From NCBI RefSeq assembly GCF_025490915.1, contig NZ_JANQBA010000003.1, positions 158,624 to 222,623 of the forward strand: a DNA stretch of 64,000 bases. The letters run 5' to 3'. Shown here one piece after another: positions 1-64,000 of this stretch (position 1 is the stretch's first letter; the number at the start of each line of letters is the position of its first letter). The stretch comes from Lacticaseibacillus parakribbianus (GTDB lineage: Bacteria; Bacillota; Bacilli; Lactobacillales; Lactobacillaceae). A program made the translations under genes and the position numbers. The notes below the pieces were generated by a model. The model saw only the letters and a list, made by a program, of their open reading frames with translations, was not told where the DNA came from and made no database searches.

Positions 1-1680
1 GCGAATGTCGTCATCCGCGTTGTTCAAAATGATGATGCCCACCGCGCCGGCATCCTCGGCGTTTTGCATTTTCTCGGTGAAGTTGTTGATCCCGCGGGAT
101 ACCACGGCGATCTTGCCGCTCACGTCGACGCCTTCAAAGTCGCTGGCAAAGCCGCGGCCAGGCATACCAGCGGCCACCGGGTCGATGGCGGCACCTTCGG
201 CATCCGTCGTGGTCTTGTCCGGCAAAAGCACCAGCTGGCCGGCCGGGAACACGCCTTGAAGCGCCTTGGTCACGCTATCGCTGCCCTGAATGCTCAGGTC
301 GGCTTCCACGGTCTTGCCATCCACCAGCATATCGGCGGTGGCGCCGTTGTGCGTCGAGTTCTCGCTCGAGGCCACGGTGATCGCGTTGGCCGCGCTGGCC
401 GGCGAGGACATCAGCCCGGTGTCCGGGCTGGTGTCGGTCGACATGTTCTGCGACGCGCCTTGGCCCAGCCAGTCGGCGACCCCGTCGTTGCCGGCGGCGA
501 TCACCGGCACCACGCCGGCTTCCGCGGCGCGGTTGACCGCGGCGACCTCGGCGTTGGCCGTGGTCGCGGTGTCATCGGACGAGCCCAAGGACATGTTGAT
601 CACGTCGGCGCCGAGCTTGACGGCGTCTTCAATCGCCTGAATCGTCATGTCGGTGGTCGGACCGTCCTGGCCGTCATTGGCAAAAATCTTCAGGTTCAAA
701 AGCTGTGCCTCCGGTGCGACCCCCTGAATGCTGGTCACGCCGTCCGGGTTCTCGCCGTTGGCGCCGATGATGCCGGCCACGTGCATCCCATGGTCGACGC
801 CGTCGTCGGCCACCAGGTCGGTGTCGTTGCCGTTGCCGTAGTTATGCGCAAAAGGCACCTTGGCGCTTTCGTAGGTCCCGTAGCCCATTGTCTTGCTGTA
901 CTTGACGGAATCGGCCTTGCTAATTTTGGCCTTGGATTCATCGCTCAGGCGCAGGTCCTTGTGGTTGGCGTCGATCCCGGAATCGATGACCGCGACCACC
1001 ATCCCCGTGCCATCCACGCCGTAGTTGGCCCAGGCCGTCGACGCCTCGACGGTGTCGTTGGCCGTCGCGTCTTGTTGCGCGACCACGTCGGCGACCTGAA
1101 CCGCCTTGACGCCCTTGATGGCCTGAATCTTAGCGATGTCTTGAACCTTGGCATCGATGGAAAAACCGTTCAGCAGGTAGCCGAACTCCTGGGCCACCTT
1201 GTGCCCGGTCAGCTTTTCGACCTTGCCCTGCACGGTGTCTTGCTTGGCCAACACGCGGTTTTCCGCCTTGTCGGCCTGCTTGAAGGACTGCCGCTCGTTG
1301 TCGTTGGCCGCCAAGGCACCGTCGCCCGTCAGCTCAACGATCACCCGGACCGTTTTCTTCTCGGTCGCTTCCAAAGACAGCTTCTTTGGATTGGCCCCCT
1401 TGGCCTTCAGCTGCGCGGCAATCCGCGTCAGGCTGGCCTTCTTCAGCACACTGGCCGTTGCCTCATCCGCGGCGTGGAGCTTTTTGGTCGCGGCCTGGGC
1501 ATCCACCGTCGTAGCCTTTTGCGTTGTCGCCTGAGTCGTCACCTGTGCCGGCGCCGTCTTGGCTGCGGAAACGAGCGCTGGCGCATCAAGCGCCAGGTTC
1601 GCCGCACCGCCCAACAGCAGCGTGGAGCACAAAAAGATGCCGGTCAGGCGGTTGAGGGTCGTGCTATTCGTCTTATTCAA
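1..1680 (-). CDS. Lactocepin-like subtilisin serine protease, N-terminal part (runs off the window)
   Basis: Secreted S8-family protease, probably cell-envelope associated and cleaving extracellular protein or peptides. Only the first 560 codons are here. The start is a TTG preceded by AGGGAGGATTAGGGG. A signal peptide occupies roughly residues 1-40, followed by a propeptide (inhibitor I9-like). The catalytic Asp lies in VAVIDSGID (D233), the catalytic His in DHGMHVAGI (H297) and the oxyanion Asn in AAGND (N398). An inserted PA domain (about residues 430-560, with GRGFASDF and KIAVVSRGINN) reaches the window edge. The Ser is outside the window. The order Asp, His, Asn, then PA insert is that of lactocepin/C5a-peptidase proteases. 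I am sure of the family but not of the exact substrate or anchoring type. Confidence 0.93.
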   Translation of the reverse strand, partial: MNKTNSTTLNRLTGIFLCSTLLLGGAANLALDAPALVSAAKTAPAQVTTQATTQKATTVDAQAATKKLHAADEATASVLKKASLTRIAAQLKAKGANPKKLSLEATEKKTVRVIVELTGDGALAANDNERQSFKQADKAENRVLAKQDTVQGKVEKLTGHKVAQEFGYLLNGFSIDAKVQDIAKIQAIKGVKAVQVADVVAQQDATANDTVEASTAWANYGVDGTGMVVAVIDSGIDANHKDLRLSDESKAKISKADSVKYSKTMGYGTYESAKVPFAHNYGNGNDTDLVADDGVDHGMHVAGIIGANGENPDGVTSIQGVAPEAQLLNLKIFANDGQDGPTTDMTIQAIEDAVKLGADVINMSLGSSDDTATTANAEVAAVNRAAEAGVVPVIAAGNDGVADWLGQGASQNMSTDTSPDTGLMSSPASAANAITVASSENSTHNGATADMLVDGKTVEADLSIQGSDSVTKALQGVFPAGQLVLLPDKTTTDAEGAAIDPVAAGMPGRGFASDFEGVDVSGKIAVVSRGINNFTEKMQNAEDAGAVGIIILNNADDDIR

Positions 1681-1855
1681 CCCCTAATCCTCCCTAATCT
1701 CGGGTCTGTTGACACAGATCCCGTGTTTTGCGACTGCGAATCAGTCGCGCAATAATTGCGGTTGCGCGAGGCGCCACGGCCCTACCCGTGGCACTTCACC
1801 ACACAGTTCTGACACACTCACCCACCTTTGGTATGGCTGCATAAGCCGGAAGTAT
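1681..1855 (-). promoter_or_regulatory. Long structured 5' leader of the protease mRNA
   Basis: Between the promoter and the protease start the minus strand can form at least three hairpins: GCCACGG/CCGTGGC, CGCGCAA/TTGCGCG and GCGACTG/CAGTCGC. No T-run follows any of them and no known riboswitch core was recognised. The function is unknown; RNA stability or translational control is a guess. Confidence 0.4.
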
Positions 1856-1861
1856 GACCGG

Positions 1862-1890
1862 ATTATACGATGAGAAAGCAATGAGTTAAA
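1862..1890 (-). promoter_or_regulatory. Promoter of the protease gene
   Basis: Reading the minus strand, TTTAAC (1885-1890) and TATAAT (1862-1867) are separated by 17 bp. Transcription would start near 1855, giving a leader of about 175 nt before the TTG start. Confidence 0.7.
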
Positions 1891-2226
1891 CCGGGCAAAA
1901 ATCACGGATAACGCCCCGCGGTTCGAAATAATTGCCATAATCTTCTAATGCAATTGGCTAAGCGCCGTTAGCACGCGTTACGGCCCGACCGCCGGCTGAT
2001 TGGCGACAGCGCGGCGGTCGGACCAAGTCGACATAACGCCCGGTTGCCTTGGTCAATTAAATAACGTATTTCGATATATTTCAATTGTGTGTCGAACCCA
2101 GGTCGTTGCTGGACACTTCCCCGTCCAATGCGATTGCGGCGTGTCAATGGCGACGCATTCAATCACAACTCGCGCCGAACGGTGACCGCGACCGGCATTT
2201 CTCATTTAATTACCATTAATTATGAG
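1891..2226. other. Divergent intergenic region without a recognised gene
   Basis: The stretch between the protease promoter and the promoter at 2227 is lower in GC than its neighbours and holds no ORF with a convincing ribosome binding site. I see no repeat or RNA signature in it. Confidence 0.5.
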
Positions 2227-2254
2227 ATGACAGTGTGAATATTTCTGGTATAAT
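2227..2254 (+). promoter_or_regulatory. Promoter upstream of the 325-aa hypothetical gene
   Basis: ATGACA (2227-2232), 16 bp, then TATAAT (2249-2254) with a TGG immediately before it (extended -10). AGGAGG at 2266-2271 is 7 nt before the ATG at 2279. Confidence 0.7.
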
Positions 2255-2278
2255 AATGCCAGCAAAGGAGGCGATGAC

Positions 2279-3256
2279 ATGACAGACCCACAACCACCGC
2301 GCGACGACGCGGCCCCTTGGCGTCTCGTTAGCGCCGATTCGATCGACCGGACGGCCTTGACCCGCATGGCCGACGACGCCCGGGCCGGCCATGCCGTCTG
2401 CCGCCTGATTCCCGCGGCCACCCACCTCGAGCACCTGATCGACGACCTGACGGACCTGGCCGAGCCGCTGGCGCTGGCGGTGGTCATGCCGACCGTCAGC
2501 CAGCATGCCTTCACCAACTTTTTGGCGTTGACGGCCAAGGTGCAGGCCGCCGGGGCGACCGCGGTCACGCTCACCGCCCACAACACCGGCGGTCGCTACC
2601 GCCAGCACCTGGCGGCCAACCCAACCCAGGCCGCGAACCTGGCGGGGCTGACCGCGGCCGGGCTCACCCTGTGCGACACCGCCCAGCCGCTCAAGACCCA
2701 GCTTTTGAGCATTCGCTACCCGGCGGCGACCTTCACCATCACCGCCACCGCCAGCCTGTTCTCCGACCGCGTCGCCCAGGCCAGCGACCTGAACGTGCTG
2801 ACCTGCACCCCGACGGCCAGCAGCACCCTGGCGCCGTGGCTTTCGGCCCTGGCGGCCAACAGCACCCCGGTGGCCGTCGCCGAACCCGCCACGACGCCCG
2901 GCATCCTCACCGCCAGCATGCGCCAGGCCCTGTGGCGGCGCTACAAGCCCGACCGGGTGACCGAGGGCGTCCTCATCGGTGGGACGCGCTACACGGTTTT
3001 CGAGTACGACGCGCTTGAGCTCACCATCTACGACGCGCTGACCGCCCCGGTGACCTGCCACGCATTCCTTCACCGCCGGCCGGCCGCGATCCTAGCCCGG
3101 GCCCAAAAGCTCGGCCGCATCGCCCGGCTGTACCGCGTTCCGACCTCCAACGACCACCTGGTCACCACCCAGGCGGCTTTGACCAAGCTGGCCGGCCGGC
3201 TCTTCCACCCGGCCAACCGGCGGCGGCCGACTGATTCACCGCAGCAAATAACTTGA
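2279..3256 (+). CDS. Hypothetical cytoplasmic protein, 325 aa
   Basis: I do not recognise the family. The protein is soluble, rich in Ala and Thr, and has no signal peptide or membrane segment. The alternation of hydrophobic strands and helices (for example LALAVVMPTVS, then FTITATASLF) suggests an alpha/beta fold. The C-terminus is basic and Pro-rich. It has its own promoter and a perfect AGGAGG site and is followed by a strong hairpin-plus-T terminator, so it is probably a monocistronic real gene. It is convergent with nothing and lies between the secreted protease and a P-type ATPase. Neighbours give no firm clue to function. Confidence 0.75.
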   Translation: MTDPQPPRDDAAPWRLVSADSIDRTALTRMADDARAGHAVCRLIPAATHLEHLIDDLTDLAEPLALAVVMPTVSQHAFTNFLALTAKVQAAGATAVTLTAHNTGGRYRQHLAANPTQAANLAGLTAAGLTLCDTAQPLKTQLLSIRYPAATFTITATASLFSDRVAQASDLNVLTCTPTASSTLAPWLSALAANSTPVAVAEPATTPGILTASMRQALWRRYKPDRVTEGVLIGGTRYTVFEYDALELTIYDALTAPVTCHAFLHRRPAAILARAQKLGRIARLYRVPTSNDHLVTTQAALTKLAGRLFHPANRRRPTDSPQQIT

Positions 3257-3315
3257 CACCCGCATCAGTTTTCGCTTAAGCTAGGAATAACGAATTGCAT
3301 ATGCAAAAACGGTTG

Positions 3316-3374
3316 GGCGCAAGCTTCAAGAACCGCTTCCCTGGGGAGGGAGGCCTTGAAGCCTGCGCCTTTTT
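3316..3374 (+). terminator. Strong hairpin with T-run between the hypothetical gene and the P-type ATPase
   Basis: GGCGCA and GCTTCAAG on the 5' side pair with CTTGAAGC and TGCGCC on the 3' side (14 pairs, one mismatch). The loop can pair further, and TTTTT follows. It most simply terminates the gene ending at 3256. A TTGACA overlapping that gene's stop codon means it could instead be an attenuator in the ATPase leader. The core of the yybP-ykoY manganese riboswitch was not found. Confidence 0.7.
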
Positions 3375-3504
3375 GCCGTCTTCTCGCACCACCCGCCGGC
3401 GCGTTTCCCGTGAAACACCCGCGGCCTGGCACCACCCAACGCGCCACCAGCCTGGCACCACCGCACCACCGTCATTTGCACCCCGCCATCATAGGAGGAA
3501 CCCC

Positions 3505-6489
3505 ATGTCAGACTTTTACCACCAGCACAAACAGGACGTCTTGGCCGCCCAACGCACCGACCGCACCCGCGGCCTGACCGCCCAGGAGGCCGCAAGCCGC
3601 CTGCAAACCGGCGGCCCCAACGCCCTGCCGACCCCGCCGGCACCAAGCGCCTGGCGTCAGTTCGCCGCCAGCCTCAAGGAGCCCCTGGTGATTATTTTGT
3701 TCGTCGCCGTGGCGCTGGCGCTGGGCAGCGCGGCCTACGACTTCACGGTGACCGGCGATTCGGCTCATGGCATGGCCGCCATTTACGAGGCCGTCGCCAT
3801 TTTGCTGCTAATCGCGGTCAACGCCGGCCTGGGCTTTTGGCAGGCGCAACAGGCCGAAAAGTCCCTGGCCGCCTTGAAAACCATGAACGACCACCACGCC
3901 ACGGTGCTGCGCGACGGTGAATGGGCCCAGGTGCCGGCCGAGACGCTGGTGCCAGGCGACATCGTGACGGTCAAAACCGGTGACTTCATCGAGGCCGACC
4001 TGCGCTTTTTGCACTGCGCCGAGCTTGCCGTCAACGAATCGCACCTGACCGGCGAGGCCGAGCCAATTCTCAAGCAGACCCACGCGCTTGACGGCGACAT
4101 CTCCTTGGGCGACCGCACCAACATGGGCTACTCCGGCTCGATGGTCACCGGCGGCAACGGCCTCGGCGTGGTGGTCGCGACCGGCCGCGACACCGAGCTG
4201 GGCCGCATCGCCAAGCTCTTGACCCAGGTCGCCACCAAAAAGACGCCGATCGAACGCACCATCGCCGCCCTGACCCGCAAGCTGATGGCCGTCGCCCTGG
4301 CCGTCGTGGTCGCCACCTTGGGGCTGGAGCTCGCCAAGGCCTACCTGGCCACTGGCAGCCTGTCTTTTGCCGCCATCGCCGAGTCCCTGTCGACCGCCAT
4401 CGCCCTGGCCGTCGCCGCCATCCCCGACGCCTTGCCGGCCGTCTTGTCGATCGTGTTGACCATCGGCGCGACCATGCTGGCCAAAAACCGCGGCCTGATC
4501 AAGTCGCTGAACGCGGTTGAGACGCTCGGCGCCACCTCGTTCATCGCCTCGGACAAAACCGGCACCCTGACCCAAAACCAGATGACCGTCACCCGCTTTT
4601 GGGCCAACGGCGCGACCTACACCGTCGAAGGCAGCGGCCTCGACCCGGTCGGCGAGATCCTGCCGGTCGACGGGAACGCGACCGAGTTGGCAACCGCAAC
4701 CGCGGCCACCGCGGCAGGGGCCACCGCAGCAACCACGGCAGATGCCGCGCCGGCGACCGGGGACGGGCCGGCGACCTGCACCGCAGGCCCGACCGCGACC
4801 GCAGCAGGGGCCGGTGCGGCCGCAGCGACGCTGGCCCCCGACCCGGTGGCCGCCTACCGCCGCTTCGTTCTCGCCAGCGTTTTGAACAACGAGGCCGCAA
4901 TCACCGAGGACGACGACGGCAAAAAGGCCCCGTACGGCAACCCGACCGACGTCGCGCTGGTCGTGATGGGGCATAAGGCCGGCATCGACCGCGACCGGCT
5001 TTTGGCCAAGGACAACGACCTGGACATCGAAATCGTGCGGGTGCTGCCCTTCGACTCGACGCGCAAAATGATGAGCGTGGTGATCAAGGACGGTGACGGC
5101 TACCAGGTGCTGACCAAGGGGGCCCCGGACGTGATTCTCGCTCACACCGACGCGGTGACGCTGGACTCGGAGCTCGTACCGGTGGCCACGGCCCGGCCAA
5201 TCGTCGAAAATCAGGTGCTGGCCTTCGCCGAGGACGCGCTTCGCACCATCGCCGTCACGCTGCGCGACATCGACCGCGAGCTGGCCTTCCACGGCACGAC
5301 CGCCGAGCTTGAGGAACACCTGACGCTGCTCGGCGTGGCCGGCATCATCGACCCGCCGCGGCCGGAGGTGCGGCAAAGCGTGGCAGAGCTGCAGGCCGCC
5401 GGCGTCGCCGTGGTGATGATCACCGGCGACCACGCGGTGACCGCCCGGGCGATCGCCGTGAAACTCGGCATCGTGAAGGACAAAACGGCCCGGGTCGTGA
5501 CCGGCCAGCAGCTCGCCGCGATGAGCGATGACGAACTCTATCGCCTGGCGCCGGCCATCCGCGTCTACGCCCGGGTGTCGCCTGAACACAAACAGCGCAT
5601 CGTCACCGCCCTGCAGCGCCACCAGGAGGTCGTCGCGATGACCGGCGACGGCATCAACGACGCCCCCGCCCTTCGCGCCGCCGACATCGGCATCGCCATG
5701 GGTATCAACGGTACCGAGGTGACCAAGGACGCCGCCGACCTGATTCTGCTGGACGACAAGTTCACCACAATCGAAAACTCGGTGCGAGCCGGCCGGACCA
5801 TTTTCGGCAATATTCAAAACTTCATGCGCCACGAGCTGACCACCAACGTCGCCGAGGTGCTGGCGCTGCTGTTCGGGGTGCTTTTGATGATCCACCCGGT
5901 CGGTGCCGTCGCCGCCACCACGCCGACTTTGACCGCCTTGATGGTGCTGTGGGTGAACATGGTGTCCGACGCCTTGCCGAGCTTCGCTTTGGGCTACGAT
6001 GTGCCGGAGGCCGACCTGATGCAGCGGCCGCCGCGCGACGTTCACGCCTCGATTCTGGAGGGCATGCTCGGCCGCATTTTCCTTCGCGGCATCGTGATGG
6101 GCGGCCTGGTTTACCTGGCCTTCCTCTGGGCGGCCAGCCACGGTGCGACCGCCGCCGAGGCGCAGACGCTGGCCTTCTTGACCCTGGTGTTCGGCCAGCT
6201 GTGGCACGTGTTCGACGCTCGCAGCCAAAAAACGCTGTTTCGCCGCAACCCCTTCGCCAACGGCAAGCTGCTGCTGGCGGTCGGCTTCGCCGCGGCGGCC
6301 AGCCTGCTGGTGACGCTCCTGCCGTTCTTCAACGCCGTGATGGGCACGGCGCCTTTGTCCGGCTGGGCCTACGCCGCCGTGATCATCCTGCCGGCCCTGC
6401 CGACCTTCGCGCTGTCGGGGCTCAAGGAGCTGTGGTGGCGGCTTCGCCCGACGCCAACGGCCCCGACCGCCCCGGCGGCCGAGGACTGA
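3505..6489 (+). CDS. P2-type cation-transporting ATPase (SERCA-like)
   Basis: Membrane pump that couples ATP hydrolysis to export of a divalent cation, probably Ca2+ or Mn2+. The ATG at 3505 is chosen because AGGAGG lies just upstream; an in-frame extension to 3295 lacks support. It is 994 aa with an N-terminal cation-ATPase domain, the TGE loop (LTGEAEP), the phosphorylation motif DKTGTLT (Asp 350) and the hinge TGDGINDAP (about 709-717). The M4 sequence is AIPDALPAVLSI, where the usual PEGLP has become PDALP. M6 is WVNMVSDALPS. An unusual Ala/Thr/Gly low-complexity stretch (about residues 391-445) sits in the cytoplasmic loop after the phosphorylation site. Ion specificity cannot be fixed from sequence. 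A bidirectional terminator follows. Confidence 0.93.
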   Translation: MSDFYHQHKQDVLAAQRTDRTRGLTAQEAASRLQTGGPNALPTPPAPSAWRQFAASLKEPLVIILFVAVALALGSAAYDFTVTGDSAHGMAAIYEAVAILLLIAVNAGLGFWQAQQAEKSLAALKTMNDHHATVLRDGEWAQVPAETLVPGDIVTVKTGDFIEADLRFLHCAELAVNESHLTGEAEPILKQTHALDGDISLGDRTNMGYSGSMVTGGNGLGVVVATGRDTELGRIAKLLTQVATKKTPIERTIAALTRKLMAVALAVVVATLGLELAKAYLATGSLSFAAIAESLSTAIALAVAAIPDALPAVLSIVLTIGATMLAKNRGLIKSLNAVETLGATSFIASDKTGTLTQNQMTVTRFWANGATYTVEGSGLDPVGEILPVDGNATELATATAATAAGATAATTADAAPATGDGPATCTAGPTATAAGAGAAAATLAPDPVAAYRRFVLASVLNNEAAITEDDDGKKAPYGNPTDVALVVMGHKAGIDRDRLLAKDNDLDIEIVRVLPFDSTRKMMSVVIKDGDGYQVLTKGAPDVILAHTDAVTLDSELVPVATARPIVENQVLAFAEDALRTIAVTLRDIDRELAFHGTTAELEEHLTLLGVAGIIDPPRPEVRQSVAELQAAGVAVVMITGDHAVTARAIAVKLGIVKDKTARVVTGQQLAAMSDDELYRLAPAIRVYARVSPEHKQRIVTALQRHQEVVAMTGDGINDAPALRAADIGIAMGINGTEVTKDAADLILLDDKFTTIENSVRAGRTIFGNIQNFMRHELTTNVAEVLALLFGVLLMIHPVGAVAATTPTLTALMVLWVNMVSDALPSFALGYDVPEADLMQRPPRDVHASILEGMLGRIFLRGIVMGGLVYLAFLWAASHGATAAEAQTLAFLTLVFGQLWHVFDARSQKTLFRRNPFANGKLLLAVGFAAAASLLVTLLPFFNAVMGTAPLSGWAYAAVIILPALPTFALSGLKELWWRLRPTPTAPTAPAAED

Positions 6490-6498
6490 GCTCACGCC

Positions 6499-6543
6499 AA
6501 AAACGCGCCGCAGCCCTTAATTCAAGGGTTACGGCGCGTTTTT
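6499..6543. terminator. Bidirectional terminator after the ATPase
   Basis: AAAAACGCGCCG pairs with CGGCGCGTTTTT, with an inner pairing of GCCCTT and AAGGGTT. It serves the plus-strand ATPase and the converging minus-strand gene at 6573. Confidence 0.9.
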
Positions 6544-6572
6544 GCGTCTGGGTTAAAAAAGGCCGCGGCCGC

Positions 6573-7016
6573 TCAGCTCAGCAAAACCAGCGCCAGCAGC
6601 CCGACGGCAATCACCAGCGCCAGGCCGAGGGCCACCGCGCCGGCCCGGGCCCGGCGCGGCGTCCGGTCGGTCTGGACCAGCGGGTGGTCGGCGGTGTAGC
6701 CGACCGGCTTGGGGCGGTAGGTCGTGCGAACCGCCCGGTGCGGCCGGACCGACCGCAGCACCAGCAGCCCAAGCAGCGCGATTGCGGCCCCCAAAAGCAG
6801 CCCGATGGCCGCCGGATGCGCCGCGGCGGTTCCGCCGCCACCGCCTTTGGTAACGTGAGTCAGGCCGCGCCAGTCGACCCGCGTCACCAGGTAGGTGATG
6901 AAATCGATCACCGGCCCAATGGCGACGACCAGCAGCCCGATGGCGCCGGCGACGACCTTGACCACCGGCGCCTGCTTACCGCCGGGTCGCTGTCCCTGAT
7001 TGTTCAGCATACCCAT
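6573..7016 (-). CDS. Small membrane protein of unknown function, 147 aa
   Basis: Three predicted membrane helices (about residues 20-45, 70-90 and 125-146) are joined by a Gly-rich segment (KGGGGGTAAA) and a basic loop with RPHRAVR and PRRARAG. There is no recognised domain. The ATG at 7016 has AGGTGGG a few bases upstream. The gene stands alone between two terminator or promoter regions. The basic cytoplasmic loop fits positive-inside topology; nothing in the context suggests a role. Confidence 0.7.
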   Translation of the reverse strand: MGMLNNQGQRPGGKQAPVVKVVAGAIGLLVVAIGPVIDFITYLVTRVDWRGLTHVTKGGGGGTAAAHPAAIGLLLGAAIALLGLLVLRSVRPHRAVRTTYRPKPVGYTADHPLVQTDRTPRRARAGAVALGLALVIAVGLLALVLLS

Positions 7017-7110
7017 CCCACCTTTCCGTTCCTCCCCATTATCGCGTAAGCGCTGCCAATTAGCAATGCCGCACCGCGGCCGTTCGCCCCCGAGCGACGC
7101 GGCGAGAACC

Positions 7111-8478
7111 TTAGGCGCGGTCGCGAGCCTCGCGCGGTTGAGCGAACCGCGGGGCGGTTTCAGGCGCCGCGAACAGGCAGAAGACCGCGGCTGCGGCCAG
7201 TAAGCCGCCGCAGACCAGCATCGCCGCGTTGACGCCCCGGGCGCTGGTCAAAACCGGCAGCAGGAACGTGCCGGCGGCCGCGCCGATGCGGCTGAGGGTC
7301 ACCACCATGCCGACCCCGGTGCCGCGAACTCGCGAGTCGAAGAGCTCCGACGTGTAGGGGTAATCGAGCACCAGCCCGGCCGACAACACAACGGCAAACC
7401 CGGCGAAAAGCGCCAGCGCCACCACCGGCGGCGCCTGCCGCCAACCGACCAACACCCCCAGGGCGGCCGCGGCCAGTGCGAAGTCGCCGATCAAAAACCA
7501 CCGTCGACTGACGCGGTTGAACACCACGGTCCCCAGCAAAACGCCGATCAGCATCGCGCCGACGTACAAATTTTGGGCAAAGGACCCGGCGCCGAAACCG
7601 AGCTCACCGACCAAAAGCGGCAAAAACAGGCTGATGCCGAAAAAGGTGAAGGACTGGGCCGCGTAGAACGCGCCGCCGACCGCCGTCGCCCGGCGGTAGG
7701 GTTTGTGAAACACCGCGGTCCAAGGCAGCGGCTCGCTGACGGTTCGCTTGAGGCTGCGCTGCTTGCGCGACAGCCCCCACTGCCGCCCGAGGTGCCGGCG
7801 AATCACCCGCGTGGCCGCCTGGGGCCGCCCCTGGTTGACCAGCCAGCTCGGCGACGTCGGCAGCTTGGCGAGGTTGCGGACAACGGCGGTGATCAGCGCC
7901 GGCACCACCGGCGACACCATCATCAGCCGCCAGTCCCACGCGCCGAAGCCGGAGATGTTGGTGCCGGCGAAGCTGGCGGCGATGAAGCCGAGCGTCCAGT
8001 AAATCACCAGGTGGCTCTGCAGCCGGCCGCTGTCCTTGAACGGCAGCCACTCGATCAGCAGCGTGTTGCCGGCCGTGTAGTCGACGGCGATCATCAGCCC
8101 GGCCAGGATGCGAAAGACCAGCGTCCAGCCCAAATTCACCGTCACCAGCTGGCCCAAGGACACCAGCGCCAGCCCCCACATGTTGGCCAAAAGCAGGCGC
8201 CGCCGCCCGACGCGATCCGCGAGCTTGCCGACCAGCAGGCTGCCGGCCAGCCCGATCAGCGTCCCGGCCCCAATCAGGCCGACCCAGGCGCTGCTCAGGT
8301 TCAGCTGCCGTTGGGCCACGGCGATGGCGGTGCCGCTGATCTGAATCGCGTAACCGCTGGTGAACTGACCCAAGATGATGGCCAGGTAGATGCGCAGGTG
8401 AACCCAAGACAGCGGGGCTCGCTTGTAAAACTTGGGTTCCTGTGGCGTTTCGAGGTTCGTAGTTTTGTCGTGATTAAT
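7111..8478 (-). CDS. MFS transporter, sugar-porter/organic-acid-like
   Basis: Twelve-helix proton-coupled or facilitated transporter of the major facilitator superfamily. Visible signatures are GKLADRVGRRRLLL between helices 2 and 3, RVSRRWFLIGD between helices 8 and 9, and LFDSRVRGTGVG near helix 11, as in sugar-porter and aromatic-acid families. The substrate is unknown. The open frame extends to a TTG at 8583, but a good minus-strand promoter (8528-8556) lies inside that extension, and the region between is AT-rich. No ATG, GTG or TTG is left in frame before the conserved part. An ATT at 8478 sits 10 nt after GAAGGGAG and is my preferred but unusual start. The 8583 start remains the formal alternative. 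Confidence 0.85.
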   Translation of the reverse strand: MNHDKTTNLETPQEPKFYKRAPLSWVHLRIYLAIILGQFTSGYAIQISGTAIAVAQRQLNLSSAWVGLIGAGTLIGLAGSLLVGKLADRVGRRRLLLANMWGLALVSLGQLVTVNLGWTLVFRILAGLMIAVDYTAGNTLLIEWLPFKDSGRLQSHLVIYWTLGFIAASFAGTNISGFGAWDWRLMMVSPVVPALITAVVRNLAKLPTSPSWLVNQGRPQAATRVIRRHLGRQWGLSRKQRSLKRTVSEPLPWTAVFHKPYRRATAVGGAFYAAQSFTFFGISLFLPLLVGELGFGAGSFAQNLYVGAMLIGVLLGTVVFNRVSRRWFLIGDFALAAAALGVLVGWRQAPPVVALALFAGFAVVLSAGLVLDYPYTSELFDSRVRGTGVGMVVTLSRIGAAAGTFLLPVLTSARGVNAAMLVCGGLLAAAAVFCLFAAPETAPRFAQPREARDRA

Positions 8479-8527
8479 TAGATCAAGACTCCCTTCTTGA
8501 GTAGAAAAATCTAATGCAACAGTTACT

Positions 8528-8556
8528 ATCTTATCGTAAGTGGCCGCAATTGTCCA
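8528..8556 (-). promoter_or_regulatory. Promoter of the MFS transporter gene
   Basis: Minus strand: TGGACA (8551-8556), 17 bp, TAAGAT (8528-8533). It implies transcription starts near 8521, downstream of the annotatable TTG at 8583. Confidence 0.55.
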
Positions 8557-8577
8557 ATCGCCGCGTTGATTAGCGGT

Positions 8578-8613
8578 TGTCAATCCCCCGGGTTGTGGCC
8601 TACAATTCTAGTG
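8578..8613 (+). promoter_or_regulatory. Promoter of the 107-aa hypothetical gene, divergent from the MFS promoter
   Basis: TTGTCA, 18 bp, then TACAAT, followed by AGGTGAG and the ATG at 8658. It lies back to back with the MFS promoter. Confidence 0.55.
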
Positions 8614-8657
8614 ACAACGCGCCGAGCTTCGACGGCGCCGCCAGACGAGGTGAGCTC

Positions 8658-8981
8658 ATGAATGTTTTCCGTGCCTTAAAACTGCTCCAGATCGAACACC
8701 AGCCGCTCAACCACCAGCAGGTCGTCATCACCGACCCCAGCGGCAAGCCCGACGCCGCCTTGACCGACCTCTTGGCTGACTGCCTGAGTAAAATCGACAT
8801 TTTCGCCGATCTGACCAGTGTCGACTCGGTCGCCGACATCATCGACGACCTGCACCTGCTGACGCCGCTGCCTTACGACGTCTTGGAGGAGTACCAAAAA
8901 ATCCTCGAGCAGCCGATTGAATCGGTCAACCTCGCCCTGCACAAGGGCCTGGTCGAGCTGGTTTACCAGCCGCTGGTCTGA
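8658..8981 (+). CDS. Hypothetical protein, 107 aa
   Basis: Small soluble acidic protein with no recognised domain. The ATG at 8658 follows AGGTGAGCTC and lies downstream of a divergent promoter; the longer frame from 8577 would start inside that promoter. The N-terminal half reads like a short beta-rich module (HQQVVITDPSGKPD), the rest like helices with many Leu, Asp and Glu (DSVADIIDDLHLL). A strong bidirectional terminator follows at once, so it is likely a single-gene transcript. Its divergent arrangement with the MFS gene hints at shared regulation, which is inference only. Confidence 0.7.
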   Translation: MNVFRALKLLQIEHQPLNHQQVVITDPSGKPDAALTDLLADCLSKIDIFADLTSVDSVADIIDDLHLLTPLPYDVLEEYQKILEQPIESVNLALHKGLVELVYQPLV

Positions 8982-8989
8982 GCCCAAGC

Positions 8990-9037
8990 AAAAAGCGCGC
9001 CGGTTCCCGTCTTCAATGACAAGAACCGGCGCGTTTT
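8990..9037. terminator. Bidirectional terminator
   Basis: AAAAAGCGCGCCGGTTC pairs with GAACCGGCGCGTTTT, directly after the hypothetical gene ending at 8981. Confidence 0.9.
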
Positions 9038-9164
9038 GGTGTGGTCAGGATTTGAACGCGCGGCCGCGGCCGGCCGCACAAGTCCGAGCGACTGGCCCTG
9101 ACGCGGCTTCTCCGCAACGCCGCGCGGCCTAACACGGCGCGTTCCGGCCGGCACCGCCGCGGCG

Positions 9165-9536
9165 TCAGGCCACGCGGCGAGCCAGCGCCTCGGTCAACTC
9201 GCGGGTCAACCGCGCCACCGTGGCATCGGCCGGGTAGAACTGCAGGTTCTCCGGCCGGGTCAGCTGCCAGTCAATAGCGCCGTAACGCGGGGTGCGTCGG
9301 CTCAGATCCGCCGCCGTGTAGCCCAGCCGATCGGCCAGCTGCCACAGCTCGGTCAGCGCCCGGCGGCGGTTGGCCGCCACGCGGGTCGACACCAGCCACA
9401 GCAACACGGCCCACAGCCCGTAGGCGAGGGCCAGCGCCAAGCGCCAGTTCATGAACGGCTCGAACACCAGCCGCAGCAGGCCGCCGCCAAAAATCAAGAC
9501 GAGGGTCTCAAGCACTACCAGCAGACGTTTGCTCAT
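9165..9536 (-). CDS. Two-helix membrane protein of unknown function, 123 aa
   Basis: Two adjacent membrane helices (about residues 5-25 and 32-50) are followed by a basic, helix-rich cytoplasmic tail (VAANRRRALTELWQLADRL). I do not recognise the family. It lies 9 bp downstream of the HrgC-like membrane gene on the same strand, so the two are probably co-transcribed. Its start has GGAGGCCCTG close upstream. Confidence 0.7.
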   Translation of the reverse strand: MSKRLLVVLETLVLIFGGGLLRLVFEPFMNWRLALALAYGLWAVLLWLVSTRVAANRRRALTELWQLADRLGYTAADLSRRTPRYGAIDWQLTRPENLQFYPADATVARLTRELTEALARRVA

Positions 9537-9545
9537 CAGGGCCTC

Positions 9546-9854
9546 CTAGTGCAGGAAGTTTTTAGCTCGCAGCGCATCGGCACTGGCCTGGTCGGACGGC
9601 GCGAACCCGTGGTTGATCAGCTCGTTGATGTACAGCCGGTTGTAGACGAACGCGAAGATGATGCTGATCAGGCCGATTGAGATCCCCCAGGTGAAGGTGC
9701 CGGTGCCGATCTGCAGCACCGCGATGATGAGGGCCCACTTCCAGTCGCCGCGAAGCAGCGCCGGGAAGAAGCCGAAGAAAAAGGTGGTCCAGGAGAAGCC
9801 GATCTTAGTCTGCTTCACCGCGTGGGTGGTCGGATGGGTCATGCTGATGCGCAT
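9546..9854 (-). CDS. DUF2628/HrgC-like membrane protein, 102 aa
   Basis: Small integral membrane protein. GFSWTTFFFGFFPALLRGDWK is characteristic of the DUF2628/HrgC group, followed by two hydrophobic helices and the NRLYINELINHGF segment. The first of two nearby ATG codons is chosen because GGAGG lies 7 nt before it. The biochemical role of this family is not established. It forms a short operon with the 123-aa membrane protein downstream. Confidence 0.8.
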   Translation of the reverse strand: MRISMTHPTTHAVKQTKIGFSWTTFFFGFFPALLRGDWKWALIIAVLQIGTGTFTWGISIGLISIIFAFVYNRLYINELINHGFAPSDQASADALRAKNFLH

Positions 9855-9939
9855 CGTGTTGCCTCCAAAATTGATTTAAGCCCATCATAGCACAAGCCGC
9901 CGGCCGCGGCGGGACAATTTTGACGGCCGCAATTGGGGG

Positions 9940-9989
9940 TTGACGCGGCCAACGCCGGCGGCTATTATGAAGCCAACTTCACGTGAAGT
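9940..9989 (+). promoter_or_regulatory. Promoter and palindromic operator of the Xre regulator
   Basis: TTGACG (9940-9945), 17 bp, TATTAT (9963-9968). Directly downstream lies the perfect 14-bp palindrome ACTTCACGTGAAGT (9976-9989), then a further half-site GCTTCAC before the ribosome binding site. Placement over the transcription start suggests autorepression by the Xre protein encoded next. Confidence 0.75.
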
Positions 9990-10011
9990 AAGCTTCACCT
10001 TCGGAGGCATT

Positions 10012-10242
10012 ATGCAAACACGCGTCAAGGAGTTTCGCAAGGCGGCGGGGCTGACCCAGCAGCAGCTGGCCGACCAAGTCCACGTCTCCGCCCGTACCAT
10101 TATTTCGATTGAAAAAGCGCAGTACAGCCCCAGCCTGATGCTGGCGTACCGCCTGGCCCAGGTGTTCGGCACCGACGTCGAGACGCTGTGCTGCCTGGCC
10201 GCGAACAAGGAATTGGAGGACAAGGAAATTGAAAATCTATAA
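10012..10242 (+). CDS. Xre-family transcriptional regulator, 76 aa (YozG/YgzD-like)
   Basis: Compact DNA-binding protein made almost only of a helix-turn-helix (FRKAAGLTQQQLADQVHV, then SARTIISIEKAQY). The ATG at 10012 follows CGGAGGCATT; the longer frame from 9940 would run through the promoter. Proteins of this size commonly sit directly before a small membrane protein gene, as here, with a 14-bp overlap. The palindrome upstream is its likely operator. The C-terminal CC pair (ETLCCLAANK) is a possible metal or redox feature, but that is speculative. Confidence 0.9.
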   Translation: MQTRVKEFRKAAGLTQQQLADQVHVSARTIISIEKAQYSPSLMLAYRLAQVFGTDVETLCCLAANKELEDKEIENL

Positions 10243-10657
10243 CTTCAAGGGTCTGGCCACCGGGCTCGGCCTGATTGCGATGGGCGTGGTGTTGACCGTG
10301 CTGGCCGTGATCAAGCCGCAGCCCGGCGCCGCCAACCTGATTCAAAACATCGTGCTGATCGGTCTGTCGCTGGTGCTGGGCGGCGCCGCCGTCGCCCGGT
10401 CGCTGTCCAAAAGTGCGACCCACAACCAGCGGCTAGCCGAACGCGACGAACGCCAGGTGCTGATCCGGCTTCGCGCCAACACCCTGACGCTTGAAATCGT
10501 AGTCGGCGTGGCCGCGGTCGTGGCTCTGGGGCTGGCGGTCATCGACCGCGGCCACGACGACCTGATCATGGGCATCATCACCGGCAGCCTGTTGACTTTG
10601 GGCGTTGCCTTTTGGGCGTGGGTCGGGGCGACCGCGCATTTCAACCGCAAGTTCTAG
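10229..10657 (+). CDS. Four-helix membrane protein paired with the Xre regulator, 142 aa
   Basis: Four predicted membrane helices (about residues 8-28, 38-57, 86-106 and 113-133) with the central cytoplasmic motif ERDERQVLIRLRA, typical of DUF2178-like membrane proteins encoded next to YozG-type regulators. The TTG start overlaps the regulator's end and is preceded by GGAGGACAAGGAAA, indicating translational coupling. The function of the family is unknown; co-regulation with the Xre protein is likely. Confidence 0.8.
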   Translation: MKIYNFKGLATGLGLIAMGVVLTVLAVIKPQPGAANLIQNIVLIGLSLVLGGAAVARSLSKSATHNQRLAERDERQVLIRLRANTLTLEIVVGVAAVVALGLAVIDRGHDDLIMGIITGSLLTLGVAFWAWVGATAHFNRKF

Positions 10658-10750
10658 CGCAGACGGCGCCGCGGCCACCGACTGACCGCGGCCGCATCGG
10701 GCCCAGCCCTGCGCCCAATCACGGGCAGCGGCCACCTCGGTCCCGGGACG

Positions 10751-10800
10751 GATTGCCGCAAGCGCTGGCGCCTGCTAAATTAGCGCTAGGCGGGTCGGGA
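10751..10800 (+). promoter_or_regulatory. Promoter of the ydbS-ydbT operon
   Basis: TTGCCG, 17 bp, TAAATT. The -10 box is flanked by the inverted pair AGCGCT...AGCGCT, and a small CGGGTC/ACCCG hairpin follows. The start ATG at 10826 has GGAGG 9 nt upstream. Confidence 0.5.
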
Positions 10801-10825
10801 CCCGCGACACTTTGGAGGCACAATA

Positions 10826-11290
10826 ATGGAAGAACACTTACCGCAACAGATCAAGCAGGTCTGGCGCATCGGCGCCGGCCTGAGCCTTTTGTGGTGGCTG
10901 GCCGTCACCATCGGGCTGCTGGTCGCCAACCACCTGTGGCACTGGCCGTTGTGGCTGATCGCCATCAGCCTGGGCATGGCGCTGCTTCACCCCGCAATCG
11001 AGCTGGCCCTGATTCCCTACCGCTACGCTTTTTGGCGCTTTCGCATCACCGACACCGCCGTCTACCTCAAGGAAGGCGCCGTTTTTCAAAAGGAAACCGC
11101 GATTCCGATTCGCCGCATCCAGAACGTGACGCTTGAGGCCGGGCCAATCCTGCGAGCTCACGGCCTGCAGGAGGTTCAGATTCAGACCGCCTCGACCACC
11201 GACTCGCTGGCCGGTGTGACCACGGCCGTGGCCAACCAGCTGCGCGATCGCATCCTGGCCCTGGCCAAGGAGGCGCGTGATGACGCCTAA
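10826..11290 (+). CDS. ydbS: YdbS-like membrane protein with bacterial PH domain, 154 aa
   Basis: Two N-terminal membrane helices (about residues 15-35 and 40-60) are followed by a bPH2 (DUF304) domain with YRYAFWRFRITDTAVYL and IPIRRIQNVTLEAGP, the hallmark of the YdbS family. It overlaps ydbT by 11 bp, the usual pair order. Members have been linked to cell-envelope stress and bacteriocin resistance in Bacillus, but a molecular role is not established. Confidence 0.88.
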   Translation: MEEHLPQQIKQVWRIGAGLSLLWWLAVTIGLLVANHLWHWPLWLIAISLGMALLHPAIELALIPYRYAFWRFRITDTAVYLKEGAVFQKETAIPIRRIQNVTLEAGPILRAHGLQEVQIQTASTTDSLAGVTTAVANQLRDRILALAKEARDDA

Positions 11291-13151
11291 TCGCCTCCAC
11301 CCGCTGGCCCTTCTGATCATGCTGGGCAAGGGCCTGTACGGCTGGGCCGCCATCTCCCTGGCCTCCGCCTGGGCGATTCTGAAGGACGCCGACTCCCGCT
11401 GGTGGTCGCTGCCCCTGGCCGCCGTGGCGCTGATTGCCTTCGTGGTCATCTACGTGCTGCGCTACCTGCGCTTCACCTACGTGCTGGGCGAAGACGCGAT
11501 CACCATCAACTCGGGCCTGTTCGTTCGCAAAACGCGCCACATCCCCTACGCCAACATCCAGACCCTGAAGCGGTCGCAGTGGCTGATCCTGCAGCCCTTC
11601 GACCTGCTCAGCCTGAGCATCGAAACCTCGGGCCACGAGGATAACGACGCCGAGGCCGAACTGGTCGCGGTGCCGACCGCCGTGGCCGCCACCATCGAAC
11701 GCCGCCGCAAGCAAACCAGCGACCAGCCGACAGCGGCCGGCCAGGCGCTGGTTGCCGCCAGTGTCACCGCTGACTCCACGGCCGTGACGCCACCGGCCAC
11801 CGGTCAGGCGACCGGTGACGGCACCGCGCCAGCCGGTGACAACCCTGCTGCCGCGAACCAAGTAATCGCCGCCGAGGCCGCCGACCAGATAGCCGCCGGT
11901 GTCACCACTTCGCCAAACGCCGCCCCAGACACCGCGGTGCCCGACGCCACCTACCGCATCGCCGCCCGGGACCTGAACCTTTACGCCCTGACCAGCATGG
12001 GCTTCGTGCCGATCATCGCCGTGTTGTTTTGGCTGTACGACAAGACCGACGATTTTCTGCCCAAGGGCTGGGTCCAAGGCGCCGAGCAGCAGCTGGCCGC
12101 CCTGGCCGTCGTCGTGCTGGTCGCGTTGGGTCTGCTGGTTCTGCTGCTGGGCATCGCCGCGGCCTACCTTGGCATTTTGCAAAAATACTACCAGTTCACG
12201 CTGCGGCGCGATGGCCACACGCTGACCGCGACGCGTGGCCTGTTCAACCGGACCACCACCAGCGTTCGCATCGCGCGAATTCAGGCGGTGCGGGTTCGCG
12301 CGACGCTGTTGCGGCAGTGGTGCCACCTCGCCTCGGTGCAGGCGCTGACCGCGTCCAACGCCGCAGACGACGAAAAGGACAACGATCTCGTGCTGATGCC
12401 CGTGGTTCAGTCCCGGCAACTGCTGCCGGTGATGGCACCGTTCGTGCCGTGGCTACCGACCGCGCTACCGCCGCTGACCGGTCCCGCGGCCACCGCGCCC
12501 TTCGTTCGCAACGCCGTCTTGGGCTACCTCGGCCTGGGCCTCGCCGTCGCCTTCGGGCTTCACTTTTGGCAGCCGCACTGGGTGCCGATTGTGCTGGTTG
12601 TGACGGTGGTGCTGGCGCTGGTCGGCCTCCTGCAGGGCCGCTACGCCGGCCGCACCCAGGGCGTGGCGACCCACGGCTCGCTGTTGATCGCGCAAACCGG
12701 CTCGTGGGGAACACGCCAAACCGACTTCATGCGCCGCGCCAACATTCAGTCGCTGAGCGTGGAACAGCCGCGCTGGCTGCGGTCGCGCGAGCGGTGCCAC
12801 CTCACCATCAACTTGCGCCGCGCCAACCACAACGAGGCCATCGAGCTGCGCTACCTGAGCCTCGCCGCCGCGTCGCCACCGGGTGACGCGGCTTTTTGGT
12901 GCCTCCGTGCCATCAGGCCGCGGGACGGCGGCGGTGCAGCCCGGCCGCGATTGCAACCAAGCCCATCAGCAGCCAGCCGACCGTGGTCGCCGCGAGTGGC
13001 GATGCGCCGCCGGTTTGCGGCAGGTTGCTGTTGCCGGCGGCCGTGGTTTCGCCAGCGGTACCCGCCTTGCTACCGACGCTGCCGGCGCCGCCGCTTGCAC
13101 TGCCCGGGCCGGCGGTCGCTTCGGTGCCGCCACCGCTTGCGTTGCCGGTGA
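11280..13151 (+). CDS. ydbT: YdbT-like membrane protein with bPH2 domains; C-terminal end abnormal
   Basis: Membrane protein with repeated helix pairs and bPH2 modules (FTYVLGEDAITINSGLF, HIPYANIQTL; second copy with TATRGLFNRTT; third with QTDFMRRANIQSL). The ATG at 11280 has AAGGAGG 6 nt upstream. Residues about 147-225 are an Ala/Thr/Pro-rich insert between bPH2 modules. Homology-like sequence ends near ELRYLSL (about 12860). The open frame then continues about 90 more codons through a terminator-like hairpin (12868-12898) and 239 bp into the opposite-strand LPQTG gene, and the tail is Arg/Cys-rich nonsense-like sequence. A lost stop codon or a frameshift near 12860-12900 is likely; a read-error origin cannot be excluded. 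Confidence 0.8.
   Translation: MTPNRLHPLALLIMLGKGLYGWAAISLASAWAILKDADSRWWSLPLAAVALIAFVVIYVLRYLRFTYVLGEDAITINSGLFVRKTRHIPYANIQTLKRSQWLILQPFDLLSLSIETSGHEDNDAEAELVAVPTAVAATIERRRKQTSDQPTAAGQALVAASVTADSTAVTPPATGQATGDGTAPAGDNPAAANQVIAAEAADQIAAGVTTSPNAAPDTAVPDATYRIAARDLNLYALTSMGFVPIIAVLFWLYDKTDDFLPKGWVQGAEQQLAALAVVVLVALGLLVLLLGIAAAYLGILQKYYQFTLRRDGHTLTATRGLFNRTTTSVRIARIQAVRVRATLLRQWCHLASVQALTASNAADDEKDNDLVLMPVVQSRQLLPVMAPFVPWLPTALPPLTGPAATAPFVRNAVLGYLGLGLAVAFGLHFWQPHWVPIVLVVTVVLALVGLLQGRYAGRTQGVATHGSLLIAQTGSWGTRQTDFMRRANIQSLSVEQPRWLRSRERCHLTINLRRANHNEAIELRYLSLAAASPPGDAAFWCLRAIRPRDGGGAARPRLQPSPSAASRPWSPRVAMRRRFAAGCCCRRPWFRQRYPPCYRRCRRRRLHCPGRRSLRCRHRLRCR
12868..12898 (+). terminator. Terminator-like hairpin inside the 3' end of ydbT
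   Basis: GCCGCGTC pairs with GACGCGGC and is followed by TTTTT. A TGA in another frame lies in the 3' arm (12884-12886). This is where ydbT would be expected to end. Confidence 0.6.
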
Positions 13152-13497
13152 CGCCGGCCTGACCGCTGCCGGCCGCGCCACTGCCCGAACCGCCGCTCGA
13201 ACCACCGGTGCCGGTCGTGCCGCTGGCAGTACCACCGCTACCGTCAGTGCCGCTGCCGTTAGTCGTCCCGCCGTTGTTCGTGCCGCCACTGTTGTCTGTG
13301 CCGCCGGTACCATCCGTCCCGCCGGTTTCGGTGCCATCGGTTTCGCCATCGGGGTCCGGGTTCGGCTGGCCGGCGTCGCCAATCACCGTGAAGGTGGCCA
13401 CGGAGCGTTGCGCCTGGACCCGGGCAGCACCGGCGCCGGCCAAGAGCAGCCAGCCGCTCAGCAAGGCGGCGGCCAACAGGTTAAGTGGTCGTCTCAT
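12913..13497 (-). CDS. Small LPQTG-anchored Gly/Ser/Thr-rich surface protein (WxL cluster 1)
   Basis: 194-aa protein with a signal peptide (residues 1-29, cut near VQA-Q), a low-complexity Gly/Thr/Ser/Asn spacer with repeating GGT, GTD and GSG units, and a C-terminal sortase signal LPQTG followed by a hydrophobic helix and HRRRP. It would be linked to peptidoglycan by a class A sortase (no sortase gene in the window). It overlaps the WxL-interacting protein gene by 17 bp and is the last gene of the cluster. Its 3' part is antisense to the run-on of ydbT. WxL loci normally carry one such short LPXTG protein; its exact job in the complex is unknown. Confidence 0.85.
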   Translation of the reverse strand: MRRPLNLLAAALLSGWLLLAGAGAARVQAQRSVATFTVIGDAGQPNPDPDGETDGTETGGTDGTGGTDNSGGTNNGGTTNGSGTDGSGGTASGTTGTGGSSGGSGSGAAGSGQAGVTGNASGGGTEATAGPGSASGGAGSVGSKAGTAGETTAAGNSNLPQTGGASPLAATTVGWLLMGLVAIAAGLHRRRPAA

Positions 13498-14578
13498 GTT
13501 CGTCCTTCCTGCGTCGGCGCCGACGCCACAGAATCAGCCACAGTAGCGCGGCCAGCAGCACAACCCCGGCGATGCTCAGCCAGGGCCACACCCACCCGGT
13601 CGCGTCGGGGACGGCGAGCTTGGCGGTGCCGGCCGCCTGCTTGGCCGTGACGGTGAAGCGGCGGGTGAAGTGCCAGCGGTAATCGCCGGCCACCGCCAGC
13701 AGGTCCAGCTCGTAGCGGCCCGGTGAAAGCGCGGTGGTGAGCGGCAGCCCGAAGTCAAAATGCGAGGTCGGCGCCATCGCGTAATCCGTCACGCTGCGGG
13801 TCACGGTGACCTTGCTCTGGCCGACCGGCGTCACCTTGGCCGTGATCGCCAGCTTGCCGAACAGCCGCGCCCGGTCGTTTTGCAGCGTCGCCAGCACGGC
13901 CGGCGCGTTGTTTTGGCTGCCGACGGTCAGCTTGGTCAGGTTGAGGTGCGGCGCCACCAGCTTGGGGCTATTTTGCAGCTGAATCGCGACCATCATCGAA
14001 AAATGGTTCGCCACCGCCATGCCGCTGCCGCCGCCGTCGTAATCCGCCAGGTCCTCGACGTAAATGCCGCCCAGAACCTGCCCGTCAAACGCGGCCTTGG
14101 GCAGCGCCACGGTAATCGTGACCTCCCGGCCCTGATGCGCCGCCAGCGTGAAGTCGACCGGCGCCGAACTCAGCTCGCTCAGCCGGTACTTGGCGGCCGA
14201 ATCGGTTGCGCTGCTCGGCGCGTAGCCGACCTCACCATTGGCCTGGGTGAAGGCGTCGGTCACCTGCAGCCGCATGTGCTTGGCCGCCCCGGTCGTGTTC
14301 GCGACCGCCACCACCAGCTTACGGGTGCTGCCCGGCGGCGCCTGCACGACGAAGTAACCCTTAGCGACGGCGTCCTTGGGACTCACCGGCGTCACGGCAA
14401 ACCCGGCCCCGGCGGCCTGAACCGGCGCCGCCACCGCCAGCCAGGCCGCGGCGGCGAGCAGGCCCAGCAGCCCGGCAAGCCACGGGCCGAGGCGCCGCGC
14501 CGCGACCGCCAGGCGACCACGGGCGGGATTGGGTCGCCGGAAGCGGCGACCGTGTGGTTGTGCTGCCAGATTTTGCAT
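13481..14578 (-). CDS. WxL-interacting protein, DUF916 + DUF3324 (cluster 1)
   Basis: Cell-surface protein that binds peptidoglycan (DUF916/WxLIP_PGBD) and WxL-domain partners (DUF3324/WxLIP_HBD), ending in a membrane helix. The start ATG at 14578 follows ACAGGAGGGGTGAGC; an earlier start at 14614 lacks a site. After a long basic leader and signal peptide (cut near VQA-A) come the DUF916 hallmarks FAVTPVSPKDA and MRLQVTDAFTQANGEVGY, then GQVLGGIYVEDLADY, then the DUF3324 part. The C-terminal helix is followed by LWRRRRRRKDEH. It is coupled to the LPQTG gene downstream and sits after the WxL gene. Confidence 0.92.
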   Translation of the reverse strand: MQNLAAQPHGRRFRRPNPARGRLAVAARRLGPWLAGLLGLLAAAAWLAVAAPVQAAGAGFAVTPVSPKDAVAKGYFVVQAPPGSTRKLVVAVANTTGAAKHMRLQVTDAFTQANGEVGYAPSSATDSAAKYRLSELSSAPVDFTLAAHQGREVTITVALPKAAFDGQVLGGIYVEDLADYDGGGSGMAVANHFSMMVAIQLQNSPKLVAPHLNLTKLTVGSQNNAPAVLATLQNDRARLFGKLAITAKVTPVGQSKVTVTRSVTDYAMAPTSHFDFGLPLTTALSPGRYELDLLAVAGDYRWHFTRRFTVTAKQAAGTAKLAVPDATGWVWPWLSIAGVVLLAALLWLILWRRRRRRKDEHETTT

Positions 14579-14656
14579 GCTCACCCCTCCTGTCTCGGTG
14601 ACCGCGATGGCCAAACGGGTCGGCCGCCCGACCCGCTTGAAATCACGGTTACCTGC

Positions 14657-15355
14657 TTATTCCGGATCCGGTGTGCTCGCCAGCGTCCAGTTGACGACGG
14701 CGCGGTAATCACCGGCCTGCACCTTCAGTTGCTGAACCAGCTGCACCGTCGCCTCGTCCAACAAGAAGCTGCTCCGGCCGGCGCCGTTGCCGGCCACCGC
14801 GTTCACGATGGACGCGCTGGCCCCGGCAATGCTTTTGCTTGCAAAAGAAGGCGCCAAATCCGTGTCCTCTGAACCGTCGTTATTGAAGCCCACCTCGAAA
14901 CTCGTCATTCCGATGGTTGCATCGGCGGTCGGGCCCTGGAATTCTGTCCCGGTTTGAGCGGTCAGGTTCCAGCCGGCGTTGTTGCCGCGGAAGTCCGTCA
15001 CAGTGATTTTGCCCGCATCATTGCCGTCGTAAGTGGTGGTGGGGGCCACCCCGCCAGCCTGATTGACGATGGTTAACTCTTTATCACCCGTCGCAATATC
15101 CTCAACGTTGGCTGTGCCGAAGTTGAAGTTTGGCACCGCGTCCAGCTCCAAAACCCCGGCCTCCAGCTTGAAGCTCGCGGTGGTGTTAGCCGCCGCGTGG
15201 CCGCTGGCATCCACTTCAAACCCGCTGCCAACATCAGTCTTGCTGATGTTGGCGGCTGCAGTCCCGGGCCCCGACGCTGCCTGGCCGGTGGCCAGTGGCG
15301 CCGCGGCAAGCGCCGCCGCCAGCGCGATGGCCCCGATTAATCCTTGCTTGCGCAT
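14657..15355 (-). CDS. WxL-domain surface protein, 232 aa (cluster 1)
   Basis: Secreted protein held non-covalently at the cell wall by a C-terminal WxL domain. The ATG at 15355 follows AAAGGAGAGACACAC; a GTG 18 nt upstream overlaps that site and is rejected. The signal peptide ends near GQA-A. The first WxL motif is NNAGWNLTAQ and the second, at the C-terminus, is VVNWTLAS. The segment before the first motif (KITVTDFRG) is typical. It is first of the three-gene run WxL, WxL-interacting protein, LPQTG, with its own promoter near 15400-15440 (TTGACG, 18 bp, TACGAT). Confidence 0.92.
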   Translation of the reverse strand: MRKQGLIGAIALAAALAAAPLATGQAASGPGTAAANISKTDVGSGFEVDASGHAAANTTASFKLEAGVLELDAVPNFNFGTANVEDIATGDKELTIVNQAGGVAPTTTYDGNDAGKITVTDFRGNNAGWNLTAQTGTEFQGPTADATIGMTSFEVGFNNDGSEDTDLAPSFASKSIAGASASIVNAVAGNGAGRSSFLLDEATVQLVQQLKVQAGDYRAVVNWTLASTPDPE

Positions 15356-15547
15356 GTGTGTCTCTCCTTTCACGTTCCACTTGCTCGAGAATCCGTTTTC
15401 TCAAGTTTCGGTATCGTAACACGACAGACGTTTTTCCGTCAACTTTTTTAAAAATCTTTTTTCAATATGATAATATTTATTAATTTGGACAAGTTTTACA
15501 ATGCATCCAGGCCATGTCCGACGGGGCATTGCCGGTTTTTCGGCACC

Positions 15548-15577
15548 AAAAAGGCGAGCCTGCATCGCAAACTCGCC
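15548..15577 (-). terminator. Terminator of the 508-aa WxL gene
   Basis: On the minus strand GGCGAG pairs with CTCGCC and TTTTT follows, 18 bp after the stop codon. Confidence 0.8.
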
Positions 15578-15594
15578 GCGTCAAAGTTTTGGCA

Positions 15595-17121
15595 CTATCG
15601 GCTCGGCGCCGCGCCGACTGGTCCGGCGACCAGCGTCCAGGTCACCGTGGCGGCATAGGTGCCGGCCACCGGTGCCTTCTGGGCGGCCAGGGTCAGGCGG
15701 CCGCTCACCGCAAAATCCTCCGTCGCGGTCGGGCCGTACAGCAGTGTCACCGGCTGGCTGCTGGGCAGCGCGAGCGTCACCCGCGACCCGGCCGCCGTCA
15801 GCGCCAAGCTCGCCGGCCACGCCGGGGTGAAGCCGGTCGCCGCCACGCTCAGCTGCCACGGCCCCCGGACCACGCGGGTATCGGTTACGGTCACCGTGCC
15901 GCTGGCCGCAAGCGTCGCACCAGTGAAGGCCTGAGCCACGGTGAAGGCACTGCCGTCGGTCGGCGCGAAGGCGAGGTGCGGCACCGCCGTCAGCACCAGC
16001 GTTCCCGGCTCGTCTTTCACGTGCAGATGGGCCGGATTGCTGACGGCGCCGGCCTGCAGCAGATTTCCGCCCAGGTAGTAATCGGCGGTGGCCTGCACCG
16101 ACGTGGTCGCCTGCACGTTGGCCAGATTCAGGGTGTCACCGGTGCCGGCGGCCGCGCCGCCGACCGTCCACCGCACGTTTTGTGCCGTCACCCCGGCCGG
16201 CAGCTTCAGGGCAAACTGGGCCGGGCCACCGCGAATCACGGTTTGGTCCGGCAGGTCGGCCAGCGCCACGCGCATTGGGCCAAGCGGCGTCACCGAGCCA
16301 TCGTAGAACGGCTGCGCCGGAATCGTCAAGCTGCCACTCACGGTGCGAAGCCCGACTTCGCCGGCCGGATTGCTCAGCTGCAGGTAGTTTCGCACCGCGA
16401 ACCAGTCATCACCTTCCAACCGGTAGTCGGGCACGATGGACGCCGCGGTGTTGAGCAGCCCGACGTCCGCGGTTTGGCCGCGAAAAACCACCCGCGACGT
16501 CGCGCCAAGCTGCGCCACCGGGCTTGGCACCACCAGCACCCAGTACAGTGCGGAGTGGTAGGCGTGGCCGTTGTTGACCAAGATGCTGACCTGGAACGTG
16601 TACCAGGTCGGCGTCGTGATCGCGTCGTCGACGGTCAGCTTGTAGTCGATGAAGTCGTTGGCCGGCCAATACTGCAGCGCCGGCGTATCCCAGGCCATGC
16701 CGGTCTGCACCCCAAAGCCGCCGGCGTCGGTGCTGACGGTCACCGGACCGCCGCCGACGCGGCGGCGGGTCACGATTTTGTAGCCGGACAGGTAATCGCC
16801 CCCCGCCTTGCGAAACGACGCGTAAAGGTGCAGATAGTCGTACCCGCGCTTGACGAAGGCGTAGTACCGATTCGCATCAGCCGGCGGCGACGCAAGGCCG
16901 CCCATCGTGTAGCCGTACCCCACCCAGTTCGGCTGGGTGCGAAACCCCGATCCGGTCGCGCCGCTCGCCGGCGATGGCGTCATGAACCCGGCCGGCACCG
17001 TGGTCGGCACCGTCACCGCCGCCCGCGCCACGTGCCGCGGCGCCAGCCACAGCGCCAGCGCGATGGTAACGATCAGCCCGAGGGCATGCCCCAGACGCCG
17101 CCCCCTTTTTCTCTGTTGCAT
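15595..17121 (-). CDS. Large WxL-domain surface protein, 508 aa (cluster 1)
   Basis: Secreted protein with a signal peptide (ends near ARA-A), a unique N-terminal region of about 150 residues rich in Tyr and Trp (YYAFVKRGYDYLHLY), Ig-like stretches (ADLPDQTVIRGG, AHLHVKDEPG) and a C-terminal WxL domain with both motifs (VRGPWQLSVAA and TVTWTLVA). The ATG at 17121 is preferred to a GTG 18 nt upstream, because GAAGGGAAGCGAGG precedes it. It has its own terminator, so it is transcribed separately from the three-gene run downstream. The N-terminal part is not a family I recognise and may be the ligand-binding portion. Confidence 0.88.
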   Translation of the reverse strand: MQQRKRGRRLGHALGLIVTIALALWLAPRHVARAAVTVPTTVPAGFMTPSPASGATGSGFRTQPNWVGYGYTMGGLASPPADANRYYAFVKRGYDYLHLYASFRKAGGDYLSGYKIVTRRRVGGGPVTVSTDAGGFGVQTGMAWDTPALQYWPANDFIDYKLTVDDAITTPTWYTFQVSILVNNGHAYHSALYWVLVVPSPVAQLGATSRVVFRGQTADVGLLNTAASIVPDYRLEGDDWFAVRNYLQLSNPAGEVGLRTVSGSLTIPAQPFYDGSVTPLGPMRVALADLPDQTVIRGGPAQFALKLPAGVTAQNVRWTVGGAAAGTGDTLNLANVQATTSVQATADYYLGGNLLQAGAVSNPAHLHVKDEPGTLVLTAVPHLAFAPTDGSAFTVAQAFTGATLAASGTVTVTDTRVVRGPWQLSVAATGFTPAWPASLALTAAGSRVTLALPSSQPVTLLYGPTATEDFAVSGRLTLAAQKAPVAGTYAATVTWTLVAGPVGAAPSR

Positions 17122-17362
17122 GTCCTCGCTTCCCTTCACTCACAGTCTTGGACGCCCAATATAACAGGCCGCAAGCCAGCTGGCAACTTCGGCGAGCCCA
17201 AGCGCGTCGCACCGGGCCTGGCAGGCGAAATTTTTGGCACGGCGGCGCGTGGCGGGTGAGCCGTGCCGGCCAAACGGTTCGCCGCTTCCTTGGCGGCCGC
17301 GGTCAAAAAAACGCACCGCCGCCCCTGCGGCGGTCAAGCCAGGCGCCGGTCAGCCAACGCCG
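17122..17362. other. Intergenic stretch between WxL cluster 1 and structured RNA copy A
   Basis: No gene-like frame with a ribosome binding site was found. Promoter elements for the 508-aa WxL gene must lie here but no clear -35/-10 pair stood out. Confidence 0.4.
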
Positions 17363-17747
17363 AAAAGGCCGCCGCAACGATTCGCGTTGCGGCGGCCGCG
17401 CCGAAGCCACCAGTCGCACACGCGCCGGTGGTCTTGGCCTGATTCGGTTAGGTTGCTGTCTTCGTCTTACCGTGGTAGTACACCATCGCTCTCGCCGGAA
17501 CCGCAGCTACCTCGCGATGCGAGTAGGTTTCGACTTGGTGCGACCGGTGGGTGGCAGTCCTTCGCCCTGGTTTCTCCTAGGATCAGGAGTTGCACTAAAG
17601 CTCTCGAGTTTAAAGTCGCGTGGACGATACACTGCGACTTGGCATGGGTATGGTACTGGAGGCGCTTGCGCTCCGGACCGTTCCCGTGCGGTGGCTACTC
17701 CGGCGACCGTGGCTTTGAGTCGTCGCCCCGCACTAAGATAATCATCT
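17363..17747 (-). ncRNA. Structured noncoding RNA, copy A (about 385 nt)
   Basis: Minus-strand transcript with promoter TTGACG (17777-17782), 17 bp, TAAGCT (17754-17759), ending in a GGCCGCCGCAAC hairpin followed by TTTT. It is clearly homologous over its whole length to copy B at 55678-56079. Long blocks are conserved (CCGAATCAGGCCAAG, AACTCGAGAG, CAGTGTATCG). Stems covary: AAGTCGC/GCGACTT here is AGGCCG/CGGCTT in copy B around the same loop, and CTCC/GGAG becomes CCCC/GGGG. The terminator stems differ in sequence but are both strong. No protein-coding frame is conserved. It is not RNase P, tmRNA, 6S, SRP RNA or a T-box by the core motifs I know. It is divergent from the AraC-family gene. 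Confidence 0.8.
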
Positions 17748-17753
17748 AATAGT

Positions 17754-17782
17754 AGCTTAACACCGGACCAATTAATCGTCAA
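17754..17782 (-). promoter_or_regulatory. Promoter of structured RNA copy A
   Basis: TTGACG, exactly 17 bp, TAAGCT. The same two boxes with the same spacing precede copy B. Confidence 0.7.
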
Positions 17783-17883
17783 CGTTTTCAATCTACCCTG
17801 TGCGATCTTGTTTTGTAAATATCCTTTGCGGCTTCCGGCCCGGCGGCGTAGTATGTAGGCAACCCGATGAAAAGGAGACCGCC

Positions 17884-18876
17884 ATGGATCGTGACGTTTT
17901 GCACCAGCTTCAAGCCCTCAGCCCAATCGAGCAGCAGCAGCGCCAAAGCCGCCAGGTTGCCGACGACATCCCCCCGGCGGCCCTGGACCTGGGCCTCAGT
18001 GAAACCACGAATATGCCGGTGCTCAACGACTATTTTTTCCGCAACCGCAGCATCTACGTCTCCAAGCACAACCGCTTCGCCGCCTACCCGCTCCATACCC
18101 ACCAGTTCCTCGAGCTCAATTACATGCTGACCGGCACGGCCGTCGAGCACGTCAACGGCCAGCGGGTGGTGCTGCAGCAAGGCGACCTGCTGCTTTTGGA
18201 CAGCGGCAGCCGCCACGCCATCGAGGCGCTGGGCGAAGGCGACTTGCTCATCAACGTGCTTTTTCGCGACCAAAACATCTCGCTGGACCTGCTCACCCGG
18301 CTGCAAAGTCAGCGCAGCGTGTTGTACGACTTCCTGGCCAAAAGGGTCCAGCCCAAGCAGCCCCGCGGGTTCGTGCGGTTCGCCGGCACCGCGCAAGGCG
18401 AGGTTCAGGCCACCCTGCAGCGCCTGATCACCGAATACTACCAAGGCCGCGAGCTGGCCGACACGATTTTGCAGGCCGAGCTCACTGTACTTTTGGCCCA
18501 GCTGAGTCGCAACTACCCGCAACCCGCGGCCAAGCTCACCAGTGGTCAAGCGCTGGCGCTGCGCATGCTCAAGGCGATTCACGAAGACTACGCCCAGGTG
18601 TCCCTGGGCGGCCTAGCGACGGCGCTCAACTACAACCGTAACTACCTGGGCAACCTGTTTCGCCGCGAGGTCGGCCAGACCTTCAGCGCCGCTTTGACCC
18701 AGGAACGCCTGTTGCGAGCCCGTGACGCCATCCAGACCACGGAAAAACCGCTGCGCCTGATTGCCCAGGAGGTGGGGCTGCGCAACACCAGCTTCTTTTA
18801 CACCCACTACGCCGCGCAGTTCGGTCACGCCCCCAAGGTCGACCGCGCCACGGGCCCAAGCGACCTGCGGCTGTGA
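17884..18876 (+). CDS. AraC-family transcriptional regulator, 330 aa
   Basis: N-terminal cupin-like sensor (about residues 50-150; HTHQFLELNYML, LQQGDLLLLDSGSRH) and C-terminal double helix-turn-helix of the AraC type (about 225-325; VSLGGLATALNYNRNYLGNLF, then IAQEVGLRNTSFFYTHYAAQFG). The ATG at 17884 follows GAAAAGGAGACCGCC. It probably senses a sugar or related small molecule and controls a nearby promoter. The alcohol dehydrogenase downstream on the same strand and RNA copy A upstream, divergent, are the candidate targets, but no operator was identified. Confidence 0.88.
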   Translation: MDRDVLHQLQALSPIEQQQRQSRQVADDIPPAALDLGLSETTNMPVLNDYFFRNRSIYVSKHNRFAAYPLHTHQFLELNYMLTGTAVEHVNGQRVVLQQGDLLLLDSGSRHAIEALGEGDLLINVLFRDQNISLDLLTRLQSQRSVLYDFLAKRVQPKQPRGFVRFAGTAQGEVQATLQRLITEYYQGRELADTILQAELTVLLAQLSRNYPQPAAKLTSGQALALRMLKAIHEDYAQVSLGGLATALNYNRNYLGNLFRREVGQTFSAALTQERLLRARDAIQTTEKPLRLIAQEVGLRNTSFFYTHYAAQFGHAPKVDRATGPSDLRL

Positions 18877-19130
18877 GCCGCAGTGACGGCCGGTCCCAGG
18901 GCGGCGCAACCCACCCGGCCGGCGCCGCCCGACTCGCCCAAGACACATCCGGCTCCAGTCTCCGCTCGCCCGGTGCTTACGACACGTTTTGTCTCCCTGT
19001 AAATATGTCGCGTTTTCACGCCGGCGACGCTGCAACGCGGCCGCCAATCTGTACCACTTAGGCCATCCCCGTCGGCCGTCAGCTGTTGCACTCGCCAATC
19101 TAGCCACCGGAACATATCCCAAGAGGATTT
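18877..19130. other. Intergenic region between the AraC gene and the alcohol dehydrogenase promoter
   Basis: GC-rich, with no convincing ORF, terminator or repeat. No T-run hairpin follows the AraC gene, so read-through to the dehydrogenase is possible. Confidence 0.4.
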
Positions 19131-19168
19131 TGTAAGCGATTGCTTTTGGCCCAGCGAGCTCCGATAAT
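19131..19168 (+). promoter_or_regulatory. Promoter with overlapping cre-like site
   Basis: TTGCTT (19140-19145), 17 bp, GATAAT (19163-19168). TGTAAGCGATTGCT at 19131-19144 matches the CcpA cre consensus (TGWAANCGNTNWCA) at 12 of 14 positions and overlaps the -35 box, which would give glucose repression of the dehydrogenase. Confidence 0.55.
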
Positions 19169-19210
19169 GAAAGCGTCAACCGACAAATCAGTCACAAGGG
19201 AGCGCATATC

Positions 19211-20332
19211 GTGAAAATTAAAGCAGCAGTGGTAGCAAAGCAGAACGCGGATTTTGAGATCAAAGACGACATTGAACTGGCCGAGATGGGCCCCGACGAC
19301 ATCCAGGTTCACATGGTGGCCAGCGGCATTTGCCACTCCGACGAGGCGCTGCGCATCGGCGACGCGGTCATCGATTACCCGATCGTCCTGGGCCACGAGG
19401 GCTCGGGCATCGTCGAGAAGGTCGGCCCCGAGGTCACCCAGTTTCAGCCCGGTGACCACGTGGTGCTGTCCTTTTACGCCTGCGGGAACTGTAAGTCCTG
19501 CCTGAAGGGCATCCCGACGCAGTGCGAGAACTACGCCCACAACAACCTGTCCGGCATTCGCCCGGACGGCTCGAGCCACTTCACCGAAAACGGTCAGCAC
19601 GTGGCCGACATGTTCGACCAAAGCTCCTTCACCACCACCACCGTCGTGCGGGAGCGCAACGCCGTCAAGGTCGACAAGGCCCTCGACCTGCGCAAGCTCG
19701 GACCGCTGGGCTGCGGCTACGTGACCGGCTCCGGCACCGTTTTGAACACGCTGCGGCCGACCCCCGGCGACACCATCGCCGTGTTCGGTACCGGCGCCGT
19801 CGGCCTGGCCGCGATGATGGCCGGCCGCATCGCCGGGTGCGTCAAGGTGATCGGCATCGACATCGTCGACTCCCGCCTGGAACTGGCCAAGGAGCTCGGC
19901 GCCACCGACGTCATCAACTCCAAGGACCTCGACGTCGTGCAGGCCGTGCGGGATCTGACCGGCGGCCGCGGCGTGGACTGGGCCGTTGACACCACCGGCG
20001 TCACCGCCGTGATGGAAAACTCGATCAAGGTCCTCGCCCAGGGCGGCACGACCGCGACCATCGCCGTCACCCCGCACCACATCGACGTCGACACCTGGAA
20101 CGACCTGTGCGTCGACGACAAGAAGATTGTCGGCGTCAACATGGGCGACTCGATTCCGCAAATCGACATTCCGCGGCTGATTGATTTTTACAAGCTCGGC
20201 GTGTTCGACTTCGACAAAACCGAGAAGTTCTACCGCTTCGACCAGATCAACGAGGCCAACGCCGACTCCCGCTCCGGCAAAACCATCAAGCCGGTGCTGG
20301 TCATCGACGAAAGCTACGTCCCGGGCGAATAA
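19211..20332 (+). CDS. Zinc-dependent NAD(P)-alcohol dehydrogenase (aryl/benzyl-alcohol type), 373 aa
   Basis: Medium-chain dehydrogenase/reductase that interconverts alcohols and aldehydes. It has the catalytic zinc sites in GICHSDE and GHEGSGIVE, the structural zinc lobe CGNCKSCLKGIPTQC (four Cys with C-x2-C-x2-C-x7-C spacing), and the Rossmann motif FGTGAVGLAAMM with D following IGIDIVDSR, which favours NAD. Length and the HxN-type middle region fit class III-like or benzyl-alcohol dehydrogenases. GTG start with AAGGGAG 9 nt upstream. It is monocistronic with a cre-like promoter and a following hairpin terminator. The physiological substrate is not known. Confidence 0.92.
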   Translation: MKIKAAVVAKQNADFEIKDDIELAEMGPDDIQVHMVASGICHSDEALRIGDAVIDYPIVLGHEGSGIVEKVGPEVTQFQPGDHVVLSFYACGNCKSCLKGIPTQCENYAHNNLSGIRPDGSSHFTENGQHVADMFDQSSFTTTTVVRERNAVKVDKALDLRKLGPLGCGYVTGSGTVLNTLRPTPGDTIAVFGTGAVGLAAMMAGRIAGCVKVIGIDIVDSRLELAKELGATDVINSKDLDVVQAVRDLTGGRGVDWAVDTTGVTAVMENSIKVLAQGGTTATIAVTPHHIDVDTWNDLCVDDKKIVGVNMGDSIPQIDIPRLIDFYKLGVFDFDKTEKFYRFDQINEANADSRSGKTIKPVLVIDESYVPGE

Positions 20333-20352
20333 GTCACTACAATAGAGAACAA

Positions 20353-20389
20353 GGCCGGTGAATCCCAACGCGGATTCACCGGCCTATTT
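20353..20389 (+). terminator. Terminator of the alcohol dehydrogenase gene
   Basis: GGCCGGTGAATCC pairs with GGATTCACCGGCC, followed by TATTTG. Confidence 0.8.
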
Positions 20390-20578
20390 GTGTGGCAAGC
20401 CGCGTCACACCAACTTCTCATGCCCCTCACCTAGGCAAAACGCGCCGCATCTTGGTACAATGCATCCGCAGACAAAGTGATATGAGCGGTGGTCCCCATT
20501 TCTGAAAGAGGGTGATGCCAATGACGCTGAGGCGGATTGGTGGTCGGATTCTGGTAGAAAGGAGGACTTTGCAAACTC

Positions 20579-20725
20579 GTGATTTGGGTGATTGCCCAGA
20601 GTGTGACTTTTCTCGCGGAGGTCGAGCTGTTGTGCGTCGTGGTGACACGCGTTCTCAACCGCCTGACCAAGGTGGTCGTTGCGGCCACCGCGCTGAGGAA
20701 GGCACTCGGAGAATTCCGAAAATGA
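20579..20725 (+). CDS. Possible small hydrophobic peptide, 48 aa
   Basis: GTG start 13 nt after AAAGGAGG (slightly long spacing). The peptide begins with a hydrophobic run (VIWVIAQSVTFLAEVELL) and ends with a basic amphipathic tail (TALRKALGEFRK). This is the general shape of type I toxins, but no conserved motif was recognised. An overlapping frame from 20512 has a weaker translation signal. Confidence 0.25.
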   Translation: MIWVIAQSVTFLAEVELLCVVVTRVLNRLTKVVVAATALRKALGEFRK

Positions 20726-20827
20726 GCAAGCTAAAAGCCGCCCACATAACTTTTTGACCGAAGTGAAGTAGCGGCTTCTTAGCTTCTTAAACTTGGGCCA
20801 CCGCTCTTAACGCGGTAGTCTGCAAGG

Positions 20828-20855
20828 CGGCACTCTTGCAGGGGTGCCGTTTTTT
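20828..20855 (+). terminator. Terminator of the small transcript
   Basis: CGGCAC pairs with GTGCCG around TCTTGCAGGG, followed by TTTTTT. Confidence 0.75.
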
Positions 20856-20916
20856 GCTGGTCTCAGTATAACATGGCCGGCTCGGCGCCGTAAACACAGC
20901 GGCGTGTCGCGGCCGC

Positions 20917-21255
20917 CTAGAGCTCCGGCTTCACCACCACCAGCAGCATCTGGAAGCCTTCGACGGCGTACAGCGAGTGCCGAGAGTTGGCCGGAATCAC
21001 AATCGATTCGCCGGCCTTCAGGGTGAAAACATCGGCTTCGATGGTGACCTCGGCCACACCGCTCAGCACGTTGACCAAGGCGTCGCCGACTGCCGAGTGA
21101 CCGCCGATCTCCTGGTCGGTGGCGACGGCGAACAGCGTCATGGTCATGTCCGGCCGTTGAACCAGGGTGCGGCTGTTGACCTGATCGGCGTCCAGGCTGA
21201 CCAGGTCGCGCAGGTTCAGGACCTCTTTGGCGTTAATTTTTTGAATAAAAGGCAT
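20917..21255 (-). CDS. Cupin-domain protein, 112 aa
   Basis: Single-domain cupin with AGESIVIPANSRHSLYAVEG as cupin motif 2 and IGGHSAVGDALVNVLSGVAEV as motif 1, where the usual second His is replaced. A metal site is therefore uncertain. The ATG at 21255 follows TAGGAGGATAC; the longer frame to 21708 runs through the upstream gene in the wrong frame. It is 8 bp downstream of another small cupin, so the two are likely one operon. Such small cupins often bind metals or small molecules; no substrate can be named. Confidence 0.82.
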   Translation of the reverse strand: MPFIQKINAKEVLNLRDLVSLDADQVNSRTLVQRPDMTMTLFAVATDQEIGGHSAVGDALVNVLSGVAEVTIEADVFTLKAGESIVIPANSRHSLYAVEGFQMLLVVVKPEL

Positions 21256-21263
21256 GTATCCTC

Positions 21264-21578
21264 CTAACCGCGCGGGGCGGTTTCCATCTGAATGAACTTG
21301 CAGCGGGTTCGCGCCTCCAAGGCATGCGGCGTCCCGGCCGGAATCACGATCATAGCGCCGGTCGGCACCGCGGTGGCGCCGTCTTGCACTACCGTCAGCG
21401 TCCCGTCGACCACCTGGATCAGGCGCGTCAGCCTGGATTGCTCGTTGCTGATGCTTTCCCCGGCGTCCAGCGCGTAGGCGACGAAAGGCAGTGCGATGTT
21501 GAGCTTGCGGCCGAACGACTTGCTGGCGATCTGGTGGTCGCGGTAGTCGATCAGCTCGGCGAGTGCGAGTGTTTGCAT
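21264..21578 (-). CDS. Cupin-domain protein, 104 aa
   Basis: Second small cupin, upstream partner of the one at 20917. It contains DAGESISNEQSRLTRLIQVVDGTLTV (degenerate motif 1) and GAMIVIPAGTPHALEA (motif 2 with His). The ATG at 21578 follows CGGAGGAACGCT. The pair is only distantly similar to each other and probably arose by old duplication. Function unknown. Confidence 0.82.
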   Translation of the reverse strand: MQTLALAELIDYRDHQIASKSFGRKLNIALPFVAYALDAGESISNEQSRLTRLIQVVDGTLTVVQDGATAVPTGAMIVIPAGTPHALEARTRCKFIQMETAPRG

Positions 21579-21649
21579 AGCGTTCCTCCGTTCTTCTTTC
21601 AGTCTGACCCGCCGGCCGGCAAAATGCAAGTTCTGCGGCGGCGCCAGTC

Positions 21650-21682
21650 AAAAGGCCCCACTCCCGTTGCGGGAATGGGGCC
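21650..21682 (-). terminator. Terminator of the lectin-WxL gene
   Basis: Minus strand: GGCCCCATTCCC pairs with GGGAGTGGGGCC, followed by TTTT. Confidence 0.8.
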
Positions 21683-21711
21683 AGTGGATTGACGCTTGGC
21701 GTTGGCAAGTG

Positions 21712-23757
21712 CTACGGCACAATCGGCGTCACCGCAATCGTCCAGGTGATATCGGTCTGATACGTCCCGGGCTGAATCTGCGGGTACGGGGCCGTCGTTA
21801 GCGTCGCATTCGTGATGGCGCCGCTCGGTGGCGTCGCGTTGCCGCTGAACAGCGTGACCGCGGACGCGTTGCTTTGCAGGACCCTTTTGGCCCCGTTGTA
21901 GGTAAAACTGAGCGTGTTTGACATCGGAATTGCAGCCGTGCTGTCCAACAGATGGGTATTCCCCATCTGCGCCGTCAGCGTGACGTGTGAGTTGGTCGGC
22001 GCCGCCACCGTGATGGCGCCGGCCGTGCCGCTCACCGCGTTCAGCCCCTTGATCATCTGCGCGATGCTGAAGGGCCCGAACTGAAAATTCGGTGCGATGA
22101 GCTGCAGCGGATTGGCGACGATTGCGGGGGTCTTCACGGTCGTGGTGTAACGGGCATTGCTGCCGACCACCACGCCGGCCCCGGCGGTTGCCGCAACGGC
22201 CGTTTTGGCCGTTGCCACGATCGGCACGGTCACGGTGTAGAATTGACCGTCACCGTCAGACTTCAAAAACGGGGGAAGGTTCGACAATATCAACTGATCA
22301 GTATAGGATTTGGTATTGCCGTAGACATCGGTGATGTCAGTCACTTCATGCGTCGGCGTAACACTGGCAAGCATCGTCTTCGACGTGCCATTGCGCGTGA
22401 CGGTTACTGGCACCTGCTTATTCTTGTCGACCTGAAAGGCATAACCATCCGTGGTTCGCAGCGTGGCGGTCAGGCTCGTGGTGTTACCATCGCTTTGAAC
22501 CGGCCAGTCCTGCTTGCTGATGCTGCCGTTGTAGGTCAGCTTGTAGGTCTGCGCCAGCGTTGTGCCTTGGTAAACGTCAGAGGCCGCGGTGCCGTCCGGG
22601 TTGGTGACCGTGGCGGAAACGCCGCCGTCGACCAGGCCGGGGATGGTTTCGAAGGTGACAAGCCCCTCTTCCATCTTATCCCCAGTGGAGCCGGTAAAGC
22701 CCCAGAAAACACCGTTGGTCAGCGCAGAAGAGCCAAAAATTTGCTTCAGGTCGGTATCCGTCCAAGTCAGCGATTTTGAGATGGTAGTCTTGCTACTGAT
22801 CTCAACACTGAAGGTCAACGTGCCGCCACCGGTAGATCCAGGAGTCCAACTTGCGGTCACTGTATGCCAGTTACCATCTGCGAAACTTTCACCACTCGGA
22901 ACCGCCTGATAGCCACCGAGACCAGCCAGGTAAGGAATCGCCGTGACTTTAGAATCATTAATCTTACTAATCCCACCACTAGCTTTCGACGCGGCCACAG
23001 AGGCGGCCATACTTGCGCTAGTTGAGGTGAAGTTATCAAAAATTAAACTGCCTGTTTTGCCCGGCGAGCTTGAGTCAGTTTTGTACTGATACTTTTCACC
23101 CGGAAAACCCCAGCCAACGTACTGACCGCTATCTGTTTTGGCATTAACGTCGAGCTCACCACCACGATTAGTCGCATCGTTGTGATACGTATCGAAGGTC
23201 ACCGCAAAACTATTCTGCAGTGCAGTGGCTAGCGTCGCGTTCTCCGTCTTCCACACGCCAATTCCTGAACCGCGATTGCCAACCGCTGTCGGCCGAACTC
23301 CGGCTAAAACAAACGCCAGCCCATCAGCGGGGTTACTGTACTTACCGAAGTAAATATGCATCTTGGTCGACCAGCTCTGCCTCAAAGACAGCGTCGAGGT
23401 GCTCCAAATCGACCCCGATTGCATCGTCGAATTGGTCACTTGCACCGCGACCTGGTTACCAATCGGATTTTGAAGGACTTGACTGCTACTTCCGGTGATG
23501 TCACTGTCGACATCAAGCCGCTTGACGGTCATCGCCTGGTCGAACGGCACGTATGCCGGCAGCAGGGTGTCCGGGTCGATTGGTTCCGGAAAATCAGCCC
23601 CGGACACACTTTTAGTGGTGGTCCACATATCCGACGCCGCCTTGACCGGCCGCACCGCGCCGCCGCGGCCGGCGAACCCCCCGACCCCGACGCCCAGCGT
23701 GGCCGCCGCGGCGAGGGTCAGCCAGCGGCTCAGGTGACGCTTAATTGAATGCTTCAT
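21712..23757 (-). CDS. Secreted L-type lectin / WxL-domain protein, 681 aa (cluster 2)
   Basis: Large surface protein, probably a carbohydrate or host/plant-surface adhesin. The ATG at 23757 (after GGGAGGAAGCGGCGG) is preferred to the upstream frame. The signal peptide ends near VKA-A. Residues about 45-330 look like a bacterial legume-type lectin domain (YSNPADGLAFVLAG, NSFAVTFDTYHN, DGNWHTVTASWTPGST). A middle region with SNLPPFLKSDG follows, and then a C-terminal WxL-like domain starting at LIAPNFQFGP. The second WxL motif is present as DITWTIAV. The first is degenerate: HVTLTAQMG has no Trp. It overlaps the LPQTG gene by 17 bp and has its own terminator. Confidence 0.85.
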   Translation of the reverse strand: MKHSIKRHLSRWLTLAAAATLGVGVGGFAGRGGAVRPVKAASDMWTTTKSVSGADFPEPIDPDTLLPAYVPFDQAMTVKRLDVDSDITGSSSQVLQNPIGNQVAVQVTNSTMQSGSIWSTSTLSLRQSWSTKMHIYFGKYSNPADGLAFVLAGVRPTAVGNRGSGIGVWKTENATLATALQNSFAVTFDTYHNDATNRGGELDVNAKTDSGQYVGWGFPGEKYQYKTDSSSPGKTGSLIFDNFTSTSASMAASVAASKASGGISKINDSKVTAIPYLAGLGGYQAVPSGESFADGNWHTVTASWTPGSTGGGTLTFSVEISSKTTISKSLTWTDTDLKQIFGSSALTNGVFWGFTGSTGDKMEEGLVTFETIPGLVDGGVSATVTNPDGTAASDVYQGTTLAQTYKLTYNGSISKQDWPVQSDGNTTSLTATLRTTDGYAFQVDKNKQVPVTVTRNGTSKTMLASVTPTHEVTDITDVYGNTKSYTDQLILSNLPPFLKSDGDGQFYTVTVPIVATAKTAVAATAGAGVVVGSNARYTTTVKTPAIVANPLQLIAPNFQFGPFSIAQMIKGLNAVSGTAGAITVAAPTNSHVTLTAQMGNTHLLDSTAAIPMSNTLSFTYNGAKRVLQSNASAVTLFSGNATPPSGAITNATLTTAPYPQIQPGTYQTDITWTIAVTPIVP

Positions 23758-24199
23758 CCGCCGCTTCCTCCCTTCGCCGCCGCAACAGCAGCAGGCCACA
23801 CAATCCGATCAATCCCAACAGGCCGCTGCCGACGCCGGCCACCACGAAGGCGACGGCCTCGCCGGTCTGCGGCAAAAAGCGCTGCGGCTTGCCGGCCACG
23901 TGCGTCGCGGTGCCGCCCGTCGGCCCCGTCCCCGGCAGCCGGTCCAGCGGGGTCACCCGCGACGGCCGCTTGCCGGGCTTACTCGGTGTCGTCGGGCGGC
24001 TCGGCTTACCGGGTTGCCCCGGCTTGTCCGGCTGCGTCGGCTTGCCCGGCTGGCTCGGGCCGTCTGCGACCACCACGAGCTCGGCCACGGTGGTGCCGAC
24101 GCCCGCGCCGGTGTCAGTCGCCGCGGCCACGCCGGCACCGCCGAAAGTCAGGCCGGCCAGCGTCAGCGCGACGACCAGGCCCATTTTCCAATATCGCAT
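23741..24199 (-). CDS. Small LPQTG-anchored Pro/Lys-rich surface protein (cluster 2)
   Basis: 152-aa protein: signal peptide (cut near VAA-A), a PGKP/PDKP-type spacer (PSQPGKPTQPDKPGQPGK), then the sortase signal LPQTG, a hydrophobic helix and LLRRRREE. The ATG at 24199 follows AAAGGAGAGTGGCCT; the 45-nt longer frame lacks a site. It is the counterpart of the Gly/Ser-rich LPQTG protein of cluster 1, with an unrelated spacer. It sits between the WxL-interacting protein gene and the lectin-WxL gene, 16 bp and -17 bp away. Confidence 0.86.
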   Translation of the reverse strand: MRYWKMGLVVALTLAGLTFGGAGVAAATDTGAGVGTTVAELVVVADGPSQPGKPTQPDKPGQPGKPSRPTTPSKPGKRPSRVTPLDRLPGTGPTGGTATHVAGKPQRFLPQTGEAVAFVVAGVGSGLLGLIGLCGLLLLRRRREEAADEAFN

Positions 24200-24215
24200 A
24201 GGCCACTCTCCTTTG

Positions 24216-25277
24216 TTATTGTTGAGGAGCGTTCGCGTTCTCATCGTCGTCTTCGTCCTTCTTGCGACGGCGCAGCAGCAGCAAGATCAGCCACCACAGC
24301 AGCCCGATCAGCAAGACGATGCCCAGCCCGATCAGGACCCAGCCCCACCACGGCATGACGAACGGCGTCTTCAGCGCCAGCTGCTTGTTAATTTTTTGCG
24401 CCTGCTCGGTCAGAATCGAGAAGTTGCGGCGCCAGTGCCAGCGGCCGTGCGGTCCGGTCACCAGCAGGTCCAGCGTGTAGTCGCCGGGCGTCAGCCCCGT
24501 TTTTTGGGTGATGCCGAAGTCAAAATGGCTGTTCGGCGCCGTCGTGTAGTTGCTCGCGACGCGCTTCATCACCACCGTGTCGGAGTCGCGCTTGTAGACC
24601 TTGGCCGTGTAAAGCATCTTGCCCCAGTAGGTCGGCATCGGGTTTTGCACCGTCGCCAAGACGCCGGGCTGGTTGTTTTGGATGCCGGCGCCGACGCTCA
24701 GCAGCTTAAGGTTCGGCTTGACGTGGTTCATCGCGCCGGTGCTGGTCTGCAGCTGAACGCCGACCAGCGTGGCGTAGCGATTCTTGAACTGCACCCCGTC
24801 GCTGCTGGCGCCGGCCGTCTCTTTTTGATCGACGATGTACAAGCCGCCGAGGATCACGCCGGTGAAGCCCTTGGCCGGAATCTTGAGCGTCACGGAGACG
24901 CGCTTGGTCTGGTGGCCGGCGAGCGTGATTACCTGGCTTTTGGTGCCCAGCTGATCCAAGCGGTACTGGGCCGACTGATCGGTCGGGCCGTTGGGCTTGT
25001 AGCCAATTTCACCGTTGGCCTGCGTGTAGGCATGCGTCAAGGACAGCCGAATGTGGCGCGTGGCCGCCGTCTCGTTGGTCACCGCCACGGTCAGCGGCTG
25101 GCTGGCGCCGGGCTTGACGACAAGGTCAAAATAGCTCGACACCGCGCTGCGCTGGTTGGCGGGGATCACCGGGCTAACGGTGTAGGCCGCACCGGTTGCG
25201 GCCTGGGTGGGTTGTGCCTGGGCAACCCCCAGACCGAGGGCCGCCAAGGCGATGAGCAGCAAGGTTTTAAGACGCAA
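24216..25277 (-). CDS. WxL-interacting protein, DUF916 + DUF3324 (cluster 2)
   Basis: Paralogue of the cluster 1 protein, 353 aa. Signal peptide (residues 1-27), DUF916 with YTVSPVIPANQRS and IRLSLTHAYTQANGEIGYKP, then GVILGGLYIVDQKE, DUF3324 with NQPGVLATVQNPMPTYWGKM, a C-terminal helix and LLLRRRKKDEDDD. It starts at TTG, 7 nt after AAAGGAG. It is predicted to tether WxL proteins to the cell wall. It lies between the abundant-type WxL gene and the LPQTG gene. Confidence 0.92.
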   Translation of the reverse strand: MRLKTLLLIALAALGLGVAQAQPTQAATGAAYTVSPVIPANQRSAVSSYFDLVVKPGASQPLTVAVTNETAATRHIRLSLTHAYTQANGEIGYKPNGPTDQSAQYRLDQLGTKSQVITLAGHQTKRVSVTLKIPAKGFTGVILGGLYIVDQKETAGASSDGVQFKNRYATLVGVQLQTSTGAMNHVKPNLKLLSVGAGIQNNQPGVLATVQNPMPTYWGKMLYTAKVYKRDSDTVVMKRVASNYTTAPNSHFDFGITQKTGLTPGDYTLDLLVTGPHGRWHWRRNFSILTEQAQKINKQLALKTPFVMPWWGWVLIGLGIVLLIGLLWWLILLLLRRRKKDEDDDENANAPQQ

Positions 25278-25320
25278 AGTGAAACTCCTTTCGACAGACG
25301 GGAACGAAACGCGACCTCTG

Positions 25321-25355
25321 AAAAAAAGCGACCGAGGGGTGGCCCCTCGATCGCG
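25321..25355 (-). terminator. Terminator after the 241-aa WxL gene
   Basis: Minus strand: GCGATCGAGGGG pairs with CCCCTCGGTCGC and seven T follow. It would limit transcription into the downstream WxL-interacting gene, giving more WxL than tether. Confidence 0.85.
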
Positions 25356-25376
25356 TTACGTCCTCACATGAGTGGC

Positions 25377-26102
25377 TTATTCTGCGGTAACGGTGCTGGA
25401 AAGCGTCCAGGTCACGGTCGCGTCGTACTGGCCTTTCTTAACGTTGGCGTTCTTGGTGATGGCCAGCTTCGTGGTCGTCGCGTCGACGGTCGCCTTGGTG
25501 TCGCCTTGGCCAAAGGTCTTGGCGGCGTTCCAAATCGTCACGTCCCCGCCGTTGGTGGTCAGGTCAGCGGTCGTCGCGCCTTGGGTAAAGTTGTCGGCGG
25601 TCGCGGCACCGAGCCCGAGGGTCAGCGTCCCGATCAGCTTGTCACCGGCGGCGATTGCGGCAGCGCGATCGCTCAGCTGGTCTGCAGTTGCGGTGGCGTT
25701 GTCAAAATCGGAAACCGAGGCGCTGAGCTTCCAGCCAGCGCTGGTACCGCGCAGGTCGGTCACCTGCAGCTTGCCCTCTTGGTTTTCGGCCGCGTCGCCG
25801 GTCTTGGCAAGCGTTACGCCGTCCTTGTAAGGCAGCGTGACACCGGCGATGACGCTGGCCACGCTGGTCTTATCGAAGTTCAGATCCGGTGCCTGCACCA
25901 GCCACAGGTTCTTGTAGTCGCCGGTCCCTTCGTCACCACCGGGCGTGGTGGTGCCATCGTTACCGGCCGTCACGGTGAATTCAGCCTTGGTGGTCCCTTG
26001 AGGCTCACCGTTCGCCCCGGCAGCGGAAACGCCAAGCGGTGCAACCGTGGTGGTAGCGGCCAAAACAAGTGCAGCGGCACTAACAAGTAAAGATTTCTTC
26101 AT
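25377..26102 (-). CDS. WxL-domain surface protein, 241 aa (cluster 2)
   Basis: Secreted WxL protein with signal peptide (cut near VSA-A), an acidic Gly/Thr spacer, and a WxL domain with both motifs (TSAGWKLSASV and ATVTWTLSS). ATG with AGGAGGAATTCACTG upstream and a near-perfect promoter further upstream, followed at once by a terminator. This pattern suggests an abundant, independently expressed wall protein. First gene of cluster 2 on the minus strand. Confidence 0.93.
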   Translation of the reverse strand: MKKSLLVSAAALVLAATTTVAPLGVSAAGANGEPQGTTKAEFTVTAGNDGTTTPGGDEGTGDYKNLWLVQAPDLNFDKTSVASVIAGVTLPYKDGVTLAKTGDAAENQEGKLQVTDLRGTSAGWKLSASVSDFDNATATADQLSDRAAAIAAGDKLIGTLTLGLGAATADNFTQGATTADLTTNGGDVTIWNAAKTFGQGDTKATVDATTTKLAITKNANVKKGQYDATVTWTLSSTVTAE

Positions 26103-26176
26103 CAGTGAATTCCTCCTATTTGACTCGCTGCCCCACGGCGTCCTAACGCCCAGCGAAGTTCTTAGATAACAAATTG

Positions 26177-26205
26177 ACTATAGCAATTCACAAATATTTC
26201 GTCAA
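26177..26205 (-). promoter_or_regulatory. Strong promoter of the cluster 2 WxL gene
   Basis: Minus strand: TTGACG (26200-26205), 17 bp of AT-rich spacer, TATAGT (26177-26182). Confidence 0.8.
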
Positions 26206-26529
26206 TCGGGCACAATTTGCCGCTCGCTCGGCCGGAACGAAATCTCGTTAAAATATACTTGAATCGTTATATGAACCGTGTAAATGTTCCGTCAGCCCTG
26301 ATTCCAAGGGAATTCTCATATTGTGGTCGTTCTTTATCTCCCCGTTGAAATGTAACAAAGCCTTTTTACAAAAGCTGACGTAAAATAAGTGCCGAGCGAT
26401 TTTATAACTATTAGTTTAGGACGGCAACTAACATCGACCGAAAGCGCCGATGGTCGGCGCATAAAATTTATTTTATAAAATTGATACAAAATTTTGACTC
26501 AGAAATATTTTATTTTTTGCGGCCACAAC
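26206..26529. other. AT-rich intergenic region upstream of WxL cluster 2
   Basis: Markedly lower GC than the surroundings and rich in A/T runs. No ORF, hairpin with T-run or repeat was recognised. It could hold regulator sites or be a UP-element-rich upstream region, which is inference. Confidence 0.4.
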
Positions 26530-26561
26530 AAAAAAACCTGCCGCCGCAGTCGCAGCAACAG
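26530..26561 (-). terminator. Terminator of the aquaporin gene
   Basis: Minus strand: CTGTTGCTGC pairs (with wobbles) with GCGGCGGCAG, followed by G and seven T. Confidence 0.75.
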
Positions 26562-26577
26562 GGGTTCCAGTTCGTGT

Positions 26578-27228
26578 CTAGTCTTCCGTGCCGAGCAGGA
26601 ACCGGCCGGCGAAGGCCGCGACGACCGCCCCGACTTCCGGGGCGACGATGTACAGCCACAGGTGACTCAAGGCCGAGCCGCCGGCGAAGATTGCCGGGCC
26701 GATCGACCGCGCCGGGTTCAGGGAGGCGCCGGTCAGGTTGACGGAGAAGATAATCAAAAGCATCAGCGTCACGCCGATGGTCAGGCCGGCGAAGTCCCCG
26801 TTGCCGGTTTTGGCCGTGACGGCGAGAATCACCATCAAAAACAAGAAGGTGGCCAGGGCCTCAACGAAGAAGGCCGTGCCGACGTCGAGCTTAGGAAAAT
26901 CGGTCTGCGCCAGCTGGTTGGTCGGCAGCTTCAAGGCGCCGACCACCACGCGAACCGCGCCGCTGGCCGCAATCGCGCCGATAATCTGGGCGACCATGTA
27001 GGCGAAACCCTCGCCGACCGGGGTGCGGCCGTTGATCATCATCGCGGTGGTGACCGCCGGGTTGAAGTGGCCCCCGGAAATACCGCCGAACGCGTAGGCC
27101 GACACGGTGATGGCCAGGCCGAAGCCGATGGCGATGGTCAACGCGTCCCCTTTTGCGAACAGCACGGCGCCGCTACCGAGGAAAACCAGCAGGAAGGTGC
27201 CCAAGAACTCCGAAACAAGTTTTTGCAT
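26578..27228 (-). CDS. Aquaporin / glycerol-facilitator family channel (MIP), 216 aa
   Basis: Six-helix channel for water and small neutral solutes. Both NPA boxes are present: SGGHFNPAVT and GASLNPARSIGPAIF, the latter carrying the selectivity-filter Arg. The short length and the second-box context are closer to the water-type AqpZ branch than to GlpF, but solute range cannot be told by eye. The ATG at 27228 follows GGAGGTATCATTG; the upstream extension is in promoter-like sequence. Monocistronic, with its own terminator. Confidence 0.9.
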   Translation of the reverse strand: MQKLVSEFLGTFLLVFLGSGAVLFAKGDALTIAIGFGLAITVSAYAFGGISGGHFNPAVTTAMMINGRTPVGEGFAYMVAQIIGAIAASGAVRVVVGALKLPTNQLAQTDFPKLDVGTAFFVEALATFLFLMVILAVTAKTGNGDFAGLTIGVTLMLLIIFSVNLTGASLNPARSIGPAIFAGGSALSHLWLYIVAPEVGAVVAAFAGRFLLGTED

Positions 27229-27581
27229 CAATGATACCTCCATAACCCGCGACCAACTGGCCGCTGAATGACTCCAGTATAGCACGGCGGCCGCGCAAAA
27301 TGGGCGTTTCGAGCAATATTGATTGCAAAAAATTTATAATCAAACTAATAAAGGCGGTGAGGCCAGCCGCGCCGGTCGCAGCCGCCGCAAGCGCCGCGTC
27401 GGGGCCGCTTCAGGCACGGGCTGACAGGCCCTCACCAATCTCTTGCGAGCGGTCACGACGGGGCTTCGCTTCACGGTCTATCCCATTCGGCCACCTGCGA
27501 CGCCTTTTGCGGCAGTTCTCCGATTCGCGCGGCCGCCAGCGTTCACTCGGTAGCAGCCGCAGGACCCCGGCCAGCCACCCG
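27229..27581. other. Intergenic region between the aquaporin and cardiolipin synthase genes
   Basis: A minus-strand -10-like TATACT lies near 27276. The rest is GC-rich, with no convincing ORF or RNA. No terminator for the cardiolipin synthase gene was recognised. Confidence 0.4.
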
Positions 27582-29036
27582 CTACAGAATCGGTGAGATC
27601 AGCCGCGAGAAGGTCTGCTTGAAGCGCAGCCAGCGCGGCATCGCCGCGAAGTCGGCCGCGGTGACGCGGCGGCTCTTGGCGACGTCGGCCGTGAAGATAT
27701 CCTGCAGCTGGGCGGCCAGGTCATGGTCGTAGACGAAGGCGTTGGCCTCGAAGTTCAGGCCGAAGCTGCGAAAGTCCATGTTGGCCGAACCGACCGAGGC
27801 GATTGCGGCGTCGACCACCATCACCTTGGCGTGGAGGAAGCCGGCCTCATAGAAGTAAATCTCGGCGCCATCCTGGGCCAGGCCCCGGGCGTAGTACTGG
27901 CTGGCGCGGTAGACGAAGGCGTGGTCGGGCATGTGCGGAATCATGATTCGCACCCGCACCCCGCTGTGAATCGCGGTGCGAAGGCTGGTCAGGACGCTTT
28001 CGTCGGGAATCAGGTACGGGGTCTGAATGTCCAGGCTGACCCGGGCGGCGTTGATCATTTTCATGTAACCCAGCTTGATCTGAGCCAGGTCGTTCTGGGG
28101 GCCGCTGGCGACGATCTGCATCATCGCGGTGCCTAGCCCGTTGTTGACCTTGGGAAAATGCGTCTGGTTGATGTCCAGCGGATGCGTCCCGCCGGTGGTC
28201 GCGTTCCAGTCGCGGATGAACTGCTGCTGCAGGGCCAGCGCCGCGTCGCCTTCGACCTTCAGGTGGGTGTCGCGCCAGGCGCCGAACTTCTTCAGCCGGC
28301 CGACGTACTGGTCGCCGATATTGAAGCCGCCGATGTAGCCGGTCCAGCCGTCGATCGCGACGATTTTGCGGTGGTTGCGGAAGTTCAGGCGAAAGTCCAG
28401 CCGGTGGTGGATGCCCAGGAACGGCTCGACAATGCCGCCGGCCGCGCGAAGCGGGGCGAAGAACTCGGCCTTGGTGCCCAGCGACCCCCAGGCGTCGTAC
28501 AGCACCCGTACCGCCACGCCTTCCTGGGCCTTAGCGGTCAAGGCGGCCAGGATGCTGGCGCCGAGCTGATCGCCGTAGAACGTGTAGAATTCCACGAAGA
28601 CGCTGTGCGAAGCCGCCGCGATTTCCTGGCGCAGGTCGGTGAACAAGGCGGTACCGGCGGTGAAAATGGCGACCTGATTGTTGGTGGTCACGTAGCTTTG
28701 ATCCGTGTTTTGGAACAGCGTGATCATGTTTTTGGCCGTCGCCTCCATCTGCGTGTCGCTCGGCGCGGCCTTGGGAATCAGCTCCTGCTGACGCTTGAGC
28801 ACCGCCCCGAGCTCACCGTGCGGCTGGGCCCGTACCTTGGCCAACTGCCGGTGCGACAGCTTGCGGCCGAAGAAGTAGTAGAACAAGAACCCGGCGATGG
28901 GAATGAAGTTGAGCACCAACAGCCACGCCCAGGTTGCGGCGATGTCGCGCTTTTCGCGAAACACGGTGATAATAGCGGCAATCACGTTCAGCAGGTACAA
29001 CGCGCTGATGATCGTCTTAATCATGGTCCAGTCCAT
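27582..29036 (-). CDS. cls: Cardiolipin synthase, 484 aa
   Basis: Membrane enzyme of the phospholipase D superfamily that joins two phosphatidylglycerol molecules to cardiolipin. Two N-terminal membrane helices (about residues 5-25 and 35-55, RLAATWAWLLVLNFIPIAGF-type) are followed by two HKD motifs: NHRKIVAIDGWTGYIGG (first) and HAKVMVVDAAIASVGSAN (second). Full family length. ATG preceded by GGAGGGACCTT. No close operon partner. Confidence 0.95.
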   Translation of the reverse strand: MDWTMIKTIISALYLLNVIAAIITVFREKRDIAATWAWLLVLNFIPIAGFLFYYFFGRKLSHRQLAKVRAQPHGELGAVLKRQQELIPKAAPSDTQMEATAKNMITLFQNTDQSYVTTNNQVAIFTAGTALFTDLRQEIAAASHSVFVEFYTFYGDQLGASILAALTAKAQEGVAVRVLYDAWGSLGTKAEFFAPLRAAGGIVEPFLGIHHRLDFRLNFRNHRKIVAIDGWTGYIGGFNIGDQYVGRLKKFGAWRDTHLKVEGDAALALQQQFIRDWNATTGGTHPLDINQTHFPKVNNGLGTAMMQIVASGPQNDLAQIKLGYMKMINAARVSLDIQTPYLIPDESVLTSLRTAIHSGVRVRIMIPHMPDHAFVYRASQYYARGLAQDGAEIYFYEAGFLHAKVMVVDAAIASVGSANMDFRSFGLNFEANAFVYDHDLAAQLQDIFTADVAKSRRVTAADFAAMPRWLRFKQTFSRLISPIL

Positions 29037-29123
29037 AAGGTCCCTCCAGAGTCGTATGCTTGGCTATAAGGTACCGCAACTCGGCGCAAAAAAACAGCCG
29101 CATTGGCTTGCGACCGTCATGTT

Positions 29124-29690
29124 TCACTGATTTCGTTCGGCCAAGAGCGTCCCCAGTAGCGCCAAAAGCAGCCACAACAGGAGATCCGCCAGCGAATTGA
29201 AATGCAGATCCATCTGAATATGGTCGCCGGACAGCCCCTTGACCACCAGCGGCAGCAAAAGCGCGTTGAACAGGCTCAGGCCAAGCCCCCACCAGCCGCC
29301 GCTCACCAACCGCTTGGCGGCCGGCGCCAGCGGTTGCCGGTGCAGCGCCGCCTGAAGCAGCGGCCACAGTGCGACCACCAAAACCAACGTCGGCAGGGTC
29401 TCGACCAAGGTGACCGCGGTCAGCCCGACGCGCAACCCGGTGGTCACCGGCCCCATCACGCCAAGGCCGAGTGCCACTTGCCACCAGCCGGCGGCCCCGC
29501 TACCCACGCGGTGCCACCCGCTGAACTGCGCCACCACCGCATCGTGGTAGACGTGACCGGGCCCCAGATCCACCCGGGTCACCGTCACCTGCCCCGCCGC
29601 CGTCGCCACCACCACGGCGACGGCCGCCAGGGCTGCCAGCACCAACAGAAGCGCGACCACGCGAGCCAACCCAGCCCTTTTTTGATTCAT
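29124..29690 (-). CDS. Four-helix membrane protein, 188 aa (DUF2975-like?)
   Basis: Predicted helices at about residues 12-32, 72-90, 98-112, 130-150 and 165-183. There is a short extracytoplasmic beta-rich region after helix 1 (QVTVTRVDLGPGHVYHD). The phrase KRLVSGGWWGLGLSLFNALLLP resembles the DUF2975 group of small membrane proteins, but the match is loose. The ATG at 29690 follows GGGGAGGCGTCAAA. Unlike most DUF2975 genes, no Xre regulator adjoins it. Confidence 0.65.
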   Translation of the reverse strand: MNQKRAGLARVVALLLVLAALAAVAVVVATAAGQVTVTRVDLGPGHVYHDAVVAQFSGWHRVGSGAAGWWQVALGLGVMGPVTTGLRVGLTAVTLVETLPTLVLVVALWPLLQAALHRQPLAPAAKRLVSGGWWGLGLSLFNALLLPLVVKGLSGDHIQMDLHFNSLADLLLWLLLALLGTLLAERNQ

Positions 29691-29818
29691 TTTGACGCCT
29701 CCCCATCGACAATTCCAACAATTCTCACTCACGAATCGACTTGATTATAGGGGAAGAAAGCGGTTTCTTCAACCTTAATTCTGGGGAAAATCCTGATTTT
29801 CACGTCGCAAAGGCAAGC

Positions 29819-29844
29819 AAAAAGCGACCCGGTCATGGGTCGCT
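29819..29844 (-). terminator. Terminator of the zinc-starvation operon
   Basis: Minus strand: AGCGACCC pairs with GGGTCGCT and TTTT follows, 13 bp after the stop of the 36-aa gene. Confidence 0.85.
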
Positions 29845-29856
29845 CACGCAAATCTG

Positions 29857-29967
29857 CTACTTGCCGCGTTTCTTGGCGTCTTTGAGTGTTCGCAAGGCGC
29901 GGCTGCGGGTCTTGCGGTTCGGGCTTCTCAGCTCGCGGTAGGCGGTTGCGGTGTCTTGTTTACTCAT
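29857..29967 (-). CDS. Very small basic protein, 36 aa, coupled to rpsN
   Basis: Begins one nucleotide after the rpsN stop (TAA C ATG), so translation is almost certainly coupled, and ends just before the operon terminator. The product is strongly basic and helical (ELRSPNRKTRSRAL, then TLKDAKKRGK), like a ribosomal or RNA-binding peptide. It is not L31, L33, L36 or S18 and has no Cys. Its place in a zinc-regulated operon suggests a role in zinc-free ribosomes, which is inference. Too short for most gene finders. Confidence 0.6.
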   Translation of the reverse strand: MSKQDTATAYRELRSPNRKTRSRALRTLKDAKKRGK

Positions 29968-29968
29968 G

Positions 29969-30238
29969 TTACCAGCTCGCTTTCTTCACGCCGGGAATCT
30001 GACCCTTGTGTGCCAGCTCACGGAAGTTCAGCCGCGACAGGCCGAACTTGCGCAGGTAGGCGTGGGGCCGGCCGTCCAGCGCGTCGCGGTGGTGCAGCCG
30101 CACCGGGCTGGAGTCCCGCGGCAGCTTGGCCAGCCCCGCGTAGTCGCCGGCGGCTTTCAGGGCCGCGCGTTTGGCGGCGAACTTCACGACCAGCGCTTCT
30201 TGGCGCTTGGCCTTTTCGATCTTCGAACGTTTTGCCAT
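29969..30238 (-). CDS. rpsN: Ribosomal protein S14, zinc-independent form, 89 aa
   Basis: Alternative S14 without the two CxxC zinc-binding pairs. Typical segments are [40 protein letters not shown] and [18 protein letters not shown]. This form replaces the zinc-containing S14 when zinc is scarce. Its ATG directly follows the TGA of the zinc-binding protein gene, and Zur-like boxes precede the operon, which fits that role. Confidence 0.95.
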
Positions 30239-31150
30239 TCAATTCCCTCCATTGTGGTCGCGCTGAATCTTGGCCAGCGCGTTGTACTGTTGCATCATCC
30301 AGCTGGTGTAAGTCGCGTTGGCCGGCATGGTTTCGGTGACCTTCAGCACCGGAATCTTGGCCGCGCGAACTTTTTTGACAATATTGGTGACCACTTTGCT
30401 CTCGGCCTGCGTGTTTTGGACGAAAAAGGCCAGCTTGCCGGCCGCGATGGCGGCCTCGAGCTCGCGAATGTCGGCCGGGCTGGGGTCGGTGCCCTCCTCG
30501 ATGGCCTGGGCGAAGTGGTTGTTGACGATGCGGTAGCCCATGGCGTTGAGCGCGTTGTCGAAAACGGGCTCGGACACGGCCACCGCCTGCCCCGCAGCAC
30601 CCTTTTTCAGCGCCGCAATTTTGGCGGTCAGGGGCTTGAGGCTTCTGATGTAGGCCGCGGCGTTCTTCACGTAGGCCGCCTTGTGCTGGGGGTCCTGCTT
30701 GGAACAGGCGACGGCCAGGGCGCGGGCCAGCTTGGGCATCACGTCCGGCTTGTACCAGACGTGCTCGTTGTCGCCGTCCTTGATGCCGACCACCTTGGCC
30801 GCGGTGACCTTGGTGATGCCGGTGTCGTCGGCGGCCAGCAGGCGATTCATCCAGTCGTCGTAGCCGGCGCCGTTTTGGATCACGATCTGGGCCTTGGCCA
30901 CAGTCTTGGCGACGTTGACGGTCGGCTCGTAGTCGTGCGGGTCGATGTCCGGCCGGTTGATCACCGCGGTGACCGTGCCGTGATCGCCGACCACCGCCCG
31001 GGCGACGTCGGCGTAAAAATCGACGCTGGCCACGATCTGCAGCCCCTTGGCCTGCGGTGCGGCGGCCTGGCCGCAGCCGCTCAGCCCCATGGCGGCGACC
31101 AGCGTTAGCAGCGCCGCGACCAGCCAGTGTGTCTTGTGTCTCCCTTGCAT
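30239..31150 (-). CDS. Zinc ABC transporter substrate-binding lipoprotein (ZnuA/AdcA-like), 303 aa
   Basis: Extracellular metal-binding lipoprotein of cluster A-I. The lipobox is LSGC. Conserved metal-site segments are DPHDYEPT, NEHVWYKPDV and NNHFAQAIEEGTDPSPAD. There is no long His-rich loop and no C-terminal ZinT domain. The ATG at 31150 follows GAGGGGAACGC; the 45-nt longer frame includes the Zur box. Permease and ATPase genes are not in the window, so this is an orphan binding protein that must use components encoded elsewhere. First gene of the operon with rpsN and the 36-aa gene. Confidence 0.92.
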   Translation of the reverse strand: MQGRHKTHWLVAALLTLVAAMGLSGCGQAAAPQAKGLQIVASVDFYADVARAVVGDHGTVTAVINRPDIDPHDYEPTVNVAKTVAKAQIVIQNGAGYDDWMNRLLAADDTGITKVTAAKVVGIKDGDNEHVWYKPDVMPKLARALAVACSKQDPQHKAAYVKNAAAYIRSLKPLTAKIAALKKGAAGQAVAVSEPVFDNALNAMGYRIVNNHFAQAIEEGTDPSPADIRELEAAIAAGKLAFFVQNTQAESKVVTNIVKKVRAAKIPVLKVTETMPANATYTSWMMQQYNALAKIQRDHNGGN

Positions 31151-31173
31151 GCGTTCCCCTCGAGTCGTGATAA

Positions 31174-31228
31174 CCGTAACCGTTACGATTAACAAGTTCC
31201 ATCATACCAGCCTGCGTCTGCTTGTCAA
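31174..31228 (-). promoter_or_regulatory. Promoter with Zur-like box of the zinc operon
   Basis: Minus strand: TTGACA (31223-31228), 16 bp, TATGAT (31201-31206) with a TGG before it. Immediately downstream lies the palindrome CGTAACCGTTACG (31175-31187), close to the Firmicute Zur box TCGTAATNATTACGA, placed over the expected transcription start. Confidence 0.75.
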
Positions 31229-31262
31229 TAGTAAGTCGATTCAGCCGTCAACCGCGCAGGCA

Positions 31263-31289
31263 TTACGATTAACGCCGCGTTAATCGTAA
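31263..31289. promoter_or_regulatory. Second, distal Zur-like palindrome
   Basis: TTACGATTAACG and its exact reverse complement CGTTAATCGTAA flank CCG: perfect 12-bp arms. They share TTACGATTAAC with the proximal box (31184-31193). It lies about 35 bp upstream of the -35 box, so it may cooperate in repression by looping. Confidence 0.65.
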
Positions 31290-31443
31290 CGGTTCCTCAT
31301 TAGTGACCTTTGCAGGTTAGCACGGGCAACCCCGGAAAGTCAACCGCCGGCACGAACAAGCCCTGCGCGACGACGCCGCACAGGGCTTGCAAAGACGCAT
31401 TCAATTGCGCCGGGTTGGCTACCTACGCCGTGGCCGCTGGTCG

Positions 31444-32256
31444 TCACGCCAGGATGCCCAGCAGCCCGGCGACGACGGCAAAGGCGATCAGGCCGACCAT
31501 CAGGCGGGTCGGCCGCACCCCTTTTTTGAGCAGCAGGTACAAGATCACGAAGGCGACCAGCGGCAGGAGGCTTGGCACCACCGAGTCGAGAATCTTCTGC
31601 GGGACGAGCTTCAGCTGGCCAAAAGTAGCCTTCAGCGGCGTGGTGACGGTGATGGTGGTGGGAATCAAGGCGCCTAACACCATCATCCCCAAGGCGCCGA
31701 TGGCCTCGGTCACCCGGGCGATGCGACCGCCGGCCAGCAGGTTGGTCACCGCCGTTTTGCCCAGCCGGTAGCCGGCGTAGAAGGTGGTGTGGCCGACGAT
31801 CAAGGCGTAGGCGCAAAACAGCAGGACGAAAAGGATCGGTCCCAAGGCGCTGCCGCTCTTGGCCATGTCGATGCCGATGCCAAGCAAGATCACCTTGACC
31901 AACGACTGGGTGATCGTGTCGCCGATGCCGGCCAAAGGACCCATCAAGGCGGCCTTGAGGTTGTTGATCATGTCGCCGGACACCGGCTGCCCGTTGGCCT
32001 TTTGCTCCTCCAGCGACGCGACGATGCCGGGAATCATCGCCCCCCAGGTGTTTTCGGTGTTGAAGTAGGTCAGCTCGCGGGTCAGCCCCGCGGCCAAGGC
32101 GTCATCGTCGTCCGGGTACAGATCGGCGAGCGTGTAAGACAGCGCATGCGCGAAGCCCAGCCCCATCATCCGCTCGTAGTTGTAACAAATCTGCCCCCAG
32201 GACTGCCAAGCAAACCAAGTCTGACGCAGCGCCTTTTTGCTGATTGTCTTAGTCAT
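31444..32256 (-). CDS. PTS mannose/fructose/sorbose-family IID component, 270 aa
   Basis: Membrane subunit IID of a mannose-type phosphotransferase permease. ALRQTWFAWQSWGQICYNYERMMGLGF near the N-terminus, AGIGDTITQSLVKVIL in the middle and a C-terminal membrane helix are all typical, and length fits. It overlaps the IIC gene by 8 bp and is last of IIB-IIC-IID. A IIA component is not encoded nearby. Confidence 0.93.
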   Translation of the reverse strand: MTKTISKKALRQTWFAWQSWGQICYNYERMMGLGFAHALSYTLADLYPDDDDALAAGLTRELTYFNTENTWGAMIPGIVASLEEQKANGQPVSGDMINNLKAALMGPLAGIGDTITQSLVKVILLGIGIDMAKSGSALGPILFVLLFCAYALIVGHTTFYAGYRLGKTAVTNLLAGGRIARVTEAIGALGMMVLGALIPTTITVTTPLKATFGQLKLVPQKILDSVVPSLLPLVAFVILYLLLKKGVRPTRLMVGLIAFAVVAGLLGILA

Positions 32257-33007
32257 GTTGCTTGCCTCCCATCGGCATGTAGTAGTAGTGAAGCAACGCG
32301 CAACCGGTGCCGACGATGGCCATGGCGGTGATGTTGAGCTTGAGGTAGGCCGCCAAGACGAAGCCGATCAGCAAGAACGGCAGCGTGCTGCGCTTGGCCA
32401 ACGCCTGCATCAGCATCGCCAGGCCCAGCGCCGGCATCAGCTTGCCGATCAGGGTCAAAACCGCGGTGATCTGCGCCGGCAGCGCCGCCATGAACGCGGT
32501 GAAGTAGTGGCCGCCGAAGTACACGCACAGGAAGGCCGGAATGAAGTAAGTGATGAACGGCACGATTTGTGAGGCCAAAAGGTTCATGCGCCGCAGGCCG
32601 CGGATGTCACCGGCGGCGGCGTAACTGTCGGCCTTATGCACCCAGATCGGGTTCAGCGCCATTTTGGCGTTCAGGCACAGCACCCCGAGCAGCCCCAGCG
32701 GCGTGGCAATCGCCAGTCCCGTCGCCGGGTCGCTGTGCGACAGCATCGTCATCGCGACGCCGAGGTAGCCGGCGATCGCCATCTCGTTGGGCAAAGACCC
32801 CCCGATCGCTAAGAGCCCGATGTAAGCGGCCTGAATCGTGGCGCCGACCTGCAGCCCGTAAGTCAGCTCGCCCAGCAGTAGTCCGTCGATCAACCCGGCC
32901 ACCAGCGGCGCCCCGAAGTAAAAGGCCCAGCGCGACCACATCGGAATCGCGGAGCTGGTCAGCCAGCAAAGTGCGGCAATGATCAAGGCAAAGACTAAGG
33001 TCGTCAT
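32249..33007 (-). CDS. PTS mannose/fructose/sorbose-family IIC component, 252 aa
   Basis: Multi-helix membrane channel subunit IIC. The signature GLIDGLLLGELTYGLQVGATIQ and the following LLAIGGSLPNEMA are diagnostic. It overlaps IIB by 4 bp and IID by 8 bp, so the three are translationally coupled. Substrate specificity is not predictable; the missing IIA suggests it is shared with another locus. Confidence 0.93.
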   Translation of the reverse strand: MTTLVFALIIAALCWLTSSAIPMWSRWAFYFGAPLVAGLIDGLLLGELTYGLQVGATIQAAYIGLLAIGGSLPNEMAIAGYLGVAMTMLSHSDPATGLAIATPLGLLGVLCLNAKMALNPIWVHKADSYAAAGDIRGLRRMNLLASQIVPFITYFIPAFLCVYFGGHYFTAFMAALPAQITAVLTLIGKLMPALGLAMLMQALAKRSTLPFLLIGFVLAAYLKLNITAMAIVGTGCALLHYYYMPMGGKQHD

Positions 33008-33471
33008 TTCACATCCTCCAATTCCTGCCTGGCGTCGCTCGGCAGCATCTGCAGGTAGACGTCGGTGCCGGCGGCCGCCAGCGCCTGTAGCGCGGCCACC
33101 TCGGCGGCGCTGGCGAAGACCCGGTGCGTCAGCGGCTGGCGGTCCGGCCGGCTACCCAAGTTGCCGACGTTCAGGTCCGGCAGAGTCACCCCGGCCTGGG
33201 TCAGCGCCAAGGCGGCCTGCGGCGTTTTGAACAAAACGAACACGGGCTCGCCACCGGCTTCGTTCAAGGTCGCCGCGGCGGCGGTCACGCCTTGAATGGC
33301 GATGGTCAGCCCGGCCGGCGCCGACATCGCCAGAATCGAGCTGGTGAAGTCGTCTGCGGCCAAGGCGTCGTCGACGATTAGGATGGTGTCGGCGGGGTAC
33401 TGCTTGATCCAAGTGGTCATGATCTGGCCGTGGACCAGGCGTTCATCGATTCGTGCAAAGGTGATTGACAT
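33004..33471 (-). CDS. PTS mannose/fructose/sorbose-family IIB component, 155 aa
   Basis: Cytoplasmic phosphotransfer subunit. MSITFARIDERLVHGQ holds the phosphorylated His (H14), followed by ILIVDDALAADDF and the C-terminal LQALAAAGTDVYLQMLPSD. ATG with GGAGGCACAACATGT-type site upstream. First gene of the PTS operon. Upstream on the same strand are a repeat element and then a T-box, an unexpected leader for a sugar transporter. Confidence 0.93.
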   Translation of the reverse strand: MSITFARIDERLVHGQIMTTWIKQYPADTILIVDDALAADDFTSSILAMSAPAGLTIAIQGVTAAAATLNEAGGEPVFVLFKTPQAALALTQAGVTLPDLNVGNLGSRPDRQPLTHRVFASAAEVAALQALAAAGTDVYLQMLPSDARQELEDVK

Positions 33472-33508
33472 GTTGTGCCTCCAAAAAAGTGTGGTGTGCA
33501 GGCGGACG

Positions 33509-33664
33509 ACCGGCTAAACGCCGCGCTGCGCTCTGGGTTCGTCGAGCTTCTCGCGGCATCGCCGGTTCGTCTAGCTAAGGCCGGACGCCGGGCCAAAGTG
33601 CGGCCCAACGCCCACCCTTACGCTACCCGACCGGCTAAACGCCGCGCTGCGCTCTGGGTTCGTT
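33509..33664 (-). repeat. Dispersed palindromic repeat, locus 1 (one full unit plus start of the next)
   Basis: Minus-strand orientation. Unit start CCAGAGCGCAG occurs at 33647-33657 and again at 33526-33536 (period 121). The unit carries GTTTAGC, GCGTAAG, GGGCCGCACTTTGGCCC and GAAGCTCGACGAA, the same order as the arrays at 43.7 and 59.0 kb. It lies between the T-box terminator and the PTS genes. Confidence 0.85.
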
Positions 33665-33665
33665 G

Positions 33666-33972
33666 GGATACAAAAAATTCCGCCCTAAACCAGTCTTTTT
33701 GACTGATTAAGGACGGAATTGCTCCGCGGTACCACCTTAATTGGCACGTGCAAACAGTATGCACGCTCCCCCTTAGCGAAGGGCTAACACCCTCCCGGCA
33801 ACTGACGTATGCCCGACGTCCAGCCTGACTCGCCGCACGCGGCTTTTGGGCTGACCCTCAGTGGTCCATTTAACTGCCTGCGTTCGACGACACTCTCAGC
33901 TCCGGTCGCTCTCTTTACGGGCACAACAGTCTTGATCTCCACTTCAACGGTTTAGGACGAAATGTTTTGATT
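33666..33972 (-). ncRNA. T-box riboswitch leader, possible Trp (TGG) specifier
   Basis: The minus strand holds the T-box sequence AAGGTGGTACCGCGG (33724-33738), preceded by a long stem I region and followed by a terminator hairpin ending in TTTTTT (about 33675-33720, ATTCCG pairing with CGGAAT). The specifier loop, placed just before CCACT, which pairs with AGTGG of the 5' side, reads TGG followed by A (33866-33868), suggesting tryptophan. A promoter TTGACA (34002-34007), 17 bp, TAGTTT precedes it. The next gene on this strand is the PTS IIB gene, not an aminoacyl-tRNA synthetase or amino-acid gene. Confidence 0.85.
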
Positions 33973-34014
33973 ACCGCTAAACTACGCCTCTCTCATGCGG
34001 CTGTCAATGATTTC

Positions 34015-34548
34015 TCATGATTTTTTCGGAAAAATCGGCGGCGCCGCGGCGACCAGCGCCAAGAGCCGCTGCGCGTTGGTGGCGCAATCAAATCCGGTCA
34101 CATCCAGCTTCAGCGAGGCGACCGCGTCGTACAGCGGCAGCCGCGCCAGCGTCTCGGCCAGCGCCGCCTGCTCGCGAACCCCGGCGGCGACGTCTTGCTC
34201 AAAGCGCCGCGTCAGCTCGGCCGGGGTGGCGATGAGCGACACCGAATACGCGGTAAAGTCGCCGCGCAGGCCGGCCAGCAGCGAATCGATGATCGCCTGC
34301 TGGTGCATCACCCAGACGAAGACGATGGTGTCGAAACGCGAGTTGGCGATGAACGCGTTGAGCAGGAACTGGATGTTGGTCATCACCATTTTTTTATTTT
34401 CGTCACTGAAATTCCACGGGTGCATCGCCCAGCACCAGTCGCCGTCGAGGAAAACGGCGCGGTCCGAGCTGTGGTCGACCAGGTATTGGCCGAGCGTGGT
34501 CTTGCCGATGCCCATCGGCCCCCCGATCAGAAGCAGCCGCTTGCTCAT
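34015..34548 (-). CDS. P-loop kinase-like protein, 177 aa
   Basis: Small nucleotide-binding protein with Walker A GGPMGIGKTT at residues 9-18 and a following VFLDGDWCWAMHPW segment, as in shikimate/adenylate-kinase-like or AAA_18 proteins. The substrate is unknown. Its start overlaps the stop of arsC by 4 bp, so it is coupled to the arsenate reductase homologue. A role in phosphorylation or stress is open. Confidence 0.82.
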   Translation of the reverse strand: MSKRLLLIGGPMGIGKTTLGQYLVDHSSDRAVFLDGDWCWAMHPWNFSDENKKMVMTNIQFLLNAFIANSRFDTIVFVWVMHQQAIIDSLLAGLRGDFTAYSVSLIATPAELTRRFEQDVAAGVREQAALAETLARLPLYDAVASLKLDVTGFDCATNAQRLLALVAAAPPIFPKKS

Positions 34549-34961
34549 GCCTGCACCTCCTGCGGCCAGGTCGCGCGGATCAGGACCTCGATCTGGTCAC
34601 GCACCGTGGCGAAAACCACGGCGCGTTCGGCCGCGCTGCCGGTCGCCTGGGCGGGATCTGGCAGCGGCCAGTGCAACGCGTGGGTGCCGGGCGCAAGCGC
34701 CGGGCAGCGGTCCCTGGCGTCACCGCACAGGGTGATCACCACGTCGCTGGTCGCCAAATAGTCAGGGTCGATCAGCTTGGACTGGGCCCGGGAGATATCC
34801 AGGCCCCGCGCAGCCATCGCGAAGACGGCCTGCGGGTTGAGGCCGTGGACCTCGACGCCGGCGCTTTGAATGCGCCAGGTTGGTGGCAGCAGCGCCTTGG
34901 CGAGGCCTTCTGCCATCTGGCTGCGGCAGGAATTGCCGGTGCAGAGAAAATACAGTTGCAT
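34545..34961 (-). CDS. arsC: Arsenate reductase, thioredoxin-type (LMW-phosphatase fold), 138 aa
   Basis: Reduces arsenate to arsenite with a three-cysteine relay. The P-loop is FLCTGNSCRSQMAEG (nucleophile Cys, with C-x5-R) and the relay cysteines are in LCGDARDRCP. Both match the Staphylococcus ArsC type. ATG after GAAAGGAGCCGCTC. An extended -10 (TGC then TATAGT) lies upstream at about 35008-35016. No arsenite exporter or ArsR is adjacent. Confidence 0.92.
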   Translation of the reverse strand: MQLYFLCTGNSCRSQMAEGLAKALLPPTWRIQSAGVEVHGLNPQAVFAMAARGLDISRAQSKLIDPDYLATSDVVITLCGDARDRCPALAPGTHALHWPLPDPAQATGSAAERAVVFATVRDQIEVLIRATWPQEVQA

Positions 34962-35170
34962 GAGCGGCTCCTTTCGGCGGGTTATCTAGGGTGACTTCTT
35001 GTCGCTACTATAGCACAGCCCGGGCCAGCCGTCGCCGTTCCCGGTGACCATCGGGTCGTCCCCCTGGCCGACCGCGGCTTCACTGCAAGAAAAAGTGAAC
35101 GCTTGGCGCCAACGCGGCAGTCTCCTGTCCTTCAAGCGCCCCTTGGCCGCTTCCAGCCGCCGGCGAGGCG

Positions 35171-35971
35171 TCACGCCTTGGCCCCACCGGAACGCTGCGG
35201 GAACTCGGTCTGCATCGTGCGGCGCATCAGCCGAGCCACCAGCCAGCGCGGCGCCAGGCGACCCGCGGCGGCCAGTAGGCGGCTGGCCCCGGGGTTGATC
35301 ACGGCGCGGTTTTGCCCGATGCCCTTGAGCACCGCGGCGACGAACGCGTCGATGTCCATGTTGAGCGGGTTGCGCTCGCCGTTGGCATGCATCGTCGGCT
35401 CCAGGTTCGTGGCCGCGACCAGGGGCGGTGCGACCTGAATGACGTGCAGTTGGCGGTAGCCCCAATACGCGGCCTGGTTGCGCAGCGCGGTCGTCAAGGC
35501 GTGTACCCCGGCCTTACTGGCGGCGTATAGCGGATGGGCGGTGCTGGGCAAGTAGCCCAGACCCGAGCCGACGTTGACCAGCGCCGCCTCGGGGGCTGCG
35601 GCCAGCTGCGGGAGGAAGGCCCAGTCGACATTGGCGGTGCCAATCAGATTGGTCTCAATTTCGGCGGTCAGCGGCGTCTGCGGGGTGAAAAAATTCACGC
35701 CGCGCATGATGCCGGCCGAGTTGATCACCATATTCAGGTCGGGGTGCTGGCTGCGAATCGTGGCCGCCAGCGCCTGGACGCTTTGCCGGTCGGCCACATC
35801 GACCGGGTAGCCCACCAGGCCGGGGTTGGCGGCCACCGCCTGGTCAATGACGGTTTGGCGCCGCGAGGTCACAATGACGACGTTGCCGCGGCGCAGCAGG
35901 GCCTGGGCGAGGCGCAGACCGAGTCCCGAGGTGCCGCCGGTGATGAGAATGGTGTTTTGGGTGAGTTTCAT
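35171..35971 (-). CDS. Short-chain dehydrogenase/reductase (DltE-like), 266 aa
   Basis: NAD(P)-dependent oxidoreductase with GGTSGLGLRLA (cofactor binding), NSAG (structural), a Ser in VNVGSGLGYLP and the catalytic YAASK. The overall sequence resembles the DltE/YwnB-like SDR group seen next to TetR genes. Substrate unknown. It is divergent from a TetR gene with an operator-like inverted repeat between them, so it is probably the TetR target. Confidence 0.9.
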   Translation of the reverse strand: MKLTQNTILITGGTSGLGLRLAQALLRRGNVVIVTSRRQTVIDQAVAANPGLVGYPVDVADRQSVQALAATIRSQHPDLNMVINSAGIMRGVNFFTPQTPLTAEIETNLIGTANVDWAFLPQLAAAPEAALVNVGSGLGYLPSTAHPLYAASKAGVHALTTALRNQAAYWGYRQLHVIQVAPPLVAATNLEPTMHANGERNPLNMDIDAFVAAVLKGIGQNRAVINPGASRLLAAAGRLAPRWLVARLMRRTMQTEFPQRSGGAKA

Positions 35972-36046
35972 GACTGTGTGAGTCCTTTATCTGGAATTGC
36001 AGGTCCAAGCGCCTGCTCCCCAGTAGGGTACAGCAATTTGATTAAA

Positions 36047-36070
36047 GTTACAATATTTTATTTTTGTAAC
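36047..36070. promoter_or_regulatory. Operator-like inverted repeat between the SDR and TetR genes
   Basis: GTTACAA and TTGTAAC flank 10 AT-rich bases. The minus-strand -35 of the SDR gene (TTGTAA, 17 bp, TACCCT) lies inside it, and the TetR -10 (TAAAAT, 36077-36082) is next to it, so one protein could control both. Confidence 0.7.
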
Positions 36071-36088
36071 CCGTGGTAAAATGTAGCC

Positions 36089-36628
36089 ATGACAAAACTT
36101 ACTGATGATGCAATTCTCCAAACCGCTGCCGAGCTGGTGCGAAAAACCGGCAACCTGAAGGTGACGCTGCAGGACGTCGGCGCCGCCTTGGGCGTCAGCC
36201 ACGCGGCGCTTTACAAGCACTTCGCGAGCAAGCAGGCCCTGTGGACCGCGCTGGCCCTGCGCTGGCTGGACCAAGCGCTGGCGGCCCTGTTCCCGTACCG
36301 GGCCACGGCGGCGGCCGACACTGCGACCATCGCCCACGATTGGCTCTGGACCCTGGCCGACGCCAAGCGCCAGGCCCGGCTGCGCGACCCCGCCATGTTT
36401 GCGGTCTACACCGCCTACATCGCCGCCGACACCGCGGCCTACACCCAACACACGCAGGCGCTGGGCCAAAGCTTCATGGCCGCGACGGGCAAGGACGCCG
36501 CCTTCACCACCGGCGTGTTGTTCAGTTTCATGTTTTTCTCGGCGCCGGAATACGCCGCGCGGTGGGATGCCGATTTTCAACAAAACTTCGAGCTGACCTG
36601 GGCCGTGGTGCGGCCGGCCTTTGTCTAA
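36089..36628 (+). CDS. TetR-family regulator, 179 aa, apparently leaderless
   Basis: N-terminal helix-turn-helix (VTLQDVGAALGVSHAALYKHFASK) and a helical ligand-binding domain with DPAMFAVYTAYIAAD. It is divergent from the SDR gene, with a shared operator. There is no ribosome binding site; the -10 box TAAAAT ends 7 nt before the ATG, so the mRNA probably starts at or next to the start codon. It likely represses the SDR gene and itself. Confidence 0.88.
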   Translation: MTKLTDDAILQTAAELVRKTGNLKVTLQDVGAALGVSHAALYKHFASKQALWTALALRWLDQALAALFPYRATAAADTATIAHDWLWTLADAKRQARLRDPAMFAVYTAYIAADTAAYTQHTQALGQSFMAATGKDAAFTTGVLFSFMFFSAPEYAARWDADFQQNFELTWAVVRPAFV

Positions 36629-36644
36629 CCGGCGCATTGGCACC

Positions 36645-36687
36645 AAAAAGGCTCACCGGCCGGCCGCTGCGCGGTTGCCGATGAGCC
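36645..36687 (-). terminator. Terminator of the ABC-exporter transcript (minus strand)
   Basis: Minus strand: GGCTCATCGG pairs with CCGGTGAGCC, followed by TTTTT. It lies at the end of the degraded acetyltransferase gene. Confidence 0.75.
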
Positions 36688-36689
36688 CA

Positions 36690-36982
36690 ATCAGGCGGGT
36701 GACGCCATTGGCTTCCTGTCGGGAGAATGCATGTCATCCCCGACCTGCCGGAGTGCCAGCCATGCACCGGACAATCAGGCACTAGCCAATGCCCTTCGGC
36801 TCACAATCGGCCCCTGGTTTGGCCAGATGTCGCGCCACGGTGCCGGCAATCTGATCCACGGTCTTGGTCAAACCCGCCGGAAAGCCGACGGGCGCCATCA
36901 CGCGCGGGTCACGGTACTAGGCGGCCATCAGCGGATAGTCGGCCGGTTCGACCGGCCGGTAAGTTAACTCATTCATTGTCAT
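36690..36982 (-). pseudogene. Degraded GNAT-family acetyltransferase
   Basis: Starting at an ATG (36982) with GGAGG just upstream, the frame reads a typical GNAT N-terminus (ELTYRPVEPADYPLMAA), then a TAG where Trp is expected, YRDPRVMAPVGFPAGL, and another TAG about 35 codons later. Later segments (RLIGLIGN) are in a different frame. Only about half the usual length remains. It sits 7 bp behind the ABC exporter gene, before a good terminator, so it was once part of that operon. Confidence 0.7.
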
Positions 36983-36989
36983 CGCCTCC

Positions 36990-38810
36990 TCAGATCATCG
37001 CCAGCTCGCGCAGCGCCGCCTGAATCGCCGGGGTCTCGACCCGGCCACGGGCCGCCAAGCAGCCCGCCCGCATCACCAGAATCTCGTCAACGGCCGCAAA
37101 GGCGTCGCGGTTGTAGGTGTGCGTGATCATCAAAAAGCCCTGCGGCATCGCGCAGATGTCGCGCTGCAGGCGATCGGCGATGTGCGGGTCAAGCCCGGTG
37201 GTCAGCTCGTCGAAGACGTAAAACGGGTAGCCGCGCAGAAACAGCCGGGCCAGCGCCAGGCGCTGCTTTTCGCCGCCGGACAGCTCGGCCCCGGCCTCCG
37301 ACACCGGGGTGTCCAGGCCGTGGTCGGCCAGCCACGGGCCCAACCCTGCCCGAGTCAAGGCGGCGACAATCGCGTCATCGGCGTAGCCTTCGGCGAACAG
37401 TGTCATGTTCTCCCGCACCGTCGCGGCGAACACGTAGCCCTTTTGCGCCAACAGTCCGATGCGCGAGTACACCACCGTTCGCGGCAGGCTCGCCGGGGCC
37501 GCACCCATCAGCGTCAACTCGCCTGTCGTCGGCGCCAGCTCACCCAGCAGCAACCGCACCAACGTCGACTTGCCGCTGCCGCTGGCACCGACCAGCAGGT
37601 ACTTCTTGCCCTGATCCAGCGCCAGGTCGACGCCTTGCAGCACGCGGTGGTCGCCGATGGTCAGCCCGAGGCCGCGGGCCCGAACCGTGACGCGCGGCGC
37701 GGTGGCCGCGGTGATCACGGCCGCCGGTTCAGCGGCGGCTGGAGGCTCGGTGACGGCTGACACCAAGGCCGCAGTCGCGGCCCCAGCAGCGGTCGTGGTC
37801 TCCCCCGTCGCCGAACCCGTTGCAGCCGCACTCGGGTCGCCCGCCGTCCCGCCAACCGGCGCCGGTGCGTCGTCGGCCTGCGTCGGCCGGTCGAGGAATT
37901 CGCCGATCACCGCGGCCGCCTTGGCGCCGCCGATGATGGTGGGAATCGTCTGGGTCAGCTCGGTCAGGGGCCACGCCATGAAGCCGGTCAGGTTGGCGAA
38001 GGCGACCAGCTGGCCCATGCCCATCTCGCCGCGCTGCACCAGGACGGCGCCGACGACCCAGATCATCAGGGTGGTCACGTCGTTCAGGAAAATCGCGAGG
38101 CCGGACGTAATCTGGTTGATGCGCTCGTTGTCCCGTTGCGCGGCGAGCATCTTGCGGTTCGCCAGCCGGTGCTGGCCGATCAACGCGGCCGGCGCCAGCG
38201 CGAACTTCAGCGTGGTGAAGCCACTGAGCAGGTCGGTGATGCGCGTGGTGTAGCGCTCGATCTCCTCGACCTGCTTGGCCGAGGCGTTGGCGATCGCCTT
38301 TTTTGTCAGGTAGGGCAAAGCCAGTGACGGCAACGCCAGGCCCAGCGCGACCAGCGTCACCAGCGGGTTGATCACCAGGGTGCCGGCGACGGCGAACAGG
38401 AACTGGAACACCAGGCGCGACAGGCCCAGCAGGCTGCCGTAGTAGTCGGCCTCGACCTTGTCCAGCTGCTTGGTCAGCTTGGCGATGATGCCGCCGACGC
38501 CGAGCTCGCCGAACGCCGCCGGGGACAGCCGCGCGGTCTGGGCGACCACCGCCTCGCGCAGGCTGGCGGTGGTGCGAAACTTCAGCAGGTTGGTCTGATA
38601 GTGGTCGGCGGTGAACACGATGTCCATCACCAAGACGTAGCCCATGATGAACAGGGTCAGTGGCACGAACCGCCACTGGGTCTTGCCCATCGCCGTGTCG
38701 ACGATGAGCTGAAACAGGAACGACCAGCAGACCAGAAAGGCGTTGTTGACGGCCTGCAAAACGATGACGCGGGTGAACTCGCCCTTTTGCGTCAGAATAT
38801 GTTTGAACAT
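36990..38810 (-). CDS. ABC exporter, fused permease and ATPase, 606 aa
   Basis: Half-transporter of the multidrug/peptide exporter type. Six membrane helices lie in the first 300 residues, and the ATPase has Walker A GASGSGKST, signature LSGGEKQRLALARL and Walker B FYVFDELTTGLD. Residues about 310-373, between the two domains, are a long Ala/Thr/Pro-rich low-complexity linker rarely seen in this family. Expression is probably controlled by the leader peptide and attenuator upstream. Works as a homodimer or with a partner encoded elsewhere. Confidence 0.93.
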   Translation of the reverse strand: MFKHILTQKGEFTRVIVLQAVNNAFLVCWSFLFQLIVDTAMGKTQWRFVPLTLFIMGYVLVMDIVFTADHYQTNLLKFRTTASLREAVVAQTARLSPAAFGELGVGGIIAKLTKQLDKVEADYYGSLLGLSRLVFQFLFAVAGTLVINPLVTLVALGLALPSLALPYLTKKAIANASAKQVEEIERYTTRITDLLSGFTTLKFALAPAALIGQHRLANRKMLAAQRDNERINQITSGLAIFLNDVTTLMIWVVGAVLVQRGEMGMGQLVAFANLTGFMAWPLTELTQTIPTIIGGAKAAAVIGEFLDRPTQADDAPAPVGGTAGDPSAAATGSATGETTTAAGAATAALVSAVTEPPAAAEPAAVITAATAPRVTVRARGLGLTIGDHRVLQGVDLALDQGKKYLLVGASGSGKSTLVRLLLGELAPTTGELTLMGAAPASLPRTVVYSRIGLLAQKGYVFAATVRENMTLFAEGYADDAIVAALTRAGLGPWLADHGLDTPVSEAGAELSGGEKQRLALARLFLRGYPFYVFDELTTGLDPHIADRLQRDICAMPQGFLMITHTYNRDAFAAVDEILVMRAGCLAARGRVETPAIQAALRELAMI

Positions 38811-38869
38811 TTTTCCTCCAGGATGCGCCCGGAGATCAGATTGCGCGGTCGCGCGAAACTGCGGCCATC

Positions 38870-38895
38870 AAAAAGGAGCCCGCACCGCGGACTCC
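38870..38895 (-). terminator. Attenuator terminator in the ABC-exporter leader
   Basis: Minus strand: GGAGTCCGC pairs with GCGGGCTCC and TTTTT follows, 60 bp before the ABC start codon. Upstream hairpins, including ATTAGGT/ACCTAAT overlapping the leader stop codon, could form alternative structures. Confidence 0.8.
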
Positions 38896-39007
38896 ACCGT
38901 CGGGGGCAAGAATGAACTGATCTCATCGGAGCGCACGAAACCAAGCCGCCTGCGCGACGCAATCGCGCCGCAGACGTGCCGAACGTGTGCCATTAGGTCT
39001 CGCGTAC

Positions 39008-39049
39008 CTAATTCGCCTGCTTTTGCAGTCGCCGATCGATCAAATTCAT
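39008..39049 (-). CDS. Leader peptide of the ABC exporter, 13 aa
   Basis: ATG 6 nt after GAAGGAGGGACC encodes MNLIDRRLQKQAN and stops at TAG. It lies between the promoter and the attenuator. Short leader peptides in front of terminators are known to make ribosome-targeting antibiotics induce ABC resistance genes, because stalled ribosomes prevent terminator formation. The Arg-Arg and Lys codons could be stall points; this is inference. Confidence 0.7.
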   Translation of the reverse strand: MNLIDRRLQKQAN

Positions 39050-39077
39050 CCCGGTCCCTCCTTCTCATGTTTCCATT

Positions 39078-39106
39078 AGATTACCATGTGATTGATTAAA
39101 AGGCAA
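39078..39106 (-). promoter_or_regulatory. Promoter of the ABC-exporter leader
   Basis: Minus strand: TTGCCT (39101-39106), 17 bp, TAATCT (39078-39083). The resulting leader is about 260 nt long. Confidence 0.65.
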
Positions 39107-39160
39107 GCGCTACCGTGATGAGACGATTCACCGGACCGCGAGCGGCTGGCTGCCGATCGG

Positions 39161-40630
39161 CTAAGACGACCGCCGGCTCAACCCGCTGGTCACCCCGGCC
39201 GCCAAAGGCTTGCGCCAGGCCAGCATCCCCAGCCCAAACAGCACGGTGACCGAGCCGAGAACCGCGAAGTAGGCCGCCTCGTGGCCCGGCCGGTACAGCG
39301 TGACCAAAAGTGCGGCCAGCCCGTTGCCGCCGGCCTGCGACAGTGCGTAGACGGTCACCAGCTGGGTGGTGAAGGCCAAAGGCGCGATGCGCGTCGCAAG
39401 CGCCGTGCCGATCGGTGAGGTCAGTGCCTCACCCAGCGTAATCAGCGCGTAGAAGCCGACCAGCCACAGCGGCGAGACCCGCACCCCGGCGGGAAAAATG
39501 GCCAGCGGCACCGCCATGAACAGCGGTCCAAGGCCCCACAGCACCATCCCCAGCCCGAACTTCACGGTGTCGCTCGGCTGCCGGCGACCCAGCCGCGTCC
39601 AGGCGAAACTCGCCGCGGCGCCGAACAGGATGGCAAACACCGCCGGCACGGTTTGGAACCCGGCCGGCGTCAGGTGTAGCCCAAAGTAGGTCAGCCGCAC
39701 GGAATCCGCCGCGTAAAGCGCCAGGATGCCGGTCGCCTGCCCGTAAACGGCGATGCTGATGGCGTTGCCGATCATGAACACGACGAAGTACCGCACCCGC
39801 CGGGCCTCGTTCGCGCTGGTTTTGGCCGAGCTCACCATCACGGCGGCGTAAGCAACCGGTAGCGCCAAGCTGAACCAGCCGATCACGGCGGTGACCCCGG
39901 CCACGCTCAGCCAGCGGCGCCAGCCGGCCACTGCCGCGAGCGACCCGAGAACGGCCAAGGTGGCCGCCGCCCCGGCAAGTAGCCGCCGCCGGGCGACCGG
40001 TGGCAGCGGATCGACCGGCGCCAACCCGATGCTGCCGAACCACCGCTGCTGGCCCCACCAGTACGGCACCAGGCTGAGCACCAAAACGGCGGCCGCGACG
40101 GCAAATCCCACGTGGTAGCCGAAGCGCAGCGCGACCGCACCGGTGAGCAAAGGCGCCGCCGCCCCGATGTTGGCGGTGATGTACAGCAGCGAAAAGGCCG
40201 CGGCGCGGCGGGGGCTATCGCGGTCGTACAAGGCGCCGGCCAGCGCGTTGAGGCTTTGGCCGCAGACCCCGGAGCCGACCACCTGCAGCGCCAGGCTGCC
40301 CCACAGCGCCGCGAATCCGCCGCCGGGCACCGCCAACCAGGCGATGCCGACCGCCTTGATCAGGTTGCCGGCCAGCACCAGCTTGCGCATCCCCACCAGC
40401 CGGTCGGCCGCAAAGCTGCCGGCGGTGCCGGCGATGAACCCCACGGTGGCGAACACCGCCAGGATCTGCGTCGCGGCCACCCGGTCGCACCCCAGCCCCG
40501 CGGTCGGCGCGGCGTAGAGGTACAGAATCAGAATCGCCGACACGCCGTACGTGGCGAAGCCGGTGCCCAAAGACGTCGCCGCCAGGGAATAAAATGCCGG
40601 CGGTTGACCGCCTCGCGCTGTTTTTGCCAC
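39161..40630 (-). CDS. POT/PTR-family proton-coupled peptide transporter
   Basis: About 489 aa, 12-14 membrane helices. ILILYLY after the first helix, the DRLVGMRKLVLAG loop, then SLNALAGALYDRDSPRRAAAFSLLYITANIGAA match the POT signature region of di-/tripeptide symporters such as DtpT. The GTG at 40630 is 7 nt after AAGGAGG; ATG codons at 40636 and 40675 are alternatives, the former too close to the site. Minus strand, monocistronic. Confidence 0.88.
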   Translation of the reverse strand: MAKTARGGQPPAFYSLAATSLGTGFATYGVSAILILYLYAAPTAGLGCDRVAATQILAVFATVGFIAGTAGSFAADRLVGMRKLVLAGNLIKAVGIAWLAVPGGGFAALWGSLALQVVGSGVCGQSLNALAGALYDRDSPRRAAAFSLLYITANIGAAAPLLTGAVALRFGYHVGFAVAAAVLVLSLVPYWWGQQRWFGSIGLAPVDPLPPVARRRLLAGAAATLAVLGSLAAVAGWRRWLSVAGVTAVIGWFSLALPVAYAAVMVSSAKTSANEARRVRYFVVFMIGNAISIAVYGQATGILALYAADSVRLTYFGLHLTPAGFQTVPAVFAILFGAAASFAWTRLGRRQPSDTVKFGLGMVLWGLGPLFMAVPLAIFPAGVRVSPLWLVGFYALITLGEALTSPIGTALATRIAPLAFTTQLVTVYALSQAGGNGLAALLVTLYRPGHEAAYFAVLGSVTVLFGLGMLAWRKPLAAGVTSGLSRRSS

Positions 40631-40768
40631 CCTCATGCCTCCTTGCATCTTGGCCATTTTACACCCAAGTGACAAAAGTGGAAGGCGACTGTCACCGGTT
40701 TGCTAGTGACGCCGGCGCCAGGTCTGGTAAGATGGACTCAGACAAACACAGATGGGAGCGTCTCGCTT

Positions 40769-41143
40769 ATGAAAAAAATTCTCGCCGTCATCGGCCTCGT
40801 TATTGTTTTCGCCGGCGGCTGGTTCGGCTACAAGTACTACGCCAGCACCTACGCCGGCGCGACCGGCTACACCAAGGTGACCACCACCCCGGCGCGGCAC
40901 AAAACCACCGACGACTCGGGCAAAACCATCGCCGGCTACTACTCCTACGACTACAGCTTCACCTGGGCGCTGAAGGATGGCACGACCAAAACCGTCAACT
41001 TCGAGCTGTCCAGCAAGAACCCGCAGCCTTACGTCGAGGGCAAGTACCTCAAGGCCGAGATCTCCGACAAGCGCGTGATCAAGGGCCCGTCCTACGTCGA
41101 CGAATCCGCCATTCCGCAAAAGGCGCTGGACGCCCTCAAGTAA
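40769..41143 (+). CDS. YxeA-family (DUF1093) exported protein, 124 aa
   Basis: Small secreted or membrane-tethered protein: one N-terminal helix (about residues 4-24, FAGGWFGYKYY), then an OB-like beta-rich domain with TKVTTTPA, YSYDYSFTWALKDG and GKYLKAEISDKRVI, and a C-terminal IPQKALDAL. All are typical of DUF1093. ATG 11 nt after GGGAG; an extended -10 (TGG then TAAGAT) is upstream. Function of the family is unknown, often linked to envelope or bacteriocin loci. Confidence 0.88.
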   Translation: MKKILAVIGLVIVFAGGWFGYKYYASTYAGATGYTKVTTTPARHKTTDDSGKTIAGYYSYDYSFTWALKDGTTKTVNFELSSKNPQPYVEGKYLKAEISDKRVIKGPSYVDESAIPQKALDALK

Positions 41144-41149
41144 CCCCCG

Positions 41150-41179
41150 AAGCGGTGCCGCGTGACGGCGCCGCTTTTT
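41150..41179 (+). terminator. Terminator of the YxeA gene
   Basis: AAGCGGTGCCG pairs with CGGCGCCGCTT (one mismatch), followed by TTT. Confidence 0.8.
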
Positions 41180-41310
41180 GAATGCCGGGCAGCCGCAGTG
41201 GTCTAGGCCTGGTGAATACGGTTGGTAGGCACGTCAGTCATTGGTGGGTACAACTTGTCACTTGCTCAGGAACCCTTTACTTGTCCACCATTCTGCGTTA
41301 AAATGACCAC

Positions 41311-41440
41311 GTCATTGCATAACATCCCACTGCCGACCACCCCCCCTAGCCAATCCCCGATTGGTCTTGGTCGTCAGCGTCCAGGAAGGCCTGGAAATGA
41401 GTTGACCCGAAAGTCCAACAGACGGTGTTGGACTTTTTTT
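41311..41440 (+). ncRNA. Candidate small RNA, about 130 nt
   Basis: A free-standing transcription unit: TTTACT (41276-41281), 17 bp, TAAAAT (41299-41304), then a C-rich segment with seven consecutive C, a CCAATCCCCGATTGG hairpin, a CCAGGAAGGCCTGG hairpin, and a terminator (AAGTCCAACA with TGTTGGACTT and seven T). No ORF with a ribosome binding site lies inside. It is not a family I recognise. An unpaired C-rich stretch could bind Shine-Dalgarno regions of target mRNAs. Confidence 0.5.
41411..41440. terminator. Terminator of the candidate small RNA
   Basis: AAGTCCAACA, loop GACGG, TGTTGGACTT, then a T-run. Confidence 0.85.
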
Positions 41441-41524
41441 CTTGCGCTTTTTCCCCGGTGCCGCCGAAATTCTTGGCTCACAGGCGTATACTAACCGTTA
41501 ACGCACAACCGGGAGGACGACGAC

Positions 41525-42205
41525 ATGTGGGGAACGATTTTTAACACCGGGATGATTCTGGTCGGCAGCACCTTGGGGGCCCTGTTCAAAAAAGGCATCG
41601 GCGACAAATTCCAGGCCAGCCTGATGCAGGCGATGGGACTGGCCGTGATGCTGCTCGGCGCCAACGCCACCGTGCAGGCGATGCCCAAAAGCAAGTACCC
41701 CGTGCTGTTCTTGGCCAGCATGGCGATCGGTGCCGTCGTCGGCCAGGCGCTCGATTTGGACACCCGCTTCAACCGCCTGATGGCCAAGGCCGGTGGCCAG
41801 TCGGCGCTGGCCCAGGGGCTTTCCACCGCCATCCTGCTGTTTTGCATCGGGACCCTGTCGATTGTCGGGCCGATGCAGGCCGCACTGAATCAGGACTACA
41901 CCTTCCTGTTCACCAACGGGACGCTCGACTTGATCACCGCGGTGGTGCTGGCCTCGACCTTTGGTTTGGGCATCGCACTGGCGGCGCCGGTGCTGTTCTT
42001 GTGGCAAGGCGCGATCTACCTACTGACGCTTTTGGCGGCCGGCGCGATTTCTTCGGCGCTGCTCACCGAACTGTCGGTGGTCGGCGGCATCCTGATCTTC
42101 GCGTCCGGCGTCAACCTGCTGCACCTCGCCGACATCAAGACGCTGAACCTCTTGCCGGCGCTGGCAGTGCCGCCGCTATTCTTCATCGTGCTGCACTTCA
42201 TCTAA
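41525..42205 (+). CDS. DUF554-family membrane protein, 226 aa
   Basis: Seven or so membrane helices. GTIFNTGMILVGSTLGALFKKG at the N-terminus, LLFCIGTLSIVGPMQAALNQD in the middle and VGGILIFASGVNLL near the end are the DUF554 (YdfK-like) landmarks. ATG with GGGAGGACGACGAC upstream. The role is unknown; a transport function is assumed in the literature only by topology. A bidirectional terminator follows. Confidence 0.92.
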   Translation: MWGTIFNTGMILVGSTLGALFKKGIGDKFQASLMQAMGLAVMLLGANATVQAMPKSKYPVLFLASMAIGAVVGQALDLDTRFNRLMAKAGGQSALAQGLSTAILLFCIGTLSIVGPMQAALNQDYTFLFTNGTLDLITAVVLASTFGLGIALAAPVLFLWQGAIYLLTLLAAGAISSALLTELSVVGGILIFASGVNLLHLADIKTLNLLPALAVPPLFFIVLHFI

Positions 42206-42218
42206 CCGCAGGCATGGC

Positions 42219-42272
42219 AAAAAGGCCGGCCGATTCGTTCACCATGGTGGTGGAATGAATCGGCCGGCCTTT
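42219..42272. terminator. Bidirectional terminator after the DUF554 gene
   Basis: AAAAAGGCCGGCCGATTC pairs with GAATCGGCCGGCCTTT. Confidence 0.88.
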
Positions 42273-42486
42273 GGCGTGGCTGAACGGTCGCCGGCAAGGC
42301 CCTTGAGGCTGACTGGCGGCGCCGGCCTTCTAGTTGCAACTGGTTTCGGTCACGGCTGGCGCCGCCGGGTACCGGCTCAACAAGCCGAACCCGGCGCGGC
42401 GGATCACCGGTCGCGGTCGGTGTCACCGCTCACTGACGCAACGCGCCGCGGCGCGAAGGCTCGCCGGGTGCCGCCGGGTCGCGGCC

Positions 42487-43125
42487 TTACTCCCGCACAT
42501 CCAGCCCCAGCACCCGCACGGCGAGGTTGGCCGCCTGCTGCGGCGTGACGATGACGCCGCGCAGCTGACCCGGTTCGACCTCCAGGGTCTGGAAGCGGCA
42601 GTCGCGCAGGTCCAGACCACGCAGGCGCAGGCCGGCGAGGCTGGCGCGGTCGAGGTCGCAATCGCTGAAGGTGACGGCCTTGAGCCGGGCCGCGTCCAGC
42701 GTCGCGGCGACCAGGCGGCAGCGTTCGAACCGCACGTTTTTGAGCGTCGTCTCCGCCAGGTTCACCATCTCCAGCTGGCAGTCGCGGAAGGTGACGTCGG
42801 CCAGGTAGCCGCCGGCCAAAACGGTGCCGGTCAGCCGGCAGCCTTGGAAGGTCACCCGCAGCAGGCTGGCCGAACCGACGTCGGCGTTGGCCAGGTCGCA
42901 GCCGGTCCAGACGGTGTCCGTCGCCTCCAACCGCGGGAGGTCGGCGCCGGCCAGGCCGAGGTGGTCGACGACGCTGTTTTCCAGCGTCGCGTGGTGAAGG
43001 GTACCATTGGGAATGACTTCCGGGACCATTTTTGCCTCGGTCAGCAGGTGGTCTTCGGCGGCCAGCAGGTCGGCCCAGCCGTGGTCAACCAGCGCCGCCG
43101 CATCCACGCGCGGTTCGGCGATCAA
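42487..43125 (-). CDS. Pentapeptide-repeat protein, 212 aa
   Basis: Right-handed beta-helix protein built from A(D/N)LxX units (GADLPRLEATDTVWTGCDLANADV and onward to LRLRGLDLRDCRF). Some members mimic DNA and protect gyrase; many have no known role. Start taken as the TTG at 43125 that overlaps the stop of the deformylase-like gene, implying coupling; the longer frame is within that gene. A C-terminal non-repeat segment (VIVTPQQAANLAVRVLGL) is shared by lactobacillal members. Confidence 0.85.
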   Translation of the reverse strand: MIAEPRVDAAALVDHGWADLLAAEDHLLTEAKMVPEVIPNGTLHHATLENSVVDHLGLAGADLPRLEATDTVWTGCDLANADVGSASLLRVTFQGCRLTGTVLAGGYLADVTFRDCQLEMVNLAETTLKNVRFERCRLVAATLDAARLKAVTFSDCDLDRASLAGLRLRGLDLRDCRFQTLEVEPGQLRGVIVTPQQAANLAVRVLGLDVRE

Positions 43126-43532
43126 ATCAGCACCCCGTCGCAATGCGCCACCTCGTGTTGAATCACCTGGGCGAGAAAGCCGCTGAAGGCCTGCGTCTGC
43201 GGCCGAAACTGCTCGTCTTGGTAGGCGACGGTGAGCGACTCGTAACGCTCGGCCGGCCGCTCGCCGCTCAAGGACAGGCACCCCTCTTGGGTCTGGTAGG
43301 CGCCGGCTCGCATGGTGATGCGCGGATTGACCAGCACCATCGCGCCGGGACCAACCGCGGCGATAATCACGCGGCAGTCGGCGCCGATCATGTTGGCGGC
43401 CATCCCCACGCAGCCGGCGCGATGCGCGGCCAGCGTGTCCTTGAGGTCCTGGATGACGGCGCGGTCGGCCGGCGTCGCCAGCCGGGCCTTGCGCTGCAGA
43501 AAAAGGGTGTCGCGGTTAATCGGTCGAATCAT
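43122..43532 (-). CDS. Peptide deformylase-like protein, 136 aa
   Basis: Short deformylase homologue with the three motif regions CVGMAANMIG (motif 1, where the catalytic Gln is Met), EGCLSL (motif 2, metal Cys) and QHEVAHCDG (motif 3, HExxH). The Gln-to-Met change is usual in the second, short deformylase-like protein of lactobacilli, so it is probably not the housekeeping enzyme and may have altered activity. ATG with GGAGGCACACTT upstream. Coupled to the pentapeptide protein. Confidence 0.88.
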   Translation of the reverse strand: MIRPINRDTLFLQRKARLATPADRAVIQDLKDTLAAHRAGCVGMAANMIGADCRVIIAAVGPGAMVLVNPRITMRAGAYQTQEGCLSLSGERPAERYESLTVAYQDEQFRPQTQAFSGFLAQVIQHEVAHCDGVLI

Positions 43533-43680
43533 AAGTGTGCCTCCTGTCGGTTTCGCCCCATTGTACCACGGCGGCTGGCCCCACGTGTCGTCGCAAATAA
43601 AAGGCCCGACCGCTGGGCCGAGCCTGTGTAAAATCTGTGATGTAAAATTAACGGGTACCTGCACGAGTGGTCTGTTCATA

Positions 43681-43945
43681 CGCCGCGCTGCGCTCTGGTT
43701 TCGTCGAGCTCCGAGGCGCAACGCGGGTGCGGCTAGCTACGCCCGGTCACTCGGGCCAAAGTGCGGCCCAAGTACCCGAGCTAGGCTACCCGACCCGCTA
43801 AACCCGCGCTTCTGCGCTCTGGTTTCGTCGAGCTCCGCACGGCAACGGCGACCCGTCCAGCTAAGGCAAGCGCCCGGGCCAAATTGCGGCCCAAGCGCTC
43901 ACCTTACGCTAGCCGGCCGCCTAACTGCGCCGCGCTGCGCTCTGG
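43681..43945 (-). repeat. Dispersed palindromic repeat, locus 2 (two full units plus start of a third)
   Basis: Minus-strand orientation. CCAGAGCGCAG starts lie at 43935-43945, 43812-43822 and 43688-43698 (periods 123 and 124). The two units differ in stem sequence but keep pairing, for example TTGGGCCGCAATTTGGCCC against TTGGGCCGCACTTTGGCCC and GAGCTCGACGAAA at each junction. It directly follows the stop codon of the 72-aa gene. Confidence 0.85.
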
Positions 43946-44164
43946 TTACTTCTTCAGCAGCTTCTCTGCCAAGGCCTTGATCTCGTCATCGCTTTGGTCA
44001 AGCAGTGGCTTCATGGTCTCTTCGGTCTTGATCGTGTCCTTGCCGTTGTGTTCCATGTAGTAATCCCACAACGCATCGCGAACAGGGAGCTCGCTGTCAC
44101 TCCAGTCGAACACCGCGTTCATCGGCTCATCAAGCACCAAAGTCTTCTCAACATCTTCTGCCAT
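43946..44164 (-). CDS. Hypothetical acidic protein, 72 aa
   Basis: Small soluble, very acidic and helical protein ([25 protein letters not shown], then a helix ending in LAEKLLKK). No family recognised. ATG with GGAGGTAGGAATC upstream, and a TATAAT -10 (44211-44216) before that. A CIRCE-like element lies just upstream of its promoter, and the repeat array begins at its stop codon, so it may be heat-responsive. Confidence 0.75.
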
Positions 44165-44243
44165 GATTCCTACCTCCGTTGTTTTCTACTATATTTTCGA
44201 ACACCCTTATTATAACGCAGAAGTCGGGCGGTGACGCAAGTTT

Positions 44244-44270
44244 TTAGCACTTTATGGTTAAGAGTGCTAA
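44244..44270. promoter_or_regulatory. CIRCE-like HrcA operator
   Basis: TTAGCACTT, nine bases, GAGTGCTAA: one mismatch from the CIRCE consensus (TTAGCACTC-N9-GAGTGCTAA). It overlaps a possible plus-strand -10 (TATGGT) and adjoins the minus-strand promoter of the 72-aa gene. No groE or dnaK gene is present. Confidence 0.75.
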
Positions 44271-44340
44271 CCAACGGTCTTCAAACGTGCGTGACCCCCT
44301 GCCGCGGCGGTAAAATAAGGGGCGAAGGGGGCGCATCAGC

Positions 44341-44517
44341 ATGGCAGACACTATCTTGTGGGTGGCCACTGGCTTTTTGGCCGTGGTGCTGGCCACCACT
44401 GTCGCAATCTTCCTGGGCCGCGACGGCTTCTTCGAACGCTTCACCACGCACCAGGCGGTCCGGCCCAATCCAAAACGCAACGAGGCATGGCGCCGGATGC
44501 GGCGCCGCCGTGTGTGA
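44341..44517 (+). CDS. Small single-helix membrane protein, 58 aa
   Basis: One N-terminal membrane helix (WVATGFLAVVLATTVAIFL) followed by a basic tail ending in RRMRRRRV. ATG 10 nt after GAAGGGGG. It is followed at once by a good terminator (44526-44549) and preceded by the CIRCE-like site, so it appears to be an independent, possibly heat-regulated transcript. No known family. Confidence 0.6.
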   Translation: MADTILWVATGFLAVVLATTVAIFLGRDGFFERFTTHQAVRPNPKRNEAWRRMRRRRV

Positions 44518-44525
44518 GTACACCG

Positions 44526-44549
44526 GCGCGGCGGTTGGCCGCGCTTTTT
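44526..44549 (+). terminator. Terminator of the 58-aa gene
   Basis: GCGCGGC, loop GGTTG, GCCGCGC, TTTTT. Confidence 0.85.
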
Positions 44550-44639
44550 GCATGTGCGACCGCCGAACGCCGCGGCCGCTTGACTTTTGGTTACGGGAGG
44601 GCAAGACTGGTTATATTTCAGAAAAAGAGATGACCCGGC

Positions 44640-45890
44640 TTGAACGTCCTTCGCAGCACCTTCTCCTCCCTGCGCAACCCCAACTTCCGCTACTTCTGGC
44701 TCGGCCAGCTGCTGTCGGTGATGGGAACGTGGATTCAACGCACCGCCCAGACCTGGCTGGTGTACCAGATGACCGGCTCGGCGCTTTTGGTCGGGATTCT
44801 GTCGGCCTGTCAGTTCGTGCCGATTCTGGGCCTGACCCTGATCGCCGGCTCTTTGATCGACCGCTTCCCCAAGCGCCGCATCCTGATGATCACCCAGACC
44901 GGTTTCCTGCTGCTGGGCGTCGTCATGACCGCCATCGTCTACCTCAAGGTCGTCGCCTACTGGCAGGTGCTGTTGATTGCCATCGGCTATGGCGTCCTTC
45001 AGAGCTTCGACACGCCGACGCGCCAGTCCTTCGTGGTCGAGCTGGTCGGGCAAAAAGACCTGATGAACGGCATTTCTTTGAACTCAACCGTTTTTAACCT
45101 GGCCAAAATCGCCGGCCCGTCGATCGCGGGGGTGCTGATGGTGCAGTTCTCCGTCGGTTTTTGCTTCCTGGTCGACGCGATTTCCTACCTCGCCGTCTTG
45201 CTTGGGCTGTTTTTGATTCACCAGACCCACGCCGTGGCGACGCCGTCCAAGCAGCGCATCTGGCGCGACGTGCTGGACGGGCTGCGCTACGTGTGGACCC
45301 ACGCAGAGGTGCGGCTTTCCGCCGAGATGATGCTCGTGGTCTGCACCCTCAACTACAACAACAACGTGATCATCCCCATTTTTGCCAAGGAGGTCCTGCA
45401 TTCTGGGGCCCAGACCTACGCCAACCTGCTGTCGGCGACCGGCGTCGGCAGCCTGGCCGCCGCAATCCTGCTCAGCTACCTGTCGCGCTACGGCCTGCAG
45501 CGCAACTTGTACGTGGCCGTCGCCTTGGCGACCGCCACCCTGCAGGCAGCGATGATTCTGGTTCACAGCTACGCCCTGGCCGTCGTCGTGATGGTCGCCG
45601 TCGGCTTTTGCAATATGGCCTTTCTCAACCAGAGCAACGCGAGCTTCCAGTACGACATTCCGCACAACCTGCGCGGCCGCATCATGAGCGTCTACGTGCT
45701 GCTCAACCAAGGCACCACGCCGATCGGCAGCCTCTACGTCGGCGGCGTGATGGACGTCGCCGGCGGCCTGTGGGGCTTTCCGTCCTGCGGCTTCCTGGCG
45801 CTGATCCTGCTGGTGCCGGTGCTGTGGTACCACCGACCGCTGATTCACCAGTGGCGCGTGGCCGCGGCCCGACGCCACAGCCACGCCTGA
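44640..45890 (+). CDS. MFS exporter (EntS/MFS_3-like), 416 aa
   Basis: Twelve-helix exporter related to the enterobactin-exporter/drug-efflux branch. The N-terminus is FSSLRNPNFRYFWLGQLLSVMGTWIQRTAQTWLVYQ, with LIDRFPKRRILMITQ between helices 2 and 3 and FDTPTRQSFVVELVG, both diagnostic for MFS_3. TTG start, since no ATG or GTG lies before the conserved N-terminus in this frame. Substrate unknown. A bidirectional terminator follows. Confidence 0.9.
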   Translation: MNVLRSTFSSLRNPNFRYFWLGQLLSVMGTWIQRTAQTWLVYQMTGSALLVGILSACQFVPILGLTLIAGSLIDRFPKRRILMITQTGFLLLGVVMTAIVYLKVVAYWQVLLIAIGYGVLQSFDTPTRQSFVVELVGQKDLMNGISLNSTVFNLAKIAGPSIAGVLMVQFSVGFCFLVDAISYLAVLLGLFLIHQTHAVATPSKQRIWRDVLDGLRYVWTHAEVRLSAEMMLVVCTLNYNNNVIIPIFAKEVLHSGAQTYANLLSATGVGSLAAAILLSYLSRYGLQRNLYVAVALATATLQAAMILVHSYALAVVVMVAVGFCNMAFLNQSNASFQYDIPHNLRGRIMSVYVLLNQGTTPIGSLYVGGVMDVAGGLWGFPSCGFLALILLVPVLWYHRPLIHQWRVAAARRHSHA

Positions 45891-45900
45891 CTTGATTTTC

Positions 45901-45953
45901 AAAAACGCCTCGCCACCTTGCGGCCGCAGTCGCCGGTGACGAGGCGTTTTTTT
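45901..45953. terminator. Bidirectional terminator between the MFS exporter and LysR genes
   Basis: AAAAACGCCTCG pairs with CGAGGCGTTTTTTT. Confidence 0.88.
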
Positions 45954-46845
45954 AGTGCGACCGGCCGCCGGTGACGTAGAGGTCTCGGGCCATGCGCTTG
46001 AGCGAGCGGATGATCGGGTTGGCCGACTCCTCCTTGAGGTAAACCAGCCCCATCGGCAGCGCCGGCTGCTTGCCGGCCAGCGGAAGGCCGCGCAGCGTCG
46101 GGTCGGCCAGCGAGTCGAAGAACGACCGCGGCACGATGGTCACGCAGCTTTGCTGCTTCACCTGGTCGATGCAGGCGTGGTAGCTTTCAAGCGTGTAGGT
46201 GTAGCTCGGTGCGATGCCGGCGAAACGGAAGAACTGGGTCACCGAATTGTTGATGTAAAACACCTCGCGCAACACCGCCAGCGGATGGGCGAGCAGCTCC
46301 AGGGCCGACAGCTGCGCCACGCCGTTGAAGTTCGGATCCTCCACCCGGGTGACGGCGACCAGGTGATCGATGAAAACCCCGCTGGTCTGAAGCGTCTTGG
46401 GTACCGTGTCCAGGAAGCTGAAGCCGACCGTCAGCGAGCGGTCGGTCACGCGCTGGATGATGTCGCGGTTGAAGGTCTCGGCGAAGGTGAACCGCGCCTT
46501 GGGGTAGGCCGCCTGCAGCTCCTGGCTCAGTGGGAACACCAAGTGAACCCCCGAGGCGCCAATGGTGAAGCGCTGGTTGTTAGCGCTGTTGAACCGGTAC
46601 ATCAGCCGGTTGGTTCGCTGCACCTCGTCAAAAATTCGCGTGGCCGACAGCGCCAGCTGCTCGCCGGCCGGCGTCAGCCGGATCTGGCGCTTGGAGCGAT
46701 CGATCAGCTGGCAGTTGTACTCCGCCTCAAGCTGGCGAATCTGATTCGACAGCGACGGTTCAGAGATGAACAAGCTCTCCGCGGTTTGCCGGTAATTCAA
46801 AATCTTGCTGAGGGCGAGGAACGATTCCAGCGTTCGTAAGCTCAA
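45952..46845 (-). CDS. LysR-family regulator, 297 aa
   Basis: N-terminal winged helix (LRTLESFLALSKILNYRQTAESLFISEPSLSNQ split over the HTH) and a periplasmic-binding-like effector domain. The TTG at 46845 after GGAAGGGGTTGTCACC gives the standard LysR N-terminus; the ATG 21 nt upstream lacks a site. Divergent from the membrane-protein/PanE operon, which it probably controls. GTGAAATCATTCAC (46947-46960) is a candidate binding site. Confidence 0.9.
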   Translation of the reverse strand: MSLRTLESFLALSKILNYRQTAESLFISEPSLSNQIRQLEAEYNCQLIDRSKRQIRLTPAGEQLALSATRIFDEVQRTNRLMYRFNSANNQRFTIGASGVHLVFPLSQELQAAYPKARFTFAETFNRDIIQRVTDRSLTVGFSFLDTVPKTLQTSGVFIDHLVAVTRVEDPNFNGVAQLSALELLAHPLAVLREVFYINNSVTQFFRFAGIAPSYTYTLESYHACIDQVKQQSCVTIVPRSFFDSLADPTLRGLPLAGKQPALPMGLVYLKEESANPIIRSLKRMARDLYVTGGRSH

Positions 46846-46946
46846 TGGTGACAACCCCTTCCACATCTGATAGCTTCATCCTATCATACTGATTCCGCTT
46901 TGGTCATTGTTAATTATTGAGCAACGCCGTATCTTTGCCTTGTTGA

Positions 46947-46960
46947 GTGAAATCATTCAC
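46947..46960. promoter_or_regulatory. Candidate LysR binding dyad
   Basis: GTGAA-ATCA-TTCAC lies in the divergent region between lysR and the PTS_EIIC_2-like gene. Confidence 0.4.
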
Positions 46961-47071
46961 AGAATTTGTTCGTGCGTGGCCGGCGCCTGATCAACGCCGC
47001 CACGCCGCCATCATTTGTCCGGTGCCGCGGGTTGCGGCGTCGGCACACTTGTCACCCAAGGAGGACAATCA

Positions 47072-48130
47072 ATGAATGAGTTGAAGCAGTACAAACCCGG
47101 CGACTTCTGGCAGCGCCTGCTGTCGGCCGTCGCCATGGCCATCGTGGTCGGGGTCACCCCTTCCGCCATCGTCTCACCGTTCATCTCCGGGCTCGCCTCG
47201 ACCAGTCCGTTTTGGGCCGCCATCAGCACCGCCACCAGCCTCTGCCAGTTCTCCGTGCCGCTTGCGGCCGGGATCCTGGCGGCCACGCGCTTCAACCTCA
47301 CCATGGTTGAGTCGGCCTCGGTCGGCCTGGCCGCGATGATCGGCAGCGGCGCCATCGCCGTCAAGAACGGGACCTTCACCCTGGTCGGCATGGGCGATCT
47401 GATCAACACGATCATCATCATCGCCCTGACCATCGTCGTGATGTTTTTGATTCGCAAGCGCGTCGGCAGCTTCGCCTTGATCGTCGACTCGATCGTCGGC
47501 GGTTCGCTGATGGGGGCCTTTGGCACCTGGAGCTACCCTTACGTTCACATGATTTCGACCTGGATCGGCAAGCTGTTGAACACCTTCACCGACCTGCAGC
47601 CCGTCTTAATGTGCCTGCTGCTCGGCACGGCCTTCGCGGTGTTGATCGTCACCCCGATTTCGACCATCGCCCTGGGCTACGCGATCGGGCTCAGCGGCCT
47701 GGCCGGCGGCACCCCGAGCGTCGCCATCACCGCCTGCTTCATGTTCGTCGGCATCGCGACCTACAAGACCAACGGCATCGGCCTGTCGATTGCCATGTTC
47801 TTCGGCTCCGTCAAGATGATGCTGGCCAACTTCGTCAAGCATCCCCGCATGATGATTCCCATCGCCGTGGTCGGCGCCATCGGCGGCTTGACCAACGCCT
47901 TGCTGTTCAAAATCACCGCCGTCGCCCAGTTCTCCGGCTTCGGCCAGCCCGTCGCCGCAATTCACGCCTACGCAACCGTCGGCGGCAGCGCCTTGGTGAA
48001 GCTCCTCGTGGTCGCCTTGGCCTACTACATCCTGCCCTTGGTCTACTGCCTGATCGTCTGGGCCCTGTTCAAGAAGTTTTTGCCGAATATTTACAACGAG
48101 GCCGACTGGAAGGTCGACCTGAGCAAGTAA
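47072..48130 (+). CDS. PTS_EIIC_2-type membrane protein, 352 aa
   Basis: About nine membrane helices, with VVGVTPSAIVSPFISGL, ESASVGLAAMIGSGAI, TPISTIALGYAIGLSGLAGGTPSVAI and PRMMIPIAVVGAIGGLTNAL. This resembles the PF13303 group of PTS IIC-like proteins, which lack obvious IIA/IIB partners. ATG at 47072 after AAGGAGGACAATCA. It is followed 18 bp later by a 2-dehydropantoate reductase gene and preceded divergently by lysR. Co-occurrence suggests uptake of a hydroxy- or keto-acid related compound, which is inference. Confidence 0.85.
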   Translation: MNELKQYKPGDFWQRLLSAVAMAIVVGVTPSAIVSPFISGLASTSPFWAAISTATSLCQFSVPLAAGILAATRFNLTMVESASVGLAAMIGSGAIAVKNGTFTLVGMGDLINTIIIIALTIVVMFLIRKRVGSFALIVDSIVGGSLMGAFGTWSYPYVHMISTWIGKLLNTFTDLQPVLMCLLLGTAFAVLIVTPISTIALGYAIGLSGLAGGTPSVAITACFMFVGIATYKTNGIGLSIAMFFGSVKMMLANFVKHPRMMIPIAVVGAIGGLTNALLFKITAVAQFSGFGQPVAAIHAYATVGGSALVKLLVVALAYYILPLVYCLIVWALFKKFLPNIYNEADWKVDLSK

Positions 48131-48148
48131 CACGGAAGGAAGGAACAC

Positions 48149-49096
48149 ATGATGAAAATCGCAATCGCTGGCGCCGGCGCAATGGGCAGTCGCTTTGGCA
48201 AAATGCTCCAGGATGCCGACCAAGACGTCACCCTGATCGACAACTGGGCCGCCCATGTCACCCGGATTCAGCAGCACGGGCTACTGTTTCACCTGCCGGA
48301 AGGCGACGCCACCGTCGCCTTTCCGGCCTTCACCCCGGACGCACTCAAGCCGCAGCATTTTGACCTGATCATTCTGTTCACCAAGGCCATGCAGATGGCC
48401 GGCATGCTCGAAGACATTCAAGGCGTGATCGACCAGGACACTAAGATTTTGGTGCTGGCCAACGGCATCGGCAACGTCGAAACCATCGAGCGGTTCGTGC
48501 CGCGCAAGCAGATCATCGCCGGCGTCACCGTCTGGTCGGCCGAACTCGACGGCCCGGCCGAAGTCACGCTGACCGGCACCGGTTCCGTCAGCCTGCAGGC
48601 CGTCGCCCCGGACGCCGCCAACGAAGCGTTTTTGACCCAGCTGGTCGCGGTGATGAACCAGGCTCACCTCAACGTCACGGTGTCGCCGAGCGTTATCGAG
48701 GCGATCTGGAAGAAGGCCGCCTTCAACAGCGTCTTGAACACCTACACCAGCCTGATCAGCTGCAACGTCGGCGAGTTCGGCAGCTTCTCCCACCGCGACG
48801 CCCTGATCACCTCCACGCTGCACGAAATCGCGCAGGTCGCCACCGGCCTCAAGGTGCCGTTCGACGAACCCGCGACCCTGGCCCTGATCATGAGCCAGTT
48901 CGCCCCGGGCCAAAACGGGGCCCATTACGCCTCCATGTACCAAGACCTGGCCAAAAACCGCCTGACCGAAATCGACTACCTCAACGGCTACGTGGCCAAA
49001 AAAGGCGCCGAGCTCGGCATTCCCACCCCGATCAACAACACCCTGACGGCGCTGATTCACTGCCGCGAGGAGCTCAACCAAATGCAGGCCAAGTAG
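48149..49096 (+). CDS. panE: 2-dehydropantoate 2-reductase family protein (PanE/ApbA), 315 aa
   Basis: NADPH-dependent reductase of ketopantoate or other 2-keto acids. Rossmann motif IAGAGAMGSRFG at residues 5-16, the conserved WKKAAFNSVLNTYTSL with the catalytic Lys, and the C-terminal EIDYLNGYV segment. In lactic acid bacteria PanE homologues often act as D-2-hydroxyacid dehydrogenases on branched-chain keto acids, so a role in pantothenate synthesis is not certain. Second gene of the operon with the IIC-like protein. Confidence 0.9.
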   Translation: MMKIAIAGAGAMGSRFGKMLQDADQDVTLIDNWAAHVTRIQQHGLLFHLPEGDATVAFPAFTPDALKPQHFDLIILFTKAMQMAGMLEDIQGVIDQDTKILVLANGIGNVETIERFVPRKQIIAGVTVWSAELDGPAEVTLTGTGSVSLQAVAPDAANEAFLTQLVAVMNQAHLNVTVSPSVIEAIWKKAAFNSVLNTYTSLISCNVGEFGSFSHRDALITSTLHEIAQVATGLKVPFDEPATLALIMSQFAPGQNGAHYASMYQDLAKNRLTEIDYLNGYVAKKGAELGIPTPINNTLTALIHCREELNQMQAK

Positions 49097-49106
49097 CCGC
49101 AGCCAA

Positions 49107-49140
49107 ACAGGCGCCGCTGCCCTTACGGGTGGCGGCGCCT
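49107..49140 (+). terminator. Hairpin after panE
   Basis: CAGGCGCCGC pairs with GCGGCGCCTG; the T tail is weak (TTCG). Confidence 0.55.
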
Positions 49141-49163
49141 GTTCGCGCGTTCTGGGGGCGACC

Positions 49164-49238
49164 GCGGCTTACGGCTACGGCTGCGGCTTGCGGCTACGGC
49201 TGCGGCTTGCGGCTACGGCTGCGGCTGCGGCTTGCGAC
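49164..49238. repeat. GC-rich microsatellite, 19-bp tandem unit
   Basis: The unit ACGGCTGCGGCTTGCGGCT is present at 49177-49195 and 49196-49214 and partly repeated after, itself made of CGGCT(A/G/T) hexamers. It lies between two convergent genes, with no coding role seen. Confidence 0.8.
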
Positions 49239-49342
49239 ACGCGGCCTGCGGCTGCTTCGCGTGACCCGGCAGCGGCCGGTGCCGTCCCGGACCGGGTGGC
49301 CGCCGGTTTCATCTGGTTCGGCCGCGGGTTGGCCGGCCGGCC

Positions 49343-50266
49343 TCAGTCCAGAATCGTGAAGCCGTAGTGGCGAATGTAGCGCTTGAGCAGCGCCAGGTAG
49401 CGCGTGGCGGTCGGCGACAACGCCAGCTGCTTGCGGCGCAGGTAGCCCAGGGTGATCGGATCGTCGATGGCCAGGGGAATCGCGACGATTTTCTCGTCGT
49501 TCAGGTCGCTTGAGATAATGCCCGAGCTGATGGTGTAGCCGTTCAGGCCGACCATCAGGTTGAAAATGGTCGCGCGGTCGGACACCCGCACGTGCGTCGC
49601 ATGGGCCAGGGTGCTTTGAATCTCCTCGGCGAAGTAAAAGGAGCTCGCGTCGCCTTGCTCGTAGGAGAGGTAGGGGTACGGCGCCAGGTCGGCCAAAGTC
49701 AGCTGACTTTTGGCCGTCAGCGGGTTGTCGCGGCCGACGAAGACGTGCGGCTGGGCGACGAACAGCGGCGTGAAGGTCAGCCCCTTTTCGGCGATCAGCC
49801 GGCGCATCACCGGCGCGTTGAAGCCGTTGAGGTAGACGATGCCAAGCTCGGACTGGCTGGTCTGAATGTCGGCCAAAACGGCGCGGGTCTGGGTCTCACG
49901 CAGCGTGAAGTCGTAGGCCGCCCCGCCGATTTCCTTGACCAGCTCGACGAAGGCGTTGACCACGAAGGCGTAGTGCTGCGCCGAAACGGAGAAGTGCTGC
50001 TTGCGCCCGGTGCCGCGGCGAAAATGGCCGTCGAGCAAGTCAACTTGGTCCAAGACCCCCCGGGCGTAGTTGAGAAACTCCCGCCCGGAATCGGTCAGCG
50101 TGATGCCGACCTTCGAGCGGTAGAAGAGCTGAAGTTGGTACTCTTTTTCCAGCTCCTTCATCGCCTGCGAGAGCGACGGCTGGGAGATGAACAGCCGCTT
50201 GGCGGCCTCATTGATGGAGCCGGTGGCCGCGATGGCCTCCAGGTACTCGAGTTGTTGAATGCGCAT
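49343..50266 (-). CDS. LysR-family regulator, 307 aa
   Basis: Typical LysR N-terminus (MRIQQLEYLEAIAATGSINEA, then RLFISQPSLSQAMKELE) and effector domain. ATG at 50266 after AAGGAGGACAAC. Divergent from a methionine-synthase-like gene, with a T-N11-A box overlapping its own -10 (TATAAT, 50343-50348), so autoregulation and control of the neighbour are likely. Confidence 0.92.
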   Translation of the reverse strand: MRIQQLEYLEAIAATGSINEAAKRLFISQPSLSQAMKELEKEYQLQLFYRSKVGITLTDSGREFLNYARGVLDQVDLLDGHFRRGTGRKQHFSVSAQHYAFVVNAFVELVKEIGGAAYDFTLRETQTRAVLADIQTSQSELGIVYLNGFNAPVMRRLIAEKGLTFTPLFVAQPHVFVGRDNPLTAKSQLTLADLAPYPYLSYEQGDASSFYFAEEIQSTLAHATHVRVSDRATIFNLMVGLNGYTISSGIISSDLNDEKIVAIPLAIDDPITLGYLRRKQLALSPTATRYLALLKRYIRHYGFTILD

Positions 50267-50329
50267 GTTGTCCTCCTTGCGGCGCCGCACCGCTCGCCGG
50301 CCTGACGCGCGGTGCGGTGCCGGCCTGTT

Positions 50330-50344
50330 ATAGGCGTTGCCTAT
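50330..50344. promoter_or_regulatory. LysR-type T-N11-A box
   Basis: ATAGGC-GTT-GCCTAT is a perfect 15-bp dyad containing T-N11-A. It overlaps the lysR -10 on the minus strand and lies upstream of the methionine-synthase-like gene. Confidence 0.65.
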
Positions 50345-50429
50345 TATAGCATGAACGAAGCGGGTATTATCTATTTGTTGCGGTGCCTGCTAAGATGAGC
50401 CTAAACACATTGCAATGGAGGACTCGCTC

Positions 50430-51584
50430 ATGACTCAAACCCGTTTTCAGATTGTCGGCTCGCTGCTGCGGCCGGCCGCGCTGCTCGCCTATAAGGACCA
50501 GATCGAACACCGTGACGACATCACCTACCCGTTTTACACTGATTTTCCCGGCTACCAGGCAACGGAGACCGCGGCGATTCGAGACGTCGTGGCCAAGGAA
50601 AAGGCGCATGGCCTCGACGTCTTGACCGACGGCGAGTACTCCAAGTCGATGTGGCACCTGGATTTTCTCTGGGGCTTTGGCGGCATCCAACGCAAAATCG
50701 TGGATCACGGCTACCGCTTCGAGGACCACGACGGCGGTGACTTCGAGACGCGCAAGGACATCGGGCTCGCCATCACGGCGCCGCTGTCCGGCAAACACCA
50801 CCACTTCATCGACATTTTCAAGGCGCTGAAGGTCCAGGCCGGCGGCACCGCAGTCAAAACCACGGTGTGGGGGGCCGCCCACGCCTACACCGAGCTGACC
50901 TTCTTCGACCACCTGTACGGCGCAGGGCAGGTCTACGAGACCAAGGCCGCGCTGAAGGCCGGACTGATCCACGCCTACCAGGAGTTTTTGACCGAGTACA
51001 AGGCCGCCGGCGGGGAAATCGTCCAGTTCGACGACTGCCTGTGGGAGCTGTTCTCAAGCGACAATCCGTCCGGCTTCTACGCCGCCAACGGCGCAAACAT
51101 CGAGGCGCTGGCCGACGAGTTCGTCGCGATCAACAACGCGGTCTGCGACTTCGGCCACGCGCTTGGCCTCAAGGTCTGGACCCACAACTGCCGCGGCAAC
51201 TACGCCTCCCGCCACGCGGCCGGCGGCTCGTATGCGACCATCGCCAAGAAGTTCCTGGGCGACCAGCACTACGACCGCTTCTTCCTGGAGTGGGACGACG
51301 AACGCGCCGGCGCCATCAGCGCCTTGGCCGCCTTGCAAAACCGGCCGGACGTCGAGGTCGTGCTCGGGGTCCTGAGCTCCAAGATCAGCGGCCTGGACGA
51401 CGAAGACCGCGCCTTGCGCCTGCTGAATCAGGCCGCCGCGATCCTGCCCAAGGACCACCTCTACCTCTCCCACCAGTGCGGCTTTGCCAGCTGCGATGGC
51501 GGCAACGAGCTGACCGAGTCCCAGCAATGGGCCAAGATCGACCAGGGCCAGCGCCTGGCCAAGGCGTTTTGGGGCGAGGCCTGA
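50430..51584 (+). CDS. Cobalamin-independent methionine synthase-like protein (YxjG/YxjH type), 384 aa
   Basis: Single C-terminal-type MetE domain. RFQIVGSLLRPAALLAYKDQ start, TDGEYSKSMWHLDF, QFDDCLWELF and the zinc-site Cys in LSHQCGFASCDGGN are typical of the YxjG/YxjH family, which transfers a methyl group to homocysteine from an unresolved donor. Often S-box or LysR controlled; here a T-N11-A box is upstream. ATG after GGAGGACTCGCTC. A bidirectional terminator follows. Confidence 0.9.
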   Translation: MTQTRFQIVGSLLRPAALLAYKDQIEHRDDITYPFYTDFPGYQATETAAIRDVVAKEKAHGLDVLTDGEYSKSMWHLDFLWGFGGIQRKIVDHGYRFEDHDGGDFETRKDIGLAITAPLSGKHHHFIDIFKALKVQAGGTAVKTTVWGAAHAYTELTFFDHLYGAGQVYETKAALKAGLIHAYQEFLTEYKAAGGEIVQFDDCLWELFSSDNPSGFYAANGANIEALADEFVAINNAVCDFGHALGLKVWTHNCRGNYASRHAAGGSYATIAKKFLGDQHYDRFFLEWDDERAGAISALAALQNRPDVEVVLGVLSSKISGLDDEDRALRLLNQAAAILPKDHLYLSHQCGFASCDGGNELTESQQWAKIDQGQRLAKAFWGEA

Positions 51585-51597
51585 CGCACGGCCACTC

Positions 51598-51643
51598 AAA
51601 AACGCGGTCGCACTGCCCCTATTGGACGGTGCGACCGCGTTTT
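51598..51643. terminator. Bidirectional terminator after the MetE-like gene
   Basis: AAAAACGCGGTCGCAC pairs with GTGCGACCGCGTTTT. Confidence 0.88.
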
Positions 51644-51992
51644 GCGCCTCCTGCCCGACCTGATCGGCGGATTGGCCGAAAAGCCGCTTGACGATCACCG
51701 CAGCCCGATGCCGCGACCCTCGCGTCTTGTCGGGCGACTCAAAAAGGCCGCCACCGCAGTAGCCGCCCTTGAAGTGTGTGCGTCATACTCCCGTGCTGCA
51801 CCGCCCCCACGGCGTTCAGTACAGGCAATGGTAATCGTGATCGTGCTGACAGCTTACACCCCGTCTGACGGTGGCCGCCGGCACAACTAGTATGCCCCGT
51901 ACACAATATTCTCATTAATGCTACCACAAATGTGACACGGTGTCTGTTTCTTTTGCGGAGCATTTTTTACAAATCAATTGTGAAAAATCGTA
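51644..51992. other. Intergenic region with a possible minus-strand small RNA
   Basis: On the minus strand, GGCCACCG (near 51870) can pair with CGGTGG-GGCC close to a TTTTT (51741-51745), enclosing about 130 nt. The AT-rich part toward 51990 could hold promoters. No ORF with a good start signal was seen on either strand. Confidence 0.25.
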
Positions 51993-52634
51993 CTAATAAA
52001 ACGACGGCTTGGCCCCGTCCGTGTTCGGCTGGTTGACGCCCAGCGACGCGCGAACGTGCTGGGTCGGCTCCTGGATCAGCTTGACGATCAGATCCGCGAT
52101 GCTCTTGCGGGACACCTCGGTCCCCTTGAACGCCTCACCCTTTTCGGTCAGCTCGTAGGACACGAGGTCCTTGTTGGACAGCCAGGCCGGGCGAATGATG
52201 GTGTAGTCCAGGTCGCTGGCCTCGATCACCTTGGCCGCCGCGGCGTAGGTCTCCAGGTAGCCGCCGTCGAGCATCTGGTGGTTCCACTTGCCGTAAGCGC
52301 CCGGCACCTCGTCGTAAATGCCCAGCGTCGAAATCCAGATCAGCCGCTTGACGCCGGCCTGATTGAGCCCGGCGACCACGGCCTGGGCCTGGGCCTCGAT
52401 GCCGCGGTTGCCGAGGTTAGCGTAGACGATGTCGACGCCTTGCGCCGCCTTGGCGATGGCGGCCGCGTCGGTCGCATCGCCTTCCACGACGGTTTCACGC
52501 GCCGCGTCTTGCACGGTCAGGCGCTTGGCCTTGCGCAGAAAAAGCGTCAGCGTCGCGTCGGTGTCCTTGAGCAACTGGGCCTCCGCCAACTTCGCAATCT
52601 GACCGTTGGCGCCGAGAATCAAAACTTTAGTCAT
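51993..52634 (-). CDS. NAD(P)H-binding SDR-like protein (NmrA/YwnB type), 213 aa
   Basis: Atypical short-chain dehydrogenase with the N-terminal VLILGANGQIAKLAE cofactor loop, VVEGDATDAAAIAKA and YANLGNRGI, and a late KWNHQMLDGGYLETY segment in place of the classic YxxxK. Such proteins act as NAD(P)H sensors or quinone reductases. ATG preceded by GGAAGGGAAGTTATCAT. Alone on its transcript. Confidence 0.88.
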   Translation of the reverse strand: MTKVLILGANGQIAKLAEAQLLKDTDATLTLFLRKAKRLTVQDAARETVVEGDATDAAAIAKAAQGVDIVYANLGNRGIEAQAQAVVAGLNQAGVKRLIWISTLGIYDEVPGAYGKWNHQMLDGGYLETYAAAAKVIEASDLDYTIIRPAWLSNKDLVSYELTEKGEAFKGTEVSRKSIADLIVKLIQEPTQHVRASLGVNQPNTDGAKPSFY

Positions 52635-52765
52635 ATGATAACTTCCCTTCCGTTCTTACAAGTACACATTACCACTATTAATTAGTAAGTAAACGGACAA
52701 ATGCTGGCAGGTGTCCGGTCCCACGCAGGCGACCCCGCCGCGGTGCCGGCAGGCTTTTCTGGCGC

Positions 52766-52797
52766 AAAAAAGGCGGCCCCTCGCGGAGGCCGCCTTT
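52766..52797. terminator. Bidirectional terminator
   Basis: AAAAAAGGCGGC pairs with GCCGCCTTTT, at the end of the TetR gene at 52810. Confidence 0.85.
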
Positions 52798-52809
52798 TCG
52801 AGTGAGTGG

Positions 52810-53391
52810 TCACGCCTCACGCCGGACCACCGGACCGGCCGCCTGGTTCAAGAGGCCGGCGAAGCTGCCGTCCAGGAAGGTGCCGAGGTGCGTCTCAAGC
52901 GTCGCCACTGGCACCGGTGCAGGCGCCGTCAGCCAGCGCCTGAGCTCGTCCACGAAGGCCGTGCTCAGCATGTCCTGCAAGAAGCGCCGGTAGTCCGGGT
53001 CAATCGTGAGGTGGTGGGTGCGGCTGAGGTCGGTCAAAATCGCCTGGATCATGTCGCTCAGGTGGCCGCGAATCACGTCCTCCGGCGCGTTTTGCTCGTC
53101 GATCGCGATCACGATGCGGTAAAACCGCGCGTTGGCGGCAAAGTAAGCGAGCATCGTATGCAGCGTCTGCGGCCAGTACTGGTAATGCCCGCAAAAGGCC
53201 GCCGCCGCGTCGATTTCGGTGCGGTAGATGTGGCCGAGCACGTCGAACTTGTCGCGGTAGTAATCGTAAAACGTCTGGCGCCGCAGCCCGGCCCGCTTCA
53301 TGATGCTGGTCACGTTGATGTCCGCAAAGGGAACCGTGCCGACCAGCGCCTTGGTCGCCTGGGCAATGCGTTCTTTCGTCTCTTCCGTCAT
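52810..53391 (-). CDS. TetR-family regulator (DhaS-like), 193 aa
   Basis: N-terminal TetR helix-turn-helix (ADINVTSIMKRAGLRRQTFYDYYRDKFDVL) and a C-terminal domain resembling the dihydroxyacetone-kinase regulator group (RFLQDMLSTAFVDELRRWL). No dha genes are adjacent, and its target is unknown. ATG with GAGGTGTGGC upstream. Faces the UDG gene in the same orientation. Confidence 0.88.
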   Translation of the reverse strand: MTEETKERIAQATKALVGTVPFADINVTSIMKRAGLRRQTFYDYYRDKFDVLGHIYRTEIDAAAAFCGHYQYWPQTLHTMLAYFAANARFYRIVIAIDEQNAPEDVIRGHLSDMIQAILTDLSRTHHLTIDPDYRRFLQDMLSTAFVDELRRWLTAPAPVPVATLETHLGTFLDGSFAGLLNQAAGPVVRREA

Positions 53392-53475
53392 GCCACACCT
53401 CGTGTTTCATTGTGCCGGCGCCGCGCAATCGCGCCGCCGCTGTTGCTCACGCTGCCGCCGGGCCCAACCCGCCGC

Positions 53476-54099
53476 CTACGCCTGCAGCGCCGCGTGTACC
53501 TGCCGCTGCAGGGCCGGCACCACCGTGGTTTCGAACCAGGGATTCTTGGCCAGCCAGCCGTAATTCAAGGGCGACGGGTGAACCAGCGGGAAGTACGGCG
53601 CGTAGTCCTCGAACTGCCGCACCGTCGCCGTCAGGCTCTTGGCCGCCCGTTTTTTCAGGTAGAACTTCTGCGCGTAGGCGCCGACCAGGAGAATCAGCTG
53701 GACCTTGGGCATCAGCGGCAGGAATTGCGGGTGCCACTTGGCGGCAAACCCTTGGCGCGGCGGCAGGTCGCCGTGGGCCCCCTTGCCCGGGTAGTAGAAG
53801 TCCAAGGGCATCACGGCCAGCTTCCCCGAGCGGTAAAAATCGTCATCGCTGATGCCCATCCACTGGCGCAGCCGCACTCCGCTGGGATCGTTCCAAAACA
53901 CCATCGAGGACTGGGCCTTGTTGCTCGGCGCCTGGCTGATCAAGAGCATCGTCGCATCCGGGGTGATGTGGTAAAGCGGCCGAGTCCCGGCCAGGGTGAA
54001 GGCGCGGTTTTGCGGGTCGGCCTGAATCGCCGCGTCAAGCACCGCCAAGCGCCGCACCGCCGCGTCGCGCGTCGCCAGGCTGCGGTCCGCTTGGCTCAA
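53476..54099 (-). CDS. Uracil-DNA glycosylase family protein, 207 aa
   Basis: UDG-superfamily protein of the type with LLISQAPSNKA (motif 1), a central DFYYPGKGAHGDLPP and the C-terminal HPSPLNYGWLAKNPWF (motif 2). Probably excises damaged bases from DNA, but this subgroup is uncharacterised. The start overlaps the dehydrogenase stop by 4 bp, so it is co-translated with an L-lactate dehydrogenase-like gene. Confidence 0.88.
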   Translation of the reverse strand: MSQADRSLATRDAAVRRLAVLDAAIQADPQNRAFTLAGTRPLYHITPDATMLLISQAPSNKAQSSMVFWNDPSGVRLRQWMGISDDDFYRSGKLAVMPLDFYYPGKGAHGDLPPRQGFAAKWHPQFLPLMPKVQLILLVGAYAQKFYLKKRAAKSLTATVRQFEDYAPYFPLVHPSPLNYGWLAKNPWFETTVVPALQRQVHAALQA

Positions 54100-55028
54100 T
54101 CCAGCACCTGCTGCAGGTTATCCTGCAGGATTTGGGCCGAGTCCTGCAGCCGGCGCAGGTCGTCTGGGTTCAAGTCGAGCTCCAAAATCCGGTCCAGGCC
54201 GTTGGCACCGAGCAGCACCGGCACCCCGATCGAGACGTCGTGGAGGCCGTACTCGCCGTCCAGGTGAACAGACATTGCAAAGGCCGCGTGGTCGTCGTTC
54301 AAGACCGCCTGGGTCAGGCGCGTCAGGCTGGCCGCGATGCCGTAGAAGGTCGCGCCCTTCTTTTGGATGATCGAGTAGGCCGCGGTTTTGACCCGCTCAC
54401 CGATGGCGGCAAAATCGGCGTCCTGGCGAGCGGCCGGAACGAACTCGCGGATCGGCTGGCCGCCGATGGTGGTGAAGTCCCACACCGGGAACTCGGAGTC
54501 GCCGTGCTCGCCCATGATGTAGCCGTGAACGGCGCGAACGTCGACGTTGTAGCGGCGCCCGATTTCCGAGCGCAGCCGCGCGGAGTCCAGCGCGGTGCCG
54601 GAGCCCAGCACCCGATTTTTCGGCAGGCCGGACAGGCGCAAGGTCAGCTCCGTCAGGATGTCGACGGGGTTGGACGCGACCAGGATGATGCCGTCGAAGC
54701 CGTTTTTCATGATGTTGGCCACCACGGACTTGATGATCGCCGCGTTCTTTTGCAACAGCTGCAGGCGAGTCTCGCCCGGCTTCTGGGCGACGCCGGCCGT
54801 GATTACCACGATGTCGGCGTAGCGGCAGTCCTCGTAGTTGGCGGCGTAGATGTTTTTTTGCGCGACGTAAGGCAGCGCGTCGACCAGGTCCTCGACGTCG
54901 CCTTGGACGCGCTCGCGGTTGACGTCGATGATGCCGATGCTCTTGCCGACGCCAGTGGTCAGGCAGTTGAAGGCGTAGCTGGAGCCGATGGCCCCGTCGC
55001 CGACCAGGATGATGTTTGCAGATTTCAT
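54096..55028 (-). CDS. L-lactate dehydrogenase family, 310 aa
   Basis: NAD-dependent L-2-hydroxyacid dehydrogenase. Rossmann GDGAIGSSYA, active-loop AGVAQKPGETRLQLL (Gln before KPGETR favours pyruvate over oxaloacetate), SNPVDILTE and the catalytic His in GEHGDSEFPVW. Could be a secondary LDH or L-hydroxyisocaproate dehydrogenase rather than the main glycolytic enzyme. Start has GGAGGGTACT upstream. Coupled to the UDG gene. Confidence 0.92.
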   Translation of the reverse strand: MKSANIILVGDGAIGSSYAFNCLTTGVGKSIGIIDVNRERVQGDVEDLVDALPYVAQKNIYAANYEDCRYADIVVITAGVAQKPGETRLQLLQKNAAIIKSVVANIMKNGFDGIILVASNPVDILTELTLRLSGLPKNRVLGSGTALDSARLRSEIGRRYNVDVRAVHGYIMGEHGDSEFPVWDFTTIGGQPIREFVPAARQDADFAAIGERVKTAAYSIIQKKGATFYGIAASLTRLTQAVLNDDHAAFAMSVHLDGEYGLHDVSIGVPVLLGANGLDRILELDLNPDDLRRLQDSAQILQDNLQQVLD

Positions 55029-55089
55029 AGTACCCTCCTTGTGGCAAGGTTCACTTACCGGTCAATGCTTACCGTTCCCCCAAAACTTG

Positions 55090-55431
55090 TCAGTTCAACG
55101 CCGCCAGCCGCACCGCGACCAGCTTGGCAATCAGTGTCTCCGGCAGCGGCCGGTCGTAAGGCAACTGCAACGCGCCCTTGCTGTGGCTGAAGCCGACCAG
55201 CTCGGACGCAAGCGCCGAAAGCGGCGCGCTGGTCGGATAAAAGCCGACCCAGCCCTTGAAGGCGCCGAAGTACACCAGCACCGGACCGCCGGGCTGGCGC
55301 AGCGCCGGCATGCCGTAGCTGAAGGTCTCAACCGCCGCAGGCAAAAGCCTCTGAAGCAGCTCGTACAGCGCCTGCGTCTGCGGTCGCTGGGCCGCCGGCA
55401 GGTCGCGCAGGTAGTCCGTGATGACGCTCAC
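55090..55431 (-). CDS. DUF1801 (YdhG-like) protein, 113 aa
   Basis: Small protein with ALYELLQRLLPAAVETFSYGMPAL, VYFGAFKGWVGFYPTS and GALQLPYDRPLPETLIAKLVAVR, the hallmarks of DUF1801 (a YdhG member in Bacillus has frataxin-like activity). The GTG at 55431 is chosen because GGGAGGGG lies 5 nt upstream; the 15-nt longer frame would start within that site. Confidence 0.88.
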   Translation of the reverse strand: MSVITDYLRDLPAAQRPQTQALYELLQRLLPAAVETFSYGMPALRQPGGPVLVYFGAFKGWVGFYPTSAPLSALASELVGFSHSKGALQLPYDRPLPETLIAKLVAVRLAALN

Positions 55432-55677
55432 CGTGACCCCTCCCACTGATTATTTGTAACCATCTCAAGCATGACGCCTTTCGCCCAAAAGTGCAAGCGC
55501 AGGCACCGAAAAATTCACCGGCTTGCACGAAGACCGCCGCGCATCCCGCCTCCGGTCGCCCGGGCCAATTTCGCACCGCCACGCCGCAACCGCTCGAACG
55601 CGCAGTCGCCCCGAGCAACCGTTCGCACTCGCGCAGCCGCCGCGAGCAACCGCCGCGAGCAACCGCCGCGAGCAACC
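55432..55677. other. Intergenic stretch with a short tandem repeat
   Basis: About three copies of CGCGAGCAACCGC end directly before the terminator of RNA copy B (55640-55677). Nothing else was recognised. Confidence 0.5.
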
Positions 55678-56079
55678 AAAAAGCCGGGGGCTGTCGTAAT
55701 CACGACAGCCCCCGGCCGCGCCGAAGCCACCGGACTCACACTGTCCGGTGGCCTTGGCCTGATTCGGTTACGTTGCTGGCCTCGTCTTGCCAAAGTGGTG
55801 CCATTGCGCCCACCGGTTCCGGACACCGCGCGGCTGACTCGGCTGGGAGTGGCGGTGGCCGGCCTGCAGCCGGTGGGGTGGTGCAAGGTCCCTGGTATTC
55901 CCCTAAGTATGGTCCCGGGGTTGCACGAAAACTCTCGAGTTGAAAGCCGTGTGGCGATACACTGCGGCCTGGCATGGGTGGGGGCTGTCGCCTTGGTGCG
56001 AACCGCTGGCGCAGTCCCGCGCGGTGGATACTACGGCAACCAAGGCCTTGGCCGCCTCCCCGCACAAGAACAATCATTC
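55678..56079 (-). ncRNA. Structured noncoding RNA, copy B (about 400 nt)
   Basis: Homologue of copy A at 17363. Promoter TTGACG (56109-56114), 17 bp, TAAGCT (56086-56091); terminator CCGGGGGCTGTCGT with its complement and TTTTT. Between them lie conserved blocks in the same order as in copy A and stems kept by compensatory changes: the GCCACCGGA/TCCGGTGGC stem near the 3' end, GTGCAA/TTGCAC, and the hairpin around CAGTGTATCG. It follows the double Rgg-like regulator gene on the same strand. No conserved reading frame; function unknown. Confidence 0.8.
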
Positions 56080-56085
56080 GAGTGT

Positions 56086-56114
56086 AGCTTAACACCAGAC
56101 CAATTTTCCGTCAA
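56086..56114 (-). promoter_or_regulatory. Promoter of structured RNA copy B
   Basis: TTGACG, 17 bp, TAAGCT, identical boxes and spacing to copy A. Confidence 0.7.
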
Positions 56115-56196
56115 GCAATTCGCATCGCCTACTGTAAAAGCCCGATGCACCGCGGCCGGCGGCGACCAATTTGCCGCTTTTTGGGGGCCACGCAGC

Positions 56197-57969
56197 CTAG
56201 CGCCACGCCGAAGCGGGAATGCCGACCGACACCAGCCACTCGGGATAGAACTCGGCGCGGAAGGTGTTGCCCAAAAAGCGCATGTCGGCGACCAGCGCGA
56301 CCAACGCGTCGATCACGCGTTGGCTCGGCGCCACGGTGTAGGCCAGGATCAGCTTGGCCACCTCGTAGCTGGCCCCGGGGTTGAGGAACATGTCGGTGAG
56401 CGGCCGCTGCGCCATGTCGTTTTGCATCCGCCGGGCGAACGCGGCATCGCGGTTGTCGCCGATGAACTTGGCGTAGTTGGACCAGTCGAAGGCCATCATG
56501 TTCGCGCCGGTGGTGCGTTCGCTGAGAACGGTGCGGCGATACACGGACTCAATCTGCGTTAGGCTCCCGGCGTTGTAGATAAAATCATTCATCGCCTTGG
56601 CCACGTTGTCCGGCCAAAACGTGACCGCCGCGGTGCCGCTCAGCACCGCTCGTACCATCACGGGATCGGCCGGGGTGGCCGGCAGGATGCCCTCGTTGAC
56701 GAACACCTGCCGCACCCCTTCCTGCTCGATTAGCGTCATCCAAGTCGGCATCCCGGTGTCGTGCTCGGCCACCTTGTGGATCAAGGCGGCGGCGTCTGGG
56801 GCCGCGAAGCGCTGGGGGTGAACCCGCACCTCCTGCAGCTCGTTTTGCAGTCGCACGTGCCGGTTCAAGGGGCTTTCCAGCCAGTTGGTGAACAGGTCGG
56901 ACTGCCCCAGCCGCTGGTAAAGCGCCAGCACCCGGCCGAAGCCAAGCGCCGACTCGCCGTTTTCAAAGCGCGATTGCGTCGAACTCGACCAGGCCACCGC
57001 GGCCTGGCTCAGCGTCAGCCCCAGCCGCCGCCGCAACACGCCGAGCTGTGGCCCATCCGTGAAGCTACGCCGGCCATCGAACACCAGCGCCGCATCCACC
57101 GGCGTGTCGCGCAAGTCGGGATTGTGATGCGGCCGCTTGCAGGCCACCCGGGCCTGCATCAGTAACCGGGCCCGGTTGCCGACCGGCGCATGCGCGTACT
57201 TGTCCGTCAACGCCAGGGTGCGGGTCAAAACCGCCGCGTTGGCCGCACTCGGGTCCTTGGCCCAGGCGACGCCGCGGCGCAGCACCAGACACTCGCACTG
57301 CCAGTTCACGTTCGCCGGCACCCGGTCTTCTTCCTGCTGGGCCACCACCGCGTCGTTGCTTGCGATGATCGCCCAACCCAGCGCGTCCAGCCGCTGGCGC
57401 AGCCCCCACCGCGGCTGGCCCAGCTGAGCCTGCCCCAAGGCCGCCAGCCGGGGCAACAGCAGTCCCAAAAGCTCGCTGCTGGCAAAGGGCGTCACGGCGA
57501 TCAGCAGGCTGGTCTGCAGCGTGTTCCACGAATCGGGATAGCGCAGCAAGTCGGCCACCAGCTGCTCCGAAGCCGGGGTCAGCTCGCGGTTCGCGGCGGG
57601 TTGCGAGCCGTACTCGACCACCAGCCGGGCGGCGGCCTGAAGTACGGTGCCGCGATCGGCTTGATGCGCGGCCAGGTAGCGCGTCAAAAGCAGCGTGAGT
57701 CTGGCGGCGGCAACCTGGTTCAAGAGGCTGGGTACGGCCAGCGGCCACGACCCTTTTTGCCGGTCCTGCCAGTACATCAGGTCATGCGCGTCCAGTATCA
57801 GGTTGTGCATCACCACCGTGGCGCTGGCCACGGACAGGTCGGTGGCGCCGCGTTCGAAGCGCGACAGCCCCGCGGCGCTGCCGCCGGCGCCGGCCGCCTG
57901 GGCCAGCGTGATGTGCTGCCCCTGCCGCGCCTTCCGGAAAAACGCGCCGATGGTCTCATCCTCTGCCAT
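56197..57969 (-). CDS. Tandem Rgg/GadR-like regulator with two helix-turn-helix modules, 590 aa
   Basis: Two Rgg-like units in one chain. Unit 1 begins with the HTH IGAFFRKARQGQHITLAQAA and SAAGLSRFERGATDLSV, followed by a helical repeat region. Unit 2 starts at about residue 303 with LGVLRRRLGLTLSQAAVAW and STQSRFENGESALGF and continues with its own helical region to the end. Single Rgg proteins are about 280-300 aa, so this is a fusion of two. Such regulators usually respond to short peptides or to starvation; no peptide pheromone gene was found. ATG at 57969 after GAGGAGGCAAGC. RNA copy B follows. Confidence 0.8.
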   Translation of the reverse strand: MAEDETIGAFFRKARQGQHITLAQAAGAGGSAAGLSRFERGATDLSVASATVVMHNLILDAHDLMYWQDRQKGSWPLAVPSLLNQVAAARLTLLLTRYLAAHQADRGTVLQAAARLVVEYGSQPAANRELTPASEQLVADLLRYPDSWNTLQTSLLIAVTPFASSELLGLLLPRLAALGQAQLGQPRWGLRQRLDALGWAIIASNDAVVAQQEEDRVPANVNWQCECLVLRRGVAWAKDPSAANAAVLTRTLALTDKYAHAPVGNRARLLMQARVACKRPHHNPDLRDTPVDAALVFDGRRSFTDGPQLGVLRRRLGLTLSQAAVAWSSSTQSRFENGESALGFGRVLALYQRLGQSDLFTNWLESPLNRHVRLQNELQEVRVHPQRFAAPDAAALIHKVAEHDTGMPTWMTLIEQEGVRQVFVNEGILPATPADPVMVRAVLSGTAAVTFWPDNVAKAMNDFIYNAGSLTQIESVYRRTVLSERTTGANMMAFDWSNYAKFIGDNRDAAFARRMQNDMAQRPLTDMFLNPGASYEVAKLILAYTVAPSQRVIDALVALVADMRFLGNTFRAEFYPEWLVSVGIPASAWR

Positions 57970-58125
57970 GCTTGCCTCCTCACCGGTGCCGCAGCCCGGC
58001 GCTTGCCGGCCCTGGCTTCTGCGGCCGCCACGCACGGGCCCGGTTCACCACGTCGCCGCCGCCCTCGCCCGACCGGGTTCCCCCGCTAGCTTCGCTTGCA
58101 GCGCGGCCACCGCTTGGGCCGCGGT
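57970..58125. other. GC-rich spacer upstream of the double Rgg gene
   Basis: No ORF. A degenerate fourth copy of the 31-bp repeat described next can be seen around 58095-58125. The promoter of the Rgg gene was not identified with confidence. Confidence 0.35.
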
Positions 58126-58218
58126 CGTTTGTGCGGCCTACCGCCTGGGCTTCAACCGTTCGTGCAGCCTACTGCTTAGGCCTCAGCAGTTCGTGCGGCC
58201 TATCGCTTAGGCTTCGGC
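58126..58218. repeat. 31-bp tandem repeat, three units, spanning a stop codon
   Basis: Units 58126-58156, 58157-58187 and 58188-58218 share TGTGCGGCCTACCGC-type and TTAGGCTTC-type cores. The third contains the last codons and stop of the histone-tailed gene, so the 3' end of that gene has been duplicated downstream and has drifted. Confidence 0.75.
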
Positions 58219-58859
58219 GCGGTTTTGGCCGACACCGTCTTGGCCGCGGTTTTCTTCGCCGTGGTCTTGCGGGTCGTGGTCTTCTTGGCCGCGGTCTTGC
58301 GCGTGGTGGTCTTCTTGGCCGCCGGCTTGCGGGTCGCGGCCTTCTTGGTGGTGGTCGCCTTGGCCCGGCTGGCTGGGACCTCCTTGACCACCGGCTTAGG
58401 CGCAGTGCGTTCAGCCTCGATCAAGGCCAGCTTCTCTTGGACCTCGGCAATCACCGCCGCCTGGTTAGCTGCGCGATTTTGCACGTAGGCGTCGGCCTCC
58501 GCCACAATGTCGATGCGCAGCCCGGACTGGTTGACGTACGGCGAAATCACAATCAGGTTGACCCGCAGCGGCACCGTCGCGTCCTCGGCCAGGAAGTTGT
58601 TGACCTTGCGCGAGTCGGCGAATGGCAGGTTGATCACGCCGGTTTCAAGCCGCACCGTGGTCGGCTCCGCGCTTTCAATCACCAGGTCGACCTGGGCCAA
58701 AACGCCTTGGTCAAGCGCCGCGTCCAGCGCGGAAAACGCCGGCTGCATGGCCTTCTCCACGCCGCCTTGGCTCACCTGCTCGGGCGTCGCCGTGAACTGG
58801 GTGGTTTGGTAGTTACCGTTTTCGATGGCCTCTTGAAAGGCCGTTACGTTGATTTCCAT
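58200..58859 (-). CDS. Protein with histone H1-like Lys/Thr/Ala tail, 219 aa
   Basis: N-terminal 150 residues form a folded domain I do not recognise (MEINVTAFQEAIENGNYQTT, DLVIESAEPTTVRLETGV, VNLIVISPYVNQ). The last 65 residues are a positively charged low-complexity tail of KKTTTRKTAAKK-type repeats like those of histone H1 or HctB-type DNA-binding tails. It may bind DNA or RNA. The ATG at 58859 follows GGAGACGAAAACA. The tandem repeat at its 3' end suggests recent slippage in this area. Confidence 0.75.
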   Translation of the reverse strand: MEINVTAFQEAIENGNYQTTQFTATPEQVSQGGVEKAMQPAFSALDAALDQGVLAQVDLVIESAEPTTVRLETGVINLPFADSRKVNNFLAEDATVPLRVNLIVISPYVNQSGLRIDIVAEADAYVQNRAANQAAVIAEVQEKLALIEAERTAPKPVVKEVPASRAKATTTKKAATRKPAAKKTTTRKTAAKKTTTRKTTAKKTAAKTVSAKTAPKPKR

Positions 58860-59034
58860 TGTTTTCGTCTCCGTTTGTCGGCCCCGCTGGACCGTTGCTT
58901 GGCGGCCATCACAGGCCCCACTGTTCGTCGGTCGCCGCCGCGGCGGCAACACATCACGGCCCATTCTACCGTACTTTCGCGCCAGGTTTCAACCGCCGCG
59001 CCTTCCCGGAAGGAAACTGGTGTTCTATAATGGG

Positions 59035-59343
59035 AAGAGCGAAGCCGAGCGGGTTTAGCGGGACGGCTAGCGTAAGACTGGGCGTTGGGCCGCACTTGGC
59101 CCGGCGACCGGTCTGAGCTAGCCGCTCCGGCGATGCTCGGCGTAGCTCGACAGAGAAGAGCGAAGCGGGGCGGGTTTAGCGGGACGGCTAGCCTAGCGCC
59201 GCGAGTTGGGACCCGCACTTGGTCCCAAGTCGCGGTGCGTAGCTAGCCGCTCCCGCGTTGCCCCGCGTAGCTCGACAAGGAAGAGCGAAGCCGAGCGGGT
59301 TTAGCGGGACGGCTAGCGTAAGGCTGGGCGTTGGGCCCGACCC
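59035..59343 (+). repeat. Dispersed palindromic repeat, locus 3 (two full units plus partial third)
   Basis: Plus orientation. Unit start AAGAGCGAAGC lies at 59035, 59156 and 59281 (periods 121 and 125). Each unit folds on itself: outer arms GCCGAGC/GCTCGGC in unit 1 are GCGGGGC/GCCCCGC in unit 2; GGCTAGC/GCTAGCC is constant; inner GGGCC/GGCCC in unit 1 is GGGAC/GTCCC in unit 2. Loops GGGTTTAGCGGGAC and CGCACTTG are conserved. Confidence 0.88.
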
Positions 59344-59666
59344 ACGGTTTCCACAGGTGTTGTGCATAAATGGACCCACCGCACTGCGTCTGTCGACCGC
59401 ATGCTGCAAGGGCGGAGGGCGGCGCGGCAAGGGAGCCGTGAAAGGATTGGCCGCCCGGATGACCCGCGCTTTTTGCGGGGCATTCGCGTGACCAATCCCG
59501 GCAAAGCCAGAGACAACCAAGGGAGCCGCAGGCGACGGTTGGCTCTGGCTTTAGGTTGGAGCCCAACGGGCGGAAACCGGCCGCACCGCCCCCTTGCCGC
59601 GCCGCCCGGAGCCCCCGCTGCCGACACGCAAACACACCAAACCGCAAGAAGAAAGGAGGCGTCACC
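59344..59666. other. Upstream region of the helicase operon
   Basis: Contains a hairpin AAAGCCAGAG/CTCTGGCTTT (59503-59552) with a short T-run that could be an attenuator or the end of an upstream transcript. No ORF with a ribosome binding site and no clear promoter. Confidence 0.4.
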
Positions 59667-62072
59667 ATGTCCGACCACCGCATCGGCATCCGCGAGCTGG
59701 TCGAGCTCACGGTTCGCACCGGAGACCTCGACCCGGCCACCAGCAACTCGAACAACACCGCGCAGCTGGGCAGCCAGATCCACCGACGCCTCCAGGCCGC
59801 CCACAAGGAAGACTACGAAAAAGAGGTCTACCTGACCCAAGACGTCGCGGTCAACGGCCAGACCTACACCATCGACGGCCGCGCCGATGGCCTCGACACC
59901 AGCGGCGCCATCCCGGTGATCGAGGAGATCAAGACGTCGGCGCGGGACTGGGCCGACGTCACCCAAAACACCAAGGACCGCTACTGGGCCCAGGCCCGAA
60001 TCTATGGCCATTTTCTCTGCCTGGACCGCGGCTTCGAGAAGGTGCAGCTGGACCTGATTTACTACCAAACTGCAACCGACGAGGTGACGCGGTTCAGCGA
60101 GGTGCAGACGGCGCCGGACCTCGCGCTGTTTTTCGAGGACCTGATTGCCGATTGGGCCGACTGGCTGCGGATGCGCTCGGACATCGTGACGGCGCGTGAC
60201 GCCTCGATTCACGGGCTGCCCTTCCCCTTCGGCGCCTACCGCAAGGGCCAGCGCGAGCTCGCCGTGGCGGTGTACAAGACCATCGCGGCCAAGACGCGGC
60301 TGTTCGTCGAGGCCCCGACCGGCACCGGCAAAACGATCTCGACGCTTTTCCCCACCATTCAGGCGATGGGGGCCGGGCTGATTCAACGCGCCTTCTACCT
60401 GACCGCCAAGCAAAGCACCCGGCACGTGGCCGAGCACGCGATGGCGCTGATGACCGAGAAGGGGCTTGAGGCCAAGTCGATCACCCTGACGGCCAAGGAC
60501 GTGATTCGCTTCGCGGATGAGCCGGACGACCCGACCCAAAACCCCTACATGCTCGGCTACTACGACCGGCTGCGGCCGGCCCTGAAGGACATGCTGGACC
60601 ACGAGGCGGCGCTGACCCGCGACGTGATCGAGACCTACGCGAAAAAGCACACACTGGACCCCTTCGAGTTCTCGCTGGACGCCAGCCTGTTTTGCGATGT
60701 CATCATCTGCGATTACAACTACCTGTTCGACCCGGCGGTGTTTTTGCAGCGCTTCTTCGCCGGCCCGGATCCCGACAACTTTTTTTTGGTCGACGAGGCG
60801 CATAACCTGGTCGACCGGGCTCGCAGCATGTACAGCGCCGAGCTGACAGACACCGCGTTCAGCGACCTGAGCCGCGCGTTGCGGCCCAAGCGGGGGCTGG
60901 GGCTGACCGCCGTCAAGGGCGACCTGACGCGCGTCATCACCGCCTTTGACGCGGTGGCGGTCAGCGTCGACCAGACGCCTTTGACCTTCCAAAAAGACCC
61001 GCTGGACGACTTCGCCGGCGCGTTGGACCGTCTCGCCACCAGCGTTCACGACTGGCTGAGCCAGCCGCCCGACACCCGCGATGAGGCGCTGGTCGACCTG
61101 GTGCTGCCGGTGTTTTTCACCGTCACGGGCTACCTGCGCATCGCCGATCTGTACAACGCGGCTTACGAAACCGAAATCGCGATTGCGGCCGGCGCCATTA
61201 CCATCAAGCAGTTGTGCCTGGACCCAAGCGATTTCGTCGCCAACTGCCTGGCCAAGGGGCGCGGCGCCGTGCTGTTCTCCGCCACCCTGTCGCCCTTGGA
61301 TTACTACCAGGACCTGCTGGGCGGCCAAGTTGACAGCCTGGCCTACCGCCTGCCCTCGCCGTTCCCCAAGGAAAACCTGAAGGTCGTCGTCACCCAAAAC
61401 ATCACGCCGACCTACCGCAACCGGGAGAGCTCGCTGCCGGACCTGGTGGCCAGCCTGATTCTGATGGCCACCACCAAGCCCGGCCACTACCTGGTGTTTT
61501 TGCCGTCGCACAGCTACCAGGCGACGGTTTTGGCCGCGTTCAAGGCGGCGGCACCGACGCTTGCGGTGGTCGCGCAGGAGGCCGGCATGGACGCGGCCGC
61601 CAGAGCGGCGTTCATCGCGCGGTTCACGGACGACGCGAGCCCGGTGGTCGGCTTCGCCGTGCTCGGCGGCATTTTCGCCGAGGGCATCGACCTGGGTGGC
61701 GCCGCCTTGGTTGGGGCGGCGGTGGTCACCGTCGGGCTGCCGGGGCTGAACCCCGAGACCGACCGGCTGCGCGACTACTTCAACGCCCAGGGCAAGGATG
61801 GCTTCGCCTACGCCTACCAGCTGCCCGGCTTTAACAACGTGCTGCAGGCCGGGGGCCGCGTGATTCGCGGGGCTCACGACGTCGGCGTGATCCTGCTTGC
61901 CGACAGCCGCTTCGCCGGGCCCAGGTATGCCCCGCTGTTTCCGCCGCACTGGGCCCATGCCACCGTCGCTTACGGCATCGACGACCTGGCCAGCCAGCTC
62001 ACCGCGTTTTGGGCGGCGCATGACGCCTTGCCGGCCGGCGACCACCCGAGAAAGGAGGACGCGCATGTCTAA
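59667..62072 (+). CDS. Nuclease-helicase: PD-(D/E)XK domain fused to DinG/XPD-like helicase, 801 aa
   Basis: The N-terminal RecB/Cas4-like nuclease has LGSQIHRRL (motif His 39), TIDGRADG (Asp 70) and IEEIKTS (Glu 87, Lys 89). The helicase part has APTGTGKT (Walker A, about 216-223), LVDEAHNLVD (DEAH, 376-379), VLFSATLSPLDYY (motif III-like) and a late QAGGRVIRG (motif VI). The four-Cys iron-sulfur cluster usual for XPD/DinG is absent between Walker A and DEAH. Likely processes DNA ends or branched DNA. ATG at 59667 after AAAGGAGGCGTCACC. First of three overlapping genes. Confidence 0.92.
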   Translation: MSDHRIGIRELVELTVRTGDLDPATSNSNNTAQLGSQIHRRLQAAHKEDYEKEVYLTQDVAVNGQTYTIDGRADGLDTSGAIPVIEEIKTSARDWADVTQNTKDRYWAQARIYGHFLCLDRGFEKVQLDLIYYQTATDEVTRFSEVQTAPDLALFFEDLIADWADWLRMRSDIVTARDASIHGLPFPFGAYRKGQRELAVAVYKTIAAKTRLFVEAPTGTGKTISTLFPTIQAMGAGLIQRAFYLTAKQSTRHVAEHAMALMTEKGLEAKSITLTAKDVIRFADEPDDPTQNPYMLGYYDRLRPALKDMLDHEAALTRDVIETYAKKHTLDPFEFSLDASLFCDVIICDYNYLFDPAVFLQRFFAGPDPDNFFLVDEAHNLVDRARSMYSAELTDTAFSDLSRALRPKRGLGLTAVKGDLTRVITAFDAVAVSVDQTPLTFQKDPLDDFAGALDRLATSVHDWLSQPPDTRDEALVDLVLPVFFTVTGYLRIADLYNAAYETEIAIAAGAITIKQLCLDPSDFVANCLAKGRGAVLFSATLSPLDYYQDLLGGQVDSLAYRLPSPFPKENLKVVVTQNITPTYRNRESSLPDLVASLILMATTKPGHYLVFLPSHSYQATVLAAFKAAAPTLAVVAQEAGMDAAARAAFIARFTDDASPVVGFAVLGGIFAEGIDLGGAALVGAAVVTVGLPGLNPETDRLRDYFNAQGKDGFAYAYQLPGFNNVLQAGGRVIRGAHDVGVILLADSRFAGPRYAPLFPPHWAHATVAYGIDDLASQLTAFWAAHDALPAGDHPRKEDAHV

Positions 62073-62751
62073 AACCGCACTGACGCTCGATCTGGAACGC
62101 ACGCTTTACGCCTACTGGGAGGAACTCGGCGCCGTGGCCGTCGAGGAGGTCACCATGCCCGACGACCAGGGCATCGTCGACACGCTGGTTCGCCAGCAAG
62201 ACGAGACCGGCACCACCTGGCGCTGCTTTGAGCTGAAGGTCACCAAGGCCGACTTCCACTCAAGCGCCGCCTTGAGCTTCGTCGGCCACTACAACTACTT
62301 CGTGCTGCCGACCAAGCTGTACCAGCAGGTCACTTCGGAGATCCCGGCCGGCATCGGCGTGATGACCTACGCGCCTTATACGGCGGCGCTGATGGCCGCG
62401 ACGCTGTTGCCGCCGGCCGCCCCGGGGCAGCTGACGGTCGCCCGCAAGCCGACCCGCCAGGCGCTGCAGGTCCCCGAGGCCGCGCTGTGCGATCGCTTCA
62501 TCGCCAGCCTCAACCGCGAGGTCCAAAAGGCCAAACGCGCCGCCCGGGGCCCCCGCGCGTTTTCGGACGACGAGCTGATGCGCGAGCTGCGCCGCCGCGG
62601 CAGCGACTACGCGGTTTACGACCCGGCGGCCAACCTCTACGACCGCTTCTTCGGCGAGCTGAGCGACACCACCGTCGCCACCCTGCAGGAAGAGGTCGAC
62701 GCGCTGGCGGCGGAGCTGGCATTGGCCAAGCTCAAGGCGGCCGGCGCATGA
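62065..62751 (+). CDS. MmcB-like PD-(D/E)XK nuclease-fold protein, 228 aa
   Basis: Nuclease-like core in the first 100 residues: GIVDTLV (Asp 39), then CFELKVTKADF (Glu 56, Lys 58), then YNYFVLPTKLYQQV, which resembles the MmcB/VRR-type DNA-repair family. The C-terminal third is a charged coiled-coil (TVATLQEEVDALAAEL). Its start overlaps the helicase stop by 8 bp and its stop overlaps the next gene's ATG, so all three are coupled. Predicted partner of the helicase. Confidence 0.75.
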   Translation: MSKTALTLDLERTLYAYWEELGAVAVEEVTMPDDQGIVDTLVRQQDETGTTWRCFELKVTKADFHSSAALSFVGHYNYFVLPTKLYQQVTSEIPAGIGVMTYAPYTAALMAATLLPPAAPGQLTVARKPTRQALQVPEAALCDRFIASLNREVQKAKRAARGPRAFSDDELMRELRRRGSDYAVYDPAANLYDRFFGELSDTTVATLQEEVDALAAELALAKLKAAGA

Positions 62752-63578
62752 TCTACTACCCGCTGATTCGCGGTCGCCAGTTCGACCTGCTGGCGCTGGC
62801 CGGGCTGGCCAAAACGCTGTCGCCCAGTATCGTGCCGATCATCGAACCGGTCAAGGACCTGCCGAGCCTCACGCGGGTGACCGCGGCCTTCGCCCAGGCG
62901 AGACACCCGCTGTTCGTCATCGCCAATCCCCAGGTCGGCACGTACGGCCTGCTCGAAACGCCGCGGCACCGCGTGGCCTACGACGGCACCTGGGTGCGAG
63001 CGGCCCGGTACTTCGACGCCCAGCCGGCCGCCTTGGTGATCGCGACCACCACCGCCCAGCTGGCGGCGCTTTTGCCCGATCAACCCGTGGTGGTGCCGGA
63101 CGCCGCCAGGTTCCGGGCGGCCGGCCACCCGCAGGCGATTTACCTAAGCGACCACTACCCGACCCGGGCGGCCACCGAGGATTACTACCGGCTGCAGCGC
63201 GATTTTTACCAGTACCCCCAGGCGCAGCTTTCGGGGGCAGGATTCGCCGACTACCCGTTGAGCAGCCACTGGTACGACGAACATGGCTACCCGCAACGCG
63301 CCATCGCGCTGCACCTGCTGTACCAGGACCGAGGCATGCTGTACCTGCGCCACTTCACCTCGGTCAACAACGCCGACTACCAAAACCCCAAGGTCAAATT
63401 CTTCGAGGCCCTGGCGCCGCTGGCCCCGTGGCTGGCCGCGCATCCCCAGGCGGCCACGCCGGCGACGGCCGCGCTGCTCGAGCTTGGCCGCACCCAGCAC
63501 TTCCCCGGCCTCGGCACGGTGCGGCGGCTGCAGCTGGCCCACTTCATGACCGTGATGGGGCGATGGCTGGATGACTGA
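62748..63578 (+). CDS. sce7725-family protein, 276 aa
   Basis: The N-terminus MIYYPLIRGRQFDLLALAGL with IVPIIEPVK shortly after is diagnostic of the sce7725 (Beta-protein-like) family, usually encoded next to the sce7726 nuclease-like family in mobile or accessory regions. Beta-barrel-like cytoplasmic protein of unknown biochemical role, sometimes proposed to be linked to defence. ATGA overlap with the MmcB-like gene. Last gene of the cassette. Confidence 0.85.
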   Translation: MIYYPLIRGRQFDLLALAGLAKTLSPSIVPIIEPVKDLPSLTRVTAAFAQARHPLFVIANPQVGTYGLLETPRHRVAYDGTWVRAARYFDAQPAALVIATTTAQLAALLPDQPVVVPDAARFRAAGHPQAIYLSDHYPTRAATEDYYRLQRDFYQYPQAQLSGAGFADYPLSSHWYDEHGYPQRAIALHLLYQDRGMLYLRHFTSVNNADYQNPKVKFFEALAPLAPWLAAHPQAATPATAALLELGRTQHFPGLGTVRRLQLAHFMTVMGRWLDD

Positions 63579-63630
63579 GCGATGACCCGCTTGATTGCAG
63601 CCGCCTCGATCATTCCGTCTGATGCCACAT

Positions 63631-63675
63631 AAAAACCCGCGTTTCGCTTTTGGTAGCGAGACGCGGGTTGTTTTG
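63631..63675. terminator. Bidirectional terminator between the cassette and the NlpC/P60 gene
   Basis: AAAAACCCGCGT pairs with ACGCGGGTT, with an inner TTTCGCT/AGCGAGA pair; T-rich on both sides. Confidence 0.85.
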
Positions 63676-63683
63676 TGTCAGAA

Positions 63684-64000
63684 TTAGAAGACCCGAACCG
63701 CGAAGGATGGGTAGAAGTACTGGGAAATCGCCGCCGTGGTGACGGTTTGGCCCGGCTGCGGGGAGTGAATGTACTGGCCGTTGCCCAGGTACAGCGCCAC
63801 GTGGTACGGGGTACCGGCGGTCGCCCAGAAAATCAGGTCGCCGCGCTGCGCGTTGGCCACGGAGACGCGGGTGCCGTTGTACTGCTGGGTGCCGGTGTAG
63901 CCGCCCAGCGTGATGCCGGCGCCGTTTTGGAAGGCGTAGTACATCAAGCCGGAGCAGTCGAAGCTCGACGGGCCCTTGGCGCCCCAAGTGTAAGGCTTGC
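63684..64000 (-). CDS. NlpC/P60 peptidoglycan hydrolase, C-terminal part (continues past the window)
   Basis: Cysteine endopeptidase domain that cuts peptide stems of peptidoglycan. Visible are KPYTWGAKGPSSFDCSG (catalytic Cys), GDLIFWA, PYHVALYLGNGQYIHSP (catalytic His) and a short C-terminus FAVRVF. The N-terminal part (signal peptide, likely LysM, SH3 or coiled-coil) is outside the window. Confidence 0.95.
   Translation of the reverse strand, partial: KPYTWGAKGPSSFDCSGLMYYAFQNGAGITLGGYTGTQQYNGTRVSVANAQRGDLIFWATAGTPYHVALYLGNGQYIHSPQPGQTVTTAAISQYFYPSFAVRVF

Follow-up and report, generated by a model that had tools for sequence, protein, structure and literature searches.

What kind of genetic element is represented by the two similar RNA units encoded on the minus strand of the window (the whole 64-kb stretch of DNA that was analysed), and are these two units all there is? 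A preliminary description of the window had taken them for a duplicated structured RNA. Comparison of sequences bears out that the units are free-standing, paralogous and covarying; they are not a pair, however, being members of a family with at least 61 loci in the same genome.

The two copies in the window

Copy A, a predicted class I RNA, occupies positions 17363..17747 of the minus strand from the inferred start to the T-run of the terminator, both ends being deduced from the sequence. The putative promoter of this unit, as read from the sequence, consists of a -35 box TTGACG (17777..17782, minus strand) and a -10 box TAAGCT (17754..17759, minus strand). The RNA would begin with a mini-hairpin AGAU-GAUU-AUCU (17736..17747, minus strand), which was found by a permissive hairpin search run without a control, and continue into the domain of helix P1, with the outer stem GUGCGG/CCGCAC, that was delineated from the alignment and pairing counts (17686..17733, minus strand). 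The core that is common to both classes of the family (17483..17678, minus strand) matches covariance model R2 at 156.8 bits and contains helix P6 (17483..17550, minus strand), the outer stem of which comprises seven pairs, six of them with changes on both sides among 28 sequences. The alignments show a conserved block, CCTACTCGCATCGCGAGGTAGCTGCGG, within this helix (17501..17527, minus strand). The 3' hairpin P7 (17400..17438, minus strand) is predicted from pairing counts and the fold, and the intrinsic terminator (17363..17397, minus strand) from the sequence, a hairpin rule and the fold.

Copy B (55678..56079, minus strand) is a predicted class I RNA of the B subfamily, delineated by sequence, alignment and fold. 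Its -35 box TTGACG (56109..56114, minus strand) and -10 box TAAGCT (56086..56091, minus strand), likewise read from the sequence, are those of copy A, in agreement with the preliminary description (TTGACG-17-TAAGCT in both). The core of copy B (55810..56012, minus strand) matches model R2 at 117.7 bits; core coordinates differ by a few bases between models R1 and R2. The intrinsic terminator of copy B (55678..55716, minus strand), identified by the same three lines of evidence as that of copy A, is unlike the latter in sequence, so that the claim of two strong terminators of different sequence at these positions holds as well. The two copies are 70% identical over 410 aligned nt, and a search of the genome with copy A retrieves copy B with E = 4e-31. 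Both fold more stably than their shuffled versions (z = -2.3 for copy A and -3.2 for copy B); folding by itself is a moderate signal only.

The window, with both copies, was compared to Rfam, and none of the 4227 families, including ROOL, GOLLD, OLE and HEARO, was matched at the gathering score, in accord with the earlier statement that none of the familiar large RNA families fits. At E <= 10, the stretch 17200-17900 gave 14 matches, all below gathering, and a search of six further loci (representing B, C, D1, D2, E and a G006 A-like copy) at E <= 0.1 returned an adjoining tRNA and one below-gathering match. When one C-type copy was compared by blastn to collections of plasmids (72,556 records) and phages (50,697 records), no match was obtained, and no description of this RNA family was found in the literature by title or abstract start.

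The window also contains, at 59030-59345, an array of a palindromic repeat of approximately 121-125 bp that is dispersed across the genus, with 40 arrays found in the same genome and many matches in the genomes G006, G001, G008 and G013. It looks like a large REP-type repeat.

Extent, classes and transcription signals of the family

The preliminary description proposed building a covariance model from the copies and searching related genomes with it. Copy A alone as the query yielded 54 matches in its own genome (G000, a draft assembly of 2.82 Mb in 32 contigs, with the window on contig C23), and model R1, built from 39 core sequences, yielded 59. Model R2, built from 28 sequences representing both species and both classes, produced 59 matches in G000 and 14 in G006, which we infer to be L. 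kribbianus, and, at the threshold used, no matches in the other 28 of the 30 Lacticaseibacillus genomes searched (86 candidates scored, so that weak distant homologs might have escaped). In 63 sequences totaling 358 kb (the window, the loci of the copies and five additional stretches), R2 had 59 matches. Of these, 58 extend over the full model and the remaining one is truncated at the end of a contig; no weaker match appeared up to E = 1. Two more class II copies are fragments at contig ends (L118 and L119) which, together with the 59 model matches, make up the at least 61 loci in G000.

Searches at the family and order levels, with six candidates scored per genome, a number small enough for weak distant homologs to be missed, gave matches in two of 397 genomes (G000 and G006) and in one of 395 genomes (G000), respectively. 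Judged by one ABC protein encoded in the window, the nearest named relative is L. suihuaensis (91%, compared to 89% for L. kribbianus), a species that, by the same protein, is not represented in the genome set. To the extent that sequence comparison can do so, these searches show that copies A and B are members of a clade-specific family of structured RNA genes, which is divided into two classes.

An RNA pattern was also matched by two GTDB contigs (Myxococcaceae and Thermoleophilia) and three viral contigs, all treated as chance; R2 found weak partial matches in four of these five sequences (15.6-19.6 bits) and none up to E = 1 in the fifth (L142). The loci L117 (C4:80358) and L046 (start of C2) correspond to the 5' half and the 3' half of one class I copy, with GATTATTC on both sides; apparently, this is a single copy split by an insertion sequence.

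Clustering of 72 cores separates 61 class I from 11 class II copies, and the core of both classes carries the block CNAC-loop-GAG..AGC.GCG. From the inferred start to the terminator T-run, class I RNAs span 379-442 nt (47 of the 61 measured), and class II RNAs span 414-418 nt in G006 (5/5) and either 529 or 625-632 nt in G000 (6/6). The longest sense frame per copy ranges from 32 to 140 codons across the 72 copies.

The fold is supported by covariation in both an intra-class and an inter-class comparison. Within class I (alignment A2, which comprises 39 copies from an initial set of 40, with L017 left out because a contig end truncates it), the 35 pairs of six helices are 97.6% paired and 17 of them have changed on both sides, with a covariation score of 0.372 compared to 0.142 +/- 0.008 for shuffles and at most 0.096 for slid pairings. 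Across both classes and both species (alignment A3, 28 of the 72 cores), 17 pairs are 95.4% paired, 11 of them have changed on both sides, and the score is 0.474 compared to 0.135 for shuffled alignments and at most 0.085 for slides; in both cases, the alignments that served for scoring had also served for choosing the helices, which favors the latter, a bias that the slide control partly offsets. The compensatory stem changes that had been noticed between copies A and B are genuine and recur throughout the family. In addition, the permissive search without a control finds a short hairpin 4-9 nt after the -10 box at all 69 promoters, in forms that include AGAU/AUCU, GAAU/GUUC, AGUG/CACU and GAUG/CAUC.

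A promoter of the form TTG(A/C)C, exactly 17 bp, TA...T precedes 69 of the 72 copies. Two of the exceptions, L009 and L046, are truncated by the end of a contig or by an insertion sequence. The third (L081:2483-2676, class I, from G006) no longer has the -10 box or the 5' domain and lies in the opposite orientation to L030, the G000 copy that occupies the same interval. In the 32 C-type promoters, the TTGAC of the -35 box and the outer bases of the -10 box are invariant, and parts of the spacer vary. The promoter pattern CGAGYWTAAAADTTGACGG, which reaches C-type and class II promoters only, those of A- and B-type being different, has 42 matches in the genome with up to three mismatches, 40 of these at family loci by position and two elsewhere (L115 and L116), compared to none for the reversed pattern. 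Terminator-like hairpins were recognized by a simple rule in 53/72 copies and in 4/72 control stretches; the 19 copies that the rule misses (nine class I and ten class II) are to be read in light of its tendency to overlook the longer class II terminators. The class II copies of the D2 group (L074-L077) contain, between the promoter boxes, a palindrome like CAGGTAA-CCG-CTTACCTG that resembles a putative operator.

In most copies, these signals delineate a predicted transcription unit in its own right, which starts from a sigma-70-type promoter and ends in an intrinsic terminator. The distance between the promoter boxes, the presence of terminators and the pairing are kept while the flanks and terminator sequences have diverged, from which we infer that most units are probably under selection.

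The C-type copies (for example, L027-L045) contain a hypervariable hairpin region between P6 and the 3' hairpin, the length of which is 81-87 nt in most of these copies although the sequences are hardly alike. A conserved scaffold combined with such a region could be construed as a family of sibling regulatory sRNAs that, similarly to FopS, would pair with mRNAs, with copy-specific targets dictated by the variable hairpin, and multicopy sRNA families do exist. However, in comparisons with flanking sequences, the variable region matches its own flanks no better than those of other copies, in either the sense or the antisense orientation; the spacing of the copies (see below) is left unexplained by this scenario, and the size and ornate fold are unlike those of typical pairing sRNAs, so we consider this role improbable. 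A guide-RNA function of the variable hairpin was rejected given that there is no excess of matches to the own flanks.

With regard to the genomic context, the preliminary description emphasized a regulator gene beside each copy. The AraC gene near copy A is confirmed by Pfam, whereas the Rgg gene beside copy B is unconfirmed, the 590-aa gene at this position giving a sub-threshold HTH match. As a rule, proximity to regulators does not extend to the family: the sampled neighbors of other copies are mostly housekeeping, metabolic and transport genes, and the regulator neighbors of A and B look incidental. For the copies other than A and B, the closest called genes above 240 nt number 50 on the upstream and 50 on the downstream side, and the products of ten on each side were scanned. 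These 20 proteins include EF-Tu, TypA/BipA, ClpX, an RlmL-like protein, serine dehydratase and an M29 peptidase, along with two proteins without a family, one Rgg-like protein (L025) and a protein (L064) that contains a LacI-type sugar-binding domain. Two tRNAs are present across the 57 copy loci and the window.

The orientation of the neighbors, as counted with a simple custom gene caller, bears on a possible role in cis. Of the 73 copies, 54 have an upstream gene in their own orientation (for three, none was called); the downstream gene has the orientation of the copy in 40/73 cases and the opposite one in 33/73. A role as a cis-regulatory leader or attenuator of the next gene would be compatible with the terminator at the 3' end and with the palindrome TACnTTGC...CAAnGTA that is found within 700 bases downstream of 6/11 class II copies (L072, L073, L088, L089, L090 and L091) and 0/61 class I copies, close to the next gene, which after L072 encodes what we take to be a PadR-type regulator by the look of the sequence. 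Nevertheless, the opposite-strand genes largely refute such a role, and the sampled neighbors share no common function, making this the least credible of the explanations considered.

Evolution of the copies

Six of the 14 copies in G006 share the site and orientation with a G000 copy (L078, L079, L080, L084, L088 and L089), and L091 has a downstream gene block in common with L059, in reversed order. At the six shared sites, the RNA cores are 71-79% identical between the species and 89-100% identical to a paralog in the same genome; the identity of the flanks is 68-91%, in places no higher than that of the cores. On the evidence of these identities, the copies within one genome are shown to evolve in concert. 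In addition, some C-type copies combine 5' and middle modules of different subtypes (L031, L037, L040 and L045 compared to L030 and L036), as inter-copy recombination would give.

A comparison by segment within five subfamilies of three to 20 copies shows cores that are 91-99% identical, promoters at 68-91%, and terminators at 52-64%, coming close to the aligned flanks at 26-57%. All but one of the five subfamilies are most similar in the core; the exception is the E group, where the core is equaled by the next segment. This pattern of identity by segment, together with the shared sites and the similarity to paralogs in the home genome, fits old dispersed genes that would have been homogenized by gene conversion, most simply, better than recent transposition.

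The observations on mobility have to be weighed against this scenario. A selfish or domesticated non-autonomous mobile unit that consists of the promoter, the RNA and the terminator, and is spread by some enzyme whose target immunity creates an exclusion zone, would account for the dispersed intergenic sites, for the difference between 61 and 14 loci in the two species, for the exclusion zone described below and for the lack of a copy in G006 at either window site, the matching flanks being 218 bp apart in G006 vs 640 bp in the window in one case and 68 vs 701 bp in the other. Exact insertion borders were sought at these two empty sites, and the intergenic regions proved too diverged for alignment. 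A published pipeline also classes multicopy motifs as mobile or repeat candidates (PMC11109978). On the other hand, among 46 class I copies, neither direct or inverted end repeats nor target duplications were found above a mismatched-end control, and identity tapers toward the ends instead of forming a flat stretch with a sharp edge. No truncated remnants were found in G000 within the reach of the model, and no transposase or nuclease gene was identified among the 28 proteins scanned around the copies. The retention of the promoter, the pairing and, mostly, the terminator in individual copies further argues against mobile or repeat status for these putative genes, and we regard a mobile unit as unlikely.

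Spacing on the chromosome and relationship to known systems

The smallest of the 42 gaps between neighboring copies in G000 is 19.1 kb, with 0/42 under 19 kb (61 placed copies, leaving out the 5' half of the copy split by the insertion sequence), and the chance of such a minimum under uniform placement with the same number of copies per contig is P ~ 10^-11.4 (about 4e-12), in a post hoc test that was devised after the positions had been viewed. None of 5000 simulations produced a minimum so large or a coefficient of variation (CV) so low, and gaps below 15 kb, of which 13.9 were expected, numbered zero; the simulation counted the 5' half of the split copy separately (62 placed copies, 43 gaps), and the result was the same without contig-end copies (38 gaps). 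The minimum is 24.2 kb for the 13 gaps between class I and class II copies and 26.2 kb for the 11 gaps between inverted neighbors, both of these being subsets of the gaps tested above. Given that such gaps keep the distance too, loss by recombination between similar direct copies is insufficient to explain the spacing. Beyond the exclusion zone, placement looks random (observed CV 0.56 vs 0.51 in a hard-core simulation). In G006, the nine gaps have a minimum of 55 kb, a weak trend (P ~ 0.05). The palindromic repeat with 40 arrays (40 of 89 candidates scored), which is denser than the RNA family and hence not a matched control, has 17/28 gaps under 19 kb, a CV of 0.78 and a mean gap of 18.4 kb, and looks randomly placed at its own mean gap.

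Our preferred, although tentative, interpretation, to which we assign a probability of roughly 0.4, is that of a functional, clade-specific family of structured RNA genes with a local mode of action at the chromosome. The RNA would act near its source locus as a chromosome-associated structural RNA, either alone, or oligomerized, or together with a nucleoid protein, and the chromosome would require an RNA source every few tens of kilobases. Such a need for local action would account for the 19-kb minimum whatever the class or orientation. Conceivably, the spacing itself could be selected, in which case the approximately sixty spread RNA genes, with their local products, would constitute an RNA-based genome-wide spacing or anchoring system in one Lacticaseibacillus clade; this extension is no more than possible. 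That the RNA is made and selected is suggested by the signals described above, and the local action is a guess. Given that G006 gets by with 14 copies and shows only a weak trend, a fixed requirement for one copy per ~40 kb would not hold in general, and an exclusion rule without extra regularity would be expected from insertion immunity as well.

Position would be irrelevant, and the spacing a by-product, if the family encoded a freely diffusing, abundant trans-acting RNA, produced at high dosage by numerous gene copies in the manner of rRNA or of ROOL in L. salivarius, that functions alone, as an oligomer or as an RNP. The own promoters and terminators, the similarity of the RNA bodies within a genome, the mixed gene neighbors, the 5' mini-hairpin and the fold that is more stable than shuffles are all compatible with this possibility. 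It does not, however, predict a 19-kb exclusion that holds across classes and for inverted neighbors, and no tandem cluster was seen; we consider it rather doubtful, although this RNA and the element with target immunity are the alternatives to be taken seriously.

The RNA family can be compared to several known systems. Bacterial rRNA operons are dispersed copies that are homogenized within a genome, as in this RNA family, which differs in having far more copies, in being clade-specific and in lacking a match to any rRNA family in Rfam. HEARO-like structured RNAs, which are borne by mobile elements, reach dozens of copies in some genomes; the family described here differs in that it is unmatched in Rfam and that the 28 proteins scanned around its copies include neither a nuclease nor a transposase. 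Identity with REP or BIME elements was rejected: these are short palindromes, of 14-40 nt in E. coli (PMC12306157), compared to units of about 380-630 nt with a promoter and a terminator. The naRNA4 of E. coli, a repeat-encoded noncoding RNA that helps condense the nucleoid (PMC6907758), is a precedent for the chromosome-organizing role that we guess here (PMC6907758, PMC12306157). It derives from a REP element (REP325), whereas the family in question consists of predicted independent transcription units with a complex fold.

With ROOL, GOLLD and OLE, these RNAs share the large size and ornate fold with many stems and, with the first two, occurrence in Lactobacillales (PMC12286853; PMC5643018). 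In one L. salivarius strain, ROOL is reported to equal 16S rRNA in abundance (PMC12286853). Unlike these RNAs, the present family is encoded by chromosomal multicopy genes that are not prophage-borne, the one C-type copy used as a query having no phage or plasmid match, and has no Rfam match.

The FopS sRNA family of Bacteroides thetaiotaomicron (PMC11697453) is also encoded by dispersed paralogous noncoding RNA genes with their own promoters within one genome, the very features by which the predicted genes described here qualify as siblings. However, FopS has 14 members that pair with mRNAs (PMC11697453), whereas the 2.8-Mb genome described here has no fewer than 61 loci for RNAs of about 380-630 nt that are ornate, evolve in concert and are spaced. 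A multicopy family of structured noncoding RNAs is a known kind of system; what is new is the combination of copy number, concerted evolution and exclusion spacing, and possibly more. Should the family turn out to be mobile, it would be an unusual element, with the promoter, the fold and mostly the terminator intact in nearly every copy; should the RNAs act in place, they would represent an RNA-based way to organize a bacterial chromosome.
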